Positions 1 to 36,270 of a stretch of 36,270 nt of DNA are shown one piece after another. Positions within the stretch are counted from its first letter, which is position 1, and each line of letters begins with the position of its first letter. The notes beneath the pieces were generated by a model. That model saw only the letters and a list, made by a program, of their open reading frames with translations. It did no database searches and was not told where the DNA came from. The stretch comes from Hydrogenophilales bacterium 12-61-10. GTDB taxonomy: Bacteria > Pseudomonadota > Gammaproteobacteria > Burkholderiales > Thiobacillaceae. The DNA lies in NCBI GenBank assembly GCA_002279795.1, contig NCCT01000022.1:1-36270 (forward strand), written 5' to 3'. Both the position numbers and the translations under genes were made by a program.

Positions 1-1430
1 ACGACGGCGACGCGCACCTGGCCGCTCGCCAGCAGGTTCATGGGTTCGGCTGCGGGCAGCGGGTGCGCGGTGGCGCCCGCTTTGCCGCCGAGCACCTGCT
101 GCATTCTGGACGCCAGATGCAGCAGCGGGCCGTCCTGATGCGGCGGCGCGATCAGGGTGACGCCGAACGGCAGGCCGTCGTGCTGGAACCCTGCCGGCAC
201 GGCGGTGGCGGCGAGGTCGAGCAGGTTCATGAAGTTGGTGTAGTAGCCGAGATTGGAATTCAGGCGGATGGGGTCGGCCTGCATCTCGTCGATGCGATAG
301 ATCGTGCCGGCGGTGGGCGTGAGCATCACGTCGATGTCGTTCCACACGGCATCGCATACACGTTTGAATGCACGCAGCTTGTAGAGGTGGGCGAAGGTAT
401 CGGCCGCGCTGACAGCGCGACCGCCTGCGATGATTTCCCGCACCGGCGGGAAAACCGTGTCTGCCTGCGCGTCGAAGAAGTCGCGAATGGCGAGATAGCG
501 CTCGGCGACCCAGGGGCCGCCATAGAGCAGGCGCGCGGTTTCGAGGAAGGGGGTGAGATCGACTTCGACCGGCGTGCCGCCGAGTGCCCGCATGCGTTCC
601 ACCGCGGCGCCAAACAATCTCTCAGCTTCGGCGTTGCCGAAGAATTCAAGATCCTTTGCCATCGGCACGCCGAAACGGAAGTCGGCCGCGCTGCCGAAAT
701 CGAAGCCGTGCGGCGCCAGCGGCCGCGAGTATTCATCCTCGGCATCGAAGCCGGCGGCCACCGCCAGCACGCGCTCGGCATCCTCGGCGGTCAGCGCAAA
801 GATCGACACCGCGTCGAGCGAGCGGCAGGCCGGTACCACGCCGCGCGTAGACAGCGCGCCGCAGCTCGGCTTGTGGCCGACCAGATGATTGAACGCGGCC
901 GGCACGCGGCCTGAGCCGGCGGTATCGGTGCCGAGCGAAAAGCTCGCAAGGCCGAGTGCGACCGCGACCGCCGAGCCGGAACTGGAACCGCCGGAAATGA
1001 AGTCCGGATTGAAGGCGTTGCGACAGGCGCCGTAGGGCGAGCGGGTGCCGTTCAATCCGGTGGCGAACTGGTCGAGATTGGTTTTTCCGATTGGAATGGC
1101 GCCGGCGTCGATCAGGCGCGCAACGACGGTCGCGTGCTGCTCAGGTGTGTACGCATACTCCGGGCAGCCAGCGGTGGTGGGCAGGCCGACGAGGTCGATG
1201 TTGTCCTTGATGGCGAAGGGGATACCGTACAGCGGCAGGCTGGCGATGTGTTTGCCTTCGAGCTTCTTTGCGTAAGCGCGCAAGGCGTCTGCGTCGAGGC
1301 GGCTGATCCAGACGACGTGGCTGTCTTCGCTGCCCAGACGAGCGAGCAGGTCGTCCACCAGCGCAAGCGGCGTGAGCTCGCCGGACTGATAGCGCTGGCG
1401 CAGAGTGGCGATGTCGAGCGATGGTTTCAT
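1..1430 (-). CDS. atzF: Allophanate hydrolase (amidase-signature family), C-terminus cut off by the window edge
   Basis: Allophanate hydrolase splits allophanate into ammonia and CO2, the last step of urea or guanidine breakdown by the carboxylase route. About 476 residues are visible, reading off the left edge. The amidase signature is intact: Lys75 (AIKDN), the Ser-rich GGSSSGSA motif at residues 147-154 supplying the cis-Ser, and the nucleophile Ser173 in DTAGSGR. The rest of the amidase domain follows; the small C-terminal domain of the family lies outside the window. The start is ATG at 1430 with a GAGGA ribosome-binding site, 10 nt after the carboxylase stop, so it is the last visible gene of the guanidine operon. 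Family identity is sure; the role follows from the neighbours. Confidence 0.93.
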   Translation of the reverse strand, partial: MKPSLDIATLRQRYQSGELTPLALVDDLLARLGSEDSHVVWISRLDADALRAYAKKLEGKHIASLPLYGIPFAIKDNIDLVGLPTTAGCPEYAYTPEQHATVVARLIDAGAIPIGKTNLDQFATGLNGTRSPYGACRNAFNPDFISGGSSSGSAVAVALGLASFSLGTDTAGSGRVPAAFNHLVGHKPSCGALSTRGVVPACRSLDAVSIFALTAEDAERVLAVAAGFDAEDEYSRPLAPHGFDFGSAADFRFGVPMAKDLEFFGNAEAERLFGAAVERMRALGGTPVEVDLTPFLETARLLYGGPWVAERYLAIRDFFDAQADTVFPPVREIIAGGRAVSAADTFAHLYKLRAFKRVCDAVWNDIDVMLTPTAGTIYRIDEMQADPIRLNSNLGYYTNFMNLLDLAATAVPAGFQHDGLPFGVTLIAPPHQDGPLLHLASRMQQVLGGKAGATAHPLPAAEPMNLLASGQVRVAV

Positions 1431-1440
1431 TGTCTATTCC

Positions 1441-4400
1441 TCATGCGCTCACCAGCACCAGCAGATCCTGTCCGGCGCTGACCTGCCCGCCCTCGCGACA
1501 GAAAACTTTATGTATCCGGCCATCGCACGGCGCCATCACGGCGAACTCCATCTTCATCGACTCGATGATGAGGATGGTGTCGCCCTGCTTCACTGCAGCG
1601 CCCGCTTCCACTTCCACCTTCCACACGTTGCCCGCGACGTGGCTGGCGAGGGCGCGGCCGTTCTCGGGCAGGTCGAGTTCACTGTCGGGCGCAGCTTCGG
1701 CCACGGTCAGGTCGCTGGCGTAGTCGGCTTGGCCGCTGGCGCGCCAGCGTTCGCGTTCGGCGTCGAACGAGGCTTGCTGCTGCGTCTTGAAGGCGACGAT
1801 GGATGCGTTGTTGTCGGCAAGGAACTGGTTGTATTCGCGCAGACTGAACGTGGTTTCCTCGATCTTCAGCTGGTAGCGGCCGAGCGGGAAATCCTCGCGG
1901 ATTGTCAGCAACTCGGCTTCGCTCACCGGGAAGAAGCGCACCTGGTCAAAGAAGCGCAGCAGCCACGGCTTGCCGTCGGTGAAGTCGGCGGTCTGGCGCC
2001 AGCGGTTCCACATCTGCAGGGTGCGGCCGACGAACTGATAGCCGCCGGGGCCTTCCATGCCGTAGACGCACATATAAGCACCGCCGATGCCGACGGCGTT
2101 TTCCGGGGTCCAGGTGCGCGCGGGGTTGTACTTGGTGGTGACCAGTCGATGGCGCGGGTCGACCGGCGTCGCCACCGGTGCGCCGAGGTAGACGTCGCCG
2201 AGGCCCATCACCAGATAGCTCGCCTCGAAGACGATGCGCTTCACCTCCTCGATCGAGTCGAGGCCGTTGATGCGGCGGATGAACTCGATGTTGCTGGGGC
2301 ACCAGGGCGCGTCCTTGCGCACCGACTGCATGTACTTCTCGATCGCGAGTTGGGTGGCGGCGTCGTCCCACGACAGCGGGATATGCACGATGCGGGTGGG
2401 CACCTGCATGTCCTCGATCGCGGGCAGCGCCTGTTCCGCAGCGAGCAGCAGCTCCATCAACTGGGGCAGCGGCAGCACGCGCGAGTCATAGTGCACCTGC
2501 AGCGAGCGGATGCCGGGGGTGAGGTCGAGGATGCCGGGCACGGCCATCGCCTGAAGGTGCGTCATCAGCGCATGCACGCGGAAGCGCAGGTTAAGGTCGA
2601 GCACCAGCGGGCCGTATTCGATCAGCAGGTACTTGTCACCGGCGCGGCGGTAGACCACCGCGACGGGGTTCTCGGTCTCGGAAACTCGATGTAACACCGG
2701 TTCGGCGAGTGCGTCGTCTCCCCCCTTTGCAAAAGGGGGGCTGGGGGGGATTTCTGCGGACGTTGCGGAAGGGGACGCGTTGCTGAATCCCCCCTGCCCC
2801 CCTTTTTCAAAGGGGGGTGAGTACGTTGTGGCGATGGCGGCGTCCTGCGCGGCTTCCATCTGCTCAGCCTGCGCCTGGCTCAAACGCTTGAAGCGCACGG
2901 TGTCGCCGGGGCGCAGCTGGCCCATTTTCCACAACTCCGCCTGCACGATGGTCGCCGGGCAGACGAAGCCACCGAGGCTGGGACCGTCCGGGCCGAGGAT
3001 CACCGGCATATCGCCGGTGAAGTCGACCGCGCCGATGGCGTAGGCGTTGTCGTGGATGTTGGAGGGATGCAGGCCGGCTTCACCGCCGTCCTTGCGCGCC
3101 CATTCGGGGCGCGGGCCGATCAGCCGAACGCCGGTGCGGCTGGAGTTGTAATGCACTTCCCAATCGGTGGCGAAGAACATCTCGATGTCGGCGTCGGTGA
3201 AGAAATCCGGCGCGCCGTGCGGGCCGTACAGCACACCGATTTCCCAGGCGTGGGTGTAGGTCGGGATTAATTCGCCTGCAAGAACCACCGGCGTCTCTGC
3301 CCCCCCCTTTGCAAAAGGGGGGCTGGGGGGGATTTCCGCGGTCGCTATGGAAGGGGACGCGTTGCTTAATCCCCCCTGCCCCCCTTTTTCAAAGGGGGGC
3401 AGATCTTGTCCTTGGACTGACGCGGTGACATGCAGCACGTCGCCGACCCGCAGGGTGCGCCCGGCGTGGCCGCCGAACTGGCCGAGCGTAAAGGTGGACT
3501 TGCTGCCGAGGTAGTCCGGCACGTCGAAGCTGCCGCGCACCGCGAGATAGGCTCGGCAGCCAGTGTCCTTGATCGCGCCGAGTTTGAGCATGCTGCCGGC
3601 CTTGACCGCATGTGCGGCCCAGTTGGCAATCGCAACACCATCGAGCTCGGCGCCCATGTCGGCGCCGGCGAGCGCGATCACCGCGTCGCAGTTGAAGCGC
3701 AGCGTGGGGCCGGCGACGGTGAGTTCCAGCGCAGCCGCACCTTCTTCATTGCCCGCCAGTTTGTTGGCAAGCCGCAGCGCCAGCGCGTCCATCGGACCCG
3801 ACGGTGGCACGCCGACGTCCCAATAGCCGGTGCGACCGGGCCAGTCCTGAATGCTGCTCTGCACGCCGGGTTCGATGACGTCGATCGTCGTCGGGCGGTA
3901 GTGGAAGGCGTTGAGATAGCGCGTGGTCTGCCGCCCTTCCATGAACACAGCATCGCGCACGATCTGGCCGAGATAGCCGAGGTTGGTCTCGATGCCGGCG
4001 ACGCGGGTCTGCGCCAGCACCTGCTGCATTTTCTGCAAGGCGTCGGCGCGGTCACGGCCCTTGACGATGATCTTCGCCACCATCGGATCGTAGAACGGCG
4101 GCACTTCGCTACCGCGCTCGACCCAAGTTTCAATGCGCGCGTCCGGCGAAAAAACGATTTCTGTCAGCACACCGGCGGCGGGCTGGAAGTCCTTGGCCGG
4201 GTCTTCGGCGTAGAGGCGCACCTGCATCGACGCGCCTTTGGGCTCGGCCTTGAAGCCGGACAGATCCAGTTCGCCGGCGGCTTCCCGCACCATCCACTCG
4301 ACCAGGTCGACGCCGGTGACTTCCTCGGTGACGCCATGCTCGACCTGCAGGCGGGTGTTCACTTCCAGAAAATAGAACTCGCCACTCTGGGTGTCGTAGA

Positions 4401-5226
4401 CGAACTCGACCGTGCCGGCGGAGCGGTAGCCGACCGCTTCGCCCAGGCGCACGGCGGTGGCGAGCAGCTTGCTGCGCTGGATGTCAGTGAGGCCGGGCGC
4501 CGGGGTTTCCTCGATGACCTTCTGGTTGCGCCGCTGCACCGAGCAATCACGTTCTCCCAACGCAACGACGTGGCCTTTGCCGTCGCCGAAGATCTGCACC
4601 TCGATATGGCGTGCGTGCTCGACGTATTTCTCGAGGAAGATGCCCGCTTCCTTGAAGTTGGCGCGCGCTAGGCGCTCGACCGACTGGAAGGCTTCCACCA
4701 GTTCGTCGGCGCTCCAGATCAGCCGCATGCCGATGCCGCCGCCGCCGGCGGTGCTCTTCAGCATCACCGGGTAGCCGATGCGCGCGGCTTCGGCCTGAGC
4801 GTGGCCAGCATCACTCAACAGGCCGGAGCCCGGCAAGAGCGGTACCTTGTTGTGCTCGGCGAGGTCGCGTGCGGTGTGCTTCAAGCCGAAGGCGCGCATC
4901 TGCTCCGGGCTGGGGCCGATGAAGGCGATGCCGGCAGCGGCGCAGTCCTCGGCGAAGCCGGGGTTCTCGGAGAGAAAACCGTAGCCGGGATGGATCGCCT
5001 GGGCGCCGGTGGCTTTGGCCGCTTCGAGAATCTTCTCGGCGCGCAGGTAGCTTTGCGCCGCCGGCGCCGGGCCGATCTCCACCGCCTCGTCGGCCAGCCG
5101 CACGTGCAGCGAATGGCGATCCGCTTCGGAGTAGACGGCGACCGACTTCACCCCCATGGTGCGGAGGGTGCGGATGATGCGGCAAGCGATGGCGCCGCGG
5201 TTAGCGATGAGTACCTTGTCGAACAT
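1441..5226 (-). CDS. uca: Guanidine carboxylase (urea carboxylase family), biotin-dependent, with two in-frame repeat insertions
   Basis: This 1261-residue enzyme uses ATP and bicarbonate to carboxylate guanidine (or urea), feeding the deiminase and AtzF. Order of domains: biotin carboxylase with ATP-grasp (about 1-450), AHS2/KipA-like domain (about 470-800), AHS1/KipI-like domain (about 845-1070), and a biotinyl domain with ESMKME, biotin on Lys1225. Annotation by homology alone would say urea carboxylase; the guanidine-I riboswitch and the two DUF1989 genes in the operon favour guanidine. The substrate-deciding residues of the carboxyltransferase domain were not aligned. Oddity: residues about 610-642 and 804-836 are translated palindromic repeats rich in PPFEKGG and PPFAKGG; without them the length is near 1195. 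ATG with GGAG a few bases upstream. Confidence 0.93.
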   Translation of the reverse strand: MFDKVLIANRGAIACRIIRTLRTMGVKSVAVYSEADRHSLHVRLADEAVEIGPAPAAQSYLRAEKILEAAKATGAQAIHPGYGFLSENPGFAEDCAAAGIAFIGPSPEQMRAFGLKHTARDLAEHNKVPLLPGSGLLSDAGHAQAEAARIGYPVMLKSTAGGGGIGMRLIWSADELVEAFQSVERLARANFKEAGIFLEKYVEHARHIEVQIFGDGKGHVVALGERDCSVQRRNQKVIEETPAPGLTDIQRSKLLATAVRLGEAVGYRSAGTVEFVYDTQSGEFYFLEVNTRLQVEHGVTEEVTGVDLVEWMVREAAGELDLSGFKAEPKGASMQVRLYAEDPAKDFQPAAGVLTEIVFSPDARIETWVERGSEVPPFYDPMVAKIIVKGRDRADALQKMQQVLAQTRVAGIETNLGYLGQIVRDAVFMEGRQTTRYLNAFHYRPTTIDVIEPGVQSSIQDWPGRTGYWDVGVPPSGPMDALALRLANKLAGNEEGAAALELTVAGPTLRFNCDAVIALAGADMGAELDGVAIANWAAHAVKAGSMLKLGAIKDTGCRAYLAVRGSFDVPDYLGSKSTFTLGQFGGHAGRTLRVGDVLHVTASVQGQDLPPFEKGGQGGLSNASPSIATAEIPPSPPFAKGGAETPVVLAGELIPTYTHAWEIGVLYGPHGAPDFFTDADIEMFFATDWEVHYNSSRTGVRLIGPRPEWARKDGGEAGLHPSNIHDNAYAIGAVDFTGDMPVILGPDGPSLGGFVCPATIVQAELWKMGQLRPGDTVRFKRLSQAQAEQMEAAQDAAIATTYSPPFEKGGQGGFSNASPSATSAEIPPSPPFAKGGDDALAEPVLHRVSETENPVAVVYRRAGDKYLLIEYGPLVLDLNLRFRVHALMTHLQAMAVPGILDLTPGIRSLQVHYDSRVLPLPQLMELLLAAEQALPAIEDMQVPTRIVHIPLSWDDAATQLAIEKYMQSVRKDAPWCPSNIEFIRRINGLDSIEEVKRIVFEASYLVMGLGDVYLGAPVATPVDPRHRLVTTKYNPARTWTPENAVGIGGAYMCVYGMEGPGGYQFVGRTLQMWNRWRQTADFTDGKPWLLRFFDQVRFFPVSEAELLTIREDFPLGRYQLKIEETTFSLREYNQFLADNNASIVAFKTQQQASFDAERERWRASGQADYASDLTVAEAAPDSELDLPENGRALASHVAGNVWKVEVEAGAAVKQGDTILIIESMKMEFAVMAPCDGRIHKVFCREGGQVSAGQDLLVLVSA
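2720..2817. repeat. 98-bp palindromic repeat, copy 1, inside the carboxylase gene
   Basis: The element has about 32-bp imperfect terminal inverted repeats beginning CCCCCCTTTG and ending CAAAGGGGGG, with a roughly 34-bp centre. It differs from the copy at 3302 at about six positions, all in the centre. It is read through in frame as residues about 804-836 of the carboxylase, in the linker between the AHS2 and AHS1 domains. It looks like a small non-autonomous mobile repeat. No target-site duplication is obvious. Confidence 0.9.
3302..3399. repeat. 98-bp palindromic repeat, copy 2, inside the carboxylase gene
   Basis: Same length, orientation and terminal inverted repeats as the copy at 2720. 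It is read in the same frame, giving residues about 610-642. It interrupts the AHS2 domain itself, between a DVLHVTAS stretch and the VVLAGELIPTY strand, so it probably forms a surface loop. Both copies use the one stop-free frame of this orientation. Confidence 0.9.
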
Positions 5227-5262
5227 AAAATCTCCAGCGGGTCGTCCCGCTTCGGAGAGGCC

Positions 5263-5392
5263 GAATAACCTACTGCGCGAACGCAGGCCGGCGTTGCGCG
5301 GTGCTCGGAATCCTCATGTACTTGCATGTACATTCCGGTTCCTCCGCGCCGCGCGCCTTGCCCTGTGTCCGCTCGCTACGGTTCTTCAGCCT
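5263..5392. repeat. Probable dispersed palindromic repeat in the cgdB-carboxylase gap
   Basis: The 206-nt gap between cgdB and the carboxylase is unusual in an operon whose other genes nearly touch. It holds nested inverted repeats: ATGTAC/GTACAT (5316-5321 and 5328-5333) within GGAAT/ATTCC, and CTGCG/CGCAG near 5270. It has no codon-like structure. It resembles a dispersed repeat I associate with betaproteobacterial genomes, but only one copy is in this window. Boundaries are approximate. The carboxylase ribosome-binding site lies downstream of it and is intact. Confidence 0.55.
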
Positions 5393-5432
5393 CTCCTTTC
5401 CAGCGGCCCGGGCCGTCCCGAGCCGGTTGTTT

Positions 5433-6092
5433 TCATTGTTCCGGCGAGTCCCAGATCAGCACTCGCACCGGCGTCGGGTTGTAGGCGTTGCATGGGTTGT
5501 TGAGCTGCGGGCAATTGGAAATCAGGCACAGCACGTCCATCTCGGCACGCATCTCGACGTACTTGCCGGGCGCCGACACGCCGTCGGCGAAGCTGAGGCC
5601 GCCGTCGGGCGTCACCGGCACGTTCATGAAGAAGTTGATGTTGCTGGTGATGTCGCGCTTGGTTAGGCCGCCATCGTAGTGCGCCAGCGCGTGCAGGAAG
5701 CTGTCGCGGCAGGAGTGCATCGGCCGCTTGTCGAGTGCGTAGCGCACGGTGTTGCTCTCGCACGAACAGGCGCCGCCGAGGGTGTCGTGGCGGCCGCAGG
5801 TGTCGGCGGTAATGGTCAGCATCACCCGGCCTTCGGTCGACATCAGCTGGGTGCCGGCGGTGAGATACAAAGCACCCTGCGCGCGCACGGTGTCGGCGGC
5901 GCTGTAGCGCTCCTCGGGATCGCGCGCGTTGAAGAATAGCGTGTCGACCGCCTGGTTGCCTTCGAGGTCGAGGATGCGGAACATCTGGCCCTTCTTGATT
6001 TCGTGGATCCACGGATCGCCGGCATCGACGACCGCATCGACGACAGCCTGTTGAGGATCGAAGGGACTTTCGACGAGGTTGAAGCTGCTCAT
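5433..6092 (-). CDS. cgdB: Carboxyguanidine deiminase subunit B (DUF1989, urea carboxylase-associated protein 2)
   Basis: A DUF1989 protein of 219 residues. With its partner encoded just upstream it is expected to deiminate carboxyguanidine to allophanate plus ammonia. The family core is present, including the conserved CGRHD and a nearby Cys-rich CSCESN segment (about residues 98-113), a SNINFFMNV stretch and a late [14 protein letters not shown] segment; the Cys and His residues are candidate metal or catalytic ligands. ATG at 6092 has an AGGTGA ribosome-binding site overlapping the end of cgdA, 9 nt away. The CgdA/CgdB role is known for homologues next to guanidine carboxylases; older annotation calls these urea amidolyase-associated proteins. 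A/B assignment rests on gene order and length. Confidence 0.85.
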
Positions 6093-6101
6093 GATTTCAC
6101 C

Positions 6102-6839
6102 TCAGCGATAAAGGATTTCGGTTTGATAGAAGCCGCGCTGGTTTTCCGCGCAGGCATTGCGGCAGACGTCGTCCGCACCCGGTGCGCCCGCTTTCCACGC
6201 AGTCAGCATGACGTCGCCCGGCGCGTAGTCGGGGCGCGGGTCGAGCGGATGCGGCGCGGCAGACAGCACCACCAGCACGTCCATCTCGAAGCGTAGATCA
6301 ATGTAGGCGCTGGAATGCGAGTTCGCCGTGTCGAACTGCAGCCGGCCGGCCTCGTCGGCGACGACCTTGCTGAAGAAGTTGACGTTCGGCACCACGTCGC
6401 GCTTGCCCAGGCCCCACTTGCCGAGTTCGACCAGCAGCCCGTCGCGGCCGTTGCGATGCATGGCGTTGCGGTGGGTCTGGTAGGTCGCTTCGCCGTACTT
6501 CGCCTTGACAATTTCGGCGTTGCTGGTGCCGCACAGCGCGTCGTGCCAGCCGCAGCTGTCGTTGATCACTGAACACAGCACGTGGCCCATGTCGGAGTAG
6601 CACACATGCCCCGTCGTCAGGTGGGCGGTGTGCTGCGCCTTCAGCGTATCGGGCATGTTGTAGCGCTCGAGCTTTTCCTCGGCGTTGTAGAACAGTGCCG
6701 AGACGTTGGCGCGGCCGGTCAGATCGGTCAGCCGCAGCGCGTTGCCGCGCCGCAGCACGCCCGACCAATGGCAGCCACCGGGCAACGCTTCTTCCCACAG
6801 AAACAGCTCGGGCGGGATGGGGTTCAGATTCTGTGCCAT
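6102..6839 (-). CDS. cgdA: Carboxyguanidine deiminase subunit A (DUF1989, urea carboxylase-associated protein 1)
   Basis: A 245-residue DUF1989 protein, paralogous to the following gene: both share an RYxxxDT segment, a Cys-Gly-x-His-Asp motif (here CGWHDALCGTSN) and an NxNFF segment (VPNVNFFSK). It should act with CgdB to turn carboxyguanidine into allophanate and ammonia. The start is ATG at 6839, 12 nt after the glutamine synthetase stop, so translation is probably coupled. The C-terminal RNACAENQRGFYQTEI stretch keeps cysteines characteristic of this longer subunit. The heteromeric nature is inferred from homologues, not from this sequence. Confidence 0.85.
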   Translation of the reverse strand: MAQNLNPIPPELFLWEEALPGGCHWSGVLRRGNALRLTDLTGRANVSALFYNAEEKLERYNMPDTLKAQHTAHLTTGHVCYSDMGHVLCSVINDSCGWHDALCGTSNAEIVKAKYGEATYQTHRNAMHRNGRDGLLVELGKWGLGKRDVVPNVNFFSKVVADEAGRLQFDTANSHSSAYIDLRFEMDVLVVLSAAPHPLDPRPDYAPGDVMLTAWKAGAPGADDVCRNACAENQRGFYQTEILYR

Positions 6840-6851
6840 ACGAATACCTGC

Positions 6852-8228
6852 TCAGAAAAACTTGAGGTAACGGTCGAGTTCCCACTGCGAGACATGCGTG
6901 TTGTAGGCCTCCCACTCGTCGCGCTTGTATTTCGCAAAGGTCTCGGCCATCAGCGGGCCGAACACCTGCTTGGTCAGCGGGTCGGCCTCGAAGGCGTCGA
7001 TCGCTTCCTCCAGCGAGCGCGGCAGGTGGGACACGCCCATCGCCTTGAGTTCTTCCTCGGTGTGCTGGTACATGTTCTCGCCGTGCGGCTTGCCGGGGTC
7101 GAGATTTTCACGGATACCTTCGAGACCGGCGGCCAGCATCAGCGCGGCGGCCAGATAGGGGTTGCACGACATGTCGACGGCGCGGCATTCGACGCGGCCG
7201 CCGGCGAGCGGCACCCGCAGCATGTTGGTGCGGTTGTTGCTGCCGAAGGAGACGTGGATCGGCGCCCAGGTGAAGCCCGACATGTTGCCGCGCCGCACCA
7301 GGCGCTTGTAGCTGTTGACGGTGGGCGCAATGACGGCGGAGATCGCGTGCGCGTGCTTCAGTACGCCGGCGACGAACTGGTAGCCGAGCTTCGACAGTTT
7401 CAGTCCATTGGCATCGGCTTCGGCATCGAACAGGTTCTCGCCAGTCTCCAGGCTCGCCATCGACATGTTGAAGTGCGCGCCGTTGCCGGTGCGGTCGGCG
7501 AAGGGCTTGGCCATGAAGGTGGCGAAATAGCCGCGCTTCTTGGCGATTTCGCCGAGCATCAGGCGGAAGAAGGTGAAGCGGTCGGCCATGGTGAGGCCAT
7601 CGGCATACTGGAAGTCGGTCTCGAACTGGCCGTTGGCGTCCTCGTGGTCGAACGAATAGACGTCCCAGCCAAGGCCGTCCATCGCCTGCACGATCTCGTC
7701 GAGCAGGCCGTAGTTGTCGAGAAAGCCGCGCACGTCGTAGCAGGGCTTGGCGAGATTGTCGCTTTCGCTGGTCGGCACGATGCTGCCGTCGGCGTTCTGC
7801 TTGAGGATGAAGAATTCGGTCTCGATGCCAAGATTGAAGCGCAGACCGAGGTCGGCCGCGGCCGCAAGCTGCTTTTTCAGGATGCCGCGCGAACAGGCCT
7901 CGAACGGCTGGCCCTTGAGATAGAGGTCGCTGGCGTACCACACCACTTCCGGGTTCCACGGCAGGATCGCGGCGGAGGCAAGATCGGGATGCGCGGCCAC
8001 CTCTTCGTCGTTGACCTCCTGCGGCACGCCGTCGAGCGCGGCGCCGGTGTAAAGCTCGGAGCCGCCGGCCATCTGTTCGAAATGGCTGATCGGTACTACC
8101 TTGCCCTTGGACATGCCGTGCAGGTCGGCAAAGCTGGCAAGAGCGTATTTGACGCCGGCGGCTTCCAGTTTGGCCTTGGCAGCCTGGGTTTCGACCGCGT
8201 GGGTTTCGGATGGGGAATGCATGGTCAT
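6852..8228 (-). CDS. Type III glutamine synthetase (GlnT-like)
   Basis: A glutamine synthetase-fold ligase of 458 residues. Visible motifs are the catalytic-site GIETEFFIL, the NGAHFNMSM glutamate/ATP-site segment, VNSYKRLVRRG and SNNRTNMLRVP. Length and wording match the family named type III glutamate-ammonia ligase rather than the main GlnA, and the adenylylation-site tyrosine region of GlnA is not recognisable. In this operon it could capture the ammonia released from guanidine, or gamma-glutamylate an amine or guanidine compound, as related gamma-glutamylmethylamide synthetases do with methylamine. The first ATG (8228) fits the AAGGAG site with 8-nt spacing; the Met at residue 3 is an alternative. 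Confidence 0.88.
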   Translation of the reverse strand: MTMHSPSETHAVETQAAKAKLEAAGVKYALASFADLHGMSKGKVVPISHFEQMAGGSELYTGAALDGVPQEVNDEEVAAHPDLASAAILPWNPEVVWYASDLYLKGQPFEACSRGILKKQLAAAADLGLRFNLGIETEFFILKQNADGSIVPTSESDNLAKPCYDVRGFLDNYGLLDEIVQAMDGLGWDVYSFDHEDANGQFETDFQYADGLTMADRFTFFRLMLGEIAKKRGYFATFMAKPFADRTGNGAHFNMSMASLETGENLFDAEADANGLKLSKLGYQFVAGVLKHAHAISAVIAPTVNSYKRLVRRGNMSGFTWAPIHVSFGSNNRTNMLRVPLAGGRVECRAVDMSCNPYLAAALMLAAGLEGIRENLDPGKPHGENMYQHTEEELKAMGVSHLPRSLEEAIDAFEADPLTKQVFGPLMAETFAKYKRDEWEAYNTHVSQWELDRYLKFF

Positions 8229-8240
8229 GCTGACAACTCC

Positions 8241-9014
8241 TTAAAACGGGGGCGGGGTGATGCCGGCGCTTTCCAGAGGCGTGGCCTCGGTGAGCGCCTG
8301 GGTGAGTTGTTGCGCGAGTTCGCTGACGCAGAGGTCGAGCAGATTCTTGCCAGCCGTTGCCTCGGCCTGGCTCGGCGTGCCGACCGTGCCGTGCACGCTC
8401 TCGTCGCTGACGCGGTAGGCAAAAAAACAGCCGGCCGAGCGGTCGGGTTCGTCGACCACGCGGTCCATGCGCACCAGATCGGGGTGCAGCGCCAGCATCA
8501 GCGAGGTCTCGGCGCAGTTGGCGTGGAAATTGGCGGCGTCCGCGTGATAGCGGCGGTGCGCCTCGTCGGAGAGGTCCCAGATCGAACGCAGCGCGACGCG
8601 CATGGCTGGAAACGTGTGGCGGATATTCTCCAGCCCGCAGCGCAGCGGCGCCCAGTTGGTGACGTGGCCGTTCAGCAAAAGCAGACGGTCGAAGCCGGCC
8701 GTGTTGAGCCATTCGGCGATTTCCAGCACCAGCTTCGACAAGGTCTCCGGCCGCAGCGAAATCGTGCCCGGCCACTTCGGCGAATGCCCGAGCGAGCAGC
8801 CGTAGGCGAGGCTGGGCAGCACCGGGATGCCGGTCAGCGCCGACGCACCGTGTGCCACCGCCTCGGCCGACAGCGTGTCGACCCCCAGGGGCAGATGCGG
8901 GCCGTGCTGCTCGGTGGCGCCCACCGGCAGGATGGCCATGGTGATGCCCTGGTCGCGCAGCGCGGCGACGTCTTCCCAGGTGAGGTTCTGCCACAGGACC
9001 GGCTTGCCTGACAT
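8241..9014 (-). CDS. Creatininase-family amidohydrolase
   Basis: Creatininase-fold metallohydrolase of 257 residues. Expected metal ligands are visible: Glu35 and His37 in GATEQHGPHLPLGVDT, Asp46, His117 in LLLLNGHVTN, and Glu169 in CAET. The usual NGHGGN motif reads NGHVTN here. I place the start at ATG 9014, whose A overlaps the ATPase stop (TGATG) and which has an AGGAGG stretch just upstream; a GTG one codon earlier is less likely. Substrate unknown: family members open cyclic amides such as creatinine or act on formamides and peptides. Within this operon it may process a guanidino compound or a gamma-glutamyl amide, but that is inference. Confidence 0.85.
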   Translation of the reverse strand: MSGKPVLWQNLTWEDVAALRDQGITMAILPVGATEQHGPHLPLGVDTLSAEAVAHGASALTGIPVLPSLAYGCSLGHSPKWPGTISLRPETLSKLVLEIAEWLNTAGFDRLLLLNGHVTNWAPLRCGLENIRHTFPAMRVALRSIWDLSDEAHRRYHADAANFHANCAETSLMLALHPDLVRMDRVVDEPDRSAGCFFAYRVSDESVHGTVGTPSQAEATAGKNLLDLCVSELAQQLTQALTEATPLESAGITPPPF

Positions 9015-9853
9015 CACATCGCCTCCTGCATGTTGAGCTGGTCGAGCATGCCCTGATCGGTCTTCATGCCCGAGGTCTCGCGGATGCGCGCGAGGATTTC
9101 CTTCTTCAGGCGCAGGAATTCCGGCGTGTGCTTCATGTCCTGCTCACGCTCGGCCGGCAGCGGCACCTCGTAGATGGTGTCGATGCGGCCGGGCCGCGGC
9201 GCCATCAGCACCACGCGGTCAGCCAGATAAATCGCCTCCTCGACGTCGTGGGTGACGAAGGCCAGCGTCGGCTTTTCCAGCCGGTGCACGTGCAGGATGA
9301 GGTCGTGCATCACCTCGCGCGTCTGCGCATCGAGCGCGCCGAAAGGCTCGTCCATCAACAGGATCTCGGGGCGACCCATCAATGCGCGGGCGATCGCGAC
9401 GCGCTGCTGCATGCCGCCGGAGAGCTGGTTGGGCCAGGCATCGGCGGCGGCGTTAAGGCCCATCAGGCTCAATAGCGCATCGGCGCGCCCTGAGGCGGCC
9501 TCGACGTCGGCCTCGCTGAGGTTCTCGCGGCCGTGCTTGAGGCGGCGACTGAACTTGATGTTGTCCATGACCGACAGCCACGGATAGAGGCTGTAATGCT
9601 GGAACACCATGGCGCGGTCGGCGCCGGGGCCCAGGATCGGCTGGTCGTCGACCCGCACGTCGCCGGCGGTGTGGTATTCGAGGCCGCCGATGATGCGCAG
9701 CAGCGTCGACTTGCCGCAGCCGGAGGCGCCGACGAAGGTGACGAATTCGTTGTCGGCGATGTCGAGGCTGACGTCTTTCAGCGCTTCGACGCGGTGGCGG
9801 CCTTCGCCGAACACCTTGCCGACGTTCTGGATGGCGATTTTTGGCGTGCTCAT
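9014..9853 (-). CDS. ABC importer ATP-binding protein (nitrate/sulfonate/taurine type), probable guanidine uptake
   Basis: Cytoplasmic ATPase of 279 residues. Walker A GASGCGKS, Q-loop MVFQHYSLYPW, signature LSGGMQQR, Walker B EILLMDEP and the switch His in FVTHDVEEA are all intact. Its closest type is the SsuB/TauB/NrtD group that pairs with NMT1-like binding proteins. It starts at ATG 9853 overlapping the permease stop (ATGA) and ends overlapping the creatininase start. A cytoplasmic tail of about 40 residues rich in Met, Lys and Glu follows the ATPase core. The substrate is inferred from the riboswitch and the catabolic genes. Confidence 0.93.
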   Translation of the reverse strand: MSTPKIAIQNVGKVFGEGRHRVEALKDVSLDIADNEFVTFVGASGCGKSTLLRIIGGLEYHTAGDVRVDDQPILGPGADRAMVFQHYSLYPWLSVMDNIKFSRRLKHGRENLSEADVEAASGRADALLSLMGLNAAADAWPNQLSGGMQQRVAIARALMGRPEILLMDEPFGALDAQTREVMHDLILHVHRLEKPTLAFVTHDVEEAIYLADRVVLMAPRPGRIDTIYEVPLPAEREQDMKHTPEFLRLKKEILARIRETSGMKTDQGMLDQLNMQEAM

Positions 9854-10683
9854 GATTTGAGATAAAGCCAGGGAAAAGCCTTGCGGTGGGCAAGGCGGAA
9901 CAATTGGTCCATGACCAGGCCGATCAACCCGATCAGGATGATGCCGACGAAAATCTTGTCGGTTTGCAAAAAGCGCTGCGCCTTGAGGATCGAATAGCCG
10001 AGACCGGAGTTGGCGGCCACCAGCTCGGCCACCACCAGGTAGGTCCAGGCCCAGCCCATGGTGACGCGCAGGGTGTCGAGCAGCGCCGGTTTGGCCGCCT
10101 GAAAAATCACCAGGTTGATGGTCTCGCCCTTGTCGGCGCCCAGGGTCTGCGCCGCCTCGATCTGCGCCAGCGGCACGCGGCGCACGTCCTCGGCCATCAT
10201 CAGCACCATCTGGAAGAAGGTGCCGATGAAGATGATCGAAATCTTCGACGATTCCTCGATGCCGACCCACAGCATCACCAGCGGAATGAAGGCCACCGCC
10301 GGCATGTAGCGGATGAAATCGGTGAGTGGTTCCAGCACCGCCTGCACCGGGCGAAACGTGCCAATCAGCAGCGCCAGCGGCAAGGCGATCACTGCCGAGA
10401 ACAGAAAGCCGGCGGTGACGCGGTAGATGCTGATGCCCATGTCCGACAGCAGGTCGTCGTCCACGTACCAGGTGACCAGCCGGTTGAACACATCGACCGG
10501 GCCGGGCAGGAACACCTTGTCCACGGCCGACCCGCTCGACACCAGCCACCACAGCCCCAGCGGCGCCAGCAGACCGAGTGCGGCGAACAGCCAGGTCTGG
10601 CGGCGGGACAGCGGGCCGCGGATCGCCCACATGCCCGGCCGGGTGAGGGCGCGGCGCGGCCGCGTGCTGGAGCGGGATGGCAT
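9850..10683 (-). CDS. ABC importer permease, probable guanidine uptake
   Basis: Inner-membrane permease of 277 residues with a basic N-terminus and about six hydrophobic segments. The binding-protein-dependent transport domain spans roughly residues 85-265. The coupling-helix EAA-like loop reads AAQTLGADKGETINLVIFQAA, a form typical of the SsuC/TauC group. ATG at 10683 has a GGGAGA ribosome-binding site; the stop overlaps the start of the ATPase. It would form the membrane channel with the adjacent binding protein and ATPase. Confidence 0.92.
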   Translation of the reverse strand: MPSRSSTRPRRALTRPGMWAIRGPLSRRQTWLFAALGLLAPLGLWWLVSSGSAVDKVFLPGPVDVFNRLVTWYVDDDLLSDMGISIYRVTAGFLFSAVIALPLALLIGTFRPVQAVLEPLTDFIRYMPAVAFIPLVMLWVGIEESSKISIIFIGTFFQMVLMMAEDVRRVPLAQIEAAQTLGADKGETINLVIFQAAKPALLDTLRVTMGWAWTYLVVAELVAANSGLGYSILKAQRFLQTDKIFVGIILIGLIGLVMDQLFRLAHRKAFPWLYLKS

Positions 10684-10704
10684 CGTATTCTCCCTGTCGC
10701 CAGC

Positions 10705-11691
10705 TTATTTGACGCCCGCGACTTCCCGGACCAGCGAGCCGTCGAGGCCTTTGGCGAAGTCGACCTTGCCTTCCATCAGCTTGTTGTCGAGCAGGAAGCT
10801 GGCAATGGTCGGCGCCACGCCCAGCAATGAGGTCTTGTCGCTGGCCGGGCCAAAGGCCTGCAGATTGGCCTTCTGGTCGAAGAACTTCGTGCCGGGCAGG
10901 AAAACCTTGTAGGTCTTGGCGTCGAGCCCGACTACCTTGGACATGATCTTCGCCGCTTCATCGGGGTTGCTGCGCAGGAAGGCCTCGACGTCGTACCAGG
11001 CGCGGACCATGCCGACGAAATCCTTGCGCTTGGCTTTCAGCGACTTGTCCTGCACCACCAGCAGGTCGGGCACCAGACCGGGCACGTTGGCCGAGGTGAA
11101 CAGCGGCTTGCCCTTGCCGCTGGTCTGGATGGTGTTGACCCACGGGTTCCACACCACGGCGGCGTCGACGCGGCCGGCCATGAAGGCGGCCGCGGCGTCG
11201 CCGGCGGTCAGGTTGACCACCTTGACGTCCTTCAGCGACATGCCGTTCTTGATCAGGCCCATCGTCAGCAGAAAATGCGACACGCTGTATTCTTCCAGCG
11301 CGATCTTCTTGCCCTTGAGGTCCTTGAACGACTTGATCTTGGGGCCGACCATCAGCGCGTCGTTGCCGGCCGAGTTGTCGTTGACCAGGATGGTCTTCAG
11401 CGCGATGCCCTTGGCCAGCGGCGCCATGGTGTCGCTCCAGGTCTGCGAGTTGCCGTCGATCTGGCCGGCGGAGAGCGCGCTGATCGAGTCGGTGTAGTTG
11501 GCGAACCAGACCAGCTTAACGTCGGCGCCATGCTTCTTGAAATAGCCTTTTTGCTCGGCGACGTACCAGGCCACCCAGCCCGGCCAGTCGGACACGCCGA
11601 TTTTGACTTCGGCCAGGGCCGCCGTGGGTTGGGTCAACAGGGCAAAACCGATGCTGGCGATGAGGGTACGGGTGAGGCGCGCGATTTTCAT
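10705..11691 (-). CDS. ABC importer periplasmic binding protein (NMT1/THI5-like), probable guanidine receptor
   Basis: A 328-residue exported binding protein, first gene of the operon. Residues 1-27 form a signal peptide with cleavage expected after ALA, before EVKIGVSDWPGW. The mature part is an NMT1/THI5-like fold, with the N-terminal strand, a WYVAEQKGYFKKHG segment and a substrate-site-like DSISALSAGQID region. The ATG at 11691 has AGGAG 6 nt upstream. An open frame extends further upstream, but that extension is the riboswitch read as protein and is rejected. Such binding proteins are found in guanidine-riboswitch operons; direct substrate proof is absent. Confidence 0.9.
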   Translation of the reverse strand: MKIARLTRTLIASIGFALLTQPTAALAEVKIGVSDWPGWVAWYVAEQKGYFKKHGADVKLVWFANYTDSISALSAGQIDGNSQTWSDTMAPLAKGIALKTILVNDNSAGNDALMVGPKIKSFKDLKGKKIALEEYSVSHFLLTMGLIKNGMSLKDVKVVNLTAGDAAAAFMAGRVDAAVVWNPWVNTIQTSGKGKPLFTSANVPGLVPDLLVVQDKSLKAKRKDFVGMVRAWYDVEAFLRSNPDEAAKIMSKVVGLDAKTYKVFLPGTKFFDQKANLQAFGPASDKTSLLGVAPTIASFLLDNKLMEGKVDFAKGLDGSLVREVAGVK

Positions 11692-11749
11692 GTGTAGCTC
11701 CTGAGTGGAAGGCCAAAGTCGAGTCCGGAGAAAGCGTCGCGCAATCGCT

Positions 11750-11842
11750 GTCTCCCGGGCTTTTGTCCCTCCGTGGAGCCCCGCCTGAGCGGTGCCGGCA
11801 GCTCTCGGACCAGACATCTCACAAGAGACCGGAACCCTAGCC
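11750..11842 (-). promoter_or_regulatory. Guanidine-I (ykkC) riboswitch
   Basis: On the minus strand the leader carries the hallmark conserved blocks of the guanidine-I aptamer in order: CTAGGGTTCCGG, then CTGGTCCGAGAG, a variable GC-rich hairpin, then ACGGAGGGACAAAAGCCCGGGAG. It lies about 60 nt upstream of the binding-protein start. No oligo-U terminator follows. A TCTCC at 11727-11731 is complementary to the Shine-Dalgarno AGGAG at 11698-11702 and also to the aptamer 3' end, which suggests translational control, though the switching fold was not modelled. The riboswitch fixes guanidine as the inducer of the whole operon. Confidence 0.95.
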
Positions 11843-11897
11843 ACACATCGCGGTTCATGCAGGCGACGTGCGCCGCTTTTCCCGTTAACTTGTTATT

Positions 11898-11913
11898 AGC
11901 AATGCCTGTGCCA
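11898..11913 (-). promoter_or_regulatory. Sigma-54 (-24/-12) promoter of the guanidine operon
   Basis: The minus strand reads TGGCACAGGCATTGCT, a full match to TGGCAC-N5-TTGCW. The predicted start of transcription is about 11887, giving a leader of nearly 200 nt that contains the riboswitch. An enhancer-binding activator would be needed; NtrC-like sites lie upstream. Confidence 0.85.
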
Positions 11914-11995
11914 AGCCGGGAATAAATCACAACTTATTGAATTAAAAATGTTTTTTGACCACAGCCCAAGCGCGTGCGGCGCGGCCTGCGTGGAA

Positions 11996-12043
11996 TGCAT
12001 CCAAAACGGTGCACGCCGCATTCCCCTTGCACCAAAAAGGACA
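11996..12043. promoter_or_regulatory. Two NtrC-like enhancer sites upstream of the guanidine promoter
   Basis: Two dyads resemble the NtrC consensus TGCACC-N5-GGTGCA: TGCATCCAAAACGGTGCA at 11996-12013 (spacing one base long) and TGCACCAAAAAGGACA at 12028-12043 (one good half). They sit about 110-155 nt upstream of the predicted transcription start, a normal enhancer distance. They are weaker than the site at 14785. Confidence 0.55.
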
Positions 12044-12112
12044 TTCCAGCTGGCCGCACAAGCTCGGCAGCGCGCCAGACGCACGCGCCAGACGACGCCC
12101 ATAAAAAAGGGG

Positions 12113-12140
12113 CGCTCTGCAGAGCGCCCCAGCTTCCTCA
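12113..12140 (-). terminator. Rho-independent terminator after amtB
   Basis: On the minus strand a self-complementary GC-rich stem (GGGGCGCTCT paired with AGAGCGCCCC) is followed by six T. It begins 13 nt past the amtB stop and separates the amtB operon from the guanidine operon, supporting independent promoters. Confidence 0.9.
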
Positions 12141-12153
12141 GGAGTAAGCGGTA

Positions 12154-13599
12154 TTACACGTTGTAGGCCCGCTCGCCGTGGCTTGCGGTGTCCAGACCTT
12201 CGCGTTCCTGCTCTTCAGTCACGCGCAGGCCCATGGTCATGTCGATCAGCTTGAAGGCAACGAAGCTGACCACACCCGACCACACGATGGTGATCAGCAC
12301 GCCGGTGGCCTGGGTCACGACCTGACCACCCATCGTGTAACCATCCACGCCCACACCGCCCAGTGCCGGCGAGACGAAGATGCCGGTGCCGATGGCGCCG
12401 ATGATGCCGCCGATGCCATGGATGCCGAACACGTCGAGCGAGTCGTCGTAGCCGAGCATTTTCTTCAGGCCGGTGACACCCCACAGACAGACCACGCCTG
12501 CGATGGCGCCCAGCACGATGCCGCCCATGGTGCCGACCAGGCCGGCAGCCGGGGTGATCGCGACCAGACCCGCCACCACGCCGGATGCCAGACCGAGCAT
12601 CGAGGGTTTGCCACGCATCATCCATTCAGCAAACATCCAGGACAGGCCGGCAGCCGCCGTTGCCAGGATGGTGTTGATGAAGGCCAGCGCAGCGCCGCCG
12701 GTCGCTTCGAGGTTGGAACCGGCATTGAAGCCGAACCAGCCCACCCACAGCAGCGAAGCGCCTATCATCGTCATCGCCAGGTTGTGCGGCGGCATGGCGT
12801 CGCGGCCAAAGCCGATCCGCTTGCCGAGCACGATCGCACCGACCAGGGCTGCGATACCGGCATTGATGTGCACCACGGTGCCGCCCGCAAAGTCGAGATC
12901 ACCGGCTTCGAACAGGTAGCCACCGGTTGCCCACACCATGTGCGCGATTGGCAGGTAGGAGAAGGTGAACCACAGCACCGCAAACACCATCAGCGCGGAG
13001 AACTTCACCCGTTCGGCGAGGCCGCCGACGATCAGCGCCACGGTGATGGCGGCAAAGGTCAGCTGGAACGCGACGAAAGTGAGTTCGGGAATGACCACGC
13101 CGTCGGTGAAGGTCGCCGCCGTGCTGTCGCCGGTGATGCCCGCGAGGAACATCTTCGACAGGTCGCCGATCGCCCAGTTCATGCTGCCACCGTCGCCGAA
13201 TGCCAGCGAGTAGCCGTACACCGCCCACAGAATCGAGATCAGGCAGAAAATCGCCATCACCTGGGTCAGCACCGACAACATGTTCTTGGCGCGCACCAGG
13301 CCACCATAAAACAGTGCCACACCCGGAATGATCATCAGGATGACCAGCAGGGTGGAGACCATCATCCAGGTAGTGTCGCCCTTGTCGGGAACCGGCGCGG
13401 CTGCTTCAGGCGCCGCGGCGTCGGCCGGTGCGGCTTCAGCCGGTGCAACCACTTCTTCTACCGCAACCGCTTCCACCGCAGGCGTTTCGACGACGACGGC
13501 TGCTTCGACCGGCGCGGGATCGACCGCTTCCTGCGCCAGCGTCATGCCGGGAGACAACAGGGCCAATGCCAAGCCCAACGAAGCCAATAGCTTTTTCAT
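12154..13599 (-). CDS. amtB: Ammonium transporter AmtB
   Basis: Ammonium channel of 481 residues, forming trimers in the inner membrane and gated by PII. A signal peptide (about residues 1-22, ending TLA) is followed by about 50 residues of Ala, Pro, Val and Glu before the first conserved helix (TTWMMVSTLLVILMIIPG). The pore twin histidines sit in VVHINAG and FGIHGIGG, and the Amt signature DFAGGTVVHI is intact. I use the second ATG (13599), 7 nt from GGAG; the ATG at 13605 is only 1 nt from it. It lies 11 nt after the PII stop, the usual glnK-amtB pairing, under the sigma-54 promoter at 14708. Confidence 0.95.
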   Translation of the reverse strand: MKKLLASLGLALALLSPGMTLAQEAVDPAPVEAAVVVETPAVEAVAVEEVVAPAEAAPADAAAPEAAAPVPDKGDTTWMMVSTLLVILMIIPGVALFYGGLVRAKNMLSVLTQVMAIFCLISILWAVYGYSLAFGDGGSMNWAIGDLSKMFLAGITGDSTAATFTDGVVIPELTFVAFQLTFAAITVALIVGGLAERVKFSALMVFAVLWFTFSYLPIAHMVWATGGYLFEAGDLDFAGGTVVHINAGIAALVGAIVLGKRIGFGRDAMPPHNLAMTMIGASLLWVGWFGFNAGSNLEATGGAALAFINTILATAAAGLSWMFAEWMMRGKPSMLGLASGVVAGLVAITPAAGLVGTMGGIVLGAIAGVVCLWGVTGLKKMLGYDDSLDVFGIHGIGGIIGAIGTGIFVSPALGGVGVDGYTMGGQVVTQATGVLITIVWSGVVSFVAFKLIDMTMGLRVTEEQEREGLDTASHGERAYNV

Positions 13600-13610
13600 G
13601 TTCATGCTCC

Positions 13611-14659
<1,049 letters not shown>

Positions 14660-14707
14660 GCTGAAATTCTCCGATGTCAGAAGAGTGCAAGATTGCAAGC
14701 GGGTAAA

Positions 14708-14723
14708 AGCACAAGCCGTGCCA
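14708..14723 (-). promoter_or_regulatory. Sigma-54 promoter of the torF-glnK-amtB operon
   Basis: The minus strand reads TGGCACGGCTTGTGCT, matching the -24 element exactly and the -12 element with one change (GTGCT for TTGCT). It lies about 50 nt upstream of the porin ATG. It parallels the promoter at 11898, so both operons belong to a sigma-54 nitrogen regulon. Confidence 0.8.
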
Positions 14724-14784
14724 GACAAATTAATCAGACTTTTCAATCAACTAAGCATTCACCTGAACCTATGTCGTTCAGTCG

Positions 14785-14801
14785 CGCACCATCTGGGTGC
14801 A
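14785..14801. promoter_or_regulatory. NtrC-like binding site upstream of torF-glnK-amtB
   Basis: CGCACC-ATCTG-GGTGCA matches the 17-bp NtrC palindrome TGCACC-N5-GGTGCA with a single mismatch. It is about 60 nt upstream of the -24 element at 14723, suitable for activating the minus-strand promoter. It also lies about 85 nt before ubiK on the other strand. Confidence 0.75.
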
Positions 14802-14885
14802 TCAAAAAACCGCCGCGCCCGTTTTTCGTGCAATGCGGCGCCCGCGCGCTGTTGCTACACTCCGGTCACTTTATGGAGCCCGAAT

Positions 14886-15131
14886 ATGAAACCCTCGACC
14901 CCTGCTTTTCTGAACGATCTGAGCGACAAACTGGGCGAAATCCTCAAGCAATCGCCGGCCAAGGACATCGAAAGCAACCTCAAGGCGGGCGTCACCGCCA
15001 TGCTGGGCAAGCTCGACATGGTGAGCCGCGAGGAATTTGATGTGCAGAGCGAAGTGCTGGCGCGCACACGCGCAAAGCTGGAAGCCCTGGAAGCACGGCT
15101 GGCCGAACTGGAAAAGCAGCGCGCCGAATAG
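14886..15131 (+). CDS. ubiK: Ubiquinone biosynthesis accessory factor UbiK (YqiC/BMFP family)
   Basis: Small protein of 81 residues with an N-terminal amphipathic region (FLNDLSDKLGEILKQSP), a middle helix and a C-terminal coiled coil (VLARTRAKLEALEARLAELEKQRAE). This is the BMFP/UbiK layout; homologues trimerise and assist aerobic ubiquinone synthesis together with UbiJ. The start is ATG 14886, which lacks a strong ribosome-binding site; upstream in-frame codons cross the torF control region and are rejected. The stop TAG overlaps the GTG start of comM by one base, so the two are probably cotranscribed. Confidence 0.88.
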   Translation: MKPSTPAFLNDLSDKLGEILKQSPAKDIESNLKAGVTAMLGKLDMVSREEFDVQSEVLARTRAKLEALEARLAELEKQRAE

Positions 15132-16621
15132 TGGCGATCGCCGTCGTCAAGAGCCGGGCGCTCACCGGCATGGACGCGCCCGAGGTGGTGGTCGAGGCGC
15201 ATCTGGCCAACGGTCTGCCCGCGTTCACCCTGGTCGGCCTGCCGGAAACCGAGGTCAAGGAAGCGCGCGACCGCGTGCGCGCGGCGATCCAGAACGCGCG
15301 CTTTGAATTCCCGGCGCGCCGCATCACGGTCAACCTCGCGCCCGCCGATCTGCCCAAGGAATCCGGACGCTTCGATTTGCCGATCGCACTGGCGATCCTG
15401 GCGGCGTCCGGGCAGATTCCCTCCACCCGCTTTGCCCACGCCGAATTCGCCGGCGAGCTGGCGCTGACCGGCGAACTGCGCCCGGTACGCGGCGCGCTGG
15501 CGATGGCGCTCGCCACCCGCGCATGCAATCGCACGCTGGTGCTACCGCAACATTCGGCCGCCGAGGCGGCGCTCGCCAGCGGCATCGACGTGCGCGCAGC
15601 CCGCAGCCTGCTGGAAGTGTGCGGCTGGCTCGCCGGGCAGGGTGAACTCGCCACGCCCGACCCGACCCAGGCCCCCGGCGCCCCCGATTACCCCGACTTC
15701 GCCGATGTCAAAGGCCAGACCGCCACCAAGCGCGCACTCGAAGTCGCAGCGGCAGGCGGTCACTCAGCGCTGTTGTCGGGACCACCGGGTACCGGCAAAT
15801 CCATGCTCGCGGCCCGCTTTCCCGGCATCCTGCCGGCGATGGACGAAACCGAAGCGCTGGAGGCAGCCGCGGTGCAATCGCTCAACGGCGGTTTTCGCCT
15901 CGATCACTGGAAGCGGCGGCCGTTTCGCGCGCCGCACCACACGGCGTCCGGCGTGGCGCTGGTCGGCGGCGGCGGCAATCCGCGCCCGGGCGAAATTTCA
16001 CTGGCGCATCACGGCGTGCTGTTTCTCGATGAACTGCCGGAGTTTTCGCGCCAGGTGCTCGAAGTGCTGCGCGAACCGCTGGAAACCGGCCGCATCACGA
16101 TTTCGCGCGCGGCGCGGCAAGCCGATTTCCCGGCACGGTTTCAACTGATTGCGGCGATGAACCCCTGCCCCTGCGGCTATCTCGGCCATCCAACCCAGGC
16201 CTGCCGCGACACGCCGGACCAGATAGCGCGCTACCGCGGCCGCATCTCCGGACCCTTGCTCGACCGCATCGACATCCAGATCAGCGTGCCCGCGCTGACC
16301 CGGGACGAACTGATGGGTGCCAGCGCAGGCGAATCCAGCGCCGCGATCCGCGCCCGCGTCGAAACCGCGCGCTGCCGCCAGATGCAACGCCAGGGCAAGC
16401 CCAACGCCGCCCTCGGGACGCAGGAAATCGATCAATTCTGCGCGCTCGACAGCGCCGGTGAAACCTTGCTCAAACAGGCGATCACGCACCTTAACCTGTC
16501 GGCGCGCGCCTATCACCGCGTGCTCAGGTTGGCGCGCAGCGTGGCCGACCTCGCGGGCAGCGAGGCCATCACGCCGGCGCATCTGGCCGAAGCCATTCAA
16601 TACCGAAGGGGAGCCGCATGA
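15131..16621 (+). CDS. comM: YifB/ComM-type Mg-chelatase-like AAA+ ATPase
   Basis: 496 residues. The N-terminal ChlI-like domain (about 20-140) is followed by an AAA+ core with Walker A GPPGTGKS at 217-224, Walker B VLFLDELPEF near 300, and a Cys-containing NPCPCGYLGH segment, then the Mg_chelatase_C domain (about 400-490). Homologues of ComM are helicases promoting branch migration during natural transformation and recombination. It starts at GTG overlapping the ubiK stop. Length is normal for the family (about 500). The 3' end overlaps the next gene by ATGA. Confidence 0.93.
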   Translation: MAIAVVKSRALTGMDAPEVVVEAHLANGLPAFTLVGLPETEVKEARDRVRAAIQNARFEFPARRITVNLAPADLPKESGRFDLPIALAILAASGQIPSTRFAHAEFAGELALTGELRPVRGALAMALATRACNRTLVLPQHSAAEAALASGIDVRAARSLLEVCGWLAGQGELATPDPTQAPGAPDYPDFADVKGQTATKRALEVAAAGGHSALLSGPPGTGKSMLAARFPGILPAMDETEALEAAAVQSLNGGFRLDHWKRRPFRAPHHTASGVALVGGGGNPRPGEISLAHHGVLFLDELPEFSRQVLEVLREPLETGRITISRAARQADFPARFQLIAAMNPCPCGYLGHPTQACRDTPDQIARYRGRISGPLLDRIDIQISVPALTRDELMGASAGESSAAIRARVETARCRQMQRQGKPNAALGTQEIDQFCALDSAGETLLKQAITHLNLSARAYHRVLRLARSVADLAGSEAITPAHLAEAIQYRRGAA

Positions 16622-17649
16622 GCGATCCAACCGCATCCTGGGAGGAAGAAAAACGCTCGGCCTGGCTCTACCGGGTAGTAGCCGAATGTGAGCGTGGCAC
16701 GCCGCGCGCCGCCCTGTTCACTGAACTGGCGCAGGCGGCCGACGACCAGGCCGCGATCTGGCTCGACGCCATCACCCAGCGCGGCGACCCGGTGCCGGCG
16801 GCGTTCCGTCCCGACCTGCGCACCCGCGTCGTCGCCGCCATGACGCGGGCGCTCAAGCCGCGCGTCATGCGCAGCGTGCTGGCAGCGATGAAGGTGCGCG
16901 GCATGGTGCTCTACACCCGGGAGGCACCGCACCCGACGCCGACCCATCTCGACGACATCGGCAAGCGTCACCGCAACGGCGCCAGCGGCAATGCCCTGCG
17001 CGCCGGGGTGTTCGGCGTCAACGACGGCCTGGTGTCGAATGCCGCGCTGATTTTTGGCGTGGCGGGGGCGTCGACCGGGCCTTCGATGATCGTGCTGACG
17101 GGCGTGGCGGGCCTGCTGGCCGGGGCTTTTTCTATGGCTGCGGGGGAATACATTTCGGTGCGCTCGCAGCGCGAAATGTTTGAATACCAGATCGGACTGG
17201 AACGCGACGAGCTGGAAAAGTATCCCGACGAGGAAGCAGCCGAACTGGCACTGATTTATGCCGCCAAGGGCATCAGCCCGGAGGAAGCGCGCCGCGTCGC
17301 CGACAAGTTGATGGAAGACCCCGAACGCGCGCTCGACACGCTGGCGCGCGAAGAACTCGGCCTCAATCCGGACGATCTCGGCTCGCCCTGGGTGGCTGCG
17401 ATCTCATCGTTTGCGGCCTTCACCTGCGGCGCCGCCTTGCCGCTGCTGCCTTTCGTGCTGGGCAACGGCAACCCGCTCGGCCTGTCGATCGGCCTCACCG
17501 CGCTCGGCCTGTTCCTGGTCGGCGCCAGCATGAGCCTGTTCACCGGCCGCCATGCCGTGTCGAGCGGCCTGCGAATGCTGGCCATCGGCGGCGCGGCGGG
17601 GCTGGCGACGTATTTCATCGGCGCCTGGCTTGGGGTCAGCCTGGCCTGA
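16618..17649 (+). CDS. VIT1/CCC1-family transporter with N-terminal helical domain
   Basis: A protein of 343 residues. Residues 1-115 are soluble, helical and charged (a ferritin/rubrerythrin-like arrangement is suspected but the metal-binding Glu/His motifs are not clear). Residues about 122-343 form the VIT1/CCC1 domain, beginning HRNGASGNALRAGVFGVNDGLVSN, with membrane segments around 139-160, 164-180, 255-275, 285-305 and 315-340, and the acidic loop (RDELEKYPDEEAAELALIY) that in relatives binds metal. Likely exports or sequesters Fe2+ or Mn2+. ATG overlaps the comM stop, so translation is coupled. Convergent with zwf, with no terminator visible in the 34-nt gap. Confidence 0.85.
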   Translation: MSDPTASWEEEKRSAWLYRVVAECERGTPRAALFTELAQAADDQAAIWLDAITQRGDPVPAAFRPDLRTRVVAAMTRALKPRVMRSVLAAMKVRGMVLYTREAPHPTPTHLDDIGKRHRNGASGNALRAGVFGVNDGLVSNAALIFGVAGASTGPSMIVLTGVAGLLAGAFSMAAGEYISVRSQREMFEYQIGLERDELEKYPDEEAAELALIYAAKGISPEEARRVADKLMEDPERALDTLAREELGLNPDDLGSPWVAAISSFAAFTCGAALPLLPFVLGNGNPLGLSIGLTALGLFLVGASMSLFTGRHAVSSGLRMLAIGGAAGLATYFIGAWLGVSLA

Positions 17650-17683
17650 TCAACGCCTGGCTATATCAGCGCCTGGCTTTAAA

Positions 17684-19081
17684 TCAGTTCTGTGGCGGCC
17701 GCGGATTGTGCCAGCGGCCGCCGGCCAGCAGCAGGTCCGCCTCTTGCGGTCCCCAGGTGCCGGCTTCATAGGTGCAGGCCGGGTCGCGATGCGCAAGCAC
17801 CGGCTCGACGATCCGCCAGGCCGCTTCCACCGCGTCCTGGCGCGCGAACAGCATCGCTTCGCCTTCCAGCGCATCGCCCAGCAGCCGCTCGTAGGCGCTC
17901 ATTTCATCCGGATGGTTGTTGCAGACGTACAGCTCCACCGGCCGCCCCACCATGCGGTCGCCGGCATTCTTGGTGCGCGCGCCCAGCGCGATGGACACGG
18001 TGGGCGACACCCGCATGCGCAGGTAGTTGGTCGCCAGCGGGCCGGCCTCAGACAACGCGAATACGCGTTGCGGCGGCAACTGGAACTCGGCGCGGATTTC
18101 GGTCGTCGTCACCGGCAGCTGCTTGCCGGTTCGAATGATGAAAGGCACGCCGGCCCAACGCCAGCTATCCACAAAGAAACGCGCGGCGACAAAGGTCTCG
18201 GTATCCGAGCCGTGCGCCACGCCTTCTTCCTGCCGATAGCCTTCGTACTGCCCGCGCACGATGTCGCCCGGCGCCAACGGGCGGATGGCCTTCAGCAGCT
18301 TGGCCTGTTCGTCGCGAATCGCCTCGGCGCTGGTGCCGAGCGGCGGCTCCATGGCGAGCAGTGCCAGAATCTGCAACAAATGGTTCTGCAGCACGTCACG
18401 GATGGCGCCGACCGAATCGTAGAAGCGTCCGCGTCCCGCCACCCCGAAGTCTTCCGCCATGGTGATCTGCACCTGGCGGATGTGGTTGCGGTTCCAGATC
18501 GGTTCGAGGAAGGAATTGGCAAAGCGGAAATAGAGGATGTTCTGCACCGCCTCCTTGCCGAGGTAGTGGTCGATACGAAAGATGTTCGATTCCGGCAGCG
18601 CCTCATGCAGCGTAGCGTTGAGCGCACGGGCCGTCTCCAGATCGCGGCCGAAGGGCTTCTCGACCACCACGCGCGCATCCTGGGTGCACCCGGCCGCAGC
18701 CAGGCCGCGCACCACGACGGGAAACATCGACGGCGGAATCGCAAAATAATGCAGCGGCCGCTGACGACCCTCCAGCGCGCGGCGCAATGCCTCGTAGGTT
18801 TCGGGAGTTTCATAGTCGCCATTGATATAAGTCAACAGGCTCGCCAAATTGCGGAACACCGCCTCGTCCATCCCGTTGCTGCCAAAGCGGGTGATGCCAT
18901 CGTGCGCATGGGCGCGCAGCTCATCGATGCCCCAACCCGGAGAGTGCGCGACACAGATGATGGGCGGTAGATTGCGGCCGTGGCGCAACATGTCGTACAA
19001 GGCCGGGAATATCTTGCGGCGGGACAGGTCGCCGGTTGCGCCGAACAGCACCAGCGCATCGGAGGGGACGTTTTCAGTCAT
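17684..19081 (-). CDS. zwf: Glucose-6-phosphate 1-dehydrogenase
   Basis: Oxidises glucose 6-phosphate to 6-phosphogluconolactone with NAD(P)+, the entry to the oxidative pentose phosphate or Entner-Doudoroff route. 465 residues, slightly short for the family (about 490). The Rossmann motif GATGDLS is at 14-20, EKPFG at 141-145 and the active-site signature RIDHYLGKE around 169-177, including the catalytic-site Asp-His. I start at ATG 19081 ([20 protein letters not shown]), which leaves the usual short N-terminus; an open frame upstream has no family similarity. No pgl or edd gene is adjacent. Divergent from rpmE. Confidence 0.95.
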
Positions 19082-19184
19082 AAGGGAACATTCCTGGTCG
19101 GAGAAATTAGGCCGCGCAATCTTAACGCGCGACCTGCGCAACGGGCCGTGTCGCACCGCGCTCGATAGGGAATGTCTGCGCGAC

Positions 19185-19213
19185 TTGATCCCAGACACCG
19201 ATCTGGATATACT
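19185..19213 (+). promoter_or_regulatory. Sigma-70 promoter of rpmE
   Basis: TTGATC (19185-19190) and TATACT (19208-19213) are separated by 17 bp, close to the -35/-10 consensus. Transcription would start near 19220, about 30 nt before the rpmE ATG at 19252. Confidence 0.7.
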
Positions 19214-19251
19214 CCTGCGTTCTCCGAATTCAACCTATTGAAGGAATTGCC

Positions 19252-19458
19252 ATGAAATCCGGCATTCATCCCAATTACCAAGAAGTAGCCGTGACCTGCT
19301 CCTGTGGCAGCACGTTCGTAACGCGTTCGACCTTGGGCAAAGACAAATTGCACGTCGAAGTCTGTTCGGCATGCCACCCGTTTTATACCGGCAAGCAGAA
19401 GATCGTCGACACCGCCGGCCGTATCGAGAAATTCCGCCAGCGTTATGGCATGAAGTAA
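19252..19458 (+). CDS. rpmE: 50S ribosomal protein L31, zinc-binding type
   Basis: L31 is a small protein of the large ribosomal subunit at the inter-subunit bridge. 68 residues, normal length. The zinc-ligand cysteines are present (CSCGSTF at 16-22 and CSACHPF at about 37-43), so this is the C+ type rather than the zinc-free paralogue. Motif [16 protein letters not shown] is typical. It has an AGGA ribosome-binding site, its own sigma-70 promoter and a strong terminator, so it is monocistronic. Confidence 0.98.
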
Positions 19459-19498
19459 GCCATTCCGCGCAATTGCTTCTGTCAATTGCAGGGATCGC

Positions 19499-19532
19499 AA
19501 CGAAAAAAGCGGCTCAGGCCGCTTTTTTCGTT
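19499..19532 (+). terminator. Intrinsic terminator after rpmE
   Basis: A perfect 15-bp stem (AACGAAAAAAGCGGC with GCCGCTTTTTTCGTT) closes a four-base loop, giving GC-rich stem top and a T run. It lies 40 nt after the rpmE stop. Its A/T arms are symmetric, so it could act in both directions. Confidence 0.92.
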
Positions 19533-19592
19533 GCCGGAACGCTGAGCATCGGTCCGCTTCAGGCTGGATCGCGGTGCGACCCGGGCGGTATC

Positions 19593-21077
19593 ATGCGCAA
19601 GCTCCCTTCAAGGAAAAACACGCCCGTGACCCTGTCCCCTATTCGCCGGATCGCTCTTATCGCACTCGGCGCGTTGTCGCTGACGCATTGCGCCAGCAAC
19701 CCCGTGTCGGACGGCAAGGATTCTGTCCTGATGTCCGAACAGCAGGAATTGCAGCTCGGTGCGCAGGCGCGTCAGGACTTGCTCAGGGAATATGCCGCGC
19801 TGACCGCCCCTGCCTTGCAGGCCTACGTCAACGCAATCGGCCAGAAGCTGGCACAACACAGCGAGCGCCCTGATCTGCGATGGACGTTCACGGTGCTGGA
19901 CAGCCCCGACGTCAACGCCTTTGCGCTCCCCGGCGGCTCTATCTATCTCACGCGCGGCCTGCTGGCCTACCTCAATTCCGAAGCCGAACTGGCGGGCGTG
20001 CTGGGGCACGAAATCGGCCACGTCACGGCACGTCATGGCGTGCGCCAGCAGAGCCCGACGACGGCCGGGCCGGGCGCGGTACTCGGGTCGACCCTGGTGC
20101 CGGGCATGAACAGCCCGGCCAGCGCCGGCATGATGCAGTCGGTGGCGCAGGCGTGGACAGCGGGCGATGGCCGCGAGCACGAACTTGAATCCAGCCGTCT
20201 CGGCGCGCAATATCTGGCCAAGAGCGGCTACGAGCCGCGGGCGCTGATCGCGGTCATCGGCCTGCTGAAAGATCAGGCGCTGTTTGCCGCCGAGCAGGCC
20301 CGACGCGAAGGTCGCGAACCTCACAGCAGCCATCACGGCACCTTCGACACCCATCCGCGCAATGACGCGCGCCTCAAACAAGTGGTGGACGAGGCCAATC
20401 CATACCGGGTCGCCGCACCTCGCGAAGGCCGCGCCGAATACCTGCAAAAAATCGATGGCCTGGTGTTCGGCGACAGCCCTGCACAGGGCATCGTCCGCGA
20501 CAACACGCTGCTGCACGAACAGCTGGGCTTTGCGATCCGGTTTCCGCCCGGCTGGCGGATGAGCAACAAGGCCGACCGCGTTCTGGCGCGCAGTCCGCAA
20601 GGGGATGCCGTGCTGGAATTGCAACGCGGCCCGAAGGGCAATCAGCCGCTGGCCACGCTGCAAAACGGGCTCAAGCTGGATCCCGGCGCCCGCTTCGATA
20701 ACGGCACGCTCAGCGGCTTTCCGGCAGCGTTTGCTGCAGGCACGCAGCAGGGCAAACCGGTAGTGGTGGCGTCGGTGGTGTTCAACGACACGCAATACCT
20801 GATTGCCGGCATGACCCGGGACAAGCCGGTTTACGACCGCGAGCGCACCGTTTTGCGCAGCGCAATCAACAGCTTTCACGCCATCACGCCGGCAGAACGG
20901 CGCGCGGCACAACCCGGCGTGCTGAAAACCATCAGCGCCAAACCTGGCATGACGATGGCCAGTCTCGCCAAGTCGTCGGTGCTGGGTCGGGATGCCGAAA
21001 GCCAGTTGCGCCTGCTCAACCACCTTTATCCGGCGGGCGAACCGAAGCCCGGCCAGCGTCTTAAAATTGTTCAATAA
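19593..21077 (+). CDS. M48-family zinc metalloprotease, exported, with C-terminal LysM-like region
   Basis: 494 residues. The N-terminus has a hydrophobic export signal (IALIALGALSLTHC) with Cys33 as a possible lipoprotein Cys, though His at -1 is unusual for a lipobox. The M48 domain spans about 60-290 with zinc-binding HEIGH at 139-143 and a third-ligand region ELESSRLGAQYL, where the common EAD reads ESS. A PsbP-like middle part (about 310-430) and a LysM-like end (ISAKPGMTMASLA to GQRLKIVQ) follow. Probably a periplasmic quality-control protease like BepA/YfgC or LoiP relatives. Start at ATG 19593; GTG 19626, nearer the signal peptide, is a good alternative. Confidence 0.88.
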   Translation: MRKLPSRKNTPVTLSPIRRIALIALGALSLTHCASNPVSDGKDSVLMSEQQELQLGAQARQDLLREYAALTAPALQAYVNAIGQKLAQHSERPDLRWTFTVLDSPDVNAFALPGGSIYLTRGLLAYLNSEAELAGVLGHEIGHVTARHGVRQQSPTTAGPGAVLGSTLVPGMNSPASAGMMQSVAQAWTAGDGREHELESSRLGAQYLAKSGYEPRALIAVIGLLKDQALFAAEQARREGREPHSSHHGTFDTHPRNDARLKQVVDEANPYRVAAPREGRAEYLQKIDGLVFGDSPAQGIVRDNTLLHEQLGFAIRFPPGWRMSNKADRVLARSPQGDAVLELQRGPKGNQPLATLQNGLKLDPGARFDNGTLSGFPAAFAAGTQQGKPVVVASVVFNDTQYLIAGMTRDKPVYDRERTVLRSAINSFHAITPAERRAAQPGVLKTISAKPGMTMASLAKSSVLGRDAESQLRLLNHLYPAGEPKPGQRLKIVQ

Positions 21078-21081
21078 ACCC

Positions 21082-22689
21082 GTGTTCTCCTCGCCGCAGC
21101 ACCCGCAAGGCCTAAGCCGCTGGCCACCCCGCTGCTGCGCAGCGACGCTTCCACAGCTTGGCCTGCTGCTGCTGTGCGCCGCCTGGCTGCTGCCCGGCCT
21201 GATCGGCCATGCGCCGTGGAAGGGCGGCGACGGCGAACACTTCATGCATCTGTGGCTGTTGCTGGAAAACGGCATTGCGCCGCAGACGGTGGCCGCCACG
21301 CCGCCGCTGTATTACTGGGTGGCCAGCGCAACGGCCTGGCTGACATCGCCCTTGCTGACCCTGGCCGATGGCGCGCGGCTGGCTTCCGGCGTGTTCGTCG
21401 CGCTGGCGCTGTTCTTTACCGCGCGCAGCGCACGCGTGCTGTACGGCGCAGAAACCGGCTGGGCCGCTGCGCTCACCCTGCTTGGCTGCATCGGCCTGCT
21501 GGTGCGCGGCCACGAACTCAACGCGGCCACCGCGCAATTCGCCGCTGCGGCGCTGATGCTGTACGGCATCGCGCGGATGCCGCAGGCCCGGCGCGGCGCC
21601 TGGGCGCTGGGCGTCGGCGCGGTGCTGATGCTGCTCGCCGGCGGCGCGGCCGAAGCGGCCTTGCTCCTGCTGCTGGCCTGGCTGCTGCCGTTGCTGCTGG
21701 TGGACTACCGCACCCCGGCAACCTGGCGCACGCTGGTCTGGGGCACGCTGATCGCGCTGGCCGCCAGCGCGCTGTGGCTGGCCTATCTCGCCACGCAATC
21801 GATTCCGTTCGTGCGCGCTTTCAACCTGCAACACTGGCTAGGCGACGGCGCACGGCAAGCCACTTATTACTTCGGTATTCTCGGCTGGTATGCCTGGCCG
21901 GCCTGGCCGCTGGCGCTGTGGGCGCTGTATCGCACCCGGCGCCAGTGGCGCACGCCGGGCATCGTGCTGCCTGTCGGCGCCCTGCTCGGCCTGCTGGTGC
22001 TGTATGCCTTCGACCGCCATCCCGGCGAGGAGCAGGGCCTCATTCTGCTGCTGCCGCTGGCGCTGCTTGGCGCATCCGGCCTGTTCAGCCTGCGCCGCGG
22101 CGCGGCCTACGCGCTGCTGTGGTTCAGCGTCATGCTGTTCGGCTTCATCGCGCTGCTGCTGTGGGTGTACTGGAGCGCGCACGACCTTGGCACCCCGGCG
22201 CGGCTGGCGGCGCGGCTCACCCGCTTCGGCCTGCTGCACGTCGGCGAACTGCGGCCCTGGACGCTGGTGCTGGGCGTGGTCGTCACCCTGCTGTGGATCG
22301 GCATTCTGGCGCGCCTGCCACGCTCCCCGCTGCGCCCGATGCTGGTGTGGACCGCCAGCATGACTTTCGTCTGGGTGCTGCTGATGAGCCTGTTCCAGGC
22401 ACCGCTCGACCGCCGCCTCAGCTACGCCAGCGTCAGCCAGCAACTGGTGGCGCAGATTCCGCCCGGCGAATGCATCCAGACTTACCGCGTGCGCGACCAG
22501 CAGCGCCTGCTGCTGGCCTATCACAGCGGCCGCCACTTCTCGCCCGACGACGCCAGCTGCAACTGGCTGCTGATGGAAACCCGCCGCCGCGGCGCCGTGC
22601 CCGAAGCGCCGCCCGGCTGGGTCAAGCGATGGGACGGTGCCCGACCCGGCGACCGTTCCGAACGCTTCCATCTGTATGCACGATACTGA
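21082..22689 (+). CDS. Membrane glycosyltransferase of the ArnT/PMT (GT83/GT39) type
   Basis: About 535 residues with 11-13 hydrophobic segments and a C-terminal soluble part of about 100 residues (from APLDRRLSYASVSQQLV). Such enzymes move a sugar from a lipid carrier to an acceptor on the periplasmic face. The first periplasmic loop reads PWKGGDGEHFMHLWL where the family normally has an Asp-Glu pair; Asp and Glu are present but separated by a Gly. I start at GTG 21082, 4 nt after the protease stop; no good Shine-Dalgarno is seen, and the longer open frame lies inside the protease gene. Acceptor and sugar are unknown. Confidence 0.75.
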   Translation: MFSSPQHPQGLSRWPPRCCAATLPQLGLLLLCAAWLLPGLIGHAPWKGGDGEHFMHLWLLLENGIAPQTVAATPPLYYWVASATAWLTSPLLTLADGARLASGVFVALALFFTARSARVLYGAETGWAAALTLLGCIGLLVRGHELNAATAQFAAAALMLYGIARMPQARRGAWALGVGAVLMLLAGGAAEAALLLLLAWLLPLLLVDYRTPATWRTLVWGTLIALAASALWLAYLATQSIPFVRAFNLQHWLGDGARQATYYFGILGWYAWPAWPLALWALYRTRRQWRTPGIVLPVGALLGLLVLYAFDRHPGEEQGLILLLPLALLGASGLFSLRRGAAYALLWFSVMLFGFIALLLWVYWSAHDLGTPARLAARLTRFGLLHVGELRPWTLVLGVVVTLLWIGILARLPRSPLRPMLVWTASMTFVWVLLMSLFQAPLDRRLSYASVSQQLVAQIPPGECIQTYRVRDQQRLLLAYHSGRHFSPDDASCNWLLMETRRRGAVPEAPPGWVKRWDGARPGDRSERFHLYARY

Positions 22690-23254
22690 ACGGCCACGCA
22701 TCGCCGCAGTCATTCTGGCCGGCGGCCTCGGGCGGCGAATGGGGGGCGTCGATAAAGGCCTGATCGAATACCGGGGCCGCCCGCTGATTGAATGGGCGCT
22801 CGACACGCTGGTGCAGCAAGCGGATTCGCTCGTCATCAGCGCCAACCGCAACCTCGAACGCTACGCCGCCTACGGCCATCGCGTGCTGCCCGACACCCTG
22901 CCCGACTTTCCCGGCCCGCTGGCCGGCGTGCTGGCCGCGCTGGAATCAGTGATGGCCGACTGGCTGCTGGTCACGCCATGCGACACCCCACATCTGCCGC
23001 CCGACTTCGCCGCCCGCCTGCTGGAGGTGGCGCGGCAAAACGATGTGCCGCTCGCGGTGGCGGCGGACGCCACGCGCAGCCATCACAGCAGTTTCATTGT
23101 GCGCACCGACCAGCGCGACAACCTGGCCGCATTCCTCGCACGCGGTGAACGCGCCGTGCGGCACTGGCAGGCGGGGCTGGCTTCGACAACGGTGGTATTC
23201 GATAACGCCTGCTTTGCCAACTTCAACCAGCCGCAGGATTTACCCAAGACTTAA
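22676..23254 (+). CDS. mobA: Molybdenum cofactor guanylyltransferase
   Basis: MobA links GMP from GTP to Mo-molybdopterin to make the bis-MGD cofactor of DMSO-reductase-family enzymes. 192 residues, normal length. Nucleotide-binding motif LAGGLGRRMGGVDKG lies at about 15-29, followed by GPLAGVLAAL and the TPCDTPHLP segment with the metal-binding Asp. The ATG at 22676 overlaps the glycosyltransferase end by 14 nt. Its stop codon overlaps that of the convergent glcF gene. No other molybdenum genes are nearby. Confidence 0.95.
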   Translation: MHDTERPRIAAVILAGGLGRRMGGVDKGLIEYRGRPLIEWALDTLVQQADSLVISANRNLERYAAYGHRVLPDTLPDFPGPLAGVLAALESVMADWLLVTPCDTPHLPPDFAARLLEVARQNDVPLAVAADATRSHHSSFIVRTDQRDNLAAFLARGERAVRHWQAGLASTTVVFDNACFANFNQPQDLPKT

Positions 23255-24537
23255 AACGCGGGCACGCCCAGCGCCTCGTCGAGCAATTCCACCCAGTGCC
23301 GCACCGGCGTCGACGTGCCCGATTGCAGGTGGGTGAGGCAGCCGATGTTGGCGGTGACGATCACTTCCGGCGCGTCGGCTTCGAGGTGGCCGAGCTTGCG
23401 GGTTTTGAGCTGGCCGGCGATCTCGGGTTGCAGGATCGAGTAGGTGCCGGCCGAGCCGCAGCAGAGGTTTTTTTCTGCCACGGCGGTGAGTTCGAAGCCC
23501 GCTTGCGTGAGCAGGGCCTCGACTCCGCCGCTGAGTTTTTGCCCGTGTTGCAGGGTGCAGGGGGGGTGGTAGGCGATTTTTTTGGGGAGCGATGAGCGGG
23601 TCCCGCAAGGGATACCGTCCCTGGCACTGCTTGTGCCAGGGACATAAGCGGTAAGCGGTTTGAGCGCTTCACGTTCATCCACCAGAATTTCAGAAATGTC
23701 TTTTGTGGCGGCGGAGATGCGGGCGGCCTTGTTCGCGTAGGCCGGGTCATCACGTAATTGCCAGCCGTAATCCTTGACCATGACGCCACAGCCGGAGGCG
23801 GTCATCACGATGGCTTCTGCGCCGGCGTCCAGATGCGGAATCCAGGCGTCGATGTTGCGGCGCATGGCGGAAAGGCCGTCGTCGTGGTCGTTGAGATGGT
23901 GCGCGACCGCGCCGCAGCAGCCCGCCTTGTCGGCGGCGATCAGCGAGATGCCGATGCGGTCGAGCACGCGTGCGGTGGCAGCGTTGATGTTGGGCTTGAG
24001 GCCGGGCTGGACGCAGCCCTGCAACACCAGCATGGTGCGTGCATGGCGCGGCGCGGGCCACTCGCCGGCGGCCTCGGGCGCGGGAATCTTGCTGCGCAGA
24101 ACGTTCGGCATCACGCCGCGCACGCTCTGGCCCATTTTCAATGCCGCATTGAACAGCGTCGGCGACAGCAGGCCGGTCTTGAGCGCGGCGCGGGTGGCGG
24201 TTTCACGCACGCCGCGGCCAACGGTTTGCTCGACCAGCGCACGGCCAAGGTCGATCAACTTGCCGTATTCCACGCCCGACGGGCAGGTGGTTTCGCAGTT
24301 GCGGCAGGTGAGGCAGCGGTCGAGATGGAGCTGGGTCTTGGCGGTCGGCGTCGCGCCTTCGAACACCTGCTTGATCAGGTAAATGCGGCCGCGCGGCGAA
24401 TCGAGTTCGTTGCCGAGCAGCTGATAGGTGGGGCAGGTGGCGAGGCAGAATCCGCAATGCACGCAGCTGCGCAGGATGCTTTCGGCGAGATCGCCCTCGG
24501 GGGTGTTGCGGAAGGAGTCGGCGAGTGTGGTTTGCAT
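23251..24537 (-). CDS. glcF: Glycolate oxidase iron-sulfur subunit GlcF, with an in-frame repeat insertion
   Basis: Electron-transfer subunit of membrane-associated glycolate dehydrogenase, which oxidises glycolate to glyoxylate and passes electrons to quinone. 428 residues. Two 4Fe-4S motifs at Cys25/28/31/35 (CVHCGFCLATCP) and Cys75/78/81/85 (CLTCRNCETTCP) are followed by two CCG domains (CCGAVAHH and CCGSAGTY). Residues about 299-315 (VPGTSSARDGIPCGTR) are encoded by a palindromic repeat and are probably a surface loop before KKIAYHPPCTLQHG. ATG at 24537, 11 nt after the VOC gene stop. Last gene of the glycolate operon. Confidence 0.95.
   Translation of the reverse strand: MQTTLADSFRNTPEGDLAESILRSCVHCGFCLATCPTYQLLGNELDSPRGRIYLIKQVFEGATPTAKTQLHLDRCLTCRNCETTCPSGVEYGKLIDLGRALVEQTVGRGVRETATRAALKTGLLSPTLFNAALKMGQSVRGVMPNVLRSKIPAPEAAGEWPAPRHARTMLVLQGCVQPGLKPNINAATARVLDRIGISLIAADKAGCCGAVAHHLNDHDDGLSAMRRNIDAWIPHLDAGAEAIVMTASGCGVMVKDYGWQLRDDPAYANKAARISAATKDISEILVDEREALKPLTAYVPGTSSARDGIPCGTRSSLPKKIAYHPPCTLQHGQKLSGGVEALLTQAGFELTAVAEKNLCCGSAGTYSILQPEIAGQLKTRKLGHLEADAPEVIVTANIGCLTHLQSGTSTPVRHWVELLDEALGVPAF
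23596..23643. repeat. Short palindromic repeat inside glcF
   Basis: Two adjacent palindromes, GCGGGTCCCGC (23596-23606) and GTCCCTGGCAC/GTGCCAGGGAC with a 5-nt loop (23617-23643), make a 48-bp unit, exactly 16 codons. It looks like a REP-type element inserted in glcF without breaking the frame. Exact ends are inferred from the protein discontinuity. Confidence 0.7.
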
Positions 24538-24548
24538 GGTGGTGCGAG

Positions 24549-24929
24549 TCAGAGCGGGTTCGAAAGTTCGATCAGGTTGCCATCGGGGTCGCGCACATAC
24601 ATCGACAGCAGCGGCCCCTGTGCGCCGGTGCGTTCGACCGGGCCCTGCTCGATGGCGACGCCCTGCGCGGCAAGCTGCTCGGCAATGTCGGCGAGCGGCG
24701 TACGCGCGATCAGACAGAGATCGACGGCGCCCGGCACCGGCTGCGCCGCCTTCGGCTCGAATTCGCGCCCGGCCTGATGCAGGTTGAGTTTGCAGCGGCC
24801 GAACACCAGCGCACGCCGGCCTGCGCCGAACACCTCCTCGCGCATGCCCAACACGCGCGTATAAAACGCCACGCTGGCGGGAATGTCGCGCACGGTCAGC
24901 ACCACATGATCGATGGCGTCGAGCTGCAT
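24549..24929 (-). CDS. VOC-superfamily (glyoxalase/dioxygenase-fold) protein
   Basis: A small VOC protein of 126 residues with the two beta-alpha-beta-beta-beta modules. Candidate metal ligands are His8 (IDHVVLTVRD), His near 51 (LNLHQAG) and the Glu of DPDGNLIELS near the end, so an active metal site is likely. The ATG overlaps the glcE stop (ATGA), so it is translationally coupled inside glcDEF, which normally lacks such a gene. Substrate unknown. Context suggests a small oxo-acid or its adduct: a glyoxalase-, epimerase- or isomerase-type reaction on a glyoxylate-derived compound is possible but unproven. Confidence 0.85.
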   Translation of the reverse strand: MQLDAIDHVVLTVRDIPASVAFYTRVLGMREEVFGAGRRALVFGRCKLNLHQAGREFEPKAAQPVPGAVDLCLIARTPLADIAEQLAAQGVAIEQGPVERTGAQGPLLSMYVRDPDGNLIELSNPL

Positions 24930-25993
24930 CAGAAGTCCGGGTACATCCGCCCGCGGTTGAGTATCCCCTTGGGGTCGAAGCGCTGCTTGAGGTTGCGATG
25001 CAAAACATGAAGCGCGGGCGCAAGCGGACTGAACACGCCGCCAGCCGGCGCCTTGCCGCGGAACAGGGTGGCGTGGCCGCCACAGCTTTTGGCGGCTTCG
25101 AACAGCGCGGCGGCTGGCAGGTCGCTCACCAGCCAGCGCACCGCGCCGCCCCACTCGATCCACTGCGCGTCGCCCAGCTTGAGCGGCGGCGTGGTGGACT
25201 TGACGGCCAGTCGCCACAGGCTGGCGGTCGATGCCGCCGGGCGCACGTCAAAAAACGGCGTTGCGTGGTCGCGCAGGCGCTGCCAGAACGACGCGGCGTC
25301 ATTCAGGGTTTCTCCTCCCAGCTTGACCTGTGCGGCGTGCACCGCCGAGGTCGCGCCCGACAGCCGCACCGTCAGCAACCCGGCATGCCAACTGGTACCT
25401 GAGAGCGGCAAGGGATGGCCGGCCATTCGGTTCATCTGTTCGATCGCGGCGGCTTCGTCGAGCTCGAATTGCAGCGTGGTTTCGGCTGCCGGCCGGGGTA
25501 GCACCTTGAGCGACGCTTCCGTAATCAGGCCAAGGGTGCCGAGCGCGCCGACCATCAGCCGCGACACATCGTAGCCGGCGACGTTCTTGATCACCTGGCC
25601 GCCGAAGCGCAGCGGCTGGCCGGTACCGTCGATGATGCGCACACCGAGCACGAAGTCGCGCGCGGAACCGGCATAGGGACGGCGCGGGCCGGACAGGCCG
25701 GCGGCGATGCAGCCGCCGAGGGTAGCGCTGCCGGCAAAGTGCGGCGGCTCGAACGCCAGCATCTGGTTCTGTTCAGTGAGCAGCGACTCGATGTCGGTGA
25801 GCGGGGTGCCGGCGCGCGCGGTCAGCACCAGTTCCTTCGGCTGATAATCGACCACGCCGCAAAACGCGCGCGCAGAGAGCACTTCGCCTTCGTCCGGATT
25901 GCCATAAAAGGTTTTGCTACCGCCACCCTGAATAATCAGCGGCGAGTCGTGTTCATAGGCTGCGCGGATGCGCTCGATCAGAGCTTTGGGCAT
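24929..25993 (-). CDS. glcE: Glycolate oxidase FAD-binding subunit GlcE
   Basis: 354-residue partner of GlcD. A PCMH-type FAD domain covers about residues 1-215 (LIIQGGGSKTFYG, the GTPLTDIESLL segment, GSATLGGCIAAGLSGPRRPYAGSARDFVLG). A shorter C-terminal domain with a terminal DPKGILNRGRMYPDF follows, typical of GlcE. The start is ATG 25993, sharing a base with the glcD stop (TGATG); the open frame upstream is inside glcD and is not the start. Its stop overlaps the VOC gene. Confidence 0.95.
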   Translation of the reverse strand: MPKALIERIRAAYEHDSPLIIQGGGSKTFYGNPDEGEVLSARAFCGVVDYQPKELVLTARAGTPLTDIESLLTEQNQMLAFEPPHFAGSATLGGCIAAGLSGPRRPYAGSARDFVLGVRIIDGTGQPLRFGGQVIKNVAGYDVSRLMVGALGTLGLITEASLKVLPRPAAETTLQFELDEAAAIEQMNRMAGHPLPLSGTSWHAGLLTVRLSGATSAVHAAQVKLGGETLNDAASFWQRLRDHATPFFDVRPAASTASLWRLAVKSTTPPLKLGDAQWIEWGGAVRWLVSDLPAAALFEAAKSCGGHATLFRGKAPAGGVFSPLAPALHVLHRNLKQRFDPKGILNRGRMYPDF

Positions 25994-27447
25994 CAAAATC
26001 TCGGCAGTTCGGGATGCGGCAACTGGCCGCCGTGGATGTGCATCGCGCCCCACTCGGCGCAGCGGTGCAGTTCGGGCACGGCCTTGCCGGGATTGAGCAG
26101 GGTCTCGGGGTCGAACGCGGCTTTCACCTCATGGAAGCGCACCAGCTCCGGGGTGGAAAACTGCGCGCACATCTGGTTGATTTTCTCCAGGCCGACGCCG
26201 TGCTCGCCGGTGATGGTGCCGCCGACTTCGACGCACAGCTCCAGAATCCTGCCGCCGAAGGCTTCGGCCTTGTGCAGCTCGCCCGGCTGGTTGGCGTCGA
26301 ACAGGATCAGCGGGTGCAGGTTGCCGTCGCCGGCGTGGAATACGTTGGCGACGGCAAGACCGTATTCGATGCTCATTTCGCTGATGCGTTTAAGCACATG
26401 CGGCAACTGGCCGCGCGGAATGGTGCCGTCCATGCAGTAGTAGTCGGGCGCGAGTCGCCCCACCGCCGGGAACGCGGCCTTGCGGCCGGCCCAGAATTTG
26501 AGGCGCTGCTCTTCGCTGTCAGCGGTGCGAATTTCAGTGGCGCCGGAGGCGGTCAGCACTTCGCGCACGGTGAAGATGTCGTCCGACACTTCCTCGTTGA
26601 CGCCGTCGACTTCGCACAGCAACAACGCCTCGCAGTCGAGCGGATAGCCGGCGTGGACGAAGGCCTCGGCGGCCTGGATGGCAAGGCGGTCCATCATTTC
26701 CAGCCCGGCCGGAATCACCCCGGCGGCGATGATGTTGCCGACCGCCGCGCCGGCTTTGGCCACGTCGTCGAACGCCGCCAGCACCACCTGCGCGCGCTGC
26801 GGGCGTGGCAGCAGCTTGACCGTGACTTCGGTGATCACCGCGAGCATGCCTTCCGAACCGGTCATCAAGGCCAGCAGGTCGTAACCCGCCGAGTCCAGCG
26901 TGTCGCTGCCGATTTCAAGCAGCTCGCCGGCGATGGTCCAGGCGCGCAGCTTGAGGATGTTGTGCACGGTGAGGCCGTATTTGAGGCAGTGCACGCCGCC
27001 GGAGTTTTCCGCCACGTTGCCGCCGATCGAGCAGGCGATCTGCGACGACGGATCGGGCGCGTAGTACAGGCCATGTGCCGCAGCCGCCTCGGAAATGGCG
27101 AGATTGCGCACGCCCGGCTGCACGGTGGCGGTGCGTGCCAGTGGGTCAATGGCTTTGATCTGATTGAGCTTGGCCAGCACCAGCAGCACCGCGCCGTCGA
27201 TGGGCAGTGCGCCCGCTGCGAGACCGGTACCAGCGCCGCGCGCCACCACGGCGATTTTCTCGGCGTGGCACAGCTTGAGGATCGCCGTCACCTGCGCTTC
27301 GTTCTCCGGCAACACCACCACGTCGGGGATGTTGCGATAGGCCGACAGGCCATCGGACTCGAAGGGCATCAAATCCTCGCGCTCGTGCAGCACGCTGTGC
27401 GGCGGCAGCAGGCGGCGCAACTGGGAGAGAAAGGCGGGGCTGATCAT
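25993..27447 (-). CDS. glcD: Glycolate oxidase FAD-linked catalytic subunit GlcD
   Basis: 484 residues, normal length. The FAD PCMH domain (about 50-230) has VVARGAGTGLAAGALP and PSSQIACSIGGNVAENSGG. The FAD-oxidase C-terminal domain ends with GGTITGEHGVGLEK and NPGK. It oxidises glycolate (or D-lactate-like hydroxy acids) to the oxo acid; with GlcE and GlcF next door, glycolate is the best substrate call. ATG at 27447 lies 18 nt after the sugar-acid kinase stop. In autotrophs this complex removes 2-phosphoglycolate-derived glycolate made by RubisCO oxygenation. Confidence 0.96.
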   Translation of the reverse strand: MISPAFLSQLRRLLPPHSVLHEREDLMPFESDGLSAYRNIPDVVVLPENEAQVTAILKLCHAEKIAVVARGAGTGLAAGALPIDGAVLLVLAKLNQIKAIDPLARTATVQPGVRNLAISEAAAAHGLYYAPDPSSQIACSIGGNVAENSGGVHCLKYGLTVHNILKLRAWTIAGELLEIGSDTLDSAGYDLLALMTGSEGMLAVITEVTVKLLPRPQRAQVVLAAFDDVAKAGAAVGNIIAAGVIPAGLEMMDRLAIQAAEAFVHAGYPLDCEALLLCEVDGVNEEVSDDIFTVREVLTASGATEIRTADSEEQRLKFWAGRKAAFPAVGRLAPDYYCMDGTIPRGQLPHVLKRISEMSIEYGLAVANVFHAGDGNLHPLILFDANQPGELHKAEAFGGRILELCVEVGGTITGEHGVGLEKINQMCAQFSTPELVRFHEVKAAFDPETLLNPGKAVPELHRCAEWGAMHIHGGQLPHPELPRF

Positions 27448-27465
27448 GGCGGAGAGTCGGTTGAA

Positions 27466-28800
27466 TCAGGCCGCGAGTGTAGCCGGGCTGGCCGCCGCGT
27501 GCGAGGGTGCGAGCCGCCGGTATGCTTCGGCCAGCGCGTCGTCGCCGCCAACGTTGCCGGGGAAAATCACCACCGGCAGCTGCGGCAGGCGATGGTTGGC
27601 CGGCGTCTGCACCACGGTGACGCCGGGCAGGATCTGCCCCAGCACACGCGAGGCGGTGAGCGCGAGTCCGGTCGACAGCACGTCATTGGAGGTGATGCCG
27701 CCCTTGCTGATGAGAAAACCCAGCGTCGGCGGCAACTGTCGAACCACATCCATCAGCGTGCCCGACACCGCTTCGCCGAACGCCAGCCGCTCGGCGGTGC
27801 TGGCGAATTTCAGTTCGGCGCGGCTGGTGAACACCACCGGCGTAAGGCCGCGTGCATGCGCGTGCGCGATGCTGGCCGTCAGCGACGCCACCAGTTCTGC
27901 GCGGCCTGCGGGCAGGCGTGCGACGTCGAGCGGCAGACCGACCACGCCGCGCTGCTTCAGCAACACGCCCAGTTGCGCGGTGGTTTTGGCGACGTGCGAA
28001 CCGACGATGACCGCGCCGGCTTGTTGCCCGCGCACCAGCGAGGCGAACGCATCGGCCGCCACCGGCTGCGGCGGCAGTTTCGCCAGCGCGGTCAGCAGCG
28101 ACGCGGCGCTGCGAAACAGCAGCCGCTTGCCGCGTGCGGCAGCTTGCAGCACGGCGTCGGCAAACAGCCGGTAGTCGTCGGCGGTTTCGCCATCGACCAC
28201 GCCGATGGCGTTGCCCTGCAGCGCTGCCAGCCATTCGGCGGTGCCGCCGGCGCGCAGATCGTCAAGCGTCAGGCGGGCCACCATACTGGCGGCAACGCGG
28301 CCGCCGGTTTTTTCCGCCACGTACTCGGGCAAAAACGCCGTGCGGTAGCCGAATACCGAGTCGCGCGCGAATTCGGATTCATGCGTCGGCACCGGTTTGC
28401 CGTCGACCATTAAATAGTGCGTGCTGTCGCGCGTGATGCGGCCGCCCTCGAAGAACGCCGGGGTCAGCAAGGTCGCGTCGAAGGGGCCGAGCACGGCGTT
28501 CATCACGTCGGTTTCCACCGGGTAGTGGCCGCGCAGGGTCGAGTCCGAACGCGACACGAACAGCACCGGCCCGGCGTAGTCGGCGAGCGCGGCCTTGAGG
28601 TTGACGCACACCTCGCGCGTGATGTCGGCAGCGCGTTCCGCGTCCATGCCGCGCGTGTTGGTGAGGACGAAGAACAGCGGCGCGGCGTCGGCCAGCGCGG
28701 CCTTCAGCGTGGCGACATCCCAGCGCGTCAGCAGCAGGCAGGAATGCACCGTCTGCGAGCCGGTGGGGTCGTCGTCTAGAACGATGATTTTTGGGTTCAT
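27466..28800 (-). CDS. Four-carbon acid sugar kinase family protein (DUF1537)
   Basis: 444 residues. N-terminal substrate domain begins VLDDDPTGSQTVH (8-20), with the family segments SRSDSTLRGHYPVE and TPAFFEGGRITRDSTHY. The C-terminal nucleotide domain has VGSHVAKTTAQL, KGGITSND (366-373) and a final FPGNVGGDDAL. Characterised relatives (OtnK, DtnK) phosphorylate 3-oxo-tetronate or threonate/erythronate. No partner aldolase or dehydrogenase of those pathways is adjacent; instead the gene sits between a phosphoketolase-like gene and glcDEF. The start ATG 28800 follows a palindromic repeat. Substrate is likely a C4 sugar acid or a glyoxylate-derived acid; this is inference. Confidence 0.88.
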   Translation of the reverse strand: MNPKIIVLDDDPTGSQTVHSCLLLTRWDVATLKAALADAAPLFFVLTNTRGMDAERAADITREVCVNLKAALADYAGPVLFVSRSDSTLRGHYPVETDVMNAVLGPFDATLLTPAFFEGGRITRDSTHYLMVDGKPVPTHESEFARDSVFGYRTAFLPEYVAEKTGGRVAASMVARLTLDDLRAGGTAEWLAALQGNAIGVVDGETADDYRLFADAVLQAAARGKRLLFRSAASLLTALAKLPPQPVAADAFASLVRGQQAGAVIVGSHVAKTTAQLGVLLKQRGVVGLPLDVARLPAGRAELVASLTASIAHAHARGLTPVVFTSRAELKFASTAERLAFGEAVSGTLMDVVRQLPPTLGFLISKGGITSNDVLSTGLALTASRVLGQILPGVTVVQTPANHRLPQLPVVIFPGNVGGDDALAEAYRRLAPSHAAASPATLAA

Positions 28801-28818
28801 GGGAAAACCTTTTTTTGT

Positions 28819-28890
28819 CCGCGAAGTACGCGAAGGGTCGCGAAGAAAACCGTCGAGTTTTTCCTTCGCGTTTCTTCGCGTACTTCGCGG
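28819..28890. repeat. 72-bp palindromic repeat between the kinase and phosphoketolase-like genes
   Basis: Perfect 17-bp outer arms CCGCGAAGTACGCGAAG (28819-28835) and its complement (28874-28890) enclose a partly self-complementary centre with further CGCGAAG/CTTCGCG units. It fills most of the only sizeable gap of the operon. It could form a strong mRNA hairpin and set differential expression of the genes on each side. It is not followed by a clear T run on the minus strand except the TTTTTT stretch near 28810 on the plus strand, so it is not called a terminator. Confidence 0.8.
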
Positions 28891-28901
28891 ATGAACAGTT
28901 T

Positions 28902-31127
28902 TTAAACCGCTGACCGCTCCAGCATCGCCAGCGCGCGCTCGTGCATCGCCTGCGCATTCATGCCGTTGAAGTCGAACAATTGCTGCGGGTTGGCGGTGGT
29001 CTCGCCGCGCTTCCAGCAGAACACATCGCGCTGCGCGGCCTGGCTGCGTAGCAGCACGGGTTCGAGCGGCGCCGACGGCCCGCCGGAGATGGCCAGCAGC
29101 ACATCGCCATGGAACATCGCCTTGAAGGCGTCGTCGGCCATGAAGCGGTCGTCGGGTTCCGACACACTGTCCCACAGCACGTCGGTCGGACGATACAGCC
29201 GGCGCGGGTTGACCACGGCGACGATGCGCGAGCCGATGCCGGCTTCGGCCAGTTTCTCTGCGGCGGCAAACACCGGTTGCAACACCAGGTCGCCGGTCAC
29301 CGCGAACACCACGGTGTGCGAACCGAGGCGTTCCTGCAACACCATCGCGCCGTCGTCGATCGCCTGCTCGCTTTGCGCCATGGTGGCGTGAATCGGCAGC
29401 GCCGATTTCGAGGCGGTGATGACGATGCCCTTGTTCTTTTGCTTCAGCGCCCAGGCGTAGCTGACCTGGATCATGTTGGCGTCGATCGGGAACAGCGGAT
29501 AGACGTTGCCGTTGCGCATCATCGCGGCGAAGTAGCTTTCGATCTCCGGGCGCTGGTGGGTCCAGCCGTTGCGACCCTGCTCCAGCGCGCCGGCGGTGAA
29601 CAGGCTCACCGTGGCAGGCGTCGGCCGGCGCAGTTCGGCCATCGCCTGCGTCACCGTCTGCCAGATCGGCAGGCCGTTGATGGCAAAGGATTCATAGCTG
29701 CACCACAGGCTGCGGCCGCCGAACAGCGAAACGCCGACCGCCAGACCGGCACAGGCATCTTCGTTGAGCGGCTCGTAGACCTGGCCGGACGGCCCTTGGA
29801 AATACAGGTCGTCGACGGTCGGGTGGCGGATCGTCAGCGCCTTGTTGATGTTGGCCATGCCCGAGGCTTCGTTGCCGTCGGCGTTGGTGACGACGAACAT
29901 GGGGTCGCGCTTGCCGACTTCGCCCACCACGTGGCCGAACGCGGTGGTCGGGATGTGGTTTTCGCCGACCGCGAATTCGTTCAGCGGCAGGCCGTCAAGG
30001 CTGGGCAACGCACGCACGGATTCGGTTACCGCGACGCGCGAAGCGGGGCCGCCGCCGGCATGACGGAAGTTTTCGCGGGTGATCTTCCAGGCGGCAACCG
30101 GCAATGCACGGCGCTGCAGGCCCGACTTCACCTCATCGGAATCGAGCGTGTGGTGCGGGTACAGGTTGTGCGACTTGGCGCCGGTCGCGTGCACGCCTGC
30201 GCCCTTCAGCTGCTTGACGATGAGGCAGGCGCGGCGGCCGTTCAGCGCGCTTTGCGCGGCGGCATCGGTCGCCTTCAGGATCGCCGCGGTAAAAGCCATG
30301 CGGGCGGCAAAGCCGAAGGTGGTCGAGTCGGTGTACACCGGTGCGTCGGGGGTGTCGGCGTATTCACGGGCGTCGACCAGATGCACTTCGTCGAAGCCGT
30401 GCGCGCGCCAGTAATCGGTCATGCGTGTGTTGTCCCACAGCGACACCATGCTGTGATGCTCCTGCGAATAGCCGTTCCACACCAGCACCGGCAGGTAGTT
30501 GGTGACGCCGGGGTAGGCGGTGGCGAAGTGCTGGAACGCGCTCATGATGTAGGGCTCGCCGAGGCCGCCGTCGCCGATGGTCACCGGGAACAGCTTGTCG
30601 CGGTTGAGATAGGCGCCGGCCATGGCGAAATGCTGACCCTGGCCGAGCGGGCCGGCGGGTGCGAGCAGACCGGGAATCGCGCCGGACAGGTGGCCGAGCA
30701 GGCCATGGCGCTCACGGAAACGCGTGCGCATCTGCGCAACCGTGGTGATGCCCATGTCTTCCAGCGAGGTATCGAGGAACATCGCCGAATAAAAACCCGG
30801 CGCGTGATGGCCGACCTCGGTCACCAGGTTGCGGTGGCCCAAGAGATGCAGCGCGGCGACCGCGTCGGCGCTGGAGGCGAAACCGCCGGGGTGGCCCGAC
30901 GACTTGCTGCCGGTCACCTGCAGCGTCAGGTAGCGCAGCGCGTCGGCCGCCAGCAGCGTCTGGTAGACAGCAGCCTCGCTGGTGGCGTCCGGCAGCGCGG
31001 GCTGGTTGGGGCCCAGCAACGGGGCGGCGCCGAGGCGGTCGATTTCCGGGTAGCTGTCGGCAAAATACTGAATGCCCTCGCAGAAGGCGGGAAGATTCTC
31101 GGGGGTGGAGTGCATCTGGGCGCTCAT
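28902..31127 (-). CDS. Phosphoketolase-like (XFP family) thiamine-diphosphate enzyme, divergent
   Basis: 741 residues. ThDP site: GHPGG at 78-82, GDG at 185-187 with Asn218 about 30 residues on, and a middle Pyr-domain with EPLNEDACAG (candidate catalytic Glu). The segments CSYESFAIN and NGWTHQRPEIESYFAAM align by eye with SYEAF and NGFSHQDPGF of X5P/F6P phosphoketolases, so it belongs to that family rather than to classical transketolase. It is about 50 residues shorter than typical phosphoketolases and many active-site blocks differ (for example GQGQHFAMAGAYL for GGELGYSLSHAYG). First gene of the glycolate operon, ATG 31127 preceded by GAAAGG. True substrate is unknown. Confidence 0.75.
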   Translation of the reverse strand: MSAQMHSTPENLPAFCEGIQYFADSYPEIDRLGAAPLLGPNQPALPDATSEAAVYQTLLAADALRYLTLQVTGSKSSGHPGGFASSADAVAALHLLGHRNLVTEVGHHAPGFYSAMFLDTSLEDMGITTVAQMRTRFRERHGLLGHLSGAIPGLLAPAGPLGQGQHFAMAGAYLNRDKLFPVTIGDGGLGEPYIMSAFQHFATAYPGVTNYLPVLVWNGYSQEHHSMVSLWDNTRMTDYWRAHGFDEVHLVDAREYADTPDAPVYTDSTTFGFAARMAFTAAILKATDAAAQSALNGRRACLIVKQLKGAGVHATGAKSHNLYPHHTLDSDEVKSGLQRRALPVAAWKITRENFRHAGGGPASRVAVTESVRALPSLDGLPLNEFAVGENHIPTTAFGHVVGEVGKRDPMFVVTNADGNEASGMANINKALTIRHPTVDDLYFQGPSGQVYEPLNEDACAGLAVGVSLFGGRSLWCSYESFAINGLPIWQTVTQAMAELRRPTPATVSLFTAGALEQGRNGWTHQRPEIESYFAAMMRNGNVYPLFPIDANMIQVSYAWALKQKNKGIVITASKSALPIHATMAQSEQAIDDGAMVLQERLGSHTVVFAVTGDLVLQPVFAAAEKLAEAGIGSRIVAVVNPRRLYRPTDVLWDSVSEPDDRFMADDAFKAMFHGDVLLAISGGPSAPLEPVLLRSQAAQRDVFCWKRGETTANPQQLFDFNGMNAQAMHERALAMLERSAV

Positions 31128-31135
31128 GGCTAGCC

Positions 31136-31171
31136 TTTCACAATATGAAAATGTTTCACATGATGTGAAAC
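31136..31171. promoter_or_regulatory. Probable IclR operator pair in the intergenic region
   Basis: Site A (31136-31150) is TTTCACAATATGAAA. Site B (31153-31171) is the 19-bp palindrome GTTTCACATGATGTGAAAC with perfect 9-bp arms. Both lie within 45 nt upstream of the phosphoketolase-like start, where a bound regulator would control the catabolic operon. Confidence 0.7.
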
Positions 31172-31223
31172 GATGGGTGCATTGAAGCAGAAAGCCCTAC
31201 ACTTTTCACATCGCGCAATAAAT

Positions 31224-31238
31224 TTTCACTCTATGAAA
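31224..31238. promoter_or_regulatory. Probable autoregulatory IclR operator over the iclR start codon
   Basis: TTTCACTCTATGAAA has the same TTTCA-N5-TGAAA form as site A at 31136 and covers the ATG of the regulator gene. Occupancy would block its own expression. A further half-site TTTCACATC lies at 31204. Confidence 0.6.
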
Positions 31239-31997
31239 AACATCAGTTCGTCGATTCAGGTCATCGACCGCGCCATGGTGCTGGTCGGCCTCCTCTCGCG
31301 CGCCCCCGGCCCGCTCAATCTCACGCGTCTGGCGGAGCAGGCCGGCCTGCACACCGCAAGCGCACACCGCATCCTCGGCGCCTTGATGGCGCACGGCCTG
31401 GTCGAAAAAACCGGCGCCGGCGAATACGACCTGGGCGTGCGCTGGCTGGAAGTCGGCAATCGCCTGCGTGCGCGGCTCAATATCCGCCAGGTGGCGATGC
31501 CGGCGATGCAGCAACTGGCCGAAGCGACCGGCGAAACCGTCAACCTCATCGTGCGGCGCGGCGACGAAGCGGTCTACGTCGAGCGCGTGTCGGGCGGGCA
31601 AACCATGATCCAGGTGGTGCAGGTGGTCGGCGCGCACGCGCCGCTGCACGTCACGGCGGTCGGCAAGATATTCCTTTCCGAAGACAGCGCCAGCGGCGTG
31701 ATGGGCTACGCCGAGCGCACCGGCCTGCCGGCGTATACATCCAACACCCTGACCACGCTGGAGCGCCTGGATGCCGAACTGGCCGCCATTCGCCAGGCGC
31801 AACTGGCCTATGACCGCGAGGAGGCCGAGCTGGGCGTGGCCTGCATCGGCGCGCCGATCCGCGATGCCGAAGGCAAGCTGGTGGCCGGCCTGTCGATCTC
31901 GGCGCCGGCCGACCGCCACAAGCCGGGCTGGGTCGAGGCGCTCAAAAAGGCCGCCGCGCAGACCGGCACCGCGCTGGGCTATCTGGTCGATGCCTGA
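31233..31997 (+). CDS. IclR-family transcriptional regulator of the glycolate operon
   Basis: 254 residues. N-terminal winged helix-turn-helix (about 8-68, recognition region GLHTASAHRILGALMAHGLV) and C-terminal IclR effector domain (about 80-250, with ATGETVNLIVRRGDEAVYVERV and the VGACIGAPIRD-like segment VACIGAPIRDAEG). The start is ATG 31233 (MKNISSSIQVIDRAM); the open frame upstream crosses the operators and lacks similarity. Divergent from the phosphoketolase-like gene with three palindromes between, so it likely controls that operon and itself. Effector is probably glycolate, glyoxylate or a downstream intermediate; this is inferred. Confidence 0.9.
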   Translation: MKNISSSIQVIDRAMVLVGLLSRAPGPLNLTRLAEQAGLHTASAHRILGALMAHGLVEKTGAGEYDLGVRWLEVGNRLRARLNIRQVAMPAMQQLAEATGETVNLIVRRGDEAVYVERVSGGQTMIQVVQVVGAHAPLHVTAVGKIFLSEDSASGVMGYAERTGLPAYTSNTLTTLERLDAELAAIRQAQLAYDREEAELGVACIGAPIRDAEGKLVAGLSISAPADRHKPGWVEALKKAAAQTGTALGYLVDA

Positions 31998-32060
31998 ATT
32001 TAGCGCGGCCGCGTCGATAAACCCTTGCCGCACGCAGGCTTTCTTGGCAAGGTGGCGGCA

Positions 32061-33086
32061 ATGACGCCCAACCTGCTTCCCCTGTCGAACCTCCGCTACC
32101 AAATTGCCGCCTGGCTGCTGATGGCCGCCGCCCTGTTGTTGATCCTGAAGCTCCACCTGCTGCCGAGTTTGCTGGCCGGACTGCTGGTGGTGCAGCTGGT
32201 GCATCTGCTGGCACCGCGTTTTGTGATCGGCCGCCTCAATCACACCTGGGCCAAGGTGCTGGTGGTGTCGCTGATCACGCTGATCGTGCTGGGCGTGCTG
32301 GGCGGATTCACCGCCGGCGTCATCCTCTACTTGCGCGGCGAGGGCGGCGTGGCTGGTTTGCTGGGACGGATGGCGGAAATCATCGAAAACTCGCGCGCGC
32401 TGCTGCCGCCATGGGCCGCAGCGTGGCTGCCGCAGGGCGACGACTCGGCGATCCGTGCCGGACTGGTCGAATGGCTGCGCACCCACGCGCTGGAAATTCG
32501 CCAATACAGCGGCAACGCCGGCCGCGCGGTGCTGCACTTCATGATCGGCCTCATCATCGGCAGCTTCATTGCACTGCGCGAAGCCAGCCCCCAACAAACG
32601 CTGGCGCCGCTGGCATCCGCCCTGTGCGAACGGGTGAACCGCCTGAGCGACGCCTTCCACCGCGTGGTGTTCGCGCAGGTGCGCATTTCGGCGCTGAACG
32701 CGCTGTTGACCGGGGTTTACCTGTTCGTGGTGCTGCCCTCATTCGGTGTGCATCTACCGTTCACCAAAACCATGATCGTGGTGACTTTCCTCGTCGGGCT
32801 GCTGCCGGTCATCGGCAACCTGATTTCCAACTCCGTCATCGTCATCATTTCGCTGTCGCACTCGCTGCAGGTGGCCGCCGGCTCGCTGGCCTTCCTGGTC
32901 ATCATCCACAAGCTCGAATATTTCGTGAATGCCCGTATCATCGGCGAGCAGATCAAGGCGCGCGCCTGGGAGTTGCTGATCGCCATGCTGGTGATGGAAG
33001 CAGCGTTCGGTCTGCAGGGCGTCATCGCCGCGCCGATCATCTACGCGTATATCAAAAAAGAACTATCCGACCGGGAGCTTATTTAA
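32061..33086 (+). CDS. AI-2E family (PerM-type) membrane transporter
   Basis: 341 residues with about seven to eight membrane segments. The family pattern is visible: paired N-terminal helices (about 12-50), a helix at 63-88, a soluble middle part, then VVLPSFGVHLPFTKTMIVVTFLVGLLPVIGNLISN and a C-terminal EYFVNARIIGEQIKARAWELLIAMLVMEAAFGLQGVIAAPIIYAY. Substrates are not settled in this family; export of small molecules or Na+/H+ exchange has been proposed for members. The ATG 32061 has a weak GGTGG upstream. Its stop directly abuts gcvR, suggesting one transcript. Confidence 0.85.
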   Translation: MTPNLLPLSNLRYQIAAWLLMAAALLLILKLHLLPSLLAGLLVVQLVHLLAPRFVIGRLNHTWAKVLVVSLITLIVLGVLGGFTAGVILYLRGEGGVAGLLGRMAEIIENSRALLPPWAAAWLPQGDDSAIRAGLVEWLRTHALEIRQYSGNAGRAVLHFMIGLIIGSFIALREASPQQTLAPLASALCERVNRLSDAFHRVVFAQVRISALNALLTGVYLFVVLPSFGVHLPFTKTMIVVTFLVGLLPVIGNLISNSVIVIISLSHSLQVAAGSLAFLVIIHKLEYFVNARIIGEQIKARAWELLIAMLVMEAAFGLQGVIAAPIIYAYIKKELSDRELI

Positions 33087-33626
33087 ATGTCGAACGACAC
33101 CGAATCATTGGTCATCACCGCCAGCGGCGAAGACAAAATTGGCCTGGTGGAAGGCTTTACCCGCCGCATCAGCGAATCCGGCTGCAACATCGAGGAATCG
33201 CGCATGGCGGTTCTGGGCGGCCGCTTCGCCCTGCTGATGCGGATTACCGGGAGCTGGGACGCGCTGGCCAAGCTGGAATCCCGGCTGGTCGGCGTCGGCG
33301 AGGAACTGGGGCTGTCCATCATCCAGCAACGCACCCGCCTCACCCGCGCCGACAAGCCGCTGATTCCCTACACCGTAGAAGTCGCCGCGCTCGACCAGCC
33401 GGGCATCGTCAACAGCCTCGCCAACTTCTTCGCCAAGCTGCACATCAACATCGAGGCACTCGAAACCGAGACCTATCCCGCGCCGCACACCGGCGCGCCG
33501 ATGTTTGCCGTGCACATGACGCTGGGCATTCCCGCCGATGCCCACATCGCCACCCTGCGCGGCGATTTCCTCGATTATTGCGACGACCAGAACCTCGACG
33601 CGACCTTCGAACCGATCCGCATGTAA
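33087..33626 (+). CDS. gcvR: GcvR-like protein with two ACT domains
   Basis: 179 residues forming two ACT domains: about 5-85 (ESLVITASGEDKIGLVEGFTRRISESGCNIEESRM) and about 90-175 (YTVEVAALDQPGIVNSLANFFAKLHINIEALE). This matches GcvR, which in enterics binds glycine and restrains GcvA at the glycine cleavage operon. No gcvA or gcvTHP is in the window, so the target is unknown. It starts immediately after the permease stop. A link with the nearby glycolate genes is attractive because glycine cleavage is part of photorespiratory salvage, but only proximity supports it. Confidence 0.83.
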   Translation: MSNDTESLVITASGEDKIGLVEGFTRRISESGCNIEESRMAVLGGRFALLMRITGSWDALAKLESRLVGVGEELGLSIIQQRTRLTRADKPLIPYTVEVAALDQPGIVNSLANFFAKLHINIEALETETYPAPHTGAPMFAVHMTLGIPADAHIATLRGDFLDYCDDQNLDATFEPIRM

Positions 33627-33689
33627 ACAGCCGGAACTTTCACCGGCCGGCACGACTCGTTAACAGCCCGTTCAACCCGAGAATTCATC

Positions 33690-34049
33690 ATGTCCAGTCT
33701 GCTCATCATCGCCCACGGCAGCCGCCGCGGCGCTTCCAACGACGAAGTACGCCAACTGGCCGACCAGGTGCGCGCGCAGCCGCACCACGCGTACGACCAC
33801 ATTGGCGTAGCGTTCCTGGAGCTGGCCGAGCCCAGCATTCAGGAAGGATTGGCCGCCCTGGTGGCGCAGGGCGCAACCGACATCGTCGCGTTCCCCTATT
33901 TTCTGGCCGCCGGCACCCATGTGGCGCAGGACATTCCCGAAGCCATCGCCGAGTTTTCCGCGCTGCATCCGCAGATCAAGGTGCGGGTGACGTCGCATCT
34001 GGGCGCGTCGGCCGCCCTGCCGGGCGCCATCCTGGGCATGGCCGCCTGA
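33690..34049 (+). CDS. Small CbiX/SirB-type sirohydrochlorin chelatase
   Basis: 119 residues, the single-domain CbiXS size. The metal-site histidines are His9 (IIAHGSRRG) and His76 in FPYFLAAGTHVAQDIP. Relatives insert Co2+ or Fe2+ into sirohydrochlorin in cobalamin or siroheme synthesis; short forms are thought to dimerise. No cob or cys genes are adjacent. Ends 10 nt from the convergent unknown gene. Confidence 0.85.
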   Translation: MSSLLIIAHGSRRGASNDEVRQLADQVRAQPHHAYDHIGVAFLELAEPSIQEGLAALVAQGATDIVAFPYFLAAGTHVAQDIPEAIAEFSALHPQIKVRVTSHLGASAALPGAILGMAA

Positions 34050-34059
34050 GCCCAGGGCT

Positions 34060-35037
34060 TCAAATATCCTGGCTCTCGGTGGTGCCGAGTTCGATATAGG
34101 AAATCGGCATCACCTCGTCCTCATGGTTCGGCCGCGGCTGGCTGCGCACCAGCGCCGCCTCCACCCGCGCCGCCAGCAAGGCTGGCTGATCAAGGACAAG
34201 CGGATACAGGCGGTAATGCTTTTCGACCGCTTCCGCCTGCTGGCAGGCCGCAGCTTCCAGCGCCACCCGCGTTCCATTGTCCAGATGCGACAGCAGCAGC
34301 ATCCACGGCGCCTGCCAGGCAAAATAATCCCGCACCAGCCGGGTATGTGACGCGTCCATGCCCGCCGTCGCGATGAACAGCGGCGCAAAAGCCTCGGCCT
34401 CCAGCACCCGGCCGCGCAGGCCCTCTCCGCCTTTCAGCGTATGCAGCCCCAGCCCCAGCCCGGCACCATCGTCCGTGCGGTGAAACCATTGCGCCACGCC
34501 ACTGGCGAGCGCATTCACATGACGCGTGAGATAGGCCCCGGCAGATTCAGCGAGGTCGGGGATAGCAGCGCTGCGGAACCGCTCCTGTGCCGCCAGGCCG
34601 GCGCGCCAGTCGAGCGGCGGTTTGGTGTCGGTTTCGCTGTCGGTGCGCACGCTGTGCAGCAGCGCCAGCGGCTGGTCGTTGCGATCGAGTAGCCAGAGCT
34701 CGAACGGATCGCGAAACTTGAATGGCACGTCGCGATGCACCTTGAGCAGGTGTTCGTAGGCCACCGCGCCCATGTGTTCCAGCCGCTTGAAATCCTCGGA
34801 CGGATACAGCGGCCCGCGCTTGAGGCCCTTTTCCGCCGACCAATGGCCATAGCGAATATCGGAGACCTGCGCGCGCCGGCCTGCGCGCCCGAGATCTTCG
34901 AGCAGCGCGTCATTGGACACATAAATATCCCACTCGATGCCGTCGGTCGTCACCGCCTCGGCCGACTGGTAACGGATCACATGCACCACCCCCCGAAACG
35001 GGTTGAGCAGGCGCTGGGCATAACATTCGATCTGCAT
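34060..35037 (-). CDS. Conserved-looking protein of unknown function
   Basis: I do not recognise this 325-residue protein. It is soluble, without signal peptide or membrane segments. Its N-terminal part (MQIECYAQRLLNPFRGVVHVIRYQSAEAVTTDGIEWDIYVSN) and a middle segment PFKFRDPFELWLLDRNDQPLALLHS look well folded and are rich in aromatic residues. Third-position GC bias and length support a real gene. The ATG at 35037 is isolated, with no operon partner on its strand in the window; it is convergent with the chelatase and divergent from the HDOD gene. Confidence 0.75.
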   Translation of the reverse strand: MQIECYAQRLLNPFRGVVHVIRYQSAEAVTTDGIEWDIYVSNDALLEDLGRAGRRAQVSDIRYGHWSAEKGLKRGPLYPSEDFKRLEHMGAVAYEHLLKVHRDVPFKFRDPFELWLLDRNDQPLALLHSVRTDSETDTKPPLDWRAGLAAQERFRSAAIPDLAESAGAYLTRHVNALASGVAQWFHRTDDGAGLGLGLHTLKGGEGLRGRVLEAEAFAPLFIATAGMDASHTRLVRDYFAWQAPWMLLLSHLDNGTRVALEAAACQQAEAVEKHYRLYPLVLDQPALLAARVEAALVRSQPRPNHEDEVMPISYIELGTTESQDI

Positions 35038-35181
35038 GATTGCGCACTTTAACCGCTGCCGCCGCTGCTGTCAGCCGGGCGCACCCGCCGCACATTTTGT
35101 TCGCCGACCAGCTTCAGACCGGCAAAAAATAGCCGCTATCCACCACGTTGGGCCGTGTTGATTTTTTTGAAGGAGCACCCA

Positions 35182-36270
35182 GTGCTAGGTCGTCTTGTAG
35201 GTATGTTGTCCGGTAGCAAACCCGCTGAACCCGCGCCGCCCCCGCCTGCCAGGGCAGTGGCCAGCGTAGCCCCGAAAGCCGCACCGGCCGCCAAGGCCGG
35301 CTCGGTCATGCGGCGCGAAGCCATGCTGGGCCGCGACCAGAAAGTTGCGGCCTATACGTTCATGCTGCGCCGTGCGCCGGAGGAACGGCAGGACGCCAGC
35401 CTGCCCGAGGTGCAGCGCCTGTACGACGAAACCCTGCTCACCAACCTGACCAACATGGAGGTCGCGCGCCTGCTGGCGCAGCGTCAAGCCTTCATCCCGA
35501 TTTCCCCGGCTTCGCTCGATCACCCGCTGATTGCGGCGTGGCCCCCGGCTGGCACGGTATGGGTCCTTAAAATGGGCGCCAGCACAGACGTCGACGACGC
35601 CCTGGTCGCCCGGCTGACGGACATGAAGGCAGCGGGCCACAGCTTTGCGCTGGAGGCCAACGCCCTGATTTCGCCTGCGCGTCACCCCCTGCTGCCCGCT
35701 ATCGACTATGTGTTGCTGGACGTCAGCAGCGAGGATATTCCGGCCATCACGGCCCAAATGGCCGCTCTTTCCAGGCTGGCTTCAGGCAAGCAATTCGTGG
35801 CGACGGACGTGCAAACGCTGGAAGCCTTCCACATGTGCCACAAGCTGCAGTTCGCGCGCTTCATGGGGCCATTCATCACCCGCCACGAAAAGCTCGACTC
35901 GCCGGTGCTCGGGCCCTCGCGCGCCAAGGTGCTGGACCTGATGAACCGGGTGCGCACCGGCGCCGAGCAGTCGGTACTGGTCGAGCAGTTCCGCCACGAT
36001 CCGGCGCTGTCGGTACGGCTGCTGCGCTATGTAAACTCGCCCGGCATTGGGCTGCTGCACAAGGTGGGCGGCATCGAGCAGGCGCTCATGATCATGGGGC
36101 AGGACAAGCTGTATCGCTGGCTGACGCTGATTTTGTTCACCGGCGGCCAGGCGCAGGAACTCGATTCGGCGGTGCTGGAAAACGCCCTGGTGCGCGCACG
36201 GGTGGCCGAGCAGCTGGCGAGCAAGGCGCTGTTCGCCAAGGCGCGCGACGAAGTTTTTGTTACCGGCCTG
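35182..36270 (+). CDS. EAL-like/HDOD signalling protein, C-terminus cut off by the window edge
   Basis: At least 363 residues, running off the right edge. A Pro/Ala-rich linker (about 15-45) precedes a degenerate EAL-like domain (about 45-245: RDQKVAAYTFMLRRAPEER, then YVLLDVSSEDIPAI and FARFMGPFI). The catalytic EAL and DDFG-type motifs are missing, so c-di-GMP hydrolysis is not expected. An HDOD domain starts near 248 (VLDLMNRVRTGAEQSVLVEQFRHDPALSVRLLRYVNS). Such proteins (CdgJ/YuxH-like) are signalling or motility regulators. GTG 35182 is chosen because AAGGAG sits 6 nt upstream. Confidence 0.85.
   Translation, partial: MLGRLVGMLSGSKPAEPAPPPPARAVASVAPKAAPAAKAGSVMRREAMLGRDQKVAAYTFMLRRAPEERQDASLPEVQRLYDETLLTNLTNMEVARLLAQRQAFIPISPASLDHPLIAAWPPAGTVWVLKMGASTDVDDALVARLTDMKAAGHSFALEANALISPARHPLLPAIDYVLLDVSSEDIPAITAQMAALSRLASGKQFVATDVQTLEAFHMCHKLQFARFMGPFITRHEKLDSPVLGPSRAKVLDLMNRVRTGAEQSVLVEQFRHDPALSVRLLRYVNSPGIGLLHKVGGIEQALMIMGQDKLYRWLTLILFTGGQAQELDSAVLENALVRARVAEQLASKALFAKARDEVFVTGL

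Follow-up and report, generated by a model that had tools for sequence, protein, structure and literature searches.

The stretch of DNA analysed here, referred to as the window, comprises 36,270 nucleotides of contig NCCT01000022.1 from Hydrogenophilales bacterium 12-61-10, a genome of the Thiobacillus group. An operon and its regulator span positions 23251-31997 and consist of the following genes:

28902-31127, minus strand: phosphoketolase-like ThDP enzyme of 741 aa, the first gene of the operon, with Pfam XFP and XFP_N domains
27466-28800, minus strand: DUF1537 (four-carbon acid sugar) kinase of 444 aa (SBD_N 178 bits, NBD_C 123 bits), its start taken as an ATG within a longer open frame
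25993-27447, minus strand: GlcD, glycolate dehydrogenase FAD subunit (PRK11230 830 bits, cut-off 897; TIGR00387 542 bits, cut-off 567.9)
24929-26053, minus strand: GlcE, glycolate dehydrogenase FAD subunit (PRK11282 516 bits, cut-off 284)
about 24549-24929, minus strand: VOC/glyoxalase-fold protein (PF00903 49.7 bits)
23251-24537, minus strand: GlcF, glycolate dehydrogenase iron-sulfur subunit (PRK11274 661 bits, cut-off 333)
31173-31997, plus strand: divergent IclR-type regulator (PF01614 and PF09339)

Open reading frames and profile matches bear out the initial annotation, which had described phosphoketolase-like, DUF1537, glcD, glcE, VOC and glcF genes on one strand with an IclR gene diverging from them. 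The intervals are 45 bp between the IclR and ThDP genes, 101 bp between the ThDP and kinase genes and 18 bp between the kinase and GlcD genes; the GlcD and GlcE frames overlap, and those of GlcE and VOC touch or overlap according to the start chosen. All three GlcDEF subunits lie together at the locus, with GlcD scoring below both of its model cut-offs, and the top NCBIfam model for the IclR protein is the regulator BhcR at 172 bits, below the cut-off of 350.

For comparison of the neighbourhoods, 56 proteobacterial loci were chosen by hand (L144 and L217 being on the same contig; L084, L085, L087 and L089, which are repeats or cut off, and G456 were left out), and in all 56 the kinase gene lies 3' of the ThDP gene on the same strand and within 1.4 kb. 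In G456 the kinase gene is present but away from its ThDP gene. In the subset of 24 loci whose sequence extends 9 kb or more downstream and 1.5 kb or more upstream, the kinase is found in 24, the divergent IclR gene in 22, GlcD and GlcE in 20 each and GlcF in 19; the VOC gene was confined to part of the Thiobacillus-group loci. Since the gene order recurs in further families and in a single genome from a different class, a chance arrangement can be excluded. The initial annotation had proposed a new glycolate-salvage route and had named confinement of the cluster to this genome as an argument against it; the cluster turned out to be conserved widely, in proteobacteria as well as cyanobacteria. 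A search of a plasmid collection gave no match.

The hosts of the ThDP-kinase pair are carbon-fixing bacteria, from sulfur bacteria through cyanobacteria, often with glycolate-oxidising genes alongside. Within the class the ThDP gene was found in 33 of 369 genomes, and 32 of these 33 have Rubisco, compared with 144 of the 336 ThDP-negative genomes. The kinase is present in all 33 (28 of the 29 loci L042-L070, the source stretch, G456, G306, G379 and G135), versus none of 45 ThDP-negative proteobacteria hand-picked from the 336 (p 9e-23, kinship ignored). It counts against the pathway favoured below that a strong ThDP match is missing from 16 of 55 genomes of the source genus; G031, G033 and G038, which are 99-100% complete, belong to these 16.

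Out of 145 cyanobacteria, 120 carry the ThDP gene and 143 the kinase; all 120 ThDP-positive genomes have both, and in at least 10 of these the two genes share a strand and are no more than about 1.1 kb apart. The kinase is kept in 23 of the 25 ThDP-negative cyanobacteria, small genomes included, showing that it is independent of the ThDP gene in this group, a point against the favoured pathway. Cyanobacterial ThDP genes adjoin GlcF-like (L138), GlcE/GlcF-like (L110) and GlcE-like (L265) genes, which score below the cut-offs where scanned with NCBIfam, and the kinase gene adjoins glycolate-oxidation-type genes in 9 of 16 ThDP-negative cyanobacteria. The small genomes retaining a kinase without the ThDP gene would suit a pair that clears other side products of the Calvin cycle or Rubisco (erythronate, 3-oxo-tetronate, carboxytetritol-type acids), where the ThDP enzyme would run in reverse, so that a C4 3-oxo acid would give up its ketol unit and glyoxylate would be set free, and GlcDEF would also oxidise 2-hydroxy acids. 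Rubisco in the hosts, and the action of the kinase family on C4 acids, are in line with such clearance. Because glycolate-oxidation-type genes turn up repeatedly at these loci, both in proteobacteria and in cyanobacteria whether ThDP-positive or not, glycolate is the simpler substrate, and we therefore regard side-product clearance as quite improbable.

Both Pfam DUF1537-family domains and the fold were confirmed for the kinase, which is approximately 17-24% identical to solved DUF1537 proteins (a PDB sequence search gave 0 matches with the single sequence and 3 with a profile). In the NCBIfam scan the source kinase matched no named equivalog, D-threonate kinase included, and a relative from a small-genome cyanobacterium reached 52.7 bits against a cut-off of 450 (for D-threonate kinase or another named equivalog). 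DUF1537 kinases act on C4 sugar acids, 3-oxo-tetronate among them. The fold and domains are those of OtnK/OtnC C4-acid catabolism, reportedly the subject of work on DUF1537 kinases by Zhang et al. in 2016; unlike that system, the clusters examined contain no OtnC or OtnI partners, and the kinase is wired to glycolate dehydrogenase and the ThDP enzyme. The motifs SRSD and KGGITSN occur in all 63 kinase loci from ThDP-positive genomes, and SRGD and KGGITT in 15 of 16 ThDP-negative cyanobacteria; the lone exception, L263 (G970), has the motifs of the ThDP-positive type, and its ThDP gene may have been lost or left unassembled. Most ThDP-negative cyanobacteria fall in one region of a kinase tree with low support in places (L216, L217, L144 and L177, from which no full kinase was read, were omitted). 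Judged from these sequences the motif switch may be a single event, in which case the significance of its association with the ThDP gene is overstated.

The ThDP enzyme passes the Pfam gathering scores for XFP (39.7 bits, gathering score 22) and XFP_N (25.4 bits, gathering score 23.7) and is nearest to phosphoketolase in fold and sequence, but it remains far below the NCBIfam phosphoketolase models (best 89.1 bits, cut-off 777). The fold and the ThDP-binding and catalytic residues are retained, as is K574, the equivalent of phosphoketolase K605. At the same time T395 replaces an Arg common to transketolase (R359) and phosphoketolase, N426 replaces phosphoketolase R442, A512 replaces transketolase H469, and R519 is a new invariant residue compared with phosphoketolase (XFP/XFPK). 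T395 and N426 were seen in nine family rows of one alignment (PK_L278, read out of frame, and PK_L280, which is another kind of XFP-like protein, were dropped and L279 was trimmed), and both columns are invariant among 25 sequences. The two arginines replaced by T395 and N426 are those that hold the donor phosphate in transketolase and phosphoketolase. On this alignment the ketose-phosphate pocket is partly lost, and X5P or F6P as the donor is therefore not a given.

A true phosphoketolase with relaxed binding, delivering acetyl phosphate to a malate-synthase route that consumes glyoxylate while the kinase acts on an unrelated C4 acid, would agree with the close relationship and with the kept catalytic residues and K574. 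It would leave the constant partner unexplained: unlike phosphoketolase, the ThDP enzyme came with the DUF1537 kinase in all tested genomes except one draft (L138). Several ThDP-positive genomes also carry separate phosphoketolase-length homologues, and PMC7486775 reports malate synthase for just 2% of 536 cyanobacteria, a group in which the ThDP gene is widespread. We find this explanation improbable. The second phosphoketolase of Synechocystis, Pkt2/Sll0529, is possibly a member of the ThDP family and would favour it, being named a phosphoketolase isoenzyme in passages of the literature. Compared by description, Sll0529 is likewise a divergent, uncharacterised phosphoketolase/transketolase-like cyanobacterial protein, and the relevant passages of the five papers connect it with neither a kinase nor glycolate (PMC7744508, PMC7281370, PMC11257934, PMC9034593, PMC4609045). 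Membership is disfavoured by its clustering with fungal, algal and bacterial phosphoketolases in a section of PMC7744508. A weak, 1.10-fold response at ambient versus high CO2, and photomixotrophic growth that stayed normal in a double mutant without the protein, would disfavour a role there that is strongly required or induced if Sll0529 were a member; because membership is only possible and the growth was photomixotrophic, our weighing is unchanged.

The absence of glyoxylate carboligase, noted previously for the window, extends to the source genome (best 341 bits of 711), and TIGR01504 exceeds its cut-off in none of 50 ThDP-positive genomes; as a point against the favoured pathway, the carboligase is also rare in ThDP-negative Rubisco hosts (1 of 30). 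In Pfam and NCBIfam profile scans no carboligase model hit the ThDP protein. Tartronate semialdehyde reductase (TSR) and glycerate kinase had also been reported as missing from the window, and class I glycerate kinase PF02595 is indeed not found in the genome, but a TSR-type gene lies on another contig (C64, 359.7 bits, cut-off 340.75). The glycerate pathway of Cupriavidus necator (gcl-hyi-tsr-ttuD with glcDEF), as outlined in parts of PMC7486775, resembles our clusters in its glycolate dehydrogenase and autotrophic host, with TSR beside a few clusters, and differs in its carboligase: our clusters have none over the cut-off, and a DUF1537 kinase together with an unrelated ThDP enzyme stands in its place.

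Could the ThDP enzyme itself be a new, non-homologous glyoxylate carboligase? Two glyoxylates would then give tartronate semialdehyde (or hydroxypyruvate) and CO2, followed by reductase and glycerate kinase, or by phosphorylation of glycerate or hydroxypyruvate by the DUF1537 kinase, to yield phosphoglycerate. Such an enzyme would fill the place of the missing one, and TSR lies inside the clusters of L032 and Sulfuriferula multivorans L088 (TIGR01505 380 and 376 bits, cut-off 340.75) and, slightly below the cut-off, of L113 and L145 (336 and 315 bits). The L032 order is TSR - hydroxyacid dehydrogenase - glycerate kinase - ThDP - kinase - GlcDEF, L210 has a PF02595 gene close to its cluster, and in cyanobacterium G480 TSR directly follows the kinase. 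Sll1981 of Synechocystis is the older candidate for the carboligase. Its description as a 2-oxoglutarate decarboxylase in PMC3699288 also speaks for a new one. Across genomes, TSR over the cut-off was found in 11 of 53 ThDP-positive versus 3 of 27 ThDP-negative genomes, with no match at E <= 1e-50 in 25 and 15 of them, respectively; valine breakdown may be the role of some TSR-type genes, which adjoin a methylmalonate-semialdehyde-dehydrogenase-type gene, and PF02595 occurs in just 10 of 40 ThDP-positive proteobacteria. Furthermore, decarboxylation of 2-oxo acids is unusual in the phosphoketolase/transketolase-type fold, though known for DXS. A plant-type glycerate kinase is stated, as data not shown, for most cyanobacteria in PMC2063504, so that a second such enzyme would hardly be needed in the 143 of 145 cyanobacteria with the DUF1537 kinase; this weakens the reading of the DUF1537 kinase as a plain glycerate kinase. 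We judge a new carboligase unlikely, though deserving of attention.

We favour instead a pathway where GlcDEF would form glyoxylate from Rubisco-derived glycolate, and the ThDP enzyme would transfer a two-carbon ketol unit onto it, giving 2,4-dihydroxy-3-oxobutanoate (3-oxo-tetronate). The DUF1537 kinase would phosphorylate C4 of this acid, and the resulting beta-keto acid would lose CO2, spontaneously or via an unlinked enzyme, to become dihydroxyacetone phosphate (DHAP), so that the two enzymes would carry glyoxylate to sugar phosphates and bypass glyoxylate carboligase. The analysis itself establishes gene order, co-occurrence, hosts, fold and catalytic residues, from which we go further in naming glyoxylate as what the ThDP enzyme uses, the ketol donor, the acid taken by the kinase and the final step. 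Half of the glyoxylate carbon is returned by this route, less than by the glycerate pathway, which counts against it.

Taken as a module, the pair very probably serves glycolate/glyoxylate salvage, considering the co-occurrence of kinase and ThDP genes, the Rubisco hosts, the missing carboligase and the glycolate-oxidation neighbours. That the two enzymes are consecutive steps returning glyoxylate to sugar phosphates without carboligase, by 3-oxo-tetronate chemistry, is a plausible proposal to which we give slightly less than even confidence. The exact chemistry of ketol transfer, C4 phosphorylation and CO2 loss to DHAP is a shade more tentative, given the partial loss of the ketose-phosphate pocket, the failure to find a decarboxylase gene, and the TSR or glycerate kinase near some clusters, which favours the carboligase alternative. 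The salvage route as originally proposed thus stands as glycolate-linked, carboligase-free, conserved and hosted by Rubisco-bearing bacteria, but is weakened by the replaced donor arginines and the lack of a decarboxylase gene.

Photorespiration limits carbon fixation, and bacterial routes are a template for engineered bypasses. The pair points to a still undescribed rescue of Rubisco's waste product, and no paper joining phosphoketolase, glycolate oxidase and DUF1537, or phosphoketolase-like, glyoxylate and glycolate, was found in the open-access literature, which leaves most subscription papers and preprints outside. If the pair metabolises glyoxylate, most cyanobacteria would contain a salvage branch hidden by phosphoketolase annotation. 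More speculatively again, it may constitute a new photorespiratory route in most cyanobacteria and many chemoautotrophs, where a re-purposed phosphoketolase would join glyoxylate and a ketol unit, and DUF1537 kinase and decarboxylation would give triose phosphate, dispensing with both nitrogen shuttling and carboligase. Both the function of divergent cyanobacterial phosphoketolase-like proteins and what fills the carboligase gap of ThDP-positive genomes would then become directly testable.

As for the last step, the initial annotation had seen no clear decarboxylase gene, and none recurs near the clusters examined or lies in the intra-operon gaps examined. The gaps of L094 and L092 hold a glutathione-S-transferase-type gene, and the ORFs in those of L113, L144 and L145 appear to be antisense or non-coding frames. 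Conserved neighbours and flanking ORFs yielded no recurring OtnC-, OtnI- or PdxA-type gene, though a rare one could be missed (the Pfam scan covered 98 of 179 selected flanking ORFs and the result rests on the 25 families listed out of 98 hit). Class II fructose-bisphosphate aldolase gave two matches among the flanking ORFs, and in the single case of L220 an FAA-hydrolase-fold gene adjoins the IclR gene.

The positions assigned to all seven genes by the initial annotation were confirmed, and its observation that the phosphoketolase-like ThDP gene keeps company with the DUF1537 kinase and glcDEF genes was borne out by comparing neighbourhoods across genomes. We compared the window with 55 fetched loci, making 56 chosen proteobacterial loci in all (two being the same contig), and left out genome G456 and a few repeat or cut-off loci. 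In 56/56 loci the two genes share a strand, the kinase gene sitting within 1.4 kb, and usually within 0.3 kb, downstream of the ThDP gene. Among the 24 loci with full flanks, 22 carry the divergent IclR gene and 20, 20 and 19 carry GlcD, GlcE and GlcF, respectively, on the same strand; in 14 of these 24 the ThDP protein is only 63-73% identical to that of the window. The VOC gene (window 24549-24929 and relatives) is present in part of the Thiobacillus-group loci only and is therefore no core part of the module. Three loci have a small ComEA-like helix-hairpin-helix protein encoded between the ThDP and kinase genes:
Locus L213, 8276-8557, ComEA-like insert
Locus L094, 12281-12562, ComEA-like insert
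Locus L214, 10651-10917, ComEA-like insert
In L220, L221 and L225, TRAP transporter genes, permease-type genes included, follow immediately 3' of the kinase gene, that of L220 being DctP-type with a Tat signal; these transporters perhaps serve glycolate uptake.

DUF1537 genes are otherwise not universal: of 14 control genomes just 3 have them, including one cyanobacterium. In the proteobacterial class draw, where 33 of 369 genomes carry the ThDP gene (E <= 1e-40), the kinase was found in 33/33 ThDP-positive genomes versus none of 45 ThDP-negative genomes (30 of them with Rubisco) chosen from 336 (Fisher p 9e-23, kinship ignored). G456 has the kinase too, though apart from the ThDP gene. A draw from the phylum gave the ThDP gene in 3/398 genomes, two already known and one, G589, from another class. 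Closer to the window, 76 of 100 near relatives match the ThDP protein at E <= 0.001, many of them weakly, through ordinary phosphoketolases or transketolases. Copies that match strongly, at about 81-97% identity and either whole or partial, occur in 39 of the 55 genomes of the window's genus and are absent from 16, including G031, G033 and G038 (99-100% completeness); the neighbouring genomes G087, G058, G057 and G059 have the gene at 64-74% identity. Besides the window-type enzyme, genome G051 encodes, within C8:337000-342500, another and distinct XFP-like protein, about 776 aa long, whose alignment fits neither the canonical phosphoketolase nor the window-type family. Locus L073, on a contig labelled Rhizobium sp., has a Thiobacillus-type operon at 90% identity; the contig probably comes from a metagenome bin with a wrong label.

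Contig C78 of a 3.0 Mb draft genome makes up the window, and because most of the named close relatives belong to Thiobacillus or Hydrogenophilales we take the host to be a Thiobacillus-group sulfur oxidiser. This genome has Rubisco, as do 32 of the 33 ThDP-positive class genomes versus 144/336 others (p 3e-10); the sole genome without a Rubisco match, G132, is 86% complete. Downstream of the IclR gene the window encodes an AI-2E-type transporter (32025-33086, plus strand) and a double-ACT protein (33087-33626, plus strand), which we take to be GcvR-like and which could regulate glycine cleavage, a photorespiratory step.

The DUF1537 kinase family phosphorylates the acid formed by ketol transfer to glyoxylate. 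The ThDP enzyme would supply that acid by moving a ketol unit onto glyoxylate, and we rank this route, the one put forward in the initial annotation, first because its product is a known substrate of the kinase family. For each glyoxylate it would spend one ATP and lose one CO2, and it would convert a pentose phosphate into two trioses. The alternative is that the ThDP enzyme itself acts as a carboligase and condenses glyoxylate to tartronate semialdehyde, then handled by tartronate-semialdehyde reductase (TSR) and glycerate kinase. This reading is favoured by genes for one or both of these enzymes beside or near five clusters (L032, L088, L113, L145 and L210) and by a DUF1537 kinase-TSR gene pair in the cyanobacterial genome G480, and is weakened by the lack of such genes elsewhere. 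The window's own genome has no glyoxylate carboligase over cut-off, no PF02595 glycerate kinase and one TSR-type gene, on another contig. Carboligase over cut-off was found in 0/50 ThDP-positive versus 1/30 Rubisco-positive ThDP-negative genomes, which means that lacking it does not set ThDP-positive hosts apart. TSR exceeded the cut-off in 11/53 ThDP-positive versus 3/27 ThDP-negative genomes, with no match at E <= 1e-50 in 25 and 15 of these, and PF02595 occurs in 10/40 ThDP-positive and 2/9 ThDP-negative proteobacteria, and in 2/15 and 0/16 cyanobacteria, respectively. Excerpts of one paper describe a carboligase route and a malate cycle in C. necator, and malate synthase as rare among cyanobacteria (PMC7486775).

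Among the best 80 of 516 confirmed ThDP relatives in a named scan, about 30 loci were from proteobacteria (Thiobacillus, Sulfuriferula multivorans, Thiogranum, Chromatiaceae and others); about 50 were from cyanobacteria, at 63-67% identity (Pseudanabaena, Nostoc, Anabaena, Calothrix, Microcoleus, Phormidium and others). By profile search, 120 of 145 cyanobacteria carry a single copy of the ThDP gene (partial in two), making it close to a core gene there. Here the ThDP and kinase genes are mostly apart, but in at least 10 of the 120 they share a strand and lie no more than about 1.1 kb from each other. The ThDP gene adjoins GlcF-like (L138), GlcE/GlcF-like (L110) or GlcE-like (L265) genes; the ones run against NCBIfam score under its cut-offs (GlcF 323 and 329 of 333; GlcE of L265 151 of 284).

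In the open-access literature, phosphoketolase, glycolate oxidase and DUF1537 were found together nowhere, nor was phosphoketolase-like with glyoxylate and glycolate. Our guess is that Synechocystis Sll0529 belongs to the window-type family. The gene is mentioned in 6 open-access papers. Its product is called a phosphoketolase isoenzyme outright (PMC9034593, PMC11257934), a putative one or one needing proof (PMC7744508, PMC4609045), or, where a figure legend deals with low-carbon regulation, a putative transketolase whose function is unknown (PMC7281370). Its clustering with fungal, algal and bacterial phosphoketolases, its 1.10-fold expression in ambient versus high CO2 (both PMC7744508) and the normal photomixotrophic growth of a double mutant lacking sll0529 and slr0453 (PMC9034593) do not help the assignment.

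A DUF1537 gene is present in 29 of 30 named ThDP-positive cyanobacteria, the exception being the L138 draft, and in 143 of the 145 drawn: all 120 ThDP-positive and 23 of 25 ThDP-negative genomes, many of the latter small. Since ThDP-negative cyanobacteria mostly keep the kinase, co-occurrence alone says little in this phylum (p 0.03). In 16 fetched ThDP-negative loci, with one member of each neighbour family annotated and the others assigned by similarity, the kinase gene sits between GlcF-like and GlcE-like genes in 6 and adjoins an FMN 2-hydroxyacid oxidase gene (PF01070) in 3, which could encode a lactate or glycolate oxidase; the other 7 have no such gene adjacent. Glc-type neighbours without a ThDP gene thus tie the kinase to glycolate oxidation even alone. 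Five ThDP-negative cyanobacterial kinases align to the window kinase at 35-43% identity versus 58-66% for 18 other relatives. The active-site motifs are SRSDSTLRGHYP and KGGITSN in 63/63 loci of ThDP-positive genomes, and SRGDSTLRGH and KGGITT in 15/16 loci of ThDP-negative ones, so genomes lacking the ThDP enzyme have a different kinase site; this switch may have been one evolutionary event. An aldose-1-epimerase-like gene, PF01263 in the one member scanned, lies near or beside the kinase gene in 13 ThDP-negative cyanobacterial loci (L248-L253 and L256-L262).
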